Virus record (IMG/VR): IMGVR_UViG_3300049740_000279
Span: 1 to 37,074 of that record
From: a virus
Strand: one strand, 5' to 3'
DNA length: 37,074 bases
Part shown: positions 1 through 37,074 of the stretch, in pieces
Position numbering within the stretch: position 1 is the stretch's first letter
Layout of the letters: every line of letters starts with the position of its first letter
Program-made: the position numbers and the translations under genes
Notes under the pieces: model-generated
Told to the model about the DNA's origin: nothing
Database searches by the model: none
What the model saw: only the letters and a program-made list of their open reading frames with translations

Positions 1-523
1 TACATGCTTGTGCATAGATACGTTGTTGTATAGTTGGCTTCTTCTTTTCTTTTTTAGCTTCTTCTTCAGCTTTTTCTTTTAGCTCAACAACAACTTCATT
101 TGCTTTAACTTCTAGTTCTTTAAGATACTTGTTAATAAATTCTGAAGTAGGTTTGATCTCACCCATTGTACCTGCAAGGCCTAACCAATGTTTTGCATAT
201 CCTTCGTGAAAGTCTGGAAAGCCTTTATTTGCCATTCGGCAATGGCCTCCTAATGAAGAACGGAATTCATGATCTGGAAGTTTCTTAAGAACATCTACTT
301 TGTCTTTCCACTTAGTGCTTTCTTTACAATAGGCTAATACCCAAAGTTTAAAATCGCTAGGCTTAAACTCCATTCGGTAGAAGTCCATTGCTGATGACCT
401 AAGCCGACCAAACTGTTCACCAGTTAAGTCTGCCGCGCCTTCGTAGTTTGGCTCTCCACCTTTATTAGACACTCGCCTAGTAACTGGCTTCTTTCTTTTT
501 GGAATTTTTATTCCTATGCCCAT
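1..523 (-). CDS. Conserved phage protein of unknown function (C-terminus cut by window edge)
   Basis: Open frame from ATG at 523 that runs off the left edge, giving at least 174 residues; it is too close to the edge to be complete. An AAGGAGA Shine-Dalgarno lies 8 nt upstream. The N-terminus is basic (MGIGIKIPKRKKPVTRR); the middle is mixed alpha with many aromatic residues; the visible C-terminus is a lysine/glutamate-rich helix (KEKAEEEAKKEKKK), probably coiled coil. It has its own promoter (559-586). I do not recognise the family. The basic N-terminus and charged tail would suit a nucleic-acid-associated or structural protein, but this is only a guess. Confidence 0.75.
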   Translation of the reverse strand, partial: MGIGIKIPKRKKPVTRRVSNKGGEPNYEGAADLTGEQFGRLRSSAMDFYRMEFKPSDFKLWVLAYCKESTKWKDKVDVLKKLPDHEFRSSLGGHCRMANKGFPDFHEGYAKHWLGLAGTMGEIKPTSEFINKYLKELEVKANEVVVELKEKAEEEAKKEKKKPTIQQRIYAQAC

Positions 524-558
524 CGGACGTTCTCCTTCAAAAATCTCGTGTAACAGTA

Positions 559-586
559 ACTATATAGCAAAAAGATAAAAAGTCAA
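559..586 (-). promoter_or_regulatory. Sigma-70-like early promoter
   Basis: On the minus strand TTGACT (586-581), 16-nt spacer, TATAGT (564-559), about 35 nt before the ATG at 523. It fires into the partial gene at the left edge and lies between that gene and the ligase stop codon. Confidence 0.75.
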
Positions 587-608
587 CTAAAAATGATGAC
601 TTGTGTTA

Positions 609-1943
609 TCAAAGTTTTTCATTAGAGTCAAAGCCACGAAACGTTTTAAATCGTGGAAAACGTAAACTATACGTTTCACTATCTTGTGATTTAGTACGAG
701 CATCTGCTCTTATTTCTACTAAAGAACCAATGATGTTAGTACGGTCAGCCCAGAAGCTACTACGTTGATCGTCAGTGAAACCACTTCCACAGTTAAGGTG
801 ATAATTGTATCCATCGTCCTCTCCTTCTACTATTATGGCACCAAGTCGGCCTTCATTACGTCCAGTGCCTTCTTCAACGTCTACGACTTTTAGTGTAATT
901 TCGATAAATGGTTTTGCCTTTAACCAAGCATGAGTTCGCTTACATTCATAGGGTGCATCAATATCTTTGATCATAACACCTTCATAACCACCGTCTACAG
1001 CCGTCTTATTAAGCTCTACAAAGCGTTTATTGCCTTCAGGAGTACTTAGGTCTACCTCCTCCCACTCAAGTGCTTGTACGTGCTTTAAAACGCTTGAGTG
1101 TTTTTCTACCCAAGCCTTGGTTGCCGCACTTCTAAAACTCTGTGGTTTATCCCATTTGCCTTTCTTAAAATCCTCTAACGGACAAATGTCAAACAAATGT
1201 AATACTGCATCACTATTTTGGACAGTTTCTTTACGATGTATCTGTTTCATTAAGTCTTGGAAGTTAGCACTCATTACTTCTCCGTCTAGCACAAGATCAT
1301 ATGGTGCTTGGTTGTCTTTGAGTACTTCTTTAATTTCTTCAATGATGTGATCAAAGTTATGAAACTGTTTTCCATTACGGCTAAACATTTCTACTTTGTT
1401 ACCACGTATAATAGTTAGTACACGTACACCATCTAGTTTAACTTCAATTTGTTTCTTACCAACCATTTTCTTTTCATGGTTAGCTGAGTCGTGTGCAAGT
1501 GAACAAGTAAATGTAGGAATACTGTACTGTGGCATTCCAATTTTCTTAGCAACCTTGTTTACTGTTTTTTCACTAACGCCACAACGTAAATCTTTAATAA
1601 GGATTCTACGATAGAACATATTCCATTGCTCTGCCGTTGCAAGGTCTTTACAAAGTATAATGGCATCTCTAGCATTATGACCTGTAAGTTTTCTATCAAT
1701 TAAGTTACGTGCTAATTCTTTAAATGTAGGCCATGCAAGACCTTGTGCTGAAAGTACTTCGTTTTCTTCTTTTTGTGGTACTTGTTTAACACCAAAAGTT
1801 ACAAGCGGGTCAAGTGCCATTTTTACACCTTCGAAAAACTCATCTAGTTCTTCTTCCATCGCTTCTACGATAACTTCTTCTTTTGCTAGGCGACTGTTGT
1901 CTGCCTCTAATTTTGCAATAATTTCTTGTGGTTGTGTTCTCAT
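609..1943 (-). CDS. lig: ATP-dependent DNA ligase (T4 gp30-like)
   Basis: Seals nicks in duplex DNA through a ligase-AMP intermediate during phage replication, recombination and repair. Seen in the 444 residues: nucleotidyltransferase motif I EVKLDGVR with adenylated Lys at ~169, motif IIIa LDGEV (~219-223), motif IV YEGVMIKD (~320-327) and motif V WLKAKP (~340-345), followed by an OB-fold region to the C-terminus. The first ~150 residues are an alpha-helical N-terminal domain as in T4 ligase, and the length is close to that of the T4 enzyme (487 aa). Transcribed alone from the promoter at 1983-2011, just downstream of the tRNA. Identification is firm from motif order and spacing. Confidence 0.95.
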   Translation of the reverse strand: MRTQPQEIIAKLEADNSRLAKEEVIVEAMEEELDEFFEGVKMALDPLVTFGVKQVPQKEENEVLSAQGLAWPTFKELARNLIDRKLTGHNARDAIILCKDLATAEQWNMFYRRILIKDLRCGVSEKTVNKVAKKIGMPQYSIPTFTCSLAHDSANHEKKMVGKKQIEVKLDGVRVLTIIRGNKVEMFSRNGKQFHNFDHIIEEIKEVLKDNQAPYDLVLDGEVMSANFQDLMKQIHRKETVQNSDAVLHLFDICPLEDFKKGKWDKPQSFRSAATKAWVEKHSSVLKHVQALEWEEVDLSTPEGNKRFVELNKTAVDGGYEGVMIKDIDAPYECKRTHAWLKAKPFIEITLKVVDVEEGTGRNEGRLGAIIVEGEDDGYNYHLNCGSGFTDDQRSSFWADRTNIIGSLVEIRADARTKSQDSETYSLRFPRFKTFRGFDSNEKL

Positions 1944-1982
1944 ATTGTGCCTCTGTTGCCTTAATAATTAATTGTTATATAC

Positions 1983-2011
1983 ATAATACAGTCAAATGTG
2001 GCTTTTGTCAA
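1983..2011 (-). promoter_or_regulatory. Sigma-70-like promoter of the ligase gene
   Basis: TTGACA (2011-2006), exactly 17 nt, TATTAT (1988-1983), 40 nt before the ligase ATG. The -35 begins 10 nt after the 3' CCA of the tRNA. Confidence 0.85.
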
Positions 2012-2020
2012 CCTCTTTAT

Positions 2021-2097
2021 TGGCGCACCCGAAAGGATTCGAACCTCTGACCCCAACTTCCGCAAAGTTGTGCTCTATCCAGCTGAGCTACGGGTGC
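2021..2097 (-). tRNA. tRNA-Arg (anticodon GCG), CCA encoded
   Basis: A full cloverleaf can be folded by eye. The acceptor stem is GCACCCG/CGGGTGC with discriminator G and genomic CCA; the D-arm is GCTC...GAGC; the anticodon stem is CAACT/AGTTG with loop TTGCGGA; the T-arm carries TTCGAAT. Loop positions 34-36 read GCG, decoding the Arg codons CGC and CGU. A20 in the D-loop and C35 are arginine identity elements, and the body resembles bacterial tRNA-Arg(ACG). Almost all bacteria use ACG with A-to-I editing for this box, so G34 is unusual. No promoter of its own is visible; it is probably read through from the gene ending at 2161 and released by processing. Confidence 0.95.
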
Positions 2098-2105
2098 GTA
2101 AATGA

Positions 2106-2139
2106 AAACAGGCGACACAAATTAATGAGCCGCCTGTTT
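2106..2139 (-). terminator. Hairpin between the small gene and the tRNA
   Basis: Perfect 9-bp stem AAACAGGCG (2106-2114) with CGCCTGTTT (2131-2139) and a 16-nt loop; on the minus strand it is followed by TCATTT, a weak T-tract. It may be a leaky terminator or a processing hairpin before the tRNA. Confidence 0.55.
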
Positions 2140-2160
2140 CCTAGTAAAACTAACGTTATA

Positions 2161-2409
2161 TTAGCTTACTAAACCTTTTGCAAGTGCTTTGTAACCAGCG
2201 GCTACGATTGCTCTTGACGGTGTTCCCAATCTGTACTTTTTAACACCATTTTTCTTAGTGTTCAAATACACAGGGTGTCCTGCGAATCTTAGTGATTGGA
2301 TTACAGCTTGAGGATTACCAGCTTTGAATCTTGATTTAAGTTCAGCTGAAGTATACTCTTTGCCGCTTTGAAGTGCTGTTAGCACACTATCTTGGATAGT
2401 TGTTTTCAT
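2161..2409 (-). CDS. Small winged-helix-like protein
   Basis: 82 residues. ATG at 2409 follows AAGGAGA with 7-nt spacing. The pattern (helix, helix ELKSRF, turn GNPQAVIQSLRFAG, then a hairpin VYLNTKKNGVKKYRLG) looks like a winged helix-turn-helix: residues ~20-45 would be the recognition helices and ~48-63 the basic wing. A Gly/Ala/Lys-rich tail follows. This suggests a DNA-binding regulator, inferred from pattern only. It has a strong consensus promoter (2475-2503) and stands alone between that promoter and a hairpin. Confidence 0.75.
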   Translation of the reverse strand: MKTTIQDSVLTALQSGKEYTSAELKSRFKAGNPQAVIQSLRFAGHPVYLNTKKNGVKKYRLGTPSRAIVAAGYKALAKGLVS

Positions 2410-2474
2410 ATGTTTTCTCCTTTTATAATTATAAAAACGTCACACATAAAGCCGTTACAGCCTTAAGTTTATAT

Positions 2475-2503
2475 ATTATAACAGGAGTTTATTAAGAAGT
2501 CAA
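2475..2503 (-). promoter_or_regulatory. Strong sigma-70-like promoter
   Basis: TTGACT (2503-2498), 17 nt, perfect TATAAT (2480-2475), giving a leader of roughly 60 nt before the ATG at 2409. Among the best consensus matches in the window. Confidence 0.88.
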
Positions 2504-2519
2504 ATACTTATGTAACCAA

Positions 2520-3107
2520 TTACACAAAATCGGGTCCATGTACCCACCCAACAATACTTTTGCGAATGCCTTTAGTAACAGGAGTTACTTTGTGAGGTAA
2601 CCAACTTGGGAAGAAACAGATCTCATGCTTTTGTAAATCTGTCTTAATACCTTGAAAGTCTGGCATTAGTAATAACTCGCCGCCTTCAAAATCTTTTGGA
2701 TCACTAAGAAGAATACTAAAAGATATCTTCCGAACCTGGCCGTGTTGTCCTTTAAAGGCCCCGTCCGAATGAGTGTCGTAGTGTCCTTTCTTGTCAGCGT
2801 CATATACTCCGTACTGGCAAGGTTCTAAATCTGTAATTGCATATTTGAATAATGTGTTGTTTGCATAATGGACAACATTACCTAGTAGTGCATAAAAGTC
2901 TGGTTGCATACGAGTATCAATCCAATCAATGTCTGTACTACGTATTGATGTGTCATCATCTTTACCATTATCAGTAATATACTTTGCAGGTTGAACATTA
3001 ATTTGGTCTTCAATAGCATCAATCATTGATTGTTCAAGACCCCATTCCTGTAACTTAAAGTACGGCATTGGGTTATTACGTATGTTAGGCGGAGTTAGTT
3101 GATACAT
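2520..3107 (-). CDS. Fe(II)/2-oxoglutarate-dependent oxygenase (PKHD/prolyl-hydroxylase type)
   Basis: 195-residue double-stranded beta-helix enzyme. Iron ligands are visible as H113-x-D115 (in DTHSDG) and H172 (WLPHKV), and R182 (GIRKS) is placed to bind the 2-oxoglutarate carboxylate. EGGELLL and FFPSW are the usual strands around the site. Such enzymes hydroxylate protein, lipid, sugar or small-molecule substrates; the substrate here is unknown. It shares TAATG with the oxygenase before it (start at 3107 overlaps that stop), so the two are translationally coupled. It is the last gene of the run that carries kdsA and kdsB. Confidence 0.88.
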   Translation of the reverse strand: MYQLTPPNIRNNPMPYFKLQEWGLEQSMIDAIEDQINVQPAKYITDNGKDDDTSIRSTDIDWIDTRMQPDFYALLGNVVHYANNTLFKYAITDLEPCQYGVYDADKKGHYDTHSDGAFKGQHGQVRKISFSILLSDPKDFEGGELLLMPDFQGIKTDLQKHEICFFPSWLPHKVTPVTKGIRKSIVGWVHGPDFV

Positions 3108-3619
3108 TATTTAAACCTCGCTTGTACAGTTACTCTTGTTTGTTTAGCCCAAGGAGTAATAGCACTTACACTATGCATTGTTGAATTTTTTCTATTGTCG
3201 TTTAGTATCAATCTATTAAACTTTGGTTCTTGTGCTAGAATTTGTTCATCTTCTTTGTATAAGAATAACCCACCGTCTGCTGAATCCCAATGTTGATTAA
3301 GATAAATTGTACCACTTGCTACATATCCTGAATCATCATGCCAGTCTAGCATACTGTTTCTATTCCATAAGTATATAAATGCTTCAAACTGTAACCCACT
3401 ATAAAACGGATTTAAGTTTACAAACTTTTGACGTAGTTCATGTATACCGTTTTTCAAAGGACTCATGTTAGCACTATTAGATCCTTCAACAACTATACCT
3501 TCCCAACTATGACTAGTAGCCCAGACAGCTTCTGACGACTGGATCTTTGTTTTGATCTCAGTTGCAATAGTATCAATTAGTTTTTGATCTAAGAAGTTAT
3601 CTTTTACTATTATTGCCAT
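3107..3619 (-). CDS. Fe(II)/2-oxoglutarate-dependent oxygenase, second of the pair
   Basis: 170 residues. H94-x-D96 in DWHDDSG, distal H149 (STMHSV) and R162 (TRVTVQ) form the expected HxD...H...R set. GTIYLNQHW and DGGLFLY are typical DSBH strands. It overlaps the 3' end of kdsB by 23 nt and couples to the next oxygenase by TAATG. Clear sequence differences from its neighbour argue against a recent duplication. The place right after kdsA-kdsB suggests, without proof, a role in modifying a sugar or envelope component. Confidence 0.87.
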   Translation of the reverse strand: MAIIVKDNFLDQKLIDTIATEIKTKIQSSEAVWATSHSWEGIVVEGSNSANMSPLKNGIHELRQKFVNLNPFYSGLQFEAFIYLWNRNSMLDWHDDSGYVASGTIYLNQHWDSADGGLFLYKEDEQILAQEPKFNRLILNDNRKNSTMHSVSAITPWAKQTRVTVQARFK

Positions 3620-4292
3620 TCAGTTCGTTCCATTGTTCTAATTCTTCTGGTGTATTAATTTCCATTCCGCTAAACTCACAAGGAAGTACACCAATATTCC
3701 ATCCGTTCTTTAACCAACGAAGCTGTTCTAAACTTTCGTGGCGTTCTTCTTTTGTAACAATTAAGTTATCGTATTGTTCTAATGCTTTACGTTTGTAACC
3801 GTAAATACCTAAATGCCAATCACCGTAGCCGGTCATGCCTCTACCAAACCATAAACACTTACCTGCACCTCTAACTAGTTTAACTGTGTGAGGGTCGTTC
3901 TGTTTTTCTTCTGGCATCATTGCACACATTGTGGACACATCATAGTCTTTTAAGTTGCTTAATGTTCCTTCAATCATGTCTAGTGTAACATCTGGCATGT
4001 CACCTTGTACGTTAATAAATGTATCGTACTTGCTAAAAAACTCGTGCTTAATTGCACCTGCACATCTTGCAGTTCCGTTTTCATACTCCGTTTCTTCAAT
4101 AAAACAAGTGTCTGCATTGAACTGGTTGTATATCTGCATACTGTCAGTTACTACATATGTTGGTATCTTAGACGCAATACAAGCGTCATACACACGCCTG
4201 ATCATAGTCTTTTTGCCCAACATAGCTAATGGCTTGCCAGGAAAACGTGTACTAGCAAATCTAGCCGGAATAAGAATAGCTGACGATGTCAT
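3597..4292 (-). CDS. kdsB: CMP-KDO synthetase-like cytidylyltransferase
   Basis: Would transfer CMP from CTP to KDO or a related 8/9-carbon sugar acid, activating it for lipopolysaccharide synthesis in the cytoplasm. 231 residues, slightly shorter than the usual ~250. Nucleotide-binding motif IPARFASTRFPGKP (8-21), VQGDMP (95-100, with the Mg-binding Asp98), HLGIYGYKR and the C-terminal EINTPEELE are all present. Departures from standard KdsB: GTARCAGA (73-80) where GTDR(V/I)AEA is usual, and QGDMP in place of QGDEP, so the sugar substrate may differ. Start ATG lies inside the end of kdsA (32-nt overlap), the two genes reading the same DNA in different frames. Confidence 0.88.
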   Translation of the reverse strand: MTSSAILIPARFASTRFPGKPLAMLGKKTMIRRVYDACIASKIPTYVVTDSMQIYNQFNADTCFIEETEYENGTARCAGAIKHEFFSKYDTFINVQGDMPDVTLDMIEGTLSNLKDYDVSTMCAMMPEEKQNDPHTVKLVRGAGKCLWFGRGMTGYGDWHLGIYGYKRKALEQYDNLIVTKEERHESLEQLRWLKNGWNIGVLPCEFSGMEINTPEELEQWNELNGNNSKR

Positions 4293-5040
4293 TTATAACC
4301 CTTTCAAAATTATCTAAGTGTAGCATGTTAGGACCATCACTTGGGGCATTATCAGGGTCATCATGTACTTCTAAGAAGAAGTCTGTAATACCCAAAGCAC
4401 TACCTGCCCTACATAAGCCAGGCACATAATCGCGATTACCGCCACTACTACTTCCATTACCGCCTGGCTTCTGTACTGAGTGTGTGGCATCCAATATAAT
4501 AGGATTGCTAAAATTATCAAGCATATAATTAAGGCCGGTGAAATCAACCACCAAAGTATTATATCCAAAACTTGTTCCCCTTTCGGTTATCCAAACTTGT
4601 TTAGCATCAGTACACTTGCTTAGAATACCTTTCATGTCCCAAGGTGCTAAGAACTGTCCTTTTTTGATGTTAACAATTTTGCCTGTTTCGCATGCCGCTT
4701 GTACCAAGTCAGTTTGCCTACAAAGGAATGCGGGTATTTGTAATACGTCTACTAAGTCACAGAATTCATCCATCTCTAACTTTTCAATTTGGTCTACATC
4801 ATGTACATCTGTAAGAATTTTAAGATTTGGTATTGCATCTTTTAATCTTCTAAAGTCGTTTAGTGTATTAATAAGTCCAACACCACGTTTACCTTGCATA
4901 CTACTTCTATTTGCTTTGTCAAAACTTGCTTTGAAGTAATAGTCAATACCTAACTTATCACAAATTGCTTTGCAATGTTTGGCAATCATTAAACTGTGTT
5001 CGTATGATTCGTGTTGGCAAGGCCCTGCAATAATTCTCAT
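4261..5040 (-). CDS. kdsA: KDO-8-phosphate synthase (metal-dependent type)
   Basis: Condenses phosphoenolpyruvate with D-arabinose 5-phosphate to KDO-8-phosphate. 259 residues with the family signatures AGPCQHES, FKASFDKANRSS (~37-47), IPAFLCRQTDL, IKKGQFLAPWDM, ERGTSFGYNTL, DATHSVQ and LEVHDDPDNAPSDGPN. Cys8, His187, Glu224 and Asp235 match the four metal ligands of the metal-dependent class; the E. coli metal-free class has Asn at the first position. ATG overlaps the AbrB-like gene stop (4 nt), and the 3' end overlaps kdsB. Together they supply CMP-KDO unless the host lacks the intermediate phosphatase step, since no KdsC or KdsD is visible. Confidence 0.95.
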   Translation of the reverse strand: MRIIAGPCQHESYEHSLMIAKHCKAICDKLGIDYYFKASFDKANRSSMQGKRGVGLINTLNDFRRLKDAIPNLKILTDVHDVDQIEKLEMDEFCDLVDVLQIPAFLCRQTDLVQAACETGKIVNIKKGQFLAPWDMKGILSKCTDAKQVWITERGTSFGYNTLVVDFTGLNYMLDNFSNPIILDATHSVQKPGGNGSSSGGNRDYVPGLCRAGSALGITDFFLEVHDDPDNAPSDGPNMLHLDNFERVINDIVSYSYSG

Positions 5041-5222
5041 GTTATCTCCGTTAATATTAGAGTACCCATATCACCTACTTCAATTTTAAGTTTAGTTCCT
5101 TCGTCCCATCCTTTTTCTTTAAGAAGCTCTGGAGGAAGAGTTAAAATAGTTTCACCTGCACGTGGTCCTTTGGTTTCAACGTGAAATAGGTCTTCGTACT
5201 TGTATTCTTTACTGATGGTCAT
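5037..5222 (-). CDS. AbrB/MazE-like small DNA-binding-fold protein
   Basis: 61 residues. The segment ILTLPPELLKEKGWDEG with LKIEVGDMGTLILTEI fits a SpoVT-AbrB swapped-hairpin fold (residues ~25-60). No toxin partner is adjacent, so a toxin-antitoxin role is not supported; a transcriptional regulator is more likely. It is nested between the gene at 5209-5934 (14-nt overlap) and kdsA (4-nt overlap). The N-terminus SKEYKYEDLFHVE resembles that of the unrelated gene at 8207-8440. Confidence 0.72.
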   Translation of the reverse strand: MTISKEYKYEDLFHVETKGPRAGETILTLPPELLKEKGWDEGTKLKIEVGDMGTLILTEIT

Positions 5223-5934
5223 TGTGTAACCTACTTTGTATGTCGTAGCTTCTAGCTATAAGATCACAAAATCTTGTAAACTGGTCTCCTAAGGTAACAC
5301 TAGCAATGTGTGTATGTGCATCTTGAGTTGATGATGTGTTAATGTATGCATATTGTTTAGTAGGATTTAATAGATACATTGATCCTTCATTCATTGGTAC
5401 AATGCCACAATCTTCTACTACTAACTTACAATCATGTCCAGGTCGCTTCATAGCTAAATGAACAGGTAGTCCGTGATCAATTACTTCAAATACATTATCA
5501 CCTTTAGGACCTAAATCAATACGTGGTCCTAATCCTTGCAATGGTTCAATGAAGTTTACTTTAATAAAGTTATATTTTTCAGAAGGAAAACATTTATGCC
5601 ACCAATCTTTTGAAGCTGGTGCTGTTTCTCTTGCTAATGTCCAATGGTTAGCTAAATTTAAATTTGTTTCTTTACCCTTGTACTGGTTTTTAATTTTGTC
5701 GCACTCAATTCGACCTGTAAAGTGTTGTGGAAGATGTTCGTAGCCTGGATCGTTAACTGTACGTACTGCGATGTTTAACCAACCTACATTACTGTGTAGC
5801 ATTTGGTCTATAAACCATTTAGCAACACTTACTCCGTCCCAAGGTTGAATGTTATCAGGTAATATAGGAAAGTCAAAGCTCTTGTCTTTGTGTGCATCGT
5901 AAAAATCGATTAGTTCTTTATTATCGTGTTGCAT
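5209..5934 (-). CDS. Uncharacterised protein, possibly an Asp/Asn-hydroxylase-like beta-helix
   Basis: 241 residues. Not firmly recognised. The C-terminal half (about 150-225) has the strand pattern of a cupin/DSBH protein: VFEVIDHGLPVHLAMKRPGHD, GIVPMNEGSMYLLNP, YAYINTSS, HTHIASVTLG. A clear HxD pair is not visible, so the iron site is unproven. Tryptophan-rich stretches (DWWHKCF, VGWLNIA) lie in the N-terminal half. Its neighbours in a tightly overlapping run are a small coiled-coil gene and the AbrB-like gene before kdsA-kdsB. An alternative is a structural or sugar-binding protein. Confidence 0.7.
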   Translation of the reverse strand: MQHDNKELIDFYDAHKDKSFDFPILPDNIQPWDGVSVAKWFIDQMLHSNVGWLNIAVRTVNDPGYEHLPQHFTGRIECDKIKNQYKGKETNLNLANHWTLARETAPASKDWWHKCFPSEKYNFIKVNFIEPLQGLGPRIDLGPKGDNVFEVIDHGLPVHLAMKRPGHDCKLVVEDCGIVPMNEGSMYLLNPTKQYAYINTSSTQDAHTHIASVTLGDQFTRFCDLIARSYDIQSRLHNDHQ

Positions 5935-6109
5935 TAAATCTTTTTAACTCCTCTCCTAATTGTCTTTGTAATCTAAACACTTCTTCTCGAACAGCAGAAA
6001 TCCGTTGAGCTTTTGCACCATTTTGACGCATTCGCTGAACTTCATCTGCTTTAGATTGGATTGTTCTACGCAATCCATCTATCATATCATTCGTCGGTTG
6101 ATTCTTCAT
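5921..6109 (-). CDS. Small charged coiled-coil protein
   Basis: 62 residues, almost entirely helical with heptad-like spacing (MIDGLRRTIQSKADEVQRM, then EEVFRLQRQLGEELKRF). Function unknown. Two starts are possible: ATG at 6109 (22-nt overlap with the previous gene) or ATG at 6085, directly after that gene's TGA, which would give 54 residues and stop-start coupling. No clear Shine-Dalgarno separates them. Confidence 0.6.
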   Translation of the reverse strand: MKNQPTNDMIDGLRRTIQSKADEVQRMRQNGAKAQRISAVREEVFRLQRQLGEELKRFNATR

Positions 6110-6311
6110 CTTCAGTAGTACTTATTTCTGGGGCCGGTGGCTGAGACATTATTTTGACTAGCTCGTTTAGATCAATAGTATCTGTATTAATTAAGTCTAC
6201 TGCGGCTTTTGGAGTTTTTACCATTCCTGATTTAACCATATAACGACAAATATGAACGAACGTATATTTGCCTAATGAAACGTATTTATTATGTATATGC
6301 GAATCAATCAT
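6087..6311 (-). CDS. Small acidic-tailed phage protein, unknown
   Basis: 74 residues. An alpha-helical N-terminal part (KYTFVHICRYMVKSGMVKTPKAAVDLIN) is followed by a Pro/Glu-rich acidic tail (APEISTTEDEESTDE). The ATG sits inside the last codons of the WYL_2-like gene (8-nt overlap), so it is expressed with it. No function can be assigned. Confidence 0.62.
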   Translation of the reverse strand: MIDSHIHNKYVSLGKYTFVHICRYMVKSGMVKTPKAAVDLINTDTIDLNELVKIMSQPPAPEISTTEDEESTDE

Positions 6312-6612
6312 TAGCGGTATCTTTCAGCTCGACAGTTTGAACTCTGTCATATCTAAAAGATCGCCACCCATTGGCATTCACGTCCCATACTGAACACACT
6401 TTATCAGAAATTTCTCTAACTTTCTTTTGACTTAATGTATCAGTTTTAGTTGCTTTTGGTTTAATGTCCTCTTTAAGTGTACAGGTCATTATCCTTTGGT
6501 CTCCGTCTAGTTTTAAGAATGTAACAACTACAACATTCTCCTCTAGCATTTTCATGAGGTCATCCTTAGTAGGTATGCCCTTCATTTCTGCAATTTTGTC
6601 TGCAACTTCCAT
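6304..6612 (-). CDS. SH3/Sm-like beta-barrel protein of the WYL_2 type
   Basis: 102 residues from the ATG at 6612, chosen over upstream codons because AGAGGA precedes it at normal distance and the longer frame would overlap the previous gene. Helical N-terminus (~1-25), then strands VVVVTFLKLDGDQRIMTCTL and the hallmark ending VWDVNANGWRSFRYDRV. This arrangement is widespread in T4-like cyanophages and pelagiphages, where it is annotated as a WYL_2/Sm-like SH3 barrel; nucleic-acid binding is assumed but unproven. Confidence 0.8.
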   Translation of the reverse strand: MEVADKIAEMKGIPTKDDLMKMLEENVVVVTFLKLDGDQRIMTCTLKEDIKPKATKTDTLSQKKVREISDKVCSVWDVNANGWRSFRYDRVQTVELKDTAND

Positions 6613-6613
6613 A

Positions 6614-6847
6614 TTAGAATCCTCTTCCAGGGTTGACTTTATATTCACGTGGACCGGGTGTAGTAAATTCAAACCCAAATGCATTTCCTACAAATACTCT
6701 ACCATTCCACATCATTTTAATTTTGTTACCTGCCATGAAGATATTTAAAAACTTTTTACTTTCAAAATGGTCAACATCTGCTTGTGCAACTCTATCATTG
6801 TCCGTGCATACTACTTCGCACGTTTTGTCGTATTCAGTTCTCGTCAT
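6614..6847 (-). CDS. Small phage protein, unknown
   Basis: 77 residues; ATG at 6847 overlaps the acetyltransferase stop and follows an AAGGAGAA sequence. Its stop is 1 nt before the start of the WYL_2-like gene. The sequence is beta-rich (FLNIFMAGNKIKMMWNGRVFVGNAFGFEFTT) with a PGPREYKVNPGRGF tail. No family recognised. Confidence 0.65.
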   Translation of the reverse strand: MTRTEYDKTCEVVCTDNDRVAQADVDHFESKKFLNIFMAGNKIKMMWNGRVFVGNAFGFEFTTPGPREYKVNPGRGF

Positions 6848-7347
6848 TTCTTCTCCTTTAGGTTATATTCAAAATTCTGTGTTTCTTTATTGATACTAAT
6901 TTGTTTAGCACCATTACGTATATGGAAATGTGTTGCCATAGGAGTTAAAGGACTTAGTGTTACTACTTGGTTAATCCCTTCCTTCTTTGCAAACTCTAAT
7001 ACTTTGTGTATAATTTCTTTACCTGCACCTCGCTTACGTGACCAAACAGTATATGCAATAGCAATATTCTTTTCGTCTTTTAAATGTGCAAGTTCGCTCA
7101 TCATATCAAGTTCTTTAACACTATGCGGAATATCGTTTGTATATGCAATACAAATAATACCTTCAACAGTATCGTCATATTTCAAACCGTAAATCTTACG
7201 ACCGTTAGTGATACGCCAGCCAAGAGTTAGTTCTGGTCTAACAGGATCTTCGCTTACGTCGATATCGTCTAGTTCAACGAGCTCAGTACCCTTTACCCAG
7301 CGAAAAAACTCTTCACTCTTATCTTTAAATAATTTCAATTTATACAC
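6844..7347 (-). CDS. GNAT-family N-acetyltransferase
   Basis: 167 residues starting with GTG at 7347. The acetyl-CoA pyrophosphate loop RKRGAGK (104-110) sits between the strand IAIAYTVW and the helix EIIHKVLEFAKKEG; VVTLSPL and HFHIRNGAKQI are the later strand and the aromatic/Asn-Gly feature of GNAT folds. Substrate unknown; phage GNATs can target host proteins, small molecules or phage products. The start overlaps the stop of the GIY-YIG-like gene (GTGTATAA). Confidence 0.8.
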   Translation of the reverse strand: MYKLKLFKDKSEEFFRWVKGTELVELDDIDVSEDPVRPELTLGWRITNGRKIYGLKYDDTVEGIICIAYTNDIPHSVKELDMMSELAHLKDEKNIAIAYTVWSRKRGAGKEIIHKVLEFAKKEGINQVVTLSPLTPMATHFHIRNGAKQISINKETQNFEYNLKEKK

Positions 7348-7981
7348 CTAATAATAATTTAACTCTACGTAAATCGTTGTCTGGATTACATAAAGGTACT
7401 CTGTTATATTTTTTATAATAGTCTGACAACAAGTTCATTTCATATGACTTAACTAGGCTACTATGCATTGGAAGATATGCCTGGTAACAATGGTCAAGGT
7501 CTTCAATGTTATAGTTATTCTTAAATGCAGTACCACAGCCATAAGGGCTAAGGCGTTCATTTCGAATAGTACCTTTAAAGTCTGTGCGTCTGCCTAGCAT
7601 ACAGTTTCTGCTCACTGCTCTGCTTTCGCCTATGTAAATGACTTCATTACTAAGAAAGTCTGCGGGACCTTCTGGTTCACCTAACGGAAAATATCCATAT
7701 AGGTAACAGCCGGCATCTTTTTTACTAAATCCCCAAGATGCATCATGTTTAGAATCAATGTGATGCCACTTTGTAAAATCACCTGATTGTGGCTCACCAA
7801 TGGAGATATCCTGTGTACTGAAAAAATCAGAACCACTTAAAGAAATAACTTTTTGAAAAGTATAACACAGGTCGTCGAGCTTGTCCTCGTGTTGAGCAAA
7901 GATTTGTTCTAGTATCTCTTGTTTTAATCCGTGACCGCCACTTCCGTTTGCGATATTTTTTGCTAGAATCTCTGCCTTCAT
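7340..7981 (-). CDS. GIY-YIG-like nuclease domain protein
   Basis: 213 residues; ATG at 7981 follows AAGGAG. Possible catalytic set: GCY (91-93), YIG (116-118, in VIYIGES), Arg131/132, Glu181 in VKSYEMNLLSDYY and Asn199 in RVPLCN. These follow the family order GIY...YIG...R...E...N. The GIY-YIG gap is about 22 residues where ~10 is usual, because FPLGEPEGPADFLSNE is inserted. The N-terminal 70 residues are helical and unassigned. It could be a homing-type or host-DNA-degrading nuclease, or a catalytically altered relative. Lies between bS21 and the acetyltransferase. Confidence 0.65.
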   Translation of the reverse strand: MKAEILAKNIANGSGGHGLKQEILEQIFAQHEDKLDDLCYTFQKVISLSGSDFFSTQDISIGEPQSGDFTKWHHIDSKHDASWGFSKKDAGCYLYGYFPLGEPEGPADFLSNEVIYIGESRAVSRNCMLGRRTDFKGTIRNERLSPYGCGTAFKNNYNIEDLDHCYQAYLPMHSSLVKSYEMNLLSDYYKKYNRVPLCNPDNDLRRVKLLLGV

Positions 7982-7993
7982 TATATGTACTCC

Positions 7994-8191
7994 TTACATA
8001 TTTTGTTCACGTTCTCTACGAAGTTTGGCTTGTCTTTTAATACCACGTTTCTTCGCTTCTCTTTTCTTTTCGCTTGGCTTACTATAATACATTCTTTCTT
8101 TAAGCTCAAGCATCATGCCTGAATTTTTTAACTTTTTCTTCATTACCCTTAGGGCTTTTTCTACGTTGCCATTTCTTACTTCTATCTTCAT
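7994..8191 (-). CDS. rpsU: Ribosomal protein bS21 homologue, copy 1
   Basis: 65 residues: N-terminal strand IEVRNGNVEKALRVMKKKL, then YYSKPSEKKREAKKRG and a basic helical tail (RQAKLRREREQ), as in bacterial S21 of ~70 aa. bS21 sits on the small-subunit platform next to the 3' end of 16S rRNA and the anti-Shine-Dalgarno and helps mRNA selection. AAGGAG lies ahead of ATG 8191. It heads a long operon started by the promoter at 8469-8497. A second, diverged bS21 lies at 18499-18738. Confidence 0.92.
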   Translation of the reverse strand: MKIEVRNGNVEKALRVMKKKLKNSGMMLELKERMYYSKPSEKKREAKKRGIKRQAKLRREREQNM

Positions 8192-8206
8192 TAGTCTCCT
8201 TTGTTA

Positions 8207-8440
8207 CTAGTGGATGGCTACACTTACCATCGGTTGTTTAATTAAATCTTCTGTTGCATCATTAGGGTCTACTCCAAAATATTTGTTGCATATTACAACA
8301 ATAGAGTGTGGAACATCTTCATCTTCAAATCCGGGTGGAATATATAGTCCACGTAAACTTCCGTCATTTGCAATAATCAATCCCCAGTCGTCATCGGCCC
8401 ATTCTACAGTTCTATCCTCATACTTGTATTCGTTTGACAT
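8207..8440 (-). CDS. Small acidic phage protein, unknown
   Basis: 77 residues from ATG 8440, chosen because a strong AGGAGAG precedes it and codons farther upstream would run into the promoter. The sequence (YEDRTVEWADDDWGLIIANDGSLRGLYIPPGFEDEDVPHSIVVICNKYFGVDP) is acidic and beta-rich. First gene after the promoter at 8469-8497 and 15 nt ahead of bS21. The EYKYED start resembles that of the AbrB-like gene at 5037-5222. Confidence 0.72.
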   Translation of the reverse strand: MSNEYKYEDRTVEWADDDWGLIIANDGSLRGLYIPPGFEDEDVPHSIVVICNKYFGVDPNDATEDLIKQPMVSVAIH

Positions 8441-8468
8441 ACCTCTCTCCTGATCTAACATTATATTA

Positions 8469-8497
8469 ATAATACAAGAGTTCAAGTTAATTGTCAA
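8469..8497 (-). promoter_or_regulatory. Sigma-70-like promoter of the bS21-kds operon
   Basis: TTGACA (8497-8492), 17 nt, TATTAT (8474-8469). The -35 contains the TGA stop codon (8496-8494) of the preceding gene. Confidence 0.87.
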
Positions 8498-9183
8498 CCT
8501 ATCTTTACGTAATTGAGTATAGTCTCAGGCAGTTTGGTAACATAGTGCTGACCATGTCTTTTAACCTTACCGCTGATTTTGAAAGTGCTTCCTTTAATGG
8601 GAAGTTCATTAGTTTGATCGAAATTCTTGAAAAAACTAATTAAGTCACCTTCAATATGTCCATTCAAAACGTAACAAGAAAACTTGTCAACAAACTTTAT
8701 TCCTTGTAGGGTAAAGTTACCTTCAACTCTACTCCCAATAGTACTTATCAATTTTGACTCACCAAAGTTTGTCTTAAGATCCTTTTTATGTTCTTTTCGT
8801 TCACGAGATTCAAAATAAACTTTAGGTACAACAGATAATAAACCAATATTCTGTGTAGTTGATGTAGTGCTTGAAATACTTGACATTATGTTTTGCATGA
8901 AATCGTTTAGTGTTCCTCCGATAATAGCAAGTGCATTATCTTTGTGCAACCATTCTACACTTTCTTTTGCGTTTGAATAATCTTCGTCAGTAATAGTAAT
9001 ATAAGAAAAGTCATTAGGGCCATTAGACTCTAATTGAAACTTCACTGCTTCTTTATTACTAAACAATGTAGGAGTGTCTTCTGAAAACCTACGTGTGTCT
9101 TTATAGTATCCGCCATTAACTCTGTGTACTGCGAATGCTACTGCTAATATTTCGTGTGTTAAGTATTCGTTTGCCTGTGCCAT
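8494..9183 (-). CDS. Conserved phage protein, unknown
   Basis: 229 residues. The N-terminal ~110 residues are mixed alpha/beta (HEILAVAFAVHRVNGGYYKD, SYITITDEDYSNAKESVEWL). The C-terminal ~100 are strand-rich (GSRVEGNFTLQGIKFVDKF, CYVLNGHIEGDLISF, GSTFKISGKVKRHGQHYVTKL) and could form an OB-like barrel, suggesting nucleic-acid binding by analogy only. It has its own promoter (9212-9240). Its stop is embedded in the next promoter. Confidence 0.75.
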   Translation of the reverse strand: MAQANEYLTHEILAVAFAVHRVNGGYYKDTRRFSEDTPTLFSNKEAVKFQLESNGPNDFSYITITDEDYSNAKESVEWLHKDNALAIIGGTLNDFMQNIMSSISSTTSTTQNIGLLSVVPKVYFESRERKEHKKDLKTNFGESKLISTIGSRVEGNFTLQGIKFVDKFSCYVLNGHIEGDLISFFKNFDQTNELPIKGSTFKISGKVKRHGQHYVTKLPETILNYVKIG

Positions 9184-9211
9184 AAGTTGCCTTTTGCCTA
9201 ATTATGTTAAT

Positions 9212-9240
9212 ATAATAACATCAAAAACTAAACTTGTCAA
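9212..9240 (-). promoter_or_regulatory. Sigma-70-like promoter
   Basis: TTGACA (9240-9235), 17 nt, TATTAT (9217-9212), about 30 nt before ATG 9183. It begins 1 nt after the TAG stop of the ClpP-like gene. Confidence 0.86.
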
Positions 9241-9241
9241 C

Positions 9242-9805
9242 CTATAATATTTCGTCGGCTATACCAAGATCAACCAATTGTTTGGCTGTGTAGTATTGAT
9301 CACTTGGATTTTTGATGAATTTGGTGTTTACTTCTTGGATAGTCATACCCGTTGCTTCACGTAGTATTTGCATACATCTCATTTCACAGTTTTTATTCTC
9401 TTTCATCTGTGCTTTCATATCATGCATTTTGGCATCCATGTTGTCGCTGTGTTGATGATTCATTATACCTGTGTTCTTACCAATCCAACGATATCCTTTT
9501 GTACCACTTGCAAATAGCATAAATCCTGCACTCATAATAGCACCTACGCCTACTGTGCTTATGTTGTGATAACTATTCTTCATTACATCAATAAGAGCAA
9601 ACATCTCATAGAGATCTCCGCCTGTAGTGTTAATATAAAGTTCAAGTGTTCTTTTGGGCTTTTTTGTTAGGTTAGCACTAAGGATCCATTTAATTGTTTC
9701 ACCTACATTTTCACCTGTAAGTTCTCCATTCAGATAGTGTATGTCGTTATCTAATAACGATCGTTCTACTGCATCTGAGCTATTCCAATTATCGTATTTA
9801 GGCAT
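9242..9805 (-). CDS. clpP: ClpP-like serine protease (S14 family)
   Basis: 187 residues with the ClpP catalytic triad in normal spacing: Ser92 in AIMSAGFML, His117 in IMNHQHS and Asp169 in NPSDQYYTAKQLVDLGIADEI. LELYINTTGGDLYEMFALID is the oxyanion-loop and substrate-strand region. It could assemble as a host-type degradation barrel with ClpA/ClpX, or act in virion assembly as some S14 proteases do. A perfect TATAAATA lies 15 nt before the ATG, so late expression is likely; no clear Shine-Dalgarno is present. The window also holds ClpS and Hsp20. Confidence 0.92.
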   Translation of the reverse strand: MPKYDNWNSSDAVERSLLDNDIHYLNGELTGENVGETIKWILSANLTKKPKRTLELYINTTGGDLYEMFALIDVMKNSYHNISTVGVGAIMSAGFMLFASGTKGYRWIGKNTGIMNHQHSDNMDAKMHDMKAQMKENKNCEMRCMQILREATGMTIQEVNTKFIKNPSDQYYTAKQLVDLGIADEIL

Positions 9806-9820
9806 AATTTATTATATACG

Positions 9821-9828
9821 TATTTATA
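9821..9828 (-). promoter_or_regulatory. T4-type late promoter TATAAATA
   Basis: Perfect TATAAATA on the minus strand, 15 nt before the ATG of the ClpP-like gene. A start about 6 nt downstream would leave a leader of only ~9 nt. Confidence 0.7.
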
Positions 9829-10300
9829 CCTGAGTCCATTGCAAGTGGCCTAGGTTTCTACTTTCAGCCCATCTTACAAATAACCCAACTTCTCTGCCAT
9901 GTGCATCAATTTCCCATGGTAGGTCAAAATAGTGGTATTTTGTACGGTTGTAACGCTTACCCTTCCAATTTACTATATCAGTATCAGATTGTAAATCACG
10001 CATTTCGCCTGTAGCAAATTGCTTTACATGTACTAACTCGTGACACAATGTTTCAATAATAGTACGTTTATCTTGGGTTGGGTCAATTTCAATAGTGAAT
10101 TCTTTTGGACGTACATAATCATCTTCCCAAATACAGTTACCGCATTGGCGTGATGCTTCAAATAGTCCTGGTATAAATTTAACAGTAATATCAAGATTTT
10201 CTTGTAGGCGTTTGCTCATTAATAATGAACAGCAGAAATTAACTACATCGATAGCGTATTCTTTTTCAAAATCCGATGCACCTCTAAGTTTGATTCTCAT
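9824..10300 (-). CDS. SprT-like zinc metallopeptidase
   Basis: 158 residues from ATG 10300; this start is preferred over a TTG five codons upstream because GAGAGGA lies between them as the ribosome site. The zinc-binding HELVH is at 87-91 with a downstream acidic ligand in PWEIDAHGRE (Glu130), the arrangement of SprT-type peptidases found in many marine phages. CGNCIW (53-58) gives a Cys pair. The family cuts DNA-bound proteins in eukaryotes (SPRTN); the phage role is unknown. Its own consensus promoter is at 10327-10355. Confidence 0.85.
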   Translation of the reverse strand: MRIKLRGASDFEKEYAIDVVNFCCSLLMSKRLQENLDITVKFIPGLFEASRQCGNCIWEDDYVRPKEFTIEIDPTQDKRTIIETLCHELVHVKQFATGEMRDLQSDTDIVNWKGKRYNRTKYHYFDLPWEIDAHGREVGLFVRWAESRNLGHLQWTQV

Positions 10301-10326
10301 ACCTATTCCTCTCAACGTTTGTATAT

Positions 10327-10355
10327 ATTATACACTCGTTAGTAAGTAATGTCAA
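10327..10355 (-). promoter_or_regulatory. Strong sigma-70-like promoter
   Basis: TTGACA (10355-10350), 17 nt, TATAAT (10332-10327), 27 nt before ATG 10300. The -35 contains the TGA stop of the gene at 10352-10540. Confidence 0.88.
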
Positions 10356-10540
10356 CCTTTTTCGTAAGGGCTTCTATCATGGTATATGTCGCCTGCTAAT
10401 GCTTGAAGGTTTTCAATATTAGCTTGTATTAGTACTTGGTCTTTTGGTGCCGGGCTTTCATACTTTAACTTGTAAAGTTCTTGTGATACTTTGTGCATGG
10501 CATCTACTTTTGCACACAAATCGCTAATCTTATGTAACAT
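10352..10540 (-). CDS. Small helical protein, unknown
   Basis: 62 residues, largely helical (MLHKISDLCAKVDAMHKVSQELYKL, then QANIENLQALAGDIY). Likely a coiled-coil or helical-bundle accessory protein; no family recognised. Own promoter at 10594-10622. Confidence 0.65.
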   Translation of the reverse strand: MLHKISDLCAKVDAMHKVSQELYKLKYESPAPKDQVLIQANIENLQALAGDIYHDRSPYEKG

Positions 10541-10593
10541 ACATGTCCTTTCGGTTAGTTCCTGTTAAAAATACTTATCAACAGTATATAATA

Positions 10594-10622
10594 AATATAC
10601 TATAAACTGGAGGCAAAGTCAA
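10594..10622 (-). promoter_or_regulatory. Sigma-70-like promoter facing away from the plus-strand gene
   Basis: TTGACT (10622-10617), 17 nt, TATATT (10599-10594). It overlaps the Shine-Dalgarno (GGAGG, 10609-10613) and abuts the TTG start of the divergent gene at 10624. Confidence 0.75.
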
Positions 10623-10623
10623 G

Positions 10624-10986
10624 TTGGAAATTTTTCTATTATTAATGCTCAAACACGCTATTGTAGATTTGGGCTTTCAGCCTTTTGGTTTAGGAGCAAC
10701 CAAATTAAGATATTTTGGTTGGGCGGCACATCAACAACATTATATTCCACATGGTTTACTAACTATGGTCGCACTTGCAATGACCTTGCAAGGGTCCTTA
10801 GAGCTTATTATACTGTTGGGAATACTTGATTACGTACTACACTGGCATACCGACTACATTAAGACCCATATAAGAGAAAAGATGCAATGGAAGTCAAACC
10901 AAAGAGCATTTTGGGTACTGAACATGTTTGATCAGATGGTACACTTCTTTGGATATTATATAATTGTTAGATTAGCTATTGGTTAA
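10624..10986 (+). CDS. DUF3307-like polytopic membrane protein
   Basis: 120 residues, one of only two plus-strand genes. TTG start with GGAGG 10 nt upstream; the next ATG (10648) would cut into the first hydrophobic segment. Hydrophobic segments lie at ~2-20, ~42-60, ~58-75 and ~100-118, with conserved-looking His/Asp positions: LKHAIVDLGFQ, PHGLLTMV, LDYVLHWHTDYIK, FDQMVHFFGYY. This H/D-in-membrane pattern resembles DUF3307 proteins, seen in phages and bacteria and of unknown role. Its TAA overlaps the stop of the converging gene at 10983. Confidence 0.78.
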   Translation: MEIFLLLMLKHAIVDLGFQPFGLGATKLRYFGWAAHQQHYIPHGLLTMVALAMTLQGSLELIILLGILDYVLHWHTDYIKTHIREKMQWKSNQRAFWVLNMFDQMVHFFGYYIIVRLAIG

Positions 10987-12575
10987 GTTTTAATCATTCT
11001 ACCAAATCCAAAACTCATTGAACCTGGTAATGCCATAGTAGCATAAAACTCTTTGCCCGAATCAAATCTAATTTGTCCTTCAAACACTGGTGGATAAATG
11101 ACAGCCATTTTAGTAAACTTACCTTTATCATCACCTTGCATTTGGAATGAACTTTTAATTTGAATCATGTTAGAACTTTCAAGTACTGTTTTAAAGAACC
11201 TGTTTAACATTTCTGGGTTTTTGTTCATTGCATTCTGTGTTGCTTTTGCAAGAACTGTTGTCCAATGCCATAGCTTCTTGTACTTGGCATTGTTAATAGA
11301 TGAATCCTTAGGACGATATGTGTCTGAATTCATATATGAATTGTAGTGTCTTGGTAGTGCTTTACTAATAGCACCTTCGTCATTCCATGTATTAGGATCG
11401 TTAACTAAACCTTTAACTGCTTCTAATTCAGTTTCATTTAAAATTCCAACTGATGCCGCAAGTTTATAAATTTGATGTTTCTTATCTTTCTCTTTAATGA
11501 TGTTCATCCAAGAAAGGTATTCTGCAAACTCTTCAAAGAATTTAGGATTAGCCTTTTTAAGCTGATCTGGTTTGTTGTCAATAGTTTCTGCAATACTAAT
11601 TGCACTTGCTTTTGCACCACCCTTACCGTCTTTAGCACTAATACCAACTCTAGTTCCTTTAGGTGATATTAAAAAGCTATCAATAAGTTTCTGTGTTTCG
11701 TCTGCAGGGTAATCAACTGTTTTCATTGCACCCCATGTCAACCCTGGCTCTAGTACCTGTAAAAGATTTTCTTCAGCTTCTTTTACACTACCTGTTACGA
11801 TGCTAGACCCTTGTGATAACGCAATAGGCCCTGCTATCTCACCAATCTGTACTTCGTAGTTTCCTTTATAGTCTTTAGTAGCAGGCATTACTTCATCTAA
11901 GTTATCAATTATGTCTGCAACAATTTTTCTTTCTTCTGCCGGCACATCATCTGGATACAATGTTGATGTTCTAATTGCGTTAGCAACTGCGTCAACTTGC
12001 ATTGGTCCATTAGTAACACCTAGTCTGTTTGGAAACATTCTAATGTTAGGGTGTGCTTTGTTTGAGTTCTTTGCTTTAGTTTTAACAATGTCAAAACCTA
12101 ATGGAGCAATGTTTCTCATAAAATCTGTTTGTTCCCATTTGATGTAATTACTAGTTTTTTGTTTATAGTATCTTACAAAATGGAGTGTTCCTGAGTCTGT
12201 AGTAATTTCAACAACAATAGCCGCAAATGGACCTAATGGTTGTTTGTTTACTTCTTTTAAGTCTGCTGTTGCTACACCGGCTGTTGCTAAATCGTTTTGG
12301 AATTGTTCTGCTGGTGTTTCGCTCTTTGGTCCTACTGCTGAACCGTTTTGTGCATCAGCTGGATCAGTTGATTGTTGTGCTTCTACTGGAACGTATTGTG
12401 CTTGACTAGCCTCTAAAGGAAAGAACCAACTATTAGAAGGGATAAACTTACCACCTTCTTTAGTACTAAAAGGACTTTCCATTCCTTTGTCGTTAACATC
12501 GTCTACTGCACCTTTGATGCCTCTAGTGCTTTCAATGACTGGCTTATTGTATTTTTTAAACTCGAAGAATCTCAT
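10983..12575 (-). CDS. Large late phage protein, unknown
   Basis: 530 residues with no family I recognise. N-terminus MRFFEFKKYNKPVIES, then a Gln/Ala/Pro-rich low-complexity linker (~50-100) and a long mixed alpha/beta body. The segment with GEIAGPIALSQG (~246-257) and RVGISAKDGKGGAKAS (~310-325) has an E...xSxKxG look that occurs in some restriction-endonuclease-like folds; this is a weak hint only. A perfect TATAAATA 8 nt before the ATG suggests late expression and a virion-related or packaged protein. There is no Shine-Dalgarno, so it may be leaderless. Confidence 0.78.
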   Translation of the reverse strand: MRFFEFKKYNKPVIESTRGIKGAVDDVNDKGMESPFSTKEGGKFIPSNSWFFPLEASQAQYVPVEAQQSTDPADAQNGSAVGPKSETPAEQFQNDLATAGVATADLKEVNKQPLGPFAAIVVEITTDSGTLHFVRYYKQKTSNYIKWEQTDFMRNIAPLGFDIVKTKAKNSNKAHPNIRMFPNRLGVTNGPMQVDAVANAIRTSTLYPDDVPAEERKIVADIIDNLDEVMPATKDYKGNYEVQIGEIAGPIALSQGSSIVTGSVKEAEENLLQVLEPGLTWGAMKTVDYPADETQKLIDSFLISPKGTRVGISAKDGKGGAKASAISIAETIDNKPDQLKKANPKFFEEFAEYLSWMNIIKEKDKKHQIYKLAASVGILNETELEAVKGLVNDPNTWNDEGAISKALPRHYNSYMNSDTYRPKDSSINNAKYKKLWHWTTVLAKATQNAMNKNPEMLNRFFKTVLESSNMIQIKSSFQMQGDDKGKFTKMAVIYPPVFEGQIRFDSGKEFYATMALPGSMSFGFGRMIKT

Positions 12576-12583
12576 AACACTAG

Positions 12584-12591
12584 TATTTATA
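12584..12591 (-). promoter_or_regulatory. T4-type late promoter TATAAATA
   Basis: Perfect TATAAATA on the minus strand; it contains the TAA stop (12589-12587) of the bilin reductase and sits 8 nt before ATG 12575. Confidence 0.7.
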
Positions 12592-13282
12592 CTATTTTAG
12601 GAAACAGAGCATCTGCACAAAACTCATCAACATCAGCTTCAGGTAATCCTAAAGACTTCATTGTACGTGGCGTATGTGGGTTTTGTTGCTGGTTATGACA
12701 GTAATAGTTCTGTGCTCCAGCGGTAAGTTCAATATTAGCATTGCCTGTATACTGAGGAACACTTTCAAACCATGTTCTTAAGTTATCTACTGCTAGGTCG
12801 CATATTGCAGTAGCTTCTTCTACTGTGTTTACATTACCAGCGGCAATCATACTTGGACTAAAAATATTACGAGCCCATTCAGGTAGTTCACGTTTCTTAC
12901 TTGGAATAAAGTCTGCAACTGCATCTTGATACCAATCAACTAACGGATGGTCTTCTCCACCACTACTTGCACTAAAGTCATGGAAAGCACCTGTCATCTT
13001 GTTCTTACCTGCAATAACATCAAAGCCGTATATAGGAGCATCGTTAGTTAGTGTAGGAAAACAACATACATGCATCATCCATAAGCCTTTGCTATCACGT
13101 ACATCAACTACATCAATGTGAGCTCTGCGTACATGCGGATTAGCCCATACTTTATTAAGCCATCCATTCTCTGGTTGGTGAAATTTGTTTAGTGTTTTTT
13201 CTTCTTTCTCAACTGCAAACTCATCAAAAATACCAAGTATACGATCCTGTGTTTCAATTAGTTTATTCCATATTACGCTCAT
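12587..13282 (-). CDS. pcyX: Ferredoxin-dependent bilin reductase (PcyX/PebS-like)
   Basis: Reduces biliverdin IX-alpha, the product of heme oxygenase, toward a phycobilin using electrons from ferredoxin. 231 residues, the usual family length. RRAHIDVVD, MMHVCCFPTLTNDAP, YGFDVIAG and the C-terminal NYYCHNQQQNPHTPRTM are the family core. His71 and Asp88 correspond to catalytic His88 and Asp105 of cyanobacterial PcyA; the PcyA Glu76 position is Asp57. Viral members without a cyanobacterial host (PcyX) and the cyanophage PebS make phycoerythrobilin; which of these this is cannot be told by eye. Coupled to the halogenase by a 4-nt overlap (ATGA). Confidence 0.88.
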   Translation of the reverse strand: MSVIWNKLIETQDRILGIFDEFAVEKEEKTLNKFHQPENGWLNKVWANPHVRRAHIDVVDVRDSKGLWMMHVCCFPTLTNDAPIYGFDVIAGKNKMTGAFHDFSASSGGEDHPLVDWYQDAVADFIPSKKRELPEWARNIFSPSMIAAGNVNTVEEATAICDLAVDNLRTWFESVPQYTGNANIELTAGAQNYYCHNQQQNPHTPRTMKSLGLPEADVDEFCADALFPKIV

Positions 13283-14772
13283 CTATTACTCCACTCTCTG
13301 TTAGATATACCTGGCATTGATTCCCTTAATTCAACTTCGTGCATACTTTTAATTATGTCAATTGCGTTTTGTTTTTTAATTTTTGGTGTTGCTGGATTAA
13401 TGCCTGTAGCATGTAGCCATAACTTCCAGTTAGTTTCTGCAAATATTTCCGTGTTACGTGGAAAGAACTGCGATTCGTCTAGTGTTGGGGTATACGTTCT
13501 TGCATACCCTGTTGCCAATTCTTCTAGCTTAGGTGTTTCTTTAAAGTTTTCGTAAACGTGTTTCCAAAACTTACCTTGTCTTGGATTATTAAAGTAGTGC
13601 AATGCTACAAAGTTCATGCTATCTTCGTATACTGTTTCAATGTCGTTATTATAACCATCTACATCTTCTTGTGTAAAATGTCCTTTTTGTAAACATCTAA
13701 GTCCAGTAGCACCAATGATTAGTAATGCAAGTCCTGTACTTTCTAATGGCTCAATAAATCCACTAGCAAGTCCTACACTAAAACAATTACCTCTCCAATT
13801 CTTTCTATTATACTTAGGCTCAAACGGTATGTGGTTAAACTTACCTGTACGTAGTCTATGTTCTCCCCAATGTTGTACAAAGTGATCTTCTGCTTCTTGT
13901 TTAGTTGTTAGGTCACTGTTGTAACATAGCCCACTACCTATTCTATCTCTAACAGGAGTTTTCCATATCCAACCTAGGTCAGTTGCTTGTGCAGTAACAT
14001 AAGGTACTTGTGGTTCGTCATCTGTTTCGTAATCAATTTGACTTGCAACCGCGGCATTAGTAAACAGCATATGACTTCTGTCAACCCAGTCTGCACCTGG
14101 TATTGCGTTTGATAATAGTTTCTTAAATCCTGTACAGTCAACAAAGAAGTCAGCAACAAGTTCTTGTCCATCTTCTAATATAACTTTTTCAACTTGACAT
14201 TTATTAATTACAGGCTTACTAATATGTTTTTTAATGTGTGTTAGTTTAGTATACTTTTTGTTTAGATATTCTGATAAGAAGTTTGCAAGTTTGATAGCAT
14301 CTAAATGATATCCTACATGAGCGTTGCCGCCTTTAACACTTGTGTTCTCTGGAACAACGTTGTTTGTAATACAAGTGTTGTACCATGACATGTACGTTTC
14401 CATATCAGTTTGTGTAGCACCAGCATCAAGAGCTAAGTTTACAATGTCGCCCATGTGTCCTTCGTCACTAGTACCTACTGGAAAATAAAACGGTTGCCAA
14501 ATATTTGTATTGTCGCCTTTCCAATTAGGAAAGTATGTTCCGCATTTAATAGTTGCGTCTGATGCCTTGGTCCATAACTCCATTGGAATGCCACAGTCTT
14601 TTAAGTAATGGTCAAAGCCTAGTATAGTTGCTTCACCTACTCCTACTGTTGGAATGTTAGGACTTTCTACAAGGGTAACGTTTACGTTGGGTAAGTTATA
14701 TAAAGCATAAGCGGCTGTCATCCAACCTGCTGTGCCACCTCCAACAATACAAATACTTGATACGTTAGTCAT
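13279..14772 (-). CDS. Flavin-dependent (tryptophan-type) halogenase
   Basis: 497 residues. FAD-binding GGGTAGW at 11-17; catalytic lysine position Lys76 in IKCGTYFPNW (PrnA Lys79); GWIWKTP (267-273), a variant of the WxWxIP halogenase signature; and EPLESTG (341-347) whose Glu344-Ser345 match the PrnA Glu346-Ser347 chloride/catalytic site. The family oxidises chloride or bromide with FADH2 and O2 and halogenates tryptophan or other electron-rich rings; a separate flavin reductase is needed. It overlaps heme oxygenase (8 nt) and bilin reductase (4 nt), which makes a pyrrole, bilin or heme-derived substrate worth considering, although no biochemical evidence exists for that here. Confidence 0.9.
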   Translation of the reverse strand: MTNVSSICIVGGGTAGWMTAAYALYNLPNVNVTLVESPNIPTVGVGEATILGFDHYLKDCGIPMELWTKASDATIKCGTYFPNWKGDNTNIWQPFYFPVGTSDEGHMGDIVNLALDAGATQTDMETYMSWYNTCITNNVVPENTSVKGGNAHVGYHLDAIKLANFLSEYLNKKYTKLTHIKKHISKPVINKCQVEKVILEDGQELVADFFVDCTGFKKLLSNAIPGADWVDRSHMLFTNAAVASQIDYETDDEPQVPYVTAQATDLGWIWKTPVRDRIGSGLCYNSDLTTKQEAEDHFVQHWGEHRLRTGKFNHIPFEPKYNRKNWRGNCFSVGLASGFIEPLESTGLALLIIGATGLRCLQKGHFTQEDVDGYNNDIETVYEDSMNFVALHYFNNPRQGKFWKHVYENFKETPKLEELATGYARTYTPTLDESQFFPRNTEIFAETNWKLWLHATGINPATPKIKKQNAIDIIKSMHEVELRESMPGISNREWSNR

Positions 14773-15313
14773 TGCGTTCGTGTTCCATCATTTCCTTAAA
14801 TGCCTTAGTTGCAAAGTCAAAACATATTTTAGCTTCGTCAGCCAACTCGTCGTGTATCTTTGCTCTAATCTTTGTTTTAAGGTCGTTGACTTCTCCATCG
14901 AACTCGTACATAGTTCCTTTGCCAGGAACTTTCTTCTTAATCATTTGACCACCACTTAGGTCGCCCATATGCCTAACATACAAGTGAGCCATAATTTTTT
15001 CTTTATCGTCTTTAATAGACATAATGTGATCGGTGTATTCTTTTGTTACGTTTAATAACGTTGGCGTATTATCTTTATCTTCCCATAGTTCTTCATAGTC
15101 TGCAAAGATACGAGGTGCTCTACGCACTTCAGGAATGTCGTCGAACAATCCATGTGTCATAGCAATTACTTCTAATAGGTTATAACACGGGTGTTGATTG
15201 AATAAAAATGTAGCATAAGTCTCAGGGCTAATATCTCCGCCCATTAAGACTTTTACAAATTCTTGTCTTTCTGCGTTCTTATGATGTTCCCAAGTAAGGT
15301 CTTTTAAGCTCAT
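14765..15313 (-). CDS. ho1: Heme oxygenase
   Basis: Opens heme to biliverdin IX-alpha, CO and Fe(II) using reduced ferredoxin and O2. 182 residues. Proximal His11 lies in WEHHKNAE (the HxxAE pattern), and the distal-helix signature GDLSGGQ occurs within RHMGDLSGGQMIKKK (~113-127). LFNQHPCYNLLEVI is a typical helix. ATG at 15313 overlaps the ClpS stop (ATGA) and the 3' end overlaps the halogenase start. It supplies the substrate for the bilin reductase two genes on, as in cyanophage ho1-pebS cassettes. Confidence 0.94.
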   Translation of the reverse strand: MSLKDLTWEHHKNAERQEFVKVLMGGDISPETYATFLFNQHPCYNLLEVIAMTHGLFDDIPEVRRAPRIFADYEELWEDKDNTPTLLNVTKEYTDHIMSIKDDKEKIMAHLYVRHMGDLSGGQMIKKKVPGKGTMYEFDGEVNDLKTKIRAKIHDELADEAKICFDFATKAFKEMMEHERND

Positions 15314-15621
15314 TCTTGCTCCACTTTGATTTGTAATGGAAATCCATGACTTCTACTCAAAGTGGTTGCTTCTACGGCTTTCTGTTCTGCTATTTCAAAG
15401 TTGTAAATACCAACTACAGACGAGCCTTGCTCGTGTATCTCCATAGTTATATCTCTAGCAGTATCTGGCGAATGCCTAAAAATTCCAGTAAGTATCTCAA
15501 TCACGAAATCCATTGGGGTTGCGTTATCATTGAGGAAGATTACTTTATACATATTTGGTTCAGTAACCTTAATCTTGATCTTTTCGTCTATTTCTACGTC
15601 CATACTATTACTTATCATCAT
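15310..15621 (-). CDS. clpS: ClpS, adaptor for N-degron proteolysis
   Basis: 103 residues. The ClpS core is clear: YKVIFLNDNATPMDFVIEIL (binding-pocket Asn-Asp and Met), SPDTARDITMEIHEQGSSVVGIY and FPLQIKVEQ. ClpS delivers proteins with bulky N-terminal residues to ClpA-ClpP. GGAG precedes ATG 15621 (a second ATG follows at once). First of the overlapping clpS - heme oxygenase - halogenase - bilin reductase unit; no -35/-10 pair is obvious, so it may be co-transcribed with Hsp20 through the hairpin at 15643-15666. Confidence 0.93.
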   Translation of the reverse strand: MMISNSMDVEIDEKIKIKVTEPNMYKVIFLNDNATPMDFVIEILTGIFRHSPDTARDITMEIHEQGSSVVGIYNFEIAEQKAVEATTLSRSHGFPLQIKVEQE

Positions 15622-15642
15622 GTTTGCTCCGTTGGTAGTAAT

Positions 15643-15666
15643 TAGGGGGAAGTTGCCCTCCCCCTA
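15643..15666 (-). terminator. G/C-rich hairpin between hsp20 and clpS
   Basis: 7-bp stem TAGGGGG (15643-15649) with CCCCCTA (15660-15666) and a 10-nt loop. No T-tract follows on the minus strand, so it could be an attenuator or an RNA-stabilising hairpin ahead of clpS rather than a full terminator. Confidence 0.5.
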
Positions 15667-15673
15667 GACTTGA

Positions 15674-16132
15674 TTACTTACTGTCGATAACTGAATTATC
15701 TACAATCTTAATCTTCTTTGGTTGTAGTTCTTCTGGTACATTACGTTTTAAGTGTACATTAAGCATACCTAGTTCAAGGCCTGCACTTTCTACTTCAACG
15801 TGGTCAGCAAGTGTGAACTCTCTACGGAAGTTGCGTCCGCCAATACCCTTGTGTAGGTAATTAACTTCGTCATCTCCTTTAGGAGCAGTCCCTTCAATAC
15901 GTAACATCTTTCCATCTTTTTCGATTTCTAAGTTGTCCATGCCAAATCCTGCAACTGCTAATGAGATCATATACTCATCTTCGTTGATTTGTGCAATGTT
16001 GTATGGGGGATAACCATTTCCGTTAGGGCTATTAGCAAACTGTCTTTCAAGTTCGGTAAACATTTGGTCGAAGCCAATTGTTGCTCTGTGGAAGTGTGGT
16101 AGGTCTAGAGTTGTTAGTCTTTGTCTTGTCAT
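15674..16132 (-). CDS. hsp20: Hsp20/alpha-crystallin small heat-shock protein
   Basis: 152 residues from ATG 16132, preferred over an upstream codon because AAGGAGA precedes it. N-terminal FHRATIGFDQMFTELE and YPPYNI, then the alpha-crystallin domain (~45-135) with YMISLAVAGFGMDNLEIEKDGKMLRIEG, GIGGRNFRREFTLADHVEV and GLELGMLNVHLKRNVPEE, an exact match to the IbpA-type layout. It holds unfolding proteins for refolding and is common in T4-like cyanophages. About 100 nt upstream contains GATAAATA (16222-16229), suggesting late expression. Confidence 0.94.
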   Translation of the reverse strand: MTRQRLTTLDLPHFHRATIGFDQMFTELERQFANSPNGNGYPPYNIAQINEDEYMISLAVAGFGMDNLEIEKDGKMLRIEGTAPKGDDEVNYLHKGIGGRNFRREFTLADHVEVESAGLELGMLNVHLKRNVPEELQPKKIKIVDNSVIDSK

Positions 16133-16221
16133 TTTGTTTCTCCTTATAATAAGCAAGATTTATATTACGATGTTCCTTTTGGACACATCATGTACATTGA
16201 GCTCTTCTCTTTGTACACATT

Positions 16222-16245
16222 TATTTATCTCGGATTTACGAGATA
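16222..16245 (-). terminator. Hairpin over a stop codon, with a GATAAATA late-type box
   Basis: 7-bp stem TATCTCG (16226-16232) with CGAGATA (16239-16245) and a 6-nt loop that holds the TAA stop of the upstream oxygenase. GATAAATA (16229-16222), one mismatch from TATAAATA, runs out of its 3' arm toward hsp20. No T-tract is present. The remainder of the 16133-16221 gap shows nothing further except AAGGAGA before hsp20. Confidence 0.45.
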
Positions 16246-16793
16246 TTGACAAAAAAGAACTGATTTAGGCTAAATCTGCCTGGTCCTTGTACAGGATTGA
16301 CAGCATGTAGCTCAAAACTAGGGAATATCATAATGCTATTGTTTACTATATCAGGTGTGTAACGATGCTCCGTAAACACTAGTTCTCCGCCTTTATAGGG
16401 CTTTGGTTCCCTATAAAACAAGCTAACTGCTGACATAACTGCACTATCTCTATGCCCATGGTATAGTCCATTTTCGTACATATTCAGCTGAGTAACATCA
16501 AAATTACTTTGCCAAATAAACTGTGAAAATATGTTTTCTTTTAATTCTTCTTCTAAATTGAATATTTTTCTATTGTGTTTAAGGATTTTACTTTTGCCAC
16601 GATTATCAGCAAAGTGTCTATCCACATGCACACTAGTCATATTCATTGCTCTAGGATCACCTTCATCTCTAGTGTCCTTGCAATACTGTTGCAACTCATC
16701 TATTTCTTGCCATACTTCTGATAGTTCACTTGGTGAAAAGTAATCGTATATAATCGTATGATAAAAGGGTTCTTTGAAATGTTTAACTTGCAT
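16236..16793 (-). CDS. Fe(II)/2-oxoglutarate-dependent oxygenase
   Basis: 185 residues. H114-x-D116 in YHGHRDSA, distal H163 in SFELHAVNPV and R173 in GRFSLNQFFF; KGGELVF lies between, as in prolyl-4-hydroxylase-like enzymes. The N-terminal half is helical (LSEVWQEIDELQQYC). The start is inside the end of guaC (11-nt overlap). Substrate unknown. It differs strongly from the other oxygenases in the window. Confidence 0.88.
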   Translation of the reverse strand: MQVKHFKEPFYHTIIYDYFSPSELSEVWQEIDELQQYCKDTRDEGDPRAMNMTSVHVDRHFADNRGKSKILKHNRKIFNLEEELKENIFSQFIWQSNFDVTQLNMYENGLYHGHRDSAVMSAVSLFYREPKPYKGGELVFTEHRYTPDIVNNSIMIFPSFELHAVNPVQGPGRFSLNQFFFVNIS

Positions 16794-17898
16794 TAAACTG
16801 ATTGAACACTTGATTTACCTGTTGTGTACATCTTACGAATGTAGTACACTTTGGCATGTCCTTAATACGTTTAGCACCAATGTAAGTACAAGTAGATCTT
16901 AGTCCACCAAGTATCTCTGTTAGTGTACCTTCTACTTCTCCTTTGTAAGGAATAGAAACAAGTTTGCCTTCAGCACCTCTGTATCCATCTTTACGTGTAC
17001 CATGTGTTGCCATTGCCGCATCTGAACTCATACCGTAGAACTCAACAAAGTTTTGTTCTTCAAAACGTGGAACATAAGTTCCGTTGTCTAACTTGTGAGC
17101 ACCACCTGTTGCAGTATGTTTTGTAATAATGTTACCGCCACCTTCTTTGTGTCCTGCTAACATACCGCCAAGCATAACAAAGTGAGCACCTGCTCCAAAG
17201 GCTTTACTTACATCTCCTGGATACACACAACCGCCATCAGCAATAATGTGTCCACCAATACCGTTGGCCGCATCAGCACATTCAATAATGCCTGATAGTT
17301 GTGGCACACCAACACCTGTCATTAGTCGTGTAGTACATACTGATCCTGGACCAATACCACACTTAACAATGTCAGCACCTTTAATAATAAGTTCTTCTGT
17401 CATCTCTGCTGAAATAACATTACCAGCAATAATAGTTTTGTCTGGATATGCATCACGTAAACGTGCAATAAAGTCTGCATAGTTTTCATGATAAGCATTT
17501 GCAACATCAACTGTAATAAATTTAATGTCTGGATACATTTCTAAGACTGCTTTCATAGTAGCATAGTCTTTTGCATCTTTATCCCAAATAACTCCTGTAC
17601 CTGTGCAAACACTTAGGTACTTCATCTTAACACCTTGACTCTGTTCTTTCCAGTCATCAACGGAGTAATGCTTTCTCATAATAGTAAGCATTTTGTGTTC
17701 TTGTAATACTTTGGCCATTTCAAATGTACCAACACCGTCCATGTTACTTGACATGATAGGTACACCAGTCCATTCATTACCGTGATGAAATCTAAATGTA
17801 CGAGTTAGATCCACATCACGTCTGCTTTCTAATTTTGATCTCTTAGGTTTAAACAGTACGTCTTTATAGTCTAACTTAATGTCTTGTTCAATTCTCAC
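16783..17898 (-). CDS. guaC: GMP reductase
   Basis: Converts GMP to IMP and ammonia with NADPH, recycling guanine nucleotides to the IMP branch point. 371 residues, near E. coli GuaC (347). IEQDIKLDYKDVLFKPKRS, SSNMDGVGTFEMA, IAGNVISAEM, catalytic Cys188 in GPGSVCTTR, DGGCVYPGDVSKAFGAGA, FYGMSSDAAM and LGGLRSTCTYIGA follow GuaC rather than IMP dehydrogenase, and there is no CBS pair. A ~20-residue insert (THTATGGAHKLDNGTYVPRF region, ~270-292) is extra relative to E. coli. GTG start overlaps the stop of the oxygenase before it (GTGA). Confidence 0.95.
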   Translation of the reverse strand: MRIEQDIKLDYKDVLFKPKRSKLESRRDVDLTRTFRFHHGNEWTGVPIMSSNMDGVGTFEMAKVLQEHKMLTIMRKHYSVDDWKEQSQGVKMKYLSVCTGTGVIWDKDAKDYATMKAVLEMYPDIKFITVDVANAYHENYADFIARLRDAYPDKTIIAGNVISAEMTEELIIKGADIVKCGIGPGSVCTTRLMTGVGVPQLSGIIECADAANGIGGHIIADGGCVYPGDVSKAFGAGAHFVMLGGMLAGHKEGGGNIITKHTATGGAHKLDNGTYVPRFEEQNFVEFYGMSSDAAMATHGTRKDGYRGAEGKLVSIPYKGEVEGTLTEILGGLRSTCTYIGAKRIKDMPKCTTFVRCTQQVNQVFNQFNAS

Positions 17899-18497
17899 TT
17901 TTTAACTCCGTAATTAAAAGAGACTGCAATCCGTTGCAAATCACTTTGGTTTGATTTAACTTGATGTTTGACCCAGCTAGGAAAGATTACTATCATTCCG
18001 TCTTTTGGAGGATACGTTGCCATTGTACTTGTTATTGTATTATATGAATCAAAGTTATCTGGAATATAATACTGTGCATCATCGCCTCTAAAAAATTGTA
18101 AGTCACCCATATTCTCTGCAGGAACGTCTATATAAAATACACCACTCAACATAGCATCTTGGTGGTTGTGTAATGTATGATATGCTCCCGGACCATTAAT
18201 GTTAATCCAGAAGTTTTGGAATTCTAATTCAGGTAGTCCCATAGTTTTGCGACAGTAGTCTACTTGTGCATCTAGTTCTTTTACAAACGTATTAAGAGCA
18301 AACACATAGTTAGGATCAACTAAATTAATGTTCTCAATACTGCGACTATGCCAACCATTCATATTACTGTTGCCACCAAGGTTAGGTTCTTTTGCCTGCC
18401 ATGCAAGAGCAATTTGTTTTAATGAATCTCTATCAATTGATTCTACATAACCTGCAAATACAATCGATGGAAACCAAAGGTCAGCTTTTAAACTCAT
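17895..18497 (-). CDS. Fe(II)/2-oxoglutarate-dependent oxygenase (TIGR02466-like)
   Basis: 200 residues. FWININGPGAYHTLHNHQDA with H112-x-D114, SGVFYIDVP, GDLQFF, then FPSWVKHQV with H178 and RIAVSFNYG with R189. The HxHxD arrangement and the long loop before FPS are those of the TIGR02466 group common in T4-like marine phages. Lies between bS21 (copy 2) and guaC with a 4-nt overlap to guaC. Substrate unknown. Confidence 0.87.
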   Translation of the reverse strand: MSLKADLWFPSIVFAGYVESIDRDSLKQIALAWQAKEPNLGGNSNMNGWHSRSIENINLVDPNYVFALNTFVKELDAQVDYCRKTMGLPELEFQNFWININGPGAYHTLHNHQDAMLSGVFYIDVPAENMGDLQFFRGDDAQYYIPDNFDSYNTITSTMATYPPKDGMIVIFPSWVKHQVKSNQSDLQRIAVSFNYGVKK

Positions 18498-18498
18498 A

Positions 18499-18738
18499 TT
18501 AAAATCCTAGTTCTTTATTACGTTCTCTCATCGCTTTCAAGTGTCTAGCTCGTCCAGCCGCCTTGGCTTTCTTTCGCTTTAAACTTGGCTTCTCATAGTG
18601 TTGTTTTTCTTTGTATTCGATCAACACACCTTCTAATGCAACTTTCTTTTTGAACTTTCTTAAAGCCCCTGCAAAGTCACCATTACGCACTTCTACTTTT
18701 AGACCCGTCTTTGGCCTGTCGTTGCTGTACTTTGACAA
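18499..18738 (-). CDS. rpsU: Ribosomal protein bS21 homologue, copy 2
   Basis: 79 residues. Core VEVRNGDFAGALRKFKKKVALEGVLIEYKEKQHYEKPSLKRKKAKAAG is plainly bS21, with a 13-residue N-terminal extension (MSKYSNDRPKTGL) that copy 1 lacks. The start codon is TTG with AAGGAGA about 9 nt upstream; it lies inside the 3' end of the gene at 18683-19114 (56-nt overlap). A dedicated promoter lies in that gene's coding region (18797-18826). Identity to copy 1 is confined to the core, so the two are old paralogues or separate acquisitions. Confidence 0.92.
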   Translation of the reverse strand: MSKYSNDRPKTGLKVEVRNGDFAGALRKFKKKVALEGVLIEYKEKQHYEKPSLKRKKAKAAGRARHLKAMRERNKELGF

Positions 18739-19114
18739 AATAGTTTTCTCCTTCTGCTATCTGTCTAATATCATAAACTCTATTGATATTAAGTATATTA
18801 TACTGCATCTCTGCCTGGTTTGTCAAGTAATATGTTTTATCAAAACTTAACAAATGACCAATTATCCATTGCGACTCTTTAGTGTTATCAATATCAATAA
18901 TAATATAGTTAACACTTTGAGCAACGTCTAGTACCCAAGCAATGTCATTCTCGTCTTCCGAAAGATACAAATTGATAGGTGCGTCTGAAAGTTCTTTTAA
19001 CATATCGTTAAATTGTTCTTTAACTGTAACAGACGGATTAAGCAATAAGAAACTAAGGTTATCGTTTAATAACTTGTCAGGTGAGGTAATTAGATTTACT
19101 GTTGGCTTAGACAT
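18683..19114 (-). CDS. Conserved phage protein, unknown
   Basis: 143 residues from ATG 19114; a GTG 13 codons upstream is possible but less likely. Alpha/beta pattern with alternating strands and helices (PTVNLITS, INLYLSEDENDIAWVLDVAQS, VNYIIIDIDN, SQWIIGHLLSFDKTYYLTN, ILNINRVYDI), suggesting a small Rossmann-like or response-regulator-like fold. The basic tail (QQRQAKDGSKSRS) overlaps the bS21 start. Function unknown. Confidence 0.72.
   Translation of the reverse strand: MSKPTVNLITSPDKLLNDNLSFLLLNPSVTVKEQFNDMLKELSDAPINLYLSEDENDIAWVLDVAQSVNYIIIDIDNTKESQWIIGHLLSFDKTYYLTNQAEMQYNILNINRVYDIRQIAEGENYFVKVQQRQAKDGSKSRSA
18797..18826 (-). promoter_or_regulatory. Sigma-70-like promoter of bS21 copy 2, inside a coding region
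   Basis: TTGACA (18826-18821), 18 nt, TATAAT (18802-18797). It lies within the gene at 18683-19114 and gives bS21-oxygenase-guaC-oxygenase independent expression. Confidence 0.78.
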
Positions 19115-19216
19115 AGTAATATTACTTATTCTTGTGGATTGTTTGCCAAACACTATTCTGGCTCTGTTCTGAATTTTGTTTATAGTTTGGTTCTATTACT
19201 TCAGTAAAGTCAGGTC

Positions 19217-21181
19217 TTATTCTTGAGTCTTGAGTCTGACTTGTTTGTTCTCTACTTTGGTTATGTACGAAGTTTTTTTTTGAGGTAGCTTTTGTCTAGT
19301 ACCTTGTTCGCCTTCACCTAGTTGGGTAACTTCTAATTCAGCTTCTTTGTTAGCGGCCTCTACCCAGTCATTCCATTTATCTAGATCGTCCGTTTCAATC
19401 ATCTCGTTATTAAGTTCTTCTTGACTAGGTTTTTTATTAAAGTCAAGCTCTAATTGATTTGGGTCAGCAACTACTTCAGGAGTTTCAATTTTTGTAGGTA
19501 CTACAGGTTCTGGGTCAATGTCTGGGAACAATAATAATTGATCACTATGTTCACTCTTAGTTGGTTCTTCTTCTTTTTCAAAGTCTGGTGGAACATTGTC
19601 AGCAATAGCTTGGGCTCTTGCTTGTTCGTATTCCCTACGTTCTTCTTCTGCTAGTTCTTCTGGGCTAACATCTTCAAACTCAGGATCGTCTTGTGGATCG
19701 TCCTCGTCTGACTTTGGGCGGCCGCCTCCACCTGTACTACCACTGTTTACCCAATGGAATGTATACTGTGAAGCAATAAGCATTAATACTGCTAATGGAT
19801 CAAATACAAATATAATAATTATAATAACCCAACGTACTGCTTCTTCAAGCATATTGTTATCGGCTGTTTCGCCATAAACAAATTCAGCAATGTATTTGAT
19901 AGGTCCTACTTCTGCTTCTAACTGACGATACTCACCTTGTAGTTTATATTTTTCTTCAATAATAGTATCTAGTTCTGTTTCAGCATTTTTAATCTTAGCT
20001 AGTTGTTCTTCAACTTGTGCATCAATATCATCTGCATTACTTGTGTCAGCTAATTGAGAACGTAGTCTTTCAATTAGTTCTTGACTGTTCTTAACTGAAT
20101 CTTCAGCACTTTGACGTAGTCTATTAATTTCATCTCTTGCTGTCTGTATAACAGGAGATTCTGTTTGACGTACTTCGTCAATCTTACCTAGCATTACAAG
20201 TTCACGTTCTTTGAGTGCAGGTATTTGTTTTTCTCTAATATCTTTAATTACGTTGCCTAAACGGAAACGTTCCATGTCAACAGTTTTCTTAGCATCAGTA
20301 CGTAGTTGAGATACATCATTTTGTATTTGTGTAATTCTATCACGTTGAGCTTTGACCCATTTAGCAAGAGCTGAACGAGTGTTGCCACCAAATAGTCCAT
20401 CACTACTTACACCAATGATAGCCTGGCCTGCTCTTACTTCGCTTTGTTCTGTTGATTGTAGTTGATTAGTAACACGAATAATCTCTGCTTCAATAGTATC
20501 AATACTATCTAATAATGGTTGTACTGCACTTGTATCTTGTTCTAGTGATGCAATCTTATCTTCGTACTCTCTTGCACTAGCTTCTAAACGAAGGACTTCT
20601 GCACTAATAGTTGCAAGTTGTTCTTCATAAGGTTTAGTACGTGCTGAGTCAGTTTCTCTAGCGTCTTCAATAATTTTGTTCTGTTGTTCAATAGCAGGTT
20701 TGATACGTTCAAATGCTTTGTCAATACGATCTTGTTCTTTATCAATCTGAGATTGTATGTTAGCGTCACTACCTGAACCACTAGTTTCTAATGCTTCAAT
20801 TTTATCATCAGCTCTATCAATAACTGCATTAAGTCTTACAATCTCATTTTCAATTTGTTCTACTTTTGCAATGCTTTCTTCGCCTGCACTTGTTTGTTCG
20901 ATGTGAGCTTTACTTAAGAAACCAAAAATACCCATACTTGTAATAAACATGAGTACTACGACAGCTATACTTAAATAAGTTTTAAGCCACCATGTTGCTT
21001 GACCCCAATACCTGTGTAGCCATACTGCGGTAACAAGTTTACCAACTTCAAGTACACCACCCATAATCATAATAGGTATAGCCGCCGCGGCAAAGATAGC
21101 CACTAGTCCTGCTATGGAGTAATATATTGCTACTGCTGATATAGATATAGCAGATAAAAAAGTTAGTATTCCTATTAACAT
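19217..21181 (-). CDS. Inner-membrane protein with long coiled coil and acidic tail
   Basis: 654 residues from ATG 21181, chosen for AAAGGAA just upstream. Membrane segments at ~4-22, ~24-42, ~66-88 and ~451-471 enclose a long coiled-coil region (~100-430), which should lie on one side of the membrane. Within it, GVSSDGLFGGNTRSALAKWVKAQ (~257-279) resembles a peptidoglycan-binding-domain core, hinting at a periplasmic location. The C-terminal ~175 residues are acidic and low-complexity, with QLLLF (548-552) and QLELDF (576-581), which look like bacterial sliding-clamp binding peptides. It ends the lipoprotein operon. Function unknown; possible roles are superinfection exclusion or envelope scaffolding. 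Confidence 0.8.
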   Translation of the reverse strand: MLIGILTFLSAISISAVAIYYSIAGLVAIFAAAAIPIMIMGGVLEVGKLVTAVWLHRYWGQATWWLKTYLSIAVVVLMFITSMGIFGFLSKAHIEQTSAGEESIAKVEQIENEIVRLNAVIDRADDKIEALETSGSGSDANIQSQIDKEQDRIDKAFERIKPAIEQQNKIIEDARETDSARTKPYEEQLATISAEVLRLEASAREYEDKIASLEQDTSAVQPLLDSIDTIEAEIIRVTNQLQSTEQSEVRAGQAIIGVSSDGLFGGNTRSALAKWVKAQRDRITQIQNDVSQLRTDAKKTVDMERFRLGNVIKDIREKQIPALKERELVMLGKIDEVRQTESPVIQTARDEINRLRQSAEDSVKNSQELIERLRSQLADTSNADDIDAQVEEQLAKIKNAETELDTIIEEKYKLQGEYRQLEAEVGPIKYIAEFVYGETADNNMLEEAVRWVIIIIIFVFDPLAVLMLIASQYTFHWVNSGSTGGGGRPKSDEDDPQDDPEFEDVSPEELAEEERREYEQARAQAIADNVPPDFEKEEEPTKSEHSDQLLLFPDIDPEPVVPTKIETPEVVADPNQLELDFNKKPSQEELNNEMIETDDLDKWNDWVEAANKEAELEVTQLGEGEQGTRQKLPQKKTSYITKVENKQVRLKTQE

Positions 21182-21239
21182 ATGGTTTCCTTTTGTATAC
21201 ACTATTTACCTGCCTTTTTATTGTTAATTAAGTTACTAT

Positions 21240-21668
21240 TTAAGTTTGAAACCGCCAACCTGGGTGTCCTGATTCTTTACAAGCAATTTCTTTGAAGATT
21301 CGTTCTTTACTTTTGTAGTGTAAACGTGTCACTACAGTTCTACAATAACCTGACCCTTGTGGGAATGTAGATAATATTTGTACTACACCATTTGTTCCTG
21401 TAGTATTATTATACCAACTAGTTGTTTGTCCGTTTTCAGAGTTATCTAGTGCAAAGAACAATGCTCGTTCTTGTTTCATACGGTCTTCAGTTGGAAGTCT
21501 ATACCAATGCCATTTAGTAACGTTTACTAATATATTAACATATCCATTATTAGGCTGATATGTTGACTGTACACTTGCATTAGTAGTTTGAGAAGTTGTT
21601 ACGTCAGACCCAGTTGTGCTACATGCACTAGTAAGGGCTATCAACAATATACCAACGAGAGCTCTCAT
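21240..21668 (-). CDS. Lipoprotein resembling 17-kDa surface antigens
   Basis: 142 residues from ATG 21668 (AAAGGAAAAG upstream). Signal peptide with lipobox LTSAC, so Cys ~16 would be lipidated. The mature part carries GQTTSWYNNTTGTNGVV, GYCRTVVTRL and EIACKESGHPGWRF, the spacing of the 17-kDa surface antigen/CR...AC...W family of alphaproteobacteria. Expected in the outer membrane. It overlaps the lipoprotein before it by 41 nt and follows the LPP20-like gene, making three lipoproteins in a row. Confidence 0.82.
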   Translation of the reverse strand: MRALVGILLIALTSACSTTGSDVTTSQTTNASVQSTYQPNNGYVNILVNVTKWHWYRLPTEDRMKQERALFFALDNSENGQTTSWYNNTTGTNGVVQILSTFPQGSGYCRTVVTRLHYKSKERIFKEIACKESGHPGWRFQT

Positions 21669-21963
21669 AATCTTTTCCTTTGAATAAACAAGCATAGCCT
21701 TTTCTTTCAACCATCTTGCCATTAATATTAACGGAATACCAGTGTTCTCTACAGTTAGATCCTAATCCCATTTTAGGAGGAATCAACTTCTTTACTGGGC
21801 TGTCTGAACAGGTAAGTGTCGTTTCACTGCTAACAGTTTTATCATTAGATTTTTTAATGATTTGATCTGTTTCACAATACTGCATCTGAGTTTTACCCAA
21901 AGGAGGTGTCGTGCTACAAGCCGACACTCCGAGGATTAGTCCAAGTAACAGGAGTATCCTCAT
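21628..21963 (-). CDS. Lipoprotein, unknown
   Basis: 111 residues. MRILLLLGLILGVSAC is a compact lipoprotein signal with Cys16. The mature part has four more cysteines in pairs (QYCETD, LTCSD, SNCREHW, YACLF), suggesting disulphides in the periplasm, and ends with ESSRWYIVDSPY. The CREHW...GYAC pattern is like surface-antigen lipoproteins, so it may be a distant relative of the next gene. Starts 2 nt after the LPP20-like gene's stop. Confidence 0.8.
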   Translation of the reverse strand: MRILLLLGLILGVSACSTTPPLGKTQMQYCETDQIIKKSNDKTVSSETTLTCSDSPVKKLIPPKMGLGSNCREHWYSVNINGKMVERKGYACLFKGKDYESSRWYIVDSPY

Positions 21964-21964
21964 G

Positions 21965-22444
21965 TTACTGACTCTTTGATTGTGCTACGAGTGAATCGAA
22001 TACTGCCTTTGGCATTCTTAGTTTGACAAAGGTATACTGTTTACCTGCATATACAAACGTTGAACGTTCTTCTTCAAGGTGTTGTGTAATTGCCGTATCA
22101 TTTACCTTGTACGAAATAAACGTGTTTGTATCTTTAGTATCATTTGTAAAATTCATAGTTGTTTCACTATTCACTCTACCATTAATACGTTTTGCAAAGT
22201 TATTCATTGCAATAGCATACATTTGCTCTTCTGCGGCTTGTTGGAAAATACTTTCTCCTGCCCCACATGCATATGCATACTCTTCTTTCCACCAGAACCA
22301 ACCTTCGGTTCCTGCTTGGGCACATGATGCATACCACTTAGGTTGTGCATACGTGTCTCTTTCAGCAATGGTAGTCATACTTGAACAAGCACCCAACATA
22401 GATACTAGGGTACCTGCCATTGCTAGTTTCATTATTGCCTTCAT
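21965..22444 (-). CDS. LPP20-family outer-membrane lipoprotein
   Basis: 159 residues. Lipoprotein signal MKAIMKLAMAGTLVSMLGAC with Cys20. QPKWYASCAQAG, YACGAGESIFQQAAEEQMYAIAMNNFAKRINGRVNSETTM and QYTFVKLRMPKAVFDSL match the LPP20/FlgP layout (PKWY...GxG...A-rich helix...). In bacteria such proteins sit in the outer membrane and some support the flagellum. A phage role is unknown; changing the host surface to block superinfection is a reasonable guess. First gene after the promoter at 22486-22514 and head of the envelope operon. Confidence 0.82.
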   Translation of the reverse strand: MKAIMKLAMAGTLVSMLGACSSMTTIAERDTYAQPKWYASCAQAGTEGWFWWKEEYAYACGAGESIFQQAAEEQMYAIAMNNFAKRINGRVNSETTMNFTNDTKDTNTFISYKVNDTAITQHLEEERSTFVYAGKQYTFVKLRMPKAVFDSLVAQSKSQ

Positions 22445-22485
22445 TATAAGCCTCCTATTTTTGCCTATTTGTTAATTATGTATAT

Positions 22486-22514
22486 ACTATAGCACCATTA
22501 ATTCAAATGGTCAA
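22486..22514 (-). promoter_or_regulatory. Sigma-70-like promoter of the lipoprotein operon
   Basis: TTGACC (22514-22509), 17 nt, TATAGT (22491-22486), about 40 nt before ATG 22444. Confidence 0.82.
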
Positions 22515-22534
22515 CCTTTTGTTTACCAAAATGT

Positions 22535-22621
22535 TTAACCACAATTTGCCACACAAATCATTAGTAAATCTTGTGCGTTCAATAATCGAACTACAAGTGC
22601 AAAACCAATAAATTCAACCAT
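22535..22621 (-). CDS. Possible 28-residue hydrophobic peptide
   Basis: ATG at 22621 lies 1 nt after the previous stop, with AGGAGA at a suitable distance inside the end of that gene. The peptide MVEFIGFALVVRLLNAQDLL... is hydrophobic and could be a small membrane peptide. The length is too short to exclude chance; the good ribosome site and exact coupling are the only support. Confidence 0.35.
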   Translation of the reverse strand: MVEFIGFALVVRLLNAQDLLMICVANCG

Positions 22622-22622
22622 T

Positions 22623-23075
22623 TTAATTTCTCCTCATCTGTGCGATTTCAGTTGCTTGTTTTGATCCTGTTTTGTCATCGTCGTCTGCAAACACAGGAAC
22701 CAAGTTACTTTTATGCATCATAGCAATACCTACAAGTTTACGTTCACCTGTGTATTGCATAGATTCTTTTTTGGTTGCTGGAGCAAAACTATCCTTAGTA
22801 ACACGACTAGGAATGTATTCTGTTTCACGTACTTTTGGACCTTCCCAAGTCCATGCCTTAGTAGATGTTTTTGTTTTGGGTTTAAAGTTACCACTTACGT
22901 ATTCAACATATTCATCAAATGTCATTATATTACTGTGTGCATGAATACGTTTCATAGACTTATTATGTTCACGATGCTCTTTGACAAGACGTTCGAGTCT
23001 GCCTTTAGTCATCTTGGTAGCTTTACGTTTCTTAGTATTAAGGGAAGTCATTCCACGTACCAAACTCATAGTCAT
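22623..23075 (-). CDS. Conserved basic phage protein, unknown
   Basis: 150 residues. Start ATG 23075 with GAGGT about 9 nt upstream. Strongly basic N-terminus (SLNTKKRKATKMTKGRLERLVKEHREHNKSMKRIH, ~11-45), then MTFDEYVEYVSGNF, WTWEGPKVRETEYIPSR and a C-terminal ERKLVGIAMMHKSNLVPVF with an acidic stretch DDDDK. Similar proteins occur in T4-like marine phages without known function. Nucleic-acid contact is plausible from charge. Own promoter at 23110-23138. Confidence 0.75.
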   Translation of the reverse strand: MTMSLVRGMTSLNTKKRKATKMTKGRLERLVKEHREHNKSMKRIHAHSNIMTFDEYVEYVSGNFKPKTKTSTKAWTWEGPKVRETEYIPSRVTKDSFAPATKKESMQYTGERKLVGIAMMHKSNLVPVFADDDDKTGSKQATEIAQMRRN

Positions 23076-23109
23076 AATAATGTTACCTCTACTTTACTTT
23101 AATACTATT

Positions 23110-23138
23110 ATTGTAACGCAGAGTTAACATTATGTCAA
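23110..23138 (-). promoter_or_regulatory. Sigma-70-like promoter
   Basis: TTGACA (23138-23133), 17 nt, TACAAT (23115-23110), about 35 nt before ATG 23075. Confidence 0.8.
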
Positions 23139-23154
23139 GAGTTAGTTTACCAAT

Positions 23155-24210
23155 TTACTGATACGGGTCAACATCCAAATACTTGCCCCATTCTGAATAG
23201 TAATGACGCATACCTACTTCATCATGTATAGTTCCATTTTCATGTCTACCATGTAATATGTTACGTGCTTCTGTACCTTCACGCATTGTAGTACCTTGTC
23301 CTGCTACACCAATTAGGTCTTCATGTAGGTTACGTCCGAACGGTCCCCATATGCTGTTGTGATGTTTGATACGTGTTAGTCTTTCTTCAGGTGTATCCTT
23401 ACGCAGTCCATAACCTCTAAACTCAATAAGAACTTTGTTACAACTTAGGGGAGTAACTGAATCACTACGGTAGGCGGAGCCTCGAAGGTTGAAGTTGAAT
23501 CCAGGGAACAGATCGACCATGTACCATTGATTGGGTGGCAAGTTTGGGAATGATAATTCTCCTCTATCTTCAAAGCCTTCGTACTCCTCATAGTTGACAG
23601 TAAAACTAGACACATTAACATGCCCATTATCAAAAGGTATATTCTTACGTGCGAAGTACTCATCATTGAACCCACTTACTCTATTGAAGTAGTGCATGAA
23701 GTCGTGATAGAATTCACTATTGGTATCATGCCATAACTTATAATTGGTATTTATAATTGCTTTGTGATAATGAAACACTTCCATTTCTTCTGTGTCAATA
23801 GCATCAGCAATACAATCAAATGCACCTGCTGTCCATTCCTCAACACTCTGCGTTGGATTAGGATCAAGTGTTACCCATACCATGCCTCCGTGCTTTACTT
23901 CACAATGCAACTGTGGTTCAACAGTTACAATAGGTGCTCCAAGAGTACCACTAGGTGCCCAACTGCCATAGTTACGATATGCTCGAACACCATCGCCTGT
24001 GTTGTATGCAATAACATTAACACCTGCTATCTGTGTTGTTCGGTAGTCTAGTTTGTTATACATCTCAGAGATGTGGCACATAGGTACCCATACTTTACTA
24101 AAGATACGTTCTTGCTCTTGTGCAAATATTTCTGGATCGTTATATGCTGAACTGCTGATTGATTCTACGTTTGGTTGTGCTAACCAACTCTTATGATTAC
24201 GTGGTGGCAT
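23155..24210 (-). CDS. Rieske-type ring-hydroxylating oxygenase alpha-subunit lacking the Rieske ligands
   Basis: 351 residues. The N-terminal ~120 have the strand order of a Rieske domain (IFSKVWVPMCHISEM, GVNVIAYNTGDGVRAYRNYG, GGMVWVTLDP), but CxH...CxxH is gone: NYGSWAPSG stands where NVCRHRG is expected, and only LHCEVKHGG (101-109) is left near the second pair. The catalytic domain keeps NTNYKLWHDTNSEFYHDFMHY with Glu166, His169 and His173 as the iron-site candidates and Asp298 in LHEDLIGVAGQG as the third ligand. So it may be a mononuclear-iron enzyme with another electron route, or a repurposed protein. An intact reading frame argues against a pseudogene. Confidence 0.82.
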   Translation of the reverse strand: MPPRNHKSWLAQPNVESISSSAYNDPEIFAQEQERIFSKVWVPMCHISEMYNKLDYRTTQIAGVNVIAYNTGDGVRAYRNYGSWAPSGTLGAPIVTVEPQLHCEVKHGGMVWVTLDPNPTQSVEEWTAGAFDCIADAIDTEEMEVFHYHKAIINTNYKLWHDTNSEFYHDFMHYFNRVSGFNDEYFARKNIPFDNGHVNVSSFTVNYEEYEGFEDRGELSFPNLPPNQWYMVDLFPGFNFNLRGSAYRSDSVTPLSCNKVLIEFRGYGLRKDTPEERLTRIKHHNSIWGPFGRNLHEDLIGVAGQGTTMREGTEARNILHGRHENGTIHDEVGMRHYYSEWGKYLDVDPYQ

Positions 24211-24237
24211 GTTTTCTCCTTATGCTATATTTAAATT

Positions 24238-24267
24238 ATTATAACACAGAAAAATGCCTAAGTCTAA
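24238..24267 (-). promoter_or_regulatory. Sigma-70-like promoter of the Rieske-type gene
   Basis: TTAGAC (24267-24262), 18 nt, perfect TATAAT (24243-24238), about 28 nt before ATG 24210. The -35 is weaker than in the other promoters of the window. Confidence 0.65.
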
Positions 24268-24277
24268 TAGGCTGTGT

Positions 24278-24466
24278 CTATAAGCCAATATTTTCTAACT
24301 GTAACCAACGAAGTATTATGTAGCTAGGAAGGCCAACTAAGAAACCTACTGTCTCTGGGTCTTCTGGCTCAAAGAACATTAGTACTGAAAATGTTATTCC
24401 TAAAGACATTATAACCATCTTTAGATCTTTAATAGCATCTTGTGTTGTTTGCCCAGGTTCTTTCAC
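24278..24466 (-). CDS. Small two-segment membrane protein
   Basis: 62 residues from GTG 24466, just downstream of the tmRNA terminator. Hydrophobic segments VIMSLGITFSVLMFF (~18-32) and VGFLVGLPSYIILRWL (~40-55) flank EPEDPET, suggesting a helical hairpin in the membrane. A small holin-like or envelope protein is possible; nothing specific supports that. The GTG start and weak ribosome site lower confidence. Confidence 0.55.
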   Translation of the reverse strand: MKEPGQTTQDAIKDLKMVIMSLGITFSVLMFFEPEDPETVGFLVGLPSYIILRWLQLENIGL

Positions 24467-24481
24467 ATTGCCCCCAATAGT

Positions 24482-24503
24482 AAAAACGCAACTTTTCTGT
24501 TGC
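24482..24503 (-). terminator. Terminator hairpin at the end of the tmRNA
   Basis: 5-bp stem GCAAC (24488-24492) with GTTGC (24499-24503), 6-nt loop, followed on the minus strand by TTTTT (24486-24482). Confidence 0.65.
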
Positions 24504-24750
24504 CAGGTAAGTTGCCAACCCCGTAACCTAGTTAATTACTAGGCCGCAAGAGCAAAGTTTTCGTTTGCGTCTGTAGTTTTCTTCGCGATAACCGTGCTTA
24601 GATCCGGATAACTCCACTAACTCTATTAACTACCAGTCGATCCTAGTTCGCCCCCATCATAAGCACACTCCTGTGCTTAATGTGTTTATGGTGGAGGCGT
24701 CGGGTACTGCCCCCGAGTCCTGTATAGCGTTTGAATTGCTTCAACGTTAT
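24482..24750 (-). ncRNA. ssrA: Circularly permuted (two-piece) tmRNA
   Basis: Rescues ribosomes stalled on broken mRNA and tags the product for proteolysis. Order on the minus strand: the acceptor piece comes first, with T-arm TCGGG-GGCAGTA-CCCGA (24716-24700) and 3' end CGCCTCC-ACCA (24699-24689). A ~33-nt spacer with a hairpin follows. The coding piece begins GGGGGCG (24655-24649). The two ends pair into a 7-bp acceptor stem with a G3-U70 wobble, the alanine identity element. CTGGTAG in the coding piece can pair with CTATACAG before the T-arm. The tag frame from 24586 to 24539 reads AKKTTDANENFALAA plus stop. Permutation and the GGCAGTA loop are alphaproteobacterial. 5' and 3' ends are approximate. 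Confidence 0.95.
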
Positions 24751-24755
24751 GAGTA

Positions 24756-24786
24756 TATTTATACACTCATTATGCGGCTATGTCAA
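24756..24786 (-). promoter_or_regulatory. tmRNA promoter, combining sigma-70 and late-type elements
   Basis: TTGACA (24786-24781), 17 nt, TATAAA (24763-24758); the -10 extends to TATAAATA (24763-24756), a perfect T4-type late box. The sequence could serve both early and late polymerase forms. The TTGACA begins inside the 3' coding end of the upstream gene. Confidence 0.75.
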
Positions 24787-25075
24787 GTTCTTTTTCTACT
24801 TTTTCTTTTGTTTTGGAATTTGGATTCTTTAAAGGCTCTAACCAACTGTCGGCAATGTATGCTCTTGGGCTAGGTCCAAACAGGCTTGATAAGTCTTCTG
24901 CTTCAATCCACCAATAGTGATCTGTAACAGGGCATTGGCAGGGCATACCTCTAAACTCAAACTGTTCTCCTTGTTTGAATTTACCAATATAATCTACGCA
25001 TTTGACAATTCGTCCAATATTCTCAGGACGTACTGAATATATGATTTGGGCTAAGTCGCCTTTAGTACACTTCAT
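24770..25075 (-). CDS. Small phage protein with a KOW/SH3-like start, unknown
   Basis: 101 residues from ATG 25075; a longer frame upstream would overlap the plus-strand gene at 25115. GDLAQIIYSVRPENIGRIVKCVDYIG (~6-31) has the strand-turn-strand pattern of a KOW/SH3-like barrel; GMPCQCPVTDHYWWIEAEDL (~43-62) carries two cysteines and aromatic residues; the tail is lysine/glutamate-rich. No clear Shine-Dalgarno. Divergent from the gene at 25115. Confidence 0.68.
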   Translation of the reverse strand: MKCTKGDLAQIIYSVRPENIGRIVKCVDYIGKFKQGEQFEFRGMPCQCPVTDHYWWIEAEDLSSLFGPSPRAYIADSWLEPLKNPNSKTKEKVEKELDIAA

Positions 25076-25114
25076 GTCTATATTTAATAAGTAGAAACTA
25101 AAAGAAAGGTCGTT

Positions 25115-25369
25115 ATGGCTAAAATGAGAAAGTTCCATTTTTGGAATGAAGCAGGTGATGAAAAAGATACAGAGCAATTAAGTTTAACAAGAGCAGTTAA
25201 GGCTGTGCAAAGTGACTTCAAAGATATGTTTATTGGTGTTGAGTATATCAGTAAGAAAGGTAAAGAAATTGCAGAAACAATTAAATTACCTTGGGGTAGA
25301 AAAGTAAGACAATCAATTGAAGCTGAGAAGAAGAGAGCGGCATTAAAGGCTAAACAAGCCTTACGTTAA
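25115..25369 (+). CDS. Small basic protein, unknown
   Basis: 84 residues, the second plus-strand gene. AAAGAAAGG precedes ATG 25115. MRKFHFWNEAGDEKDTEQLSLTRAVKAVQSDFKDMFIGVEYISKKG is alpha/beta; the C-terminal third (RQSIEAEKKRAALKAKQALR) is a basic helix. It occurs as a short hypothetical in related marine phages, as far as the pattern suggests; no function recognised. It ends 3 nt before the cold-shock gene's stop, so the two converge. Confidence 0.72.
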   Translation: MAKMRKFHFWNEAGDEKDTEQLSLTRAVKAVQSDFKDMFIGVEYISKKGKEIAETIKLPWGRKVRQSIEAEKKRAALKAKQALR

Positions 25370-25372
25370 TTG

Positions 25373-25600
25373 TTACCTATTAAAACTGTCGGGTATTGCC
25401 AAGTTACCAGCTATCATTCGTCCACGGTTATCAACCATTTCAAATTCAAGTTGCATCTTGTTTTGGATATTTGTAATCTGTGCGGCGTTAAAAGCACTGA
25501 CATGTACAAACACATCTTGTCCACCGGATGACGGAGTAATAAATCCGTAACCTTTTTTCGCATCAAACCACTTTAGAATGCCATGTATTCTATCGCTCAT
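25373..25600 (-). CDS. csp: Cold-shock protein (CspA-like RNA chaperone)
   Basis: 75 residues. Ends of the OB-fold with RNP1 KGYGFI (16-21) and RNP2 VFVHV (30-34), preceded by GILKWFDAKKG and followed by LEFEMVDNRGRMIAGNLAIP. These proteins bind single-stranded RNA or DNA and melt structure in mRNA. A promoter lies at 25647-25675 that also contains TATAAATA. It fits the window's other translation-support genes (bS21, tmRNA). Confidence 0.94.
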   Translation of the reverse strand: MSDRIHGILKWFDAKKGYGFITPSSGGQDVFVHVSAFNAAQITNIQNKMQLEFEMVDNRGRMIAGNLAIPDSFNR

Positions 25601-25646
25601 AAGTTTATTATTTCCTTAATATAACAATGTTAATTATTGCTACTGT

Positions 25647-25675
25647 TGTATAGTGTATTTATAGCTTTATGTCAA
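25647..25675 (-). promoter_or_regulatory. Promoter of the cold-shock gene with an internal late box
   Basis: TTGACA (25675-25670), 17 nt, TATACA (25652-25647). A perfect TATAAATA (25663-25656) sits in the spacer, giving a possible overlapping late start. Confidence 0.75.
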
Positions 25676-25684
25676 AATTAAGCC

Positions 25685-25720
25685 AAAAAAATAGCACGGC
25701 CTTTTGAGGGGCCGTGCTAT
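25685..25720 (-). terminator. Rho-independent terminator after the histone-like gene
   Basis: Perfect 11-bp stem ATAGCACGGCC (25691-25701) with GGCCGTGCTAT (25710-25720), 8-nt loop, followed on the minus strand by TTTTTT (25690-25685). The clearest terminator in the window. Confidence 0.92.
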
Positions 25721-25728
25721 ATTATAAA

Positions 25729-25908
25729 CTACATTGAGTTCTTTTTTTCCTGAATTTCAGCACGTCTTGCCTTAGTAAGTTTACCAAGTTCACCTAGTGC
25801 TTTTCTTGCTCTTGCCGCGGCCGCTTTAACACCCTTAGTTTCGAAAGACTCGCTTTCAGCTAAGTATGATTCCATTGCCGCTTTAATCGCTTCGTGATGT
25901 TGTGACAT
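25729..25908 (-). CDS. Histone-H1-like (Hc1-type) small basic protein
   Basis: 59 residues, complete frame ATG 25908 to TAG, with AGGAGA ahead of the start. The second half KGVKAAAARARKALGELGKLTKARRAEIQEKK resembles the GNKAA...R.R....L.K..K..R.E helix at the start of chlamydial Hc1 and related small bacterial proteins that coat DNA. The first 25 residues (HHEAIKAAMESYLAESESFE) are an acidic-leaning helix. It may compact phage or host DNA. Bounded by the strong terminator at 25685-25720. Confidence 0.72.
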   Translation of the reverse strand: MSQHHEAIKAAMESYLAESESFETKGVKAAAARARKALGELGKLTKARRAEIQEKKNSM

Positions 25909-25977
25909 AATTATCTCCTATTGTGTTTAACACGCTTTTATTTACTATCATAGCATTTAAGGCGTGTTAAATGTGGT

Positions 25978-27051
25978 TTAGAATTTATATTTCACAGATC
26001 CCAGGATTGATGTTGTATCAGCATAATCTGCACCAGTGATAGTTGATGTTCCACTCTTATCGTGTAGATATAAACCAATCTCTAATCCATCTTGCTTATC
26101 AGCACGTTTGCCAGCGTCATAGTTAGCATACACGTTATGAACAACACCGTAATAGTTACCATCGTAACCTAAGTCATCATTCATAGTTCTATGAGCAGTA
26201 ACATAAGTTGCTGGAGTAACATTATACATTACACCCATATCAATTCTGTCATCACTTGCAAGACCTGTGTCTTTGTCGTCCCACAACTCAACACCCCATT
26301 GCATTGGGATATCCCATCTACGAAGTGTTCCGCCAATAGCGTATCCTTCTTGACGAGTGTCTGTTGTGTAACTTGCTGAACCTGCCGCAGTTGTGTCAAT
26401 GATCATGTATGATACATCAGCTAAACCTAATAAGCTAACTGTTGCACTTGCATACAATGAGTCTTCGTTGTTATCGTAACCAACAACTACACCCCATGGC
26501 TTTTCTCTTTTAAGTCTGTACGCATCAAATTCGAATTCAGTTTCTTTTTCAAATCCGCCTAATACTAAAACAGTCTTTTCATTGTGATCCAACCTACTAC
26601 TTGATTCAGTAATGATAATTGGTGCTCCAATCTTTGATGTTTTTGCAAAGCCAATGCGTTGTGCATCAGTTTCACCAACATAGATTGTTGCGAAGTCATT
26701 ACCAAAACCTAATTGCTTTTCAACAATAGTATTGTCAAGAGTACTATCTAATGCATAATCACTATCATACGTCATAGTTGCACCAACCCAGTTAAGGTTA
26801 AGCATGTTCTTGTCAATATCTAAGTCTTGGCTAATACCAACTTGCAATTCAGCACGTGAGTCCCAACCAGAGTCATAAGTTTTATCGTCATATATACCCT
26901 CAATTTCACCATTGACATAAAGTCCAGCTGGTAAATTTGGCATACTACTTTCAAGGGCCTGTACTCTACTTTCGAGACCTGCATCGTCAGCCAAGGTTCC
27001 TGTCGCAAGAGTTGCGAACAAGACGGCTAACACCATCGTTACTTTTTTCAT
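25978..27051 (-). CDS. Outer-membrane porin with signal peptide
   Basis: 357 residues. A Sec signal (MKKVTMVLAVLFATLATGTLA) precedes a short coiled-coil segment (GLESRVQALESSMPNLPAG), then alternating amphipathic strands typical of a beta-barrel (LYVNGEIEGIYDD, LQVGISQDLDI, NLNWVGATMTYDSD, FATIYVGETDA, GVVVGYDNNEDSLYASATVSL, ...) and a C-terminal VKYKF ending in Phe, the BamA recognition feature. Phages carrying porins are known (e.g. lambdoid nmpC/lc type). Possible roles are altered nutrient entry or masking of the phage receptor. Upstream has a late-like CATAAATA (27122-27115) and a TATAAT (27083-27078). Confidence 0.86.
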   Translation of the reverse strand: MKKVTMVLAVLFATLATGTLADDAGLESRVQALESSMPNLPAGLYVNGEIEGIYDDKTYDSGWDSRAELQVGISQDLDIDKNMLNLNWVGATMTYDSDYALDSTLDNTIVEKQLGFGNDFATIYVGETDAQRIGFAKTSKIGAPIIITESSSRLDHNEKTVLVLGGFEKETEFEFDAYRLKREKPWGVVVGYDNNEDSLYASATVSLLGLADVSYMIIDTTAAGSASYTTDTRQEGYAIGGTLRRWDIPMQWGVELWDDKDTGLASDDRIDMGVMYNVTPATYVTAHRTMNDDLGYDGNYYGVVHNVYANYDAGKRADKQDGLEIGLYLHDKSGTSTITGADYADTTSILGSVKYKF

Positions 27052-27086
27052 TTTATTTTATTATATCCTTATCTATATTATAACAT

Positions 27087-27108
27087 AAAAAGACTCCGGG
27101 AGAGTCTT
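27087..27108 (-). terminator. Rho-independent terminator after the PAAR gene
   Basis: 7-bp stem AAGACTC (27090-27096) with GAGTCTT (27102-27108), 5-nt loop, followed on the minus strand by T5 (27091-27087). It separates the tail operon from the porin gene. Confidence 0.85.
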
Positions 27109-27154
27109 CGAGCTTATTTATGCTATCTTTGAGTGCATTTATCTTTAAAGTGGT

Positions 27155-28204
27155 TTAACTAGTAGCATATCCATTAGCTTTTAAGGTCTGTTGTGCCCAT
27201 GGATATTTTGGTAGGCCAGTTCTACTTCCATTGGAACCCCAAGCCACTTTTGCACCTCTAATATCAATGTGCGTAAATGTATTGTATATGCCAATTGCAG
27301 TAAACCCTGCGTCAATAGCCGCTTGAATGAACTTTTGACGTTGTGCTGTTGTTAGTCCTGTCTGAACAATGTCGACAGCATTTCCTAACATGTGTTGACT
27401 TTTCTTAGATCCACCAACTCTTGAATTGTATTCTGGACTTCTATATCCACTAGTACAAACTAATTGGAAACCCATCTCTCTAGATATTCTTTCTAAGCCT
27501 GTTACAACTTGTGGTTTCACTCTACTGTCAACGTGTGGTAACCATTTAATAAATTGTCCATCTGCATTTGATGGTTGTTTACTTGGAACTTCTTCAACTA
27601 ACTCTCCATCTGACGATGAACTTGCTGGAGCCGGTTGTGGTCCTGCTGTATTTGTTACTCCGGATTCTCCACCTGTAAGTACAGGACTTTCATTACCACG
27701 TCTAGCAGTTGGAATACCACCATCGCCATATTCTACTGCTTCTGTTGTATCTGGATCAACTCCGTTATCTCTTTCAATCTTACGACCAATAATAATGTCT
27801 GCGGCTTCTACTGGATCAAGTGTAACCTTTTCAAAGCCCATTGCTTGTGCAACTACGTTACCTATTGCGTTCGCTTGTTCTTCTGCTGTTGCTTGTGGAT
27901 CACCTGCTACGTCTGTACTACCTGTAACAATAACTGCCTTGTAAGGAGCGTCTGTATCAATTACATCACCAATCCTTGCTGTAAGTAACTCATTAGTAAT
28001 GTCTATTGTTGATCCTGTTATAATTTTACCTATATGCCCACAGTCAGTTTCAACTAGGTCTCCTAGTCTTGCTGTAGGAATGTTGTTAGTAAACACGTTC
28101 GGACTACCTGTTATAATAGTACCACCAATGTCTAAAGGTGGATGACTAGGATGATAACAAGTACCTTGTGTCCTGTCGCCAATTCTTGCTATTGGTTGTC
28201 CCAT
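27155..28204 (-). CDS. PAAR-repeat tail-tip protein fused to an M15 peptidoglycan peptidase
   Basis: 349 residues. The N-terminus (~1-100) has three PAAR-like repeats (ARIGDRT...GGTIITGSPNVF; ARLGDLVETDCGHIGKIITGS; ARIGDVIDTD...VIVTGS), which form the cone that tips a contractile-tail spike. A Pro/Ser/Ala-rich linker (~180-215) leads to a D-Ala-D-Ala-type peptidase domain: SGYRSPEYNSRVGG, SQHMLGNAVDI (H271, D278) and FTHIDIR (H312) are the zinc ligands. It would pierce the outer membrane and cut peptidoglycan stems during entry. Follows, 0 nt apart, two genes with shared terminal modules. Confidence 0.92.
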   Translation of the reverse strand: MGQPIARIGDRTQGTCYHPSHPPLDIGGTIITGSPNVFTNNIPTARLGDLVETDCGHIGKIITGSTIDITNELLTARIGDVIDTDAPYKAVIVTGSTDVAGDPQATAEEQANAIGNVVAQAMGFEKVTLDPVEAADIIIGRKIERDNGVDPDTTEAVEYGDGGIPTARRGNESPVLTGGESGVTNTAGPQPAPASSSSDGELVEEVPSKQPSNADGQFIKWLPHVDSRVKPQVVTGLERISREMGFQLVCTSGYRSPEYNSRVGGSKKSQHMLGNAVDIVQTGLTTAQRQKFIQAAIDAGFTAIGIYNTFTHIDIRGAKVAWGSNGSRTGLPKYPWAQQTLKANGYATS

Positions 28205-28852
28205 CTATGCTGACCCTGTTGGAAATTGTGAATCTAGTTGTGCTTGTGTACCGTATATTCTGTACAGTTTTAAACCTTCGCTCATGTAATCATACATAAC
28301 ATCTTTGTACGGAAGTTTCTTATTAACATTAAAGTTAACAATGCCACCACCGCTTTGTATCTGTAATGACTTCGCAGGCTTGTTACTTGGTTCAGCTGAC
28401 TTAGGTTCTGCTGATGCAGGAACATCACCAAGTAATACTTTAGCGTTATGAATCTTTGCTTCTAGTTCTCCTAATGATGCAAGTTCAGATATCTTTCTTG
28501 TATCTAAACCAGCAAAGCTAGTAAACAAATTACCTATCTTAGAACTTGCACTTGCTGTTGATTGTTTAGCTAGTTCTAATTTGTTAGCTGTAGCATTTTT
28601 AATTGAATCTGGTATAAGTCCACCTAGATCAGATGGTATTACAGGTAAGTCTGCCGCAGGATCAGGAATGCCAAAGTCGGGTAACGATGCTTCTGGTAGG
28701 TCAGGAAATCGTTCAGCAATCATTGAAGGATCACCAAACACTTCTGTTTCTACACCATTTATAACTTTGATTTCACTATTCAACTTAGTATTAACATTAA
28801 AGTTAACAAGTTGACTGTTAGCTTTTAATTGAACTTTAGGTATAGCACTCAT
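28205..28852 (-). CDS. Tail-module protein with the VNFNV module at both ends
   Basis: 215 residues. The N-terminal copy of the module (~7-51: VNFNVNTKLNSEIKV...VFGDPSMIAERFP) and the C-terminal copy (~162-211: IQSGGGIVNFNVNKKLPYKDVM...YRIYGTQAQLDSQFP) enclose a Pro-rich segment and a helical centre (NATANKLELAKQSTASASSKIG). It shares the module with the previous gene, and TAATG couples them. The gene is directly followed by the PAAR protein, so a role in the baseplate spike or hub is likely. No family name known to me. Confidence 0.82.
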   Translation of the reverse strand: MSAIPKVQLKANSQLVNFNVNTKLNSEIKVINGVETEVFGDPSMIAERFPDLPEASLPDFGIPDPAADLPVIPSDLGGLIPDSIKNATANKLELAKQSTASASSKIGNLFTSFAGLDTRKISELASLGELEAKIHNAKVLLGDVPASAEPKSAEPSNKPAKSLQIQSGGGIVNFNVNKKLPYKDVMYDYMSEGLKLYRIYGTQAQLDSQFPTGSA

Positions 28853-29817
28853 TATACTGCTACCAATATTGATTCAGGAAATGCTTTGTCTAGTTGTTCT
28901 GTTGTAGCATATACTCTTGTTAGCTTACCTTGGTGCATAACATCTCTGAAAGGTTTCTTCTTGTCAATATTCCAGTTAACAATACTACCATTTGATTGTA
29001 TAGTTCTTGTTTGTGCCGGAACATCGCTTTTCATTTTCTCTTTAATCTCACCTGCTTGTCCACTAGGTGTAAACTTTGTATTTTGTAGTGCAGTTGTTAT
29101 TCCTTTACAGTTACCTGTTTTAACTGCGGCAACCATTGCACTTAGTTCACCTTGACATGCACCAATGTTTTCTGACACTACTGCACACGCATCGTTAATC
29201 TCTTGTCCAACGTCTGGTGCTTCATCACCTAGTACTTCATTTAAGTCGTTCATTGTCTCAGACACACCATTAATATAATTGTCTAAGGCAGTTTCTAATT
29301 CTTCTCTTGCTACTGTGTACAGTTGCGGATCCGGAGTATCATCGTCAAGTTCTATTGCTTCTAAACGTTCGATAAGAGCATTAACTTCTTCTGTCTTAGC
29401 TGTTGCATCTGTAATGTTAGTATTGATTTCAGAAATCTTTTCAGTTGCCTCACCTGCCACGTCCATAGACTCTGTTAGTAACTCGTTAATTTTTTCTTCT
29501 GTTTCGGAGGCTGATATAGCTGTTTCAACATCAGGTGCTAATGAACCAATACTACCCATAACTGCACAGGCATCTGTTGCAGTTGCCATTGTAGCATCAC
29601 AGGCAGTTTCAAGTTTAACTGCTTTAGCATCTACAGTATCATCAACATACTTAGGTGTTCCACCTGCAAACTTTTTATCAAGAGCGGCTTGTGGGCCATG
29701 TACCCTTGTTTCTTTTCCTAAATATGTAACAATAATAAATGGTGTACCTTCTTTTTCAACATTAAAGTTAACAATACTACCATTGTCTTGAATACGTCTA
29801 TAAATCATTTCTGGCAT
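28852..29817 (-). CDS. Tail-module protein with VNFNV modules and coiled-coil centre
   Basis: 321 residues, the larger of two relatives. The N-terminal module (~9-52: IQDNGSIVNFNVEKEGTPFIIVTYLGKETRVHG...LDKKF) and the C-terminal module (~273-315: IQSNGSIVNWNIDKKKPFRDVM...TRVYATTEQLDKAF) bracket an acidic helical rod (~55-260) with many Glu/Ala and six Cys. It begins with a strong AGAGGAG and a late GATAAATA box (29846-29839). The four modules across two adjacent genes imply duplication. Structural role inferred from the PAAR neighbour. Confidence 0.82.
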   Translation of the reverse strand: MPEMIYRRIQDNGSIVNFNVEKEGTPFIIVTYLGKETRVHGPQAALDKKFAGGTPKYVDDTVDAKAVKLETACDATMATATDACAVMGSIGSLAPDVETAISASETEEKINELLTESMDVAGEATEKISEINTNITDATAKTEEVNALIERLEAIELDDDTPDPQLYTVAREELETALDNYINGVSETMNDLNEVLGDEAPDVGQEINDACAVVSENIGACQGELSAMVAAVKTGNCKGITTALQNTKFTPSGQAGEIKEKMKSDVPAQTRTIQSNGSIVNWNIDKKKPFRDVMHQGKLTRVYATTEQLDKAFPESILVAV

Positions 29818-29838
29818 ATTAATACTCCTCTTACAAAG

Positions 29839-29846
29839 TATTTATC
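29839..29846 (-). promoter_or_regulatory. Late-type promoter GATAAATA of the tail operon
   Basis: One mismatch from TATAAATA, 22 nt before ATG 29817 with AGAGGAG in between. Confidence 0.55.
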
Positions 29847-29848
29847 TG

Positions 29849-30166
29849 CTATTTAATGATGTCAGCTAATCCTGCAGGTGCTTTGATGATTGGTGATGTT
29901 TGTTTTTCGTATGCTTCAGCAAACTGTTTTGCAGTAGGTACACATAAAGAAATAGCAGTATGCTTAACAGTATAGCTTCTGTTTACTTCTGCTGTAAACA
30001 AGAACTGTTGTAAGCCAATACCTTTTTCACTAGCAACTAGTGTTAGTGGATAATGAAGTTGGATTTGTTTATCATCTTCTTTTTCAAACCTACCTACAAG
30101 CTCTTCGCCTGACATAAGTTTAATAGTAACAATATCGCCTTTTTTGTAAGGTGCTTCAATTAACAT
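29849..30166 (-). CDS. Sm/Hfq-like small protein
   Basis: 105 residues. KGDIVTIKLMSGEELVGRFEKEDDKQIQLHYPLTLV (~9-44) gives the Sm1 strand order (xxVxxxLxxGxxxxGxx...), with a second part LQQFLFTAEVNRSYTVKHTAISLCVP and a helical tail. Such LSm-like proteins occur in T4-like cyanophages and may bind RNA. It lies 3 nt downstream of glutaredoxin. Hfq itself has a distinct KNG/YKHA motif that is absent here. Confidence 0.65.
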   Translation of the reverse strand: MLIEAPYKKGDIVTIKLMSGEELVGRFEKEDDKQIQLHYPLTLVASEKGIGLQQFLFTAEVNRSYTVKHTAISLCVPTAKQFAEAYEKQTSPIIKAPAGLADIIK

Positions 30167-30169
30167 ATA

Positions 30170-30433
30170 TTATTCTCCAGTTTCTAAGTGTTTTTCTAAT
30201 TCGTGATAACCACCCATATACTTACCCTTGAAAATAATTTGCGGAGCAGTTCGTGGCATTGGAAGATTATTAACTTTGAATTCTTCCATCAACTGTTCAA
30301 CTGGAATGTCTTTACCAATAATCATTTCGATAAAGTCTACGCCTTTACTTTTTAATAGATGTTTTGCTTTTACACAATAGCTACAATTTGGTTTTGAATA
30401 TACTACTGTGGTGTTGTTGTCTGCCTTTTGCAT
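30170..30433 (-). CDS. Glutaredoxin
   Basis: 87 residues. Redox site CSYC (C17-C20) in KPNCSYCVKAKHLL, the cis-Pro segment RTAPQIIFKG and GGYHELEKHL. It returns electrons to ribonucleotide reductase, as T4 NrdC does. Shares TATAATG with nrdB (stop-start overlap), so the two are co-translated. Confidence 0.93.
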   Translation of the reverse strand: MQKADNNTTVVYSKPNCSYCVKAKHLLKSKGVDFIEMIIGKDIPVEQLMEEFKVNNLPMPRTAPQIIFKGKYMGGYHELEKHLETGE

Positions 30434-31536
30434 TATAGTTTAAATCCTTTTAGACTGTCTGTTGACACGTCTTGTTTAATCCCACCGATGATATAACTTT
30501 CAACTTCTGTCTCTTGAGGTGCAACTTGCAAGCCTGAGCTAGATAGCCAATGTTGTGTCCACGGTAGCGGGTTTTGGGTTGATGATGCATCAAAGATAGT
30601 TGAGTATCCTAATGCTTTAAGCCTACGGTTGGCAATGTACTCTACGTAATCGCCTAACAGTCTTTCGTTCAGACCAATAATTGATCCGTCTTTCATTAAA
30701 TGTTTAGCCCATGCTTTTTCTTCGTTAACACATGCCTTCCACATTTCATAAACTTCTGCTTCACATTCTTTTGCAATCTTAGCCATCTCTGGATCGTCAT
30801 CGCCACGCATCCAATTCTTAAGAACGTGTGAACTTAATGCAAGGTGTTGACTTTCATCACGAGCAATAAGACTAATAATCTTTGCTGAGCCTTCCATTTT
30901 CTTTAGCTCACCAAATGCAAATGTACATGCAAACGAAACATAAAAACGTAATCCTTCTAAGATGTTTACGTTCATCATAGCAAGGAACATTTTTTTCTTA
31001 ACGTCACGCATGGTTCCTTCTTTACGATGAATGAATGCGTCTGCCGCACCTGTAAATGCATCATAGTTTTTAGTTACACTAACTGCACGTTTAATAATTT
31101 CATCGTCATTTAAAATATGATCTAATACTTCACTTGGATTAGGATATACATTCTTCATAATGTGTGTATAACTACGTGAGTGAATAGTTTCAAAGAAGTC
31201 CCAAGTAACAATACAACCTTCTAGTTCTGGTAAAGATACATGAGGCAAGAAAGCAAGACATGGTCCTCTTCCTTGTACACTATCTAGTAGTGTTTGATAC
31301 TTTAGGTTACTTGTAAAAATGTGTTTTTCTTCTGGACGAAAGTTTTGGAAGTCAGCTCTATCTTTTTGTAACGATACTTCCTCAGGACGCCAAAAGTAAC
31401 CAAGCATTGTTTGGTTAAGTTTGTCAAATACAGGGAAACGAAATGTATCGTATCTCTGTGTGTTTTGATCTGCTCCGAAGAACATATGTTGCTTTGTGAA
31501 GTCTACAGCTTCACGATTAAATACTGTCTTTGCCAT
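30433..31536 (-). CDS. nrdB: Ribonucleotide reductase class Ia, beta subunit
   Basis: Carries the diiron-tyrosyl radical that starts reduction of ribonucleotides in NrdA. 367 residues. Iron ligands and radical site read Asp85 (LLDSVQGR), Glu116 and His119 (FETIHSRSYTH), Tyr123, with the second helix pair at FVSFACTFAFGE and RDESQHLALSSH. The C-terminus (STDSLKGFKL) is the tail that docks in NrdA. Own promoter at 31571-31599, 66 nt behind nrdA. Confidence 0.96.
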   Translation of the reverse strand: MAKTVFNREAVDFTKQHMFFGADQNTQRYDTFRFPVFDKLNQTMLGYFWRPEEVSLQKDRADFQNFRPEEKHIFTSNLKYQTLLDSVQGRGPCLAFLPHVSLPELEGCIVTWDFFETIHSRSYTHIMKNVYPNPSEVLDHILNDDEIIKRAVSVTKNYDAFTGAADAFIHRKEGTMRDVKKKMFLAMMNVNILEGLRFYVSFACTFAFGELKKMEGSAKIISLIARDESQHLALSSHVLKNWMRGDDDPEMAKIAKECEAEVYEMWKACVNEEKAWAKHLMKDGSIIGLNERLLGDYVEYIANRRLKALGYSTIFDASSTQNPLPWTQHWLSSSGLQVAPQETEVESYIIGGIKQDVSTDSLKGFKL

Positions 31537-31570
31537 GTCTCTCTCTTTTTTCTCTAATAGCGTATTTATT

Positions 31571-31599
31571 AATATACACTAGTCTTATGTATTTGTCAA
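31571..31599 (-). promoter_or_regulatory. Sigma-70-like promoter of nrdB-grx
   Basis: TTGACA (31599-31594), 17 nt, TATATT (31576-31571). It begins 4 nt after the TAG of nrdA. Confidence 0.83.
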
Positions 31600-31602
31600 G
31601 TA

Positions 31603-33957
31603 CTAAATTGCACAACTGTCGCAATATTCTTCGTACTCATCGTCTGTGCCGTTAAACTCCGCACGTCCAATCTGTGGTTCAAAGCCGTTAATAGGGCTTT
31701 CTAACTTAACTTCTTCTTGTTCATCTTCTAAATCGTTAGGATCAGACTTGAAGTCATAGGTGTTTTGGTAGTATGAAGTTTTCCAACCTAGCTTATATGT
31801 AGTTAACATATCTTGTAGCATTACACTCATTGGAACTTCATTGTTTTCAAAGTGTGTTGGGTTGTAACTCCAGTTACCTGAAATTGCTTGATCAAAGAAC
31901 TTTTGCATTACTGCTACTATGTTAATATAGCCTTCGTTGCTAGGCATATCCCATAGCAATGTGTAATAGTTCTTTAATGACTGATACTGTGGAACAATCT
32001 GCTTAAGAGGCCCTTTTTTGCTTTTCTTAATGGACAAGAATCCTCTAGGTGGCTCAATACCGTTTGTGGCATTCGACACAATGGAACTGCTTTCCGATGG
32101 CATCTGTGCGGACAACGTTGAGTGCCTAAGTCCGTCCTTAACAATTGAAGATCTAAGAGTCTCCCAATCATATTTTAGTGTAATCTTGCATACGTCATCC
32201 AAGTCCTTTTTATATGTGTCAATGGGTAGTACTCCATCGCTATATTTAGTACGGTCAAAATATTCACACTTGCCTTTTTCTTTAGCTAGATTGTTTGACG
32301 CTTGTAACAGATAATATTGAAATGCTTCTGTTAGCTCGTGTACTTTTGTTAATGCTTTTTTGTCGCTATACTTAACTTGATTCTTAGCTAGGTAATGTGC
32401 TAGTCCAATGTAACCTACACCTAAGCTACGTCTTGCTTTAGTACTTTTCTCTGCGGCTAAAATTGGATACTTCTGATAGTCAATAATTTCATCTAATGCT
32501 CTTACTGCCATATCACACAAGTCTTCTAGTTCATCTAGATTGTTAATTTTACCTACGTTAATAGCACTAAGAATACACAATGCAATTTCACCTTCTGGAT
32601 CGTCAATGTGTTGTAGTGGCTTAGTTGGTAATGTAATCTCTTGACACAAGTTACTCATGTAAACTGTGTCCTTAAATGAACTGTGTGTATTAGCATGATC
32701 AACATTCATAATATAGATACGTCCTGTTTCTGCACGTTCTTTAATTAATGCACTAAACAAGTCCATTGCTGAAATAGTTTTTGTACGTAATGTTTTGCTA
32801 CGTTCATATTTTGCATACAACTCTGCAAACTTATCTTGGTCTGAATAAAATGCTTCGTATAAGTCTGGCACTTCATGTGGCGAGAACAAAGTTATATCGC
32901 CGCCGGATAATAATCTTTCATACATAGTTTTATTAAGCTGAATTGAATAATCTAACTTACGTACTCTGTTATCCTCTGTACCTTTGTTATTCTTTAGCAC
33001 AAGGATGTCTTCAATTTCGTAATGCCATATTGGGAAGTGTGTAGTTGCACTACCACCACGTACACCATTTTGTGTACAACAACGTACTGTTGCTTCAAAC
33101 TTCTTTAGGAATGGGACAACACCTGTGTGTGCTACTTCACCACCTCTAATTTTACTGTTTACTGCTCTAATACGTCCTGCGTTAATTCCTATTCCTGCTC
33201 TTTGTGCGGTATAACGCCCAATAGCCATATCAGAACTAAAAATGGAATTAAGGGTATCATCGCTATCAACAAGTACGCAAGAAGCAAATTGTCTAAGAGG
33301 TGTGCGGACGCCGGCCATAACGGGCGTCGGGATATTGATTTTAAAAAGGGAGGTCGCATCGTAGTATCTCCTTACATATTGCATACGTGATTGTGCTGGA
33401 TATTCTGCGAACAATGTTGCCGCGATCATCATGTACATCATTTGTGGAGATTCATAAATGTCACCACTGCTTCTATCTTGTACAAGGTACTTGTCAACTA
33501 CTTGACGAAGTCCTGCATACGTAAAGTTCTCATCACGTTTATGCTTAATGTATTTGTTTAATGTTGAAAGTTCGTCTTCGGTATACTTTTCTAAGATAGC
33601 TGGATCGTATACACCACGGTCAATGTTACGTTTGATTACATCAATTAAAGGAATAGGATTGTATTGGCCAAATGACTCTTTGTAGATAGGGTATAATAAT
33701 AAACGTGCCGCAACAAACTGATAGTTAGGATTTTCTAATGTAATTAAATCGTTTGCACTTTTAACTAGGATTTCTTGAATCTCTGCTGTACTCATGTCGT
33801 CATAGAATTGAATGTTTGCATTCATTTCAATTTGACTACTACTAACTCCTGCTAGTCCTTCACACGCTTCTTCTACAACAAAGTGAATTTTATTGATGTC
33901 TAGTGGTACACTTGACCCATCTCTTTTTTGGATTTGGATTCCCAAGCCGTTTGTCAT
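31603..33957 (-). CDS. nrdA: Ribonucleotide reductase class Ia, alpha subunit
   Basis: Makes dNDPs from NDPs. 784 residues. An N-terminal ATP-cone (IQKRDGSSVPLDINKIHFVVEEAC) implies dATP feedback. Active-site cysteines are visible in FASCVLVDSDDTLNSIF, NLCQEITLPTKP (with Asn, Cys and Glu of the radical site) and ALCILSAINVGK; PSESSSIVSNATNGIEP is the Ser/Asn loop; the tail ends YCDSCAI, the redox pair that glutaredoxin reduces. Start ATG 33957 with AGGAGA. The leader contains two copies of an 11-bp repeat (33969-33992). Confidence 0.96.
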   Translation of the reverse strand: MTNGLGIQIQKRDGSSVPLDINKIHFVVEEACEGLAGVSSSQIEMNANIQFYDDMSTAEIQEILVKSANDLITLENPNYQFVAARLLLYPIYKESFGQYNPIPLIDVIKRNIDRGVYDPAILEKYTEDELSTLNKYIKHKRDENFTYAGLRQVVDKYLVQDRSSGDIYESPQMMYMMIAATLFAEYPAQSRMQYVRRYYDATSLFKINIPTPVMAGVRTPLRQFASCVLVDSDDTLNSIFSSDMAIGRYTAQRAGIGINAGRIRAVNSKIRGGEVAHTGVVPFLKKFEATVRCCTQNGVRGGSATTHFPIWHYEIEDILVLKNNKGTEDNRVRKLDYSIQLNKTMYERLLSGGDITLFSPHEVPDLYEAFYSDQDKFAELYAKYERSKTLRTKTISAMDLFSALIKERAETGRIYIMNVDHANTHSSFKDTVYMSNLCQEITLPTKPLQHIDDPEGEIALCILSAINVGKINNLDELEDLCDMAVRALDEIIDYQKYPILAAEKSTKARRSLGVGYIGLAHYLAKNQVKYSDKKALTKVHELTEAFQYYLLQASNNLAKEKGKCEYFDRTKYSDGVLPIDTYKKDLDDVCKITLKYDWETLRSSIVKDGLRHSTLSAQMPSESSSIVSNATNGIEPPRGFLSIKKSKKGPLKQIVPQYQSLKNYYTLLWDMPSNEGYINIVAVMQKFFDQAISGNWSYNPTHFENNEVPMSVMLQDMLTTYKLGWKTSYYQNTYDFKSDPNDLEDEQEEVKLESPINGFEPQIGRAEFNGTDDEYEEYCDSCAI

Positions 33958-33968
33958 TCTCTATCTCC

Positions 33969-33992
33969 TAATCTTTAATCTTAATCTTTAAT
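33969..33992 (-). repeat. Tandem 11-bp repeat in the nrdA leader
   Basis: TAATCTTTAAT at 33969-33979 and again at 33982-33992 (plus-strand view), 2 nt apart; on the minus strand ATTAAAGATTA twice, directly before the AGGAGA ribosome site of nrdA. Could be an operator or translational-control site; no known box (e.g. NrdR) is recognised. Confidence 0.55.
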
Positions 33993-34008
33993 ATTAATGT
34001 AAGTGTAT

Positions 34009-34434
34009 TTATTGAAGCCGGGGCATTCGATATATGCGTTGTGATATAAATTCTGTTGGTAAATCTGCTCTTTGGCAAACCTCGTCAAATTCATAACACA
34101 ATACATGGTTATCTACGAATACAGGATAAAAAAATACCTCACTTGTCTTATCTGTACTGATATGTATCTCAAAATCACTTTGGGAAAACCTATCAGTTAA
34201 TTGTAAAGTATAACACACAGCTAGGCTATGTGTCAAGTCACAAATTTTATTTTGGAGTAATATCTCCCACGGACTAGGCCATGTTGCACGATCCCAAGGA
34301 TCAATGCTTAATTTACAGCGTTCGTGTCTATCATAGTAGGAGATTGCGTCCTGGAAGGGCTTATTACTTGTTTCTAGTTTCTTTCTAAATCTAGACCAGT
34401 CAAAGAGCCTGCTCTCAAAATTTAATTCTTGCAT
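34009..34434 (-). CDS. Conserved phage protein, unknown
   Basis: 141 residues. Helical, aromatic-rich N-terminus (FESRLFDWSRFRKKLE, YYDRHERCKLSIDPWDRATWPSPWEILLQNKICDLTHSLAVCYTLQL), then strands FEIHISTD, VFFYPVFVDNHVLCYEF and a basic end (SQRIYRMPRL). Coupled to the fibre gene by TAATG, which suggests a fibre-associated or chaperone role; no motif proves this. Confidence 0.72.
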   Translation of the reverse strand: MQELNFESRLFDWSRFRKKLETSNKPFQDAISYYDRHERCKLSIDPWDRATWPSPWEILLQNKICDLTHSLAVCYTLQLTDRFSQSDFEIHISTDKTSEVFFYPVFVDNHVLCYEFDEVCQRADLPTEFISQRIYRMPRLQ

Positions 34435-36062
34435 TAAGTCTTATATGTAACGTTAAAGGATATTGACCCTGTATCACTAGTTGTTGTATTCTTCATCTGC
34501 ACAACTATTGTTTCGTTAGTTGCATCTCCATCCTCATCAGCTAATGCTGTTTGAAATTCTAAATTAGGTCTGTATGCGTCAGTTCCTAAAAATGTAAACT
34601 CGTCTGTTGTTTGCGTAGTTCCGTCTGCAAGGTTAACAAAGATGTTTAGTACACCTTCTCTAATTGCGTTAACGGCTGTTGATTTGTATACATACGCAAT
34701 TTGTACGTTTTTACTAACTTCGCCACTACACTTTAATACTCTTACAAATGTATTCTGTTGTGCTACAGGAATTCTATATGAAAACTCATTTTTAAATAAT
34801 CCTGGCCCTTCAACTTCTGGTACATATTTGTAGCCTGAAATCAATGTTTGGTTATATGACAAATCTGCTGTTCTGTCAAAGAAGTCACCGTCACTGCTAT
34901 TAGTTAATGCAGTACCGTCTGTAAACTTAATAATAGCAAATGAAGCATTTGAGTTTGCTCCACCATTGTTACCAACACTAGTAAATGTGTTATGTGTGCT
35001 TCTATTATAGTTACCCTTGTTAACAAATATACCGTATTCGTCAATGTCTGTAAATGTACTACTAGTAATTGTATTTTTCTGTGGACCTGTTAATTGTCCT
35101 TGAGCACCAATAGTAGTTCCTTGTCCAAATACAACACCTCTGTCTAAAGTTTTAAATGTTGTATTACTAAACGTATTTTCTTTAATATCAAAATCACTAA
35201 ACACACCATATGAGTGTCCTTCGATAGTACAGTTAGTAAACGTATTATTGTTTGAACTTACTGCTGTTGATAAACTGTTTAATAGTACACCAACTTGTGT
35301 TGCTGTTACTACTGTACCTGTTGACCAAGTGCCTTTAATAGTAATATCTTCAAACGTACTGTTTCTACAACTAGTCAATGCTAGTCCTGTATTAACAGTT
35401 TGTTGTACTAGTGTAAAGCCTGACACTTTAATATCTTGTGCTTGATTAATAAATGAGCTAGTTGCATCACTGGCATATGTACCTGGAGTACTTGTGCTAT
35501 TAACAGTTTCTATAATTGGAAACGCACCAGTCTGTGTAATGATTGTTCTTTCACTGCCTTCACCAACTAGTGTAGCATGTGGCGGAACTTTTAAACTGTT
35601 TGATAATGTGTAATTACCTGCTGGAAAATATAATTTTACTCTACTTGTAACACTTCCTTTTGATGCATTGTTTAGGTATAGTTGATCAATAGCTCTTTGT
35701 AAAACTGTTGTTTGATCTGAACCATCACCTAATGCACCAAACGACAATACATTTACTGTTTCGTCTAGTCTTTCTTGTAATGTTCTAGTAACTGGAGTTG
35801 TAGCAGTAGCACCTGTTTGGATTGTTTCATCCGTTGCTTTGTACTTGTATGTGTCTGCAAACGTAAACAAGTTATCATGTTGTGTAATAATCTTTGTATT
35901 ACCAACTGCTGGTGCACCTTCTGATACTGAACCGTTACCAATGTAAAGTTCTCTAGCATCTACAGCCCAGCCAAACTCACCGCCAGCTAATTGCGGTATG
36001 CCAGTACCTGCATTCTTTTGTCCGCGTCTAACCTGTATACGTGAAATTTGTACAATCGCCAC
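34434..36062 (-). CDS. Tail fibre/spike protein with right-handed beta-helix
   Basis: 542 residues from GTG 36062 (AGGAGA upstream). N-terminus IQVRRGQKNAG..PQLAGGEFGWAVDARELYIGNGS (~9-45) is the tropism-determinant/receptor-fibre N-terminal motif. LSFGALGDGSDQTTVLQRAIDQLY (~105-130) and LYFPAGNYTL open a pectate-lyase-type beta-helix (~100-375) with repeated N-T-F/S-x-T turns (NNTFTNCTIEGHS, NTFSNTTFKTLD, NTITSSTFTDID, NTFTSVG). The C-terminal ~150 residues form a beta-rich cap. Likely receptor binding or glycan cleavage; no catalytic residues can be named. Confidence 0.85.
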   Translation of the reverse strand: MAIVQISRIQVRRGQKNAGTGIPQLAGGEFGWAVDARELYIGNGSVSEGAPAVGNTKIITQHDNLFTFADTYKYKATDETIQTGATATTPVTRTLQERLDETVNVLSFGALGDGSDQTTVLQRAIDQLYLNNASKGSVTSRVKLYFPAGNYTLSNSLKVPPHATLVGEGSERTIITQTGAFPIIETVNSTSTPGTYASDATSSFINQAQDIKVSGFTLVQQTVNTGLALTSCRNSTFEDITIKGTWSTGTVVTATQVGVLLNSLSTAVSSNNNTFTNCTIEGHSYGVFSDFDIKENTFSNTTFKTLDRGVVFGQGTTIGAQGQLTGPQKNTITSSTFTDIDEYGIFVNKGNYNRSTHNTFTSVGNNGGANSNASFAIIKFTDGTALTNSSDGDFFDRTADLSYNQTLISGYKYVPEVEGPGLFKNEFSYRIPVAQQNTFVRVLKCSGEVSKNVQIAYVYKSTAVNAIREGVLNIFVNLADGTTQTTDEFTFLGTDAYRPNLEFQTALADEDGDATNETIVVQMKNTTTSDTGSISFNVTYKT

Positions 36063-36087
36063 TATATTTCTCCTAATTTGCTATTAG

Positions 36088-36095
36088 TATTTATC
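36088..36095 (-). promoter_or_regulatory. Late-type promoter GATAAATA of the fibre gene
   Basis: One mismatch from TATAAATA; it contains the TGA stop (36096-36094) of the nuclease gene and lies 25 nt before GTG 36062. Confidence 0.58.
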
Positions 36096-36774
36096 ACTTC
36101 ATGGAGTCATAATATTGATATACACGGTCCCACCACTTAGATTCCCACTCCTTAAATTCGTCTGGCCATAGATCAAACTGCTGATACGTTAAGTCGCGAC
36201 AGCATACAAATACATGCCCTTCTTTAATGTCTGTGCCGTATATTTCGTTATGTGCTAAGGCATAGGCTGTTAACTGCAAATAGTAATCTTCAATCCATTC
36301 TTTCTTCTTAGGCTTGTTAGATTGTTTAAAGTCCATAATACAAGGCTGGCCTTTGTATGTTCCTACAAGATCAGTCGTTCCTGCGTAGATTTGAGGGTGA
36401 TAAAGCATCACTTCTGTACCCCATATAGCATCTACGTCAACCATAGCATTATCACGGATTTGTTCACCCATCTTGTTTGCTTGTTGACTGTAAGGGTTAC
36501 TGCCTGGTTGTGGCCATTCGCCTTCTAGTATGTAATCCTCTAAGAACTTGTGCATACGTGTTCCAACACTAGCGGCTTCTGTTACAATCTCTTGTGCTTT
36601 CTTTTCTCCAACACGCTTACGCCATGCGTTTAAATGCGTCATATCCTTCGTTTTACTAAGGATTGTTGTAACACTTGCTACATGGTTACCATCTGGACAA
36701 GCGTACAAACGCTTGCCGTTTACGCTTTCTCTTTTTAGCTCTTTATAATCATACTGTTCGGTTATTAAACTCAT
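36094..36774 (-). CDS. RecB/Cas4-like PD-(D/E)XK nuclease
   Basis: 226 residues. His75 in GTRMHKFLED, then Glu121 (WGTEVML), Asp135 (AGTTDLVG), Asp148-x-Lys150 (IMDFKQS) and the QLTAY motif (167-171) give the complete RecB-family exonuclease site. Phages of this group usually carry such a gene as a recombination or DNA-processing exonuclease. N-terminal ~60 residues hold VTTILSKTKD, typical of the family. ATG overlaps the stop of the previous gene (ATGA). Confidence 0.88.
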   Translation of the reverse strand: MSLITEQYDYKELKRESVNGKRLYACPDGNHVASVTTILSKTKDMTHLNAWRKRVGEKKAQEIVTEAASVGTRMHKFLEDYILEGEWPQPGSNPYSQQANKMGEQIRDNAMVDVDAIWGTEVMLYHPQIYAGTTDLVGTYKGQPCIMDFKQSNKPKKKEWIEDYYLQLTAYALAHNEIYGTDIKEGHVFVCCRDLTYQQFDLWPDEFKEWESKWWDRVYQYYDSMK

Positions 36775-37074
36775 TTAATTTCTTCCTCTGGCTCTAGCCA
36801 TTCTGTTACAAAATTGATAACCAATGCACTCCTTACGTTGTGGTAAGGGTACGTTCCATGATTAACGTTGCCTGTCATTAGTACTGTTTTACCTGGTGTA
36901 GGTACTATCTCATTAATACTAAGGGTAAGATCTCTTTCTGCAATAATCGTGTATAACGAACCCGAATTATCGTTTGGTAGATCTAATTCTAAATCTTGTG
37001 CATACATTACTAAACTAATTAGATTAGGTTTGCCTGTATGATTATGTACACTCTGATACTCGTGTGGTTTGTAG
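36771..37074 (-). CDS. Partial oxygenase-like (double-stranded beta-helix) protein, N-terminus cut by window edge
   Basis: The frame stays open to the right edge, so ATG 37007 is internal; about 100 residues are visible. VHNHTGKPNLISLVMYAQD and the later NHGTYPYHNVRSALVINFV give an HxH...H...R spacing like the Fe(II)/2-oxoglutarate oxygenases elsewhere in the window, and PTPGKTVLM is the usual turn. Lacking its N-terminus, the assignment is tentative. Coupled to the nuclease by ATGA. Confidence 0.65.
   Translation of the reverse strand, partial: YKPHEYQSVHNHTGKPNLISLVMYAQDLELDLPNDNSGSLYTIIAERDLTLSINEIVPTPGKTVLMTGNVNHGTYPYHNVRSALVINFVTEWLEPEEEIK

Follow-up and report, generated by a model that had tools for sequence, protein, structure and literature searches.

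The marine phage hemO-pcyX cassette (Ledermann et al., 2016; described in PMC11480375), in which heme oxygenase (HO) stands beside PcyX in uncultured aquatic phages, has been joined by valaS as a third gene, and Asp55, at the position of PcyA Glu76, has been identified as a PcyX-specific catalytic residue (PMC11480375). In the cultured marine Pelagibacter phage Mosig EXVC030M, ho and pcyX overlap, and its PcyX is 52% identical to the protein considered here. Why phages should have ho and pcyX is puzzling, especially where photosynthesis genes are lacking. Halogenases of family PF04820 are likewise known from viruses; VirX1 of cyanophage Syn10 (PDB 6qgm) retains the catalytic Lys and Glu and carries Tyr in place of the indole-stacking His. 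Here, we describe a phage operon that carries a halogenase gene between ho and pcyX.

The window, i.e., the whole stretch of DNA analyzed, spans positions 1–37,074 of the 37,074-base virus record IMGVR_UViG_3300049740_000279 (Table 1). The genes clpS, ho, hal, and pcyX form one minus-strand run with successive overlaps of 4, 8, and 4 nt; this four-gene order, with its positions and overlaps, was reported in a first-pass annotation and is borne out by the open reading frame coordinates and Pfam families. No valaS was identified in the examined part of the window. The ribonucleotide reductase is nearest to those of T4-like cyanophages (69%), and PcyX is nearest to that of a Pelagibacter phage. 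Elsewhere in the window, a minus-strand gene (23155–24210) encodes a ring-hydroxylating oxygenase-like protein that matches the catalytic domain PF00848 only; inspection by eye shows no CxH...CxxH Rieske ligands, YRNYGSWAPSG standing in their place.

Table 1. Genes of the operon and related genes in the same region of the window.
Gene	Product	Positions	Strand	Matches
clpS	Clp protease adaptor (N-degron recognin)	15310–15621	(-)	Pfam ClpS PF02617 6.5e-28; PDB ClpS 4yjm 4.7e-21
ho	heme oxygenase, 182 aa	14765–15313	(-)	Pfam Heme_oxygenase PF01126 2.7e-19; PDB HO matches
hal	flavin-dependent halogenase, 497 aa	13279–14772	(-)	Pfam Trp_halogenase PF04820 3.2e-93; PDB Thal/RebH/PrnA/VirX1 matches
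pcyX	ferredoxin-dependent bilin reductase (phycoerythrobilin synthase type)	12587–13282	(-)	Pfam Fe_bilin_red 2e-15; PDB 5owg 5e-79
hsp20	small heat-shock gene, directly upstream of clpS	15674–16156	(-)	PF00011 2.3e-14
clpP-like	phage protease, same region	9242–9805	(-)	PF00574 1.9e-26

IMG/VR was searched with halogenase, PcyX, and HO queries, and the neighborhoods were then sorted by a gene-order script, revealing hsp20-clpS-ho-pcyX as a widespread order. ClpS and Hsp20 belong to the ho-pcyX cassette in general: among 83 distinct cassettes, 77 have clpS immediately upstream of ho, 75 have hsp20 upstream of clpS, and 44 have ho and pcyX adjacent without an insert. Thirteen of the 83, found on 24 IMG/VR contigs, have a halogenase gene between ho and pcyX, and these 13 distinct halogenases are down to 49% identical to the window protein. 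Their codons point to purifying selection: dN/dS of unsaturated pairs stays well under 1 (0.09–0.30 for halogenases against the window type, among the pairs listed). Because 24 contigs show it and its 13 distinct halogenases are under such selection, the arrangement is far beyond chance, and clpS-ho-hal-pcyX is supported as a real, recurring operon. Chance or an assembly artefact as the source of the gene order is thereby ruled out, and the search of viral collections that had been proposed as a check shows that the order is not confined to one genome. The co-occurrence of halogenase and ho, also proposed for checking, holds in one direction: the halogenases of this clade found here all lie between ho and pcyX, whereas 70 of the 83 cassettes have no halogenase. 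Conversely, no ho or bilin reductase gene was found near other halogenase loci (viral L185–L248 and the 80 bacterial loci L249–L328; 5–6 kb flanks where the contig allowed).

Further genes occupy the same junction. In a second phage group, four phages carry ho-hal-pcyX, and in three of these the halogenase is followed by a CN-hydrolase gene; inserts in further phages include CN-hydrolase, a 2OG-oxygenase-like protein, a second HO, and proteins of 60 to 90 aa. The CN-hydrolase (PF00795), which has relatives in Prochlorococcus phage P-SSM2 (39%), appears as ho-hal-nit-pcyX at loci L032, L033, and L036 and as ho-nit-pcyX at L107, L115, and L121; at L031 (1129–3923), two different heme oxygenases flank a CN-hydrolase and are followed by an open reading frame resembling 2OG oxygenases and then pcyX. 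In many cassettes, among them L054, L057, L067, L072, L112, L128, and L137, the gene between ho and pcyX codes for a conserved protein of 60 to 90 aa (KDFPGNLIKIKVLEDEI...HDTGHIYTTID). The larger inserts are enzymes and could serve in bilin tailoring. Halogenase genes also occur in other settings: the record of L024 (G014) has ho-pcyX without a halogenase and three other PF04820 genes elsewhere (9231–12069 and 25939–27180), and in marine viral contigs L186, L190, L191, and L198, halogenase genes number two to four per contig, several being arranged in tandem and overlapping by 4 nt.

The flanking enzymes have the residues expected of their families. HO carries the proximal His (H11) and a GDLSGGQ motif, corresponding to the proximal His and GDLSGG distal helix of the HO-1 type, and H11 and D118 are kept in all 83 distinct cassettes. 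Among ferredoxin-dependent bilin reductases, the closest to the window protein is PcyX (5owg, 5e-79, versus 1e-12 for PcyA); its D57, H71, and D88 align with PcyA E76, H88, and D105 and are invariant in 83/83 cassettes, D57 coinciding with the PcyX-specific Asp55 in a register inferred from the 5owg chain. These results support the PebS/PcyX-type bilin pathway suggested by the first-pass annotation and identify the reductase as PcyX, so that conversion of heme to phycoerythrobilin would be the expected base pathway of the operon. Across the 83 cassettes, no residue of HO or PcyX is fixed differently according to halogenase presence, and co-adaptation of either enzyme to the halogenase was dropped as an explanation. 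ClpS contains the N-degron pocket motif of its family as LNDNATPM, in which Asn takes the place of the second Asp and the pocket His is kept, and the ClpP-like protease is a possible partner. The idea that ClpS ties pigment formation to proteolysis gained no support: ClpS is present in almost every ho-pcyX cassette, whether or not a halogenase is there, and nothing links it to pigment chemistry.

Neither a ferredoxin nor a flavin-reductase gene was found in 16 related phage records, possibly fragments, and the same possibly incomplete records yielded no photosystem II reaction-centre (psbA), phycobiliprotein, or phytochrome domain. A phage-encoded electron-transfer partner of either kind and a cyanophage photosynthesis context were therefore both dropped, and the absence of these genes suggests that the host provides electrons and any bilin-binding protein.

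The operon halogenase has the FAD motif GGGTAGW (GGGxxG), and its K76 and E344-S345 match K79 and E346-S347 of PrnA, so that the GxGxxG motif and catalytic Lys and Glu of PF04820 halogenases are all present; Lys76 and Glu344 are invariant across the clade. The motif and both residues, as first annotated, are thus confirmed. The PrnA and RebH reference sequences are identical to their PDB chains, and residue roles are assigned after these structures. An AlphaFold2 model from 82 sequences (pLDDT 93.6), which replaced an earlier model from 13 sequences (pLDDT 68), gave Thal, PrnA, and RebH as the best PDB matches in Foldseek (TM 0.83–0.88 by query length; Thal TMq 0.87), and the Trp-halogenase fold is predicted with high confidence. 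The operon halogenases form a single clade with SH-aLRT 100, set off by a long stem (0.73) and placed among viral and not bacterial relatives. On the clpS+ho+pcyX tree, halogenase presence falls in two supported groups and needs two changes; the gene was therefore moved or lost at least once.

The substrate pocket differs from that of the tryptophan halogenases. The indole-stacking His (PrnA 101, RebH 109), which 133 of 140 other halogenases retain, is replaced in 13/13 operon members (Q in 9, S in 2, A in 1, and E in 1; Q93 in the window protein). Also gone from the clade are the Trp of PrnA 118 and the Ile of PrnA 82 and 276; position 82 has become T79, close to the catalytic Lys, and WxWxIP reads WxWxTP in all 13 (WIWKTP in the window, with both Trp and the Pro kept). 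Nor is the free-Trp clamp (PrnA Y443, Y444, E450, F454, and W455) kept, Y443 and Y444 being mostly Phe and W455 being F or Y, in an alignment that is gapped across this region and less sure at single positions, e.g., R439 at the place of PrnA E450. Since the C-terminal clamp is also absent from many other viral and bacterial halogenases, the clade-specific signal is loss of the stacking His, which argues for a changed substrate. The indole sandwich (His/Phe/Trp) and Tyr-Tyr-Glu clamp of free L-tryptophan halogenases are thus not found here, and with stacking His and clamp lost in 13/13, free tryptophan is an unlikely substrate. Clade-specific basic residues include R306, R308, R327, and R439. 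In all likelihood, the halogenase is an active flavin enzyme, and its pocket is of a non-tryptophan kind.

The explanation that we favor, and to which we give roughly even credence as a whole, combines a bilin cassette with an auxiliary halogenase. HO would open heme to biliverdin, which PcyX would reduce to phycoerythrobilin with host ferredoxin. The halogenase, of single origin, would have been acquired at the ho/pcyX junction in one T4-like phage lineage and retained since, being co-read from the same message via overlapping start and stop codons. Its chemistry would be the standard use of FADH2, O2, and halide, with a HOX tunnel and the Lys/Glu pair, fed by a host flavin reductase, and its substrate would most likely be an aromatic compound that is neither free L-tryptophan nor a bilin. 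A counterpoint is that halogenases of the clade were never found outside the ho/pcyX junction and that all 13 records searched that carry one have a single copy, located in the operon; this could mean a tie to the pathway, and vertical descent explains it too. The larger junction inserts, as enzymes that could tailor bilins, are a second counterpoint.

A tie of the halogenase to the pathway is the core of the best-surviving alternative, unlikely though far from negligible, in which the halogenase acts on biliverdin, phycoerythrobilin, or heme, between or after the HO and PcyX steps, to give a halogenated linear tetrapyrrole. The strict, overlapping position in 13/13 distinct operons, the clade-specific remodelling of the pocket, and its basic residues fit this reading; the lack of halogenase-linked residues in HO and PcyX, the many cassettes without halogenase, and the insertion of unrelated genes at the same junction count against it, and halogenated bilins were not found in the open literature. 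We know of no natural product class of halogenated linear tetrapyrroles. For the same reasons, the halogenated bilin first proposed for this operon is possible and unsupported, and it is rather doubtful that phages make such a compound during infection by halogenating a heme-derived bilin between HO and PcyX. Less probable is that the halogenase fold now serves a flavin enzyme hydroxylating or oxidizing its substrate without halogenation, the role presumed for QhpG-type relatives. A weak NCBIfam match to QhpG and LodB, the WxWxTP form of the motif, and T79 close to the catalytic Lys point in this direction; against it, Lys76 and Glu344, required for halogenation, are invariant in the clade. 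Finally, an ordinary free-tryptophan halogenase working in parallel with heme breakdown, also raised in the first-pass annotation, is improbable, for despite the family assignment, the retained catalytic pair, and Trp 6-/7-halogenases as best solved relatives, the Trp-binding residues are missing and identity to Trp halogenases is ~26–27%.

A halogenase that has stayed in the middle of this operon despite deep divergence, and whose pocket has been remodelled, offers a directly testable handle on the purpose of ho and pcyX; as a viral enzyme whose pocket is of a new type, it may also be of use for biocatalysis. A literature search mostly limited to open-access papers returned nothing relevant on a halogenase with pelagiphage, bilin, or clpS, in agreement with the initial impression that no system with this set had been described. 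Among known halogenases, PrnA, RebH, and Thal share the fold and halogenation machinery, but their free-Trp binding residues are not conserved in the operon clade (~26% identity); VirX1 is closer (~30%) and differs in having Tyr where the clade has Q, S, A, or E, and cyanophage halogenases, including VirX1 in Syn10, have unrelated gene surroundings and do not lie beside bilin genes. The Mosig EXVC030M region has no halogenase or clpS, its upstream genes being 2OG oxygenases and ferrochelatase. Compared with the marine phage hemO-pcyX cassette, with which it shares the catalytic residues, the operon has a halogenase between the two genes and is led by clpS and hsp20; so far as the open literature shows, this recurring form of the phage ho-pcyX cassette has not been described before.
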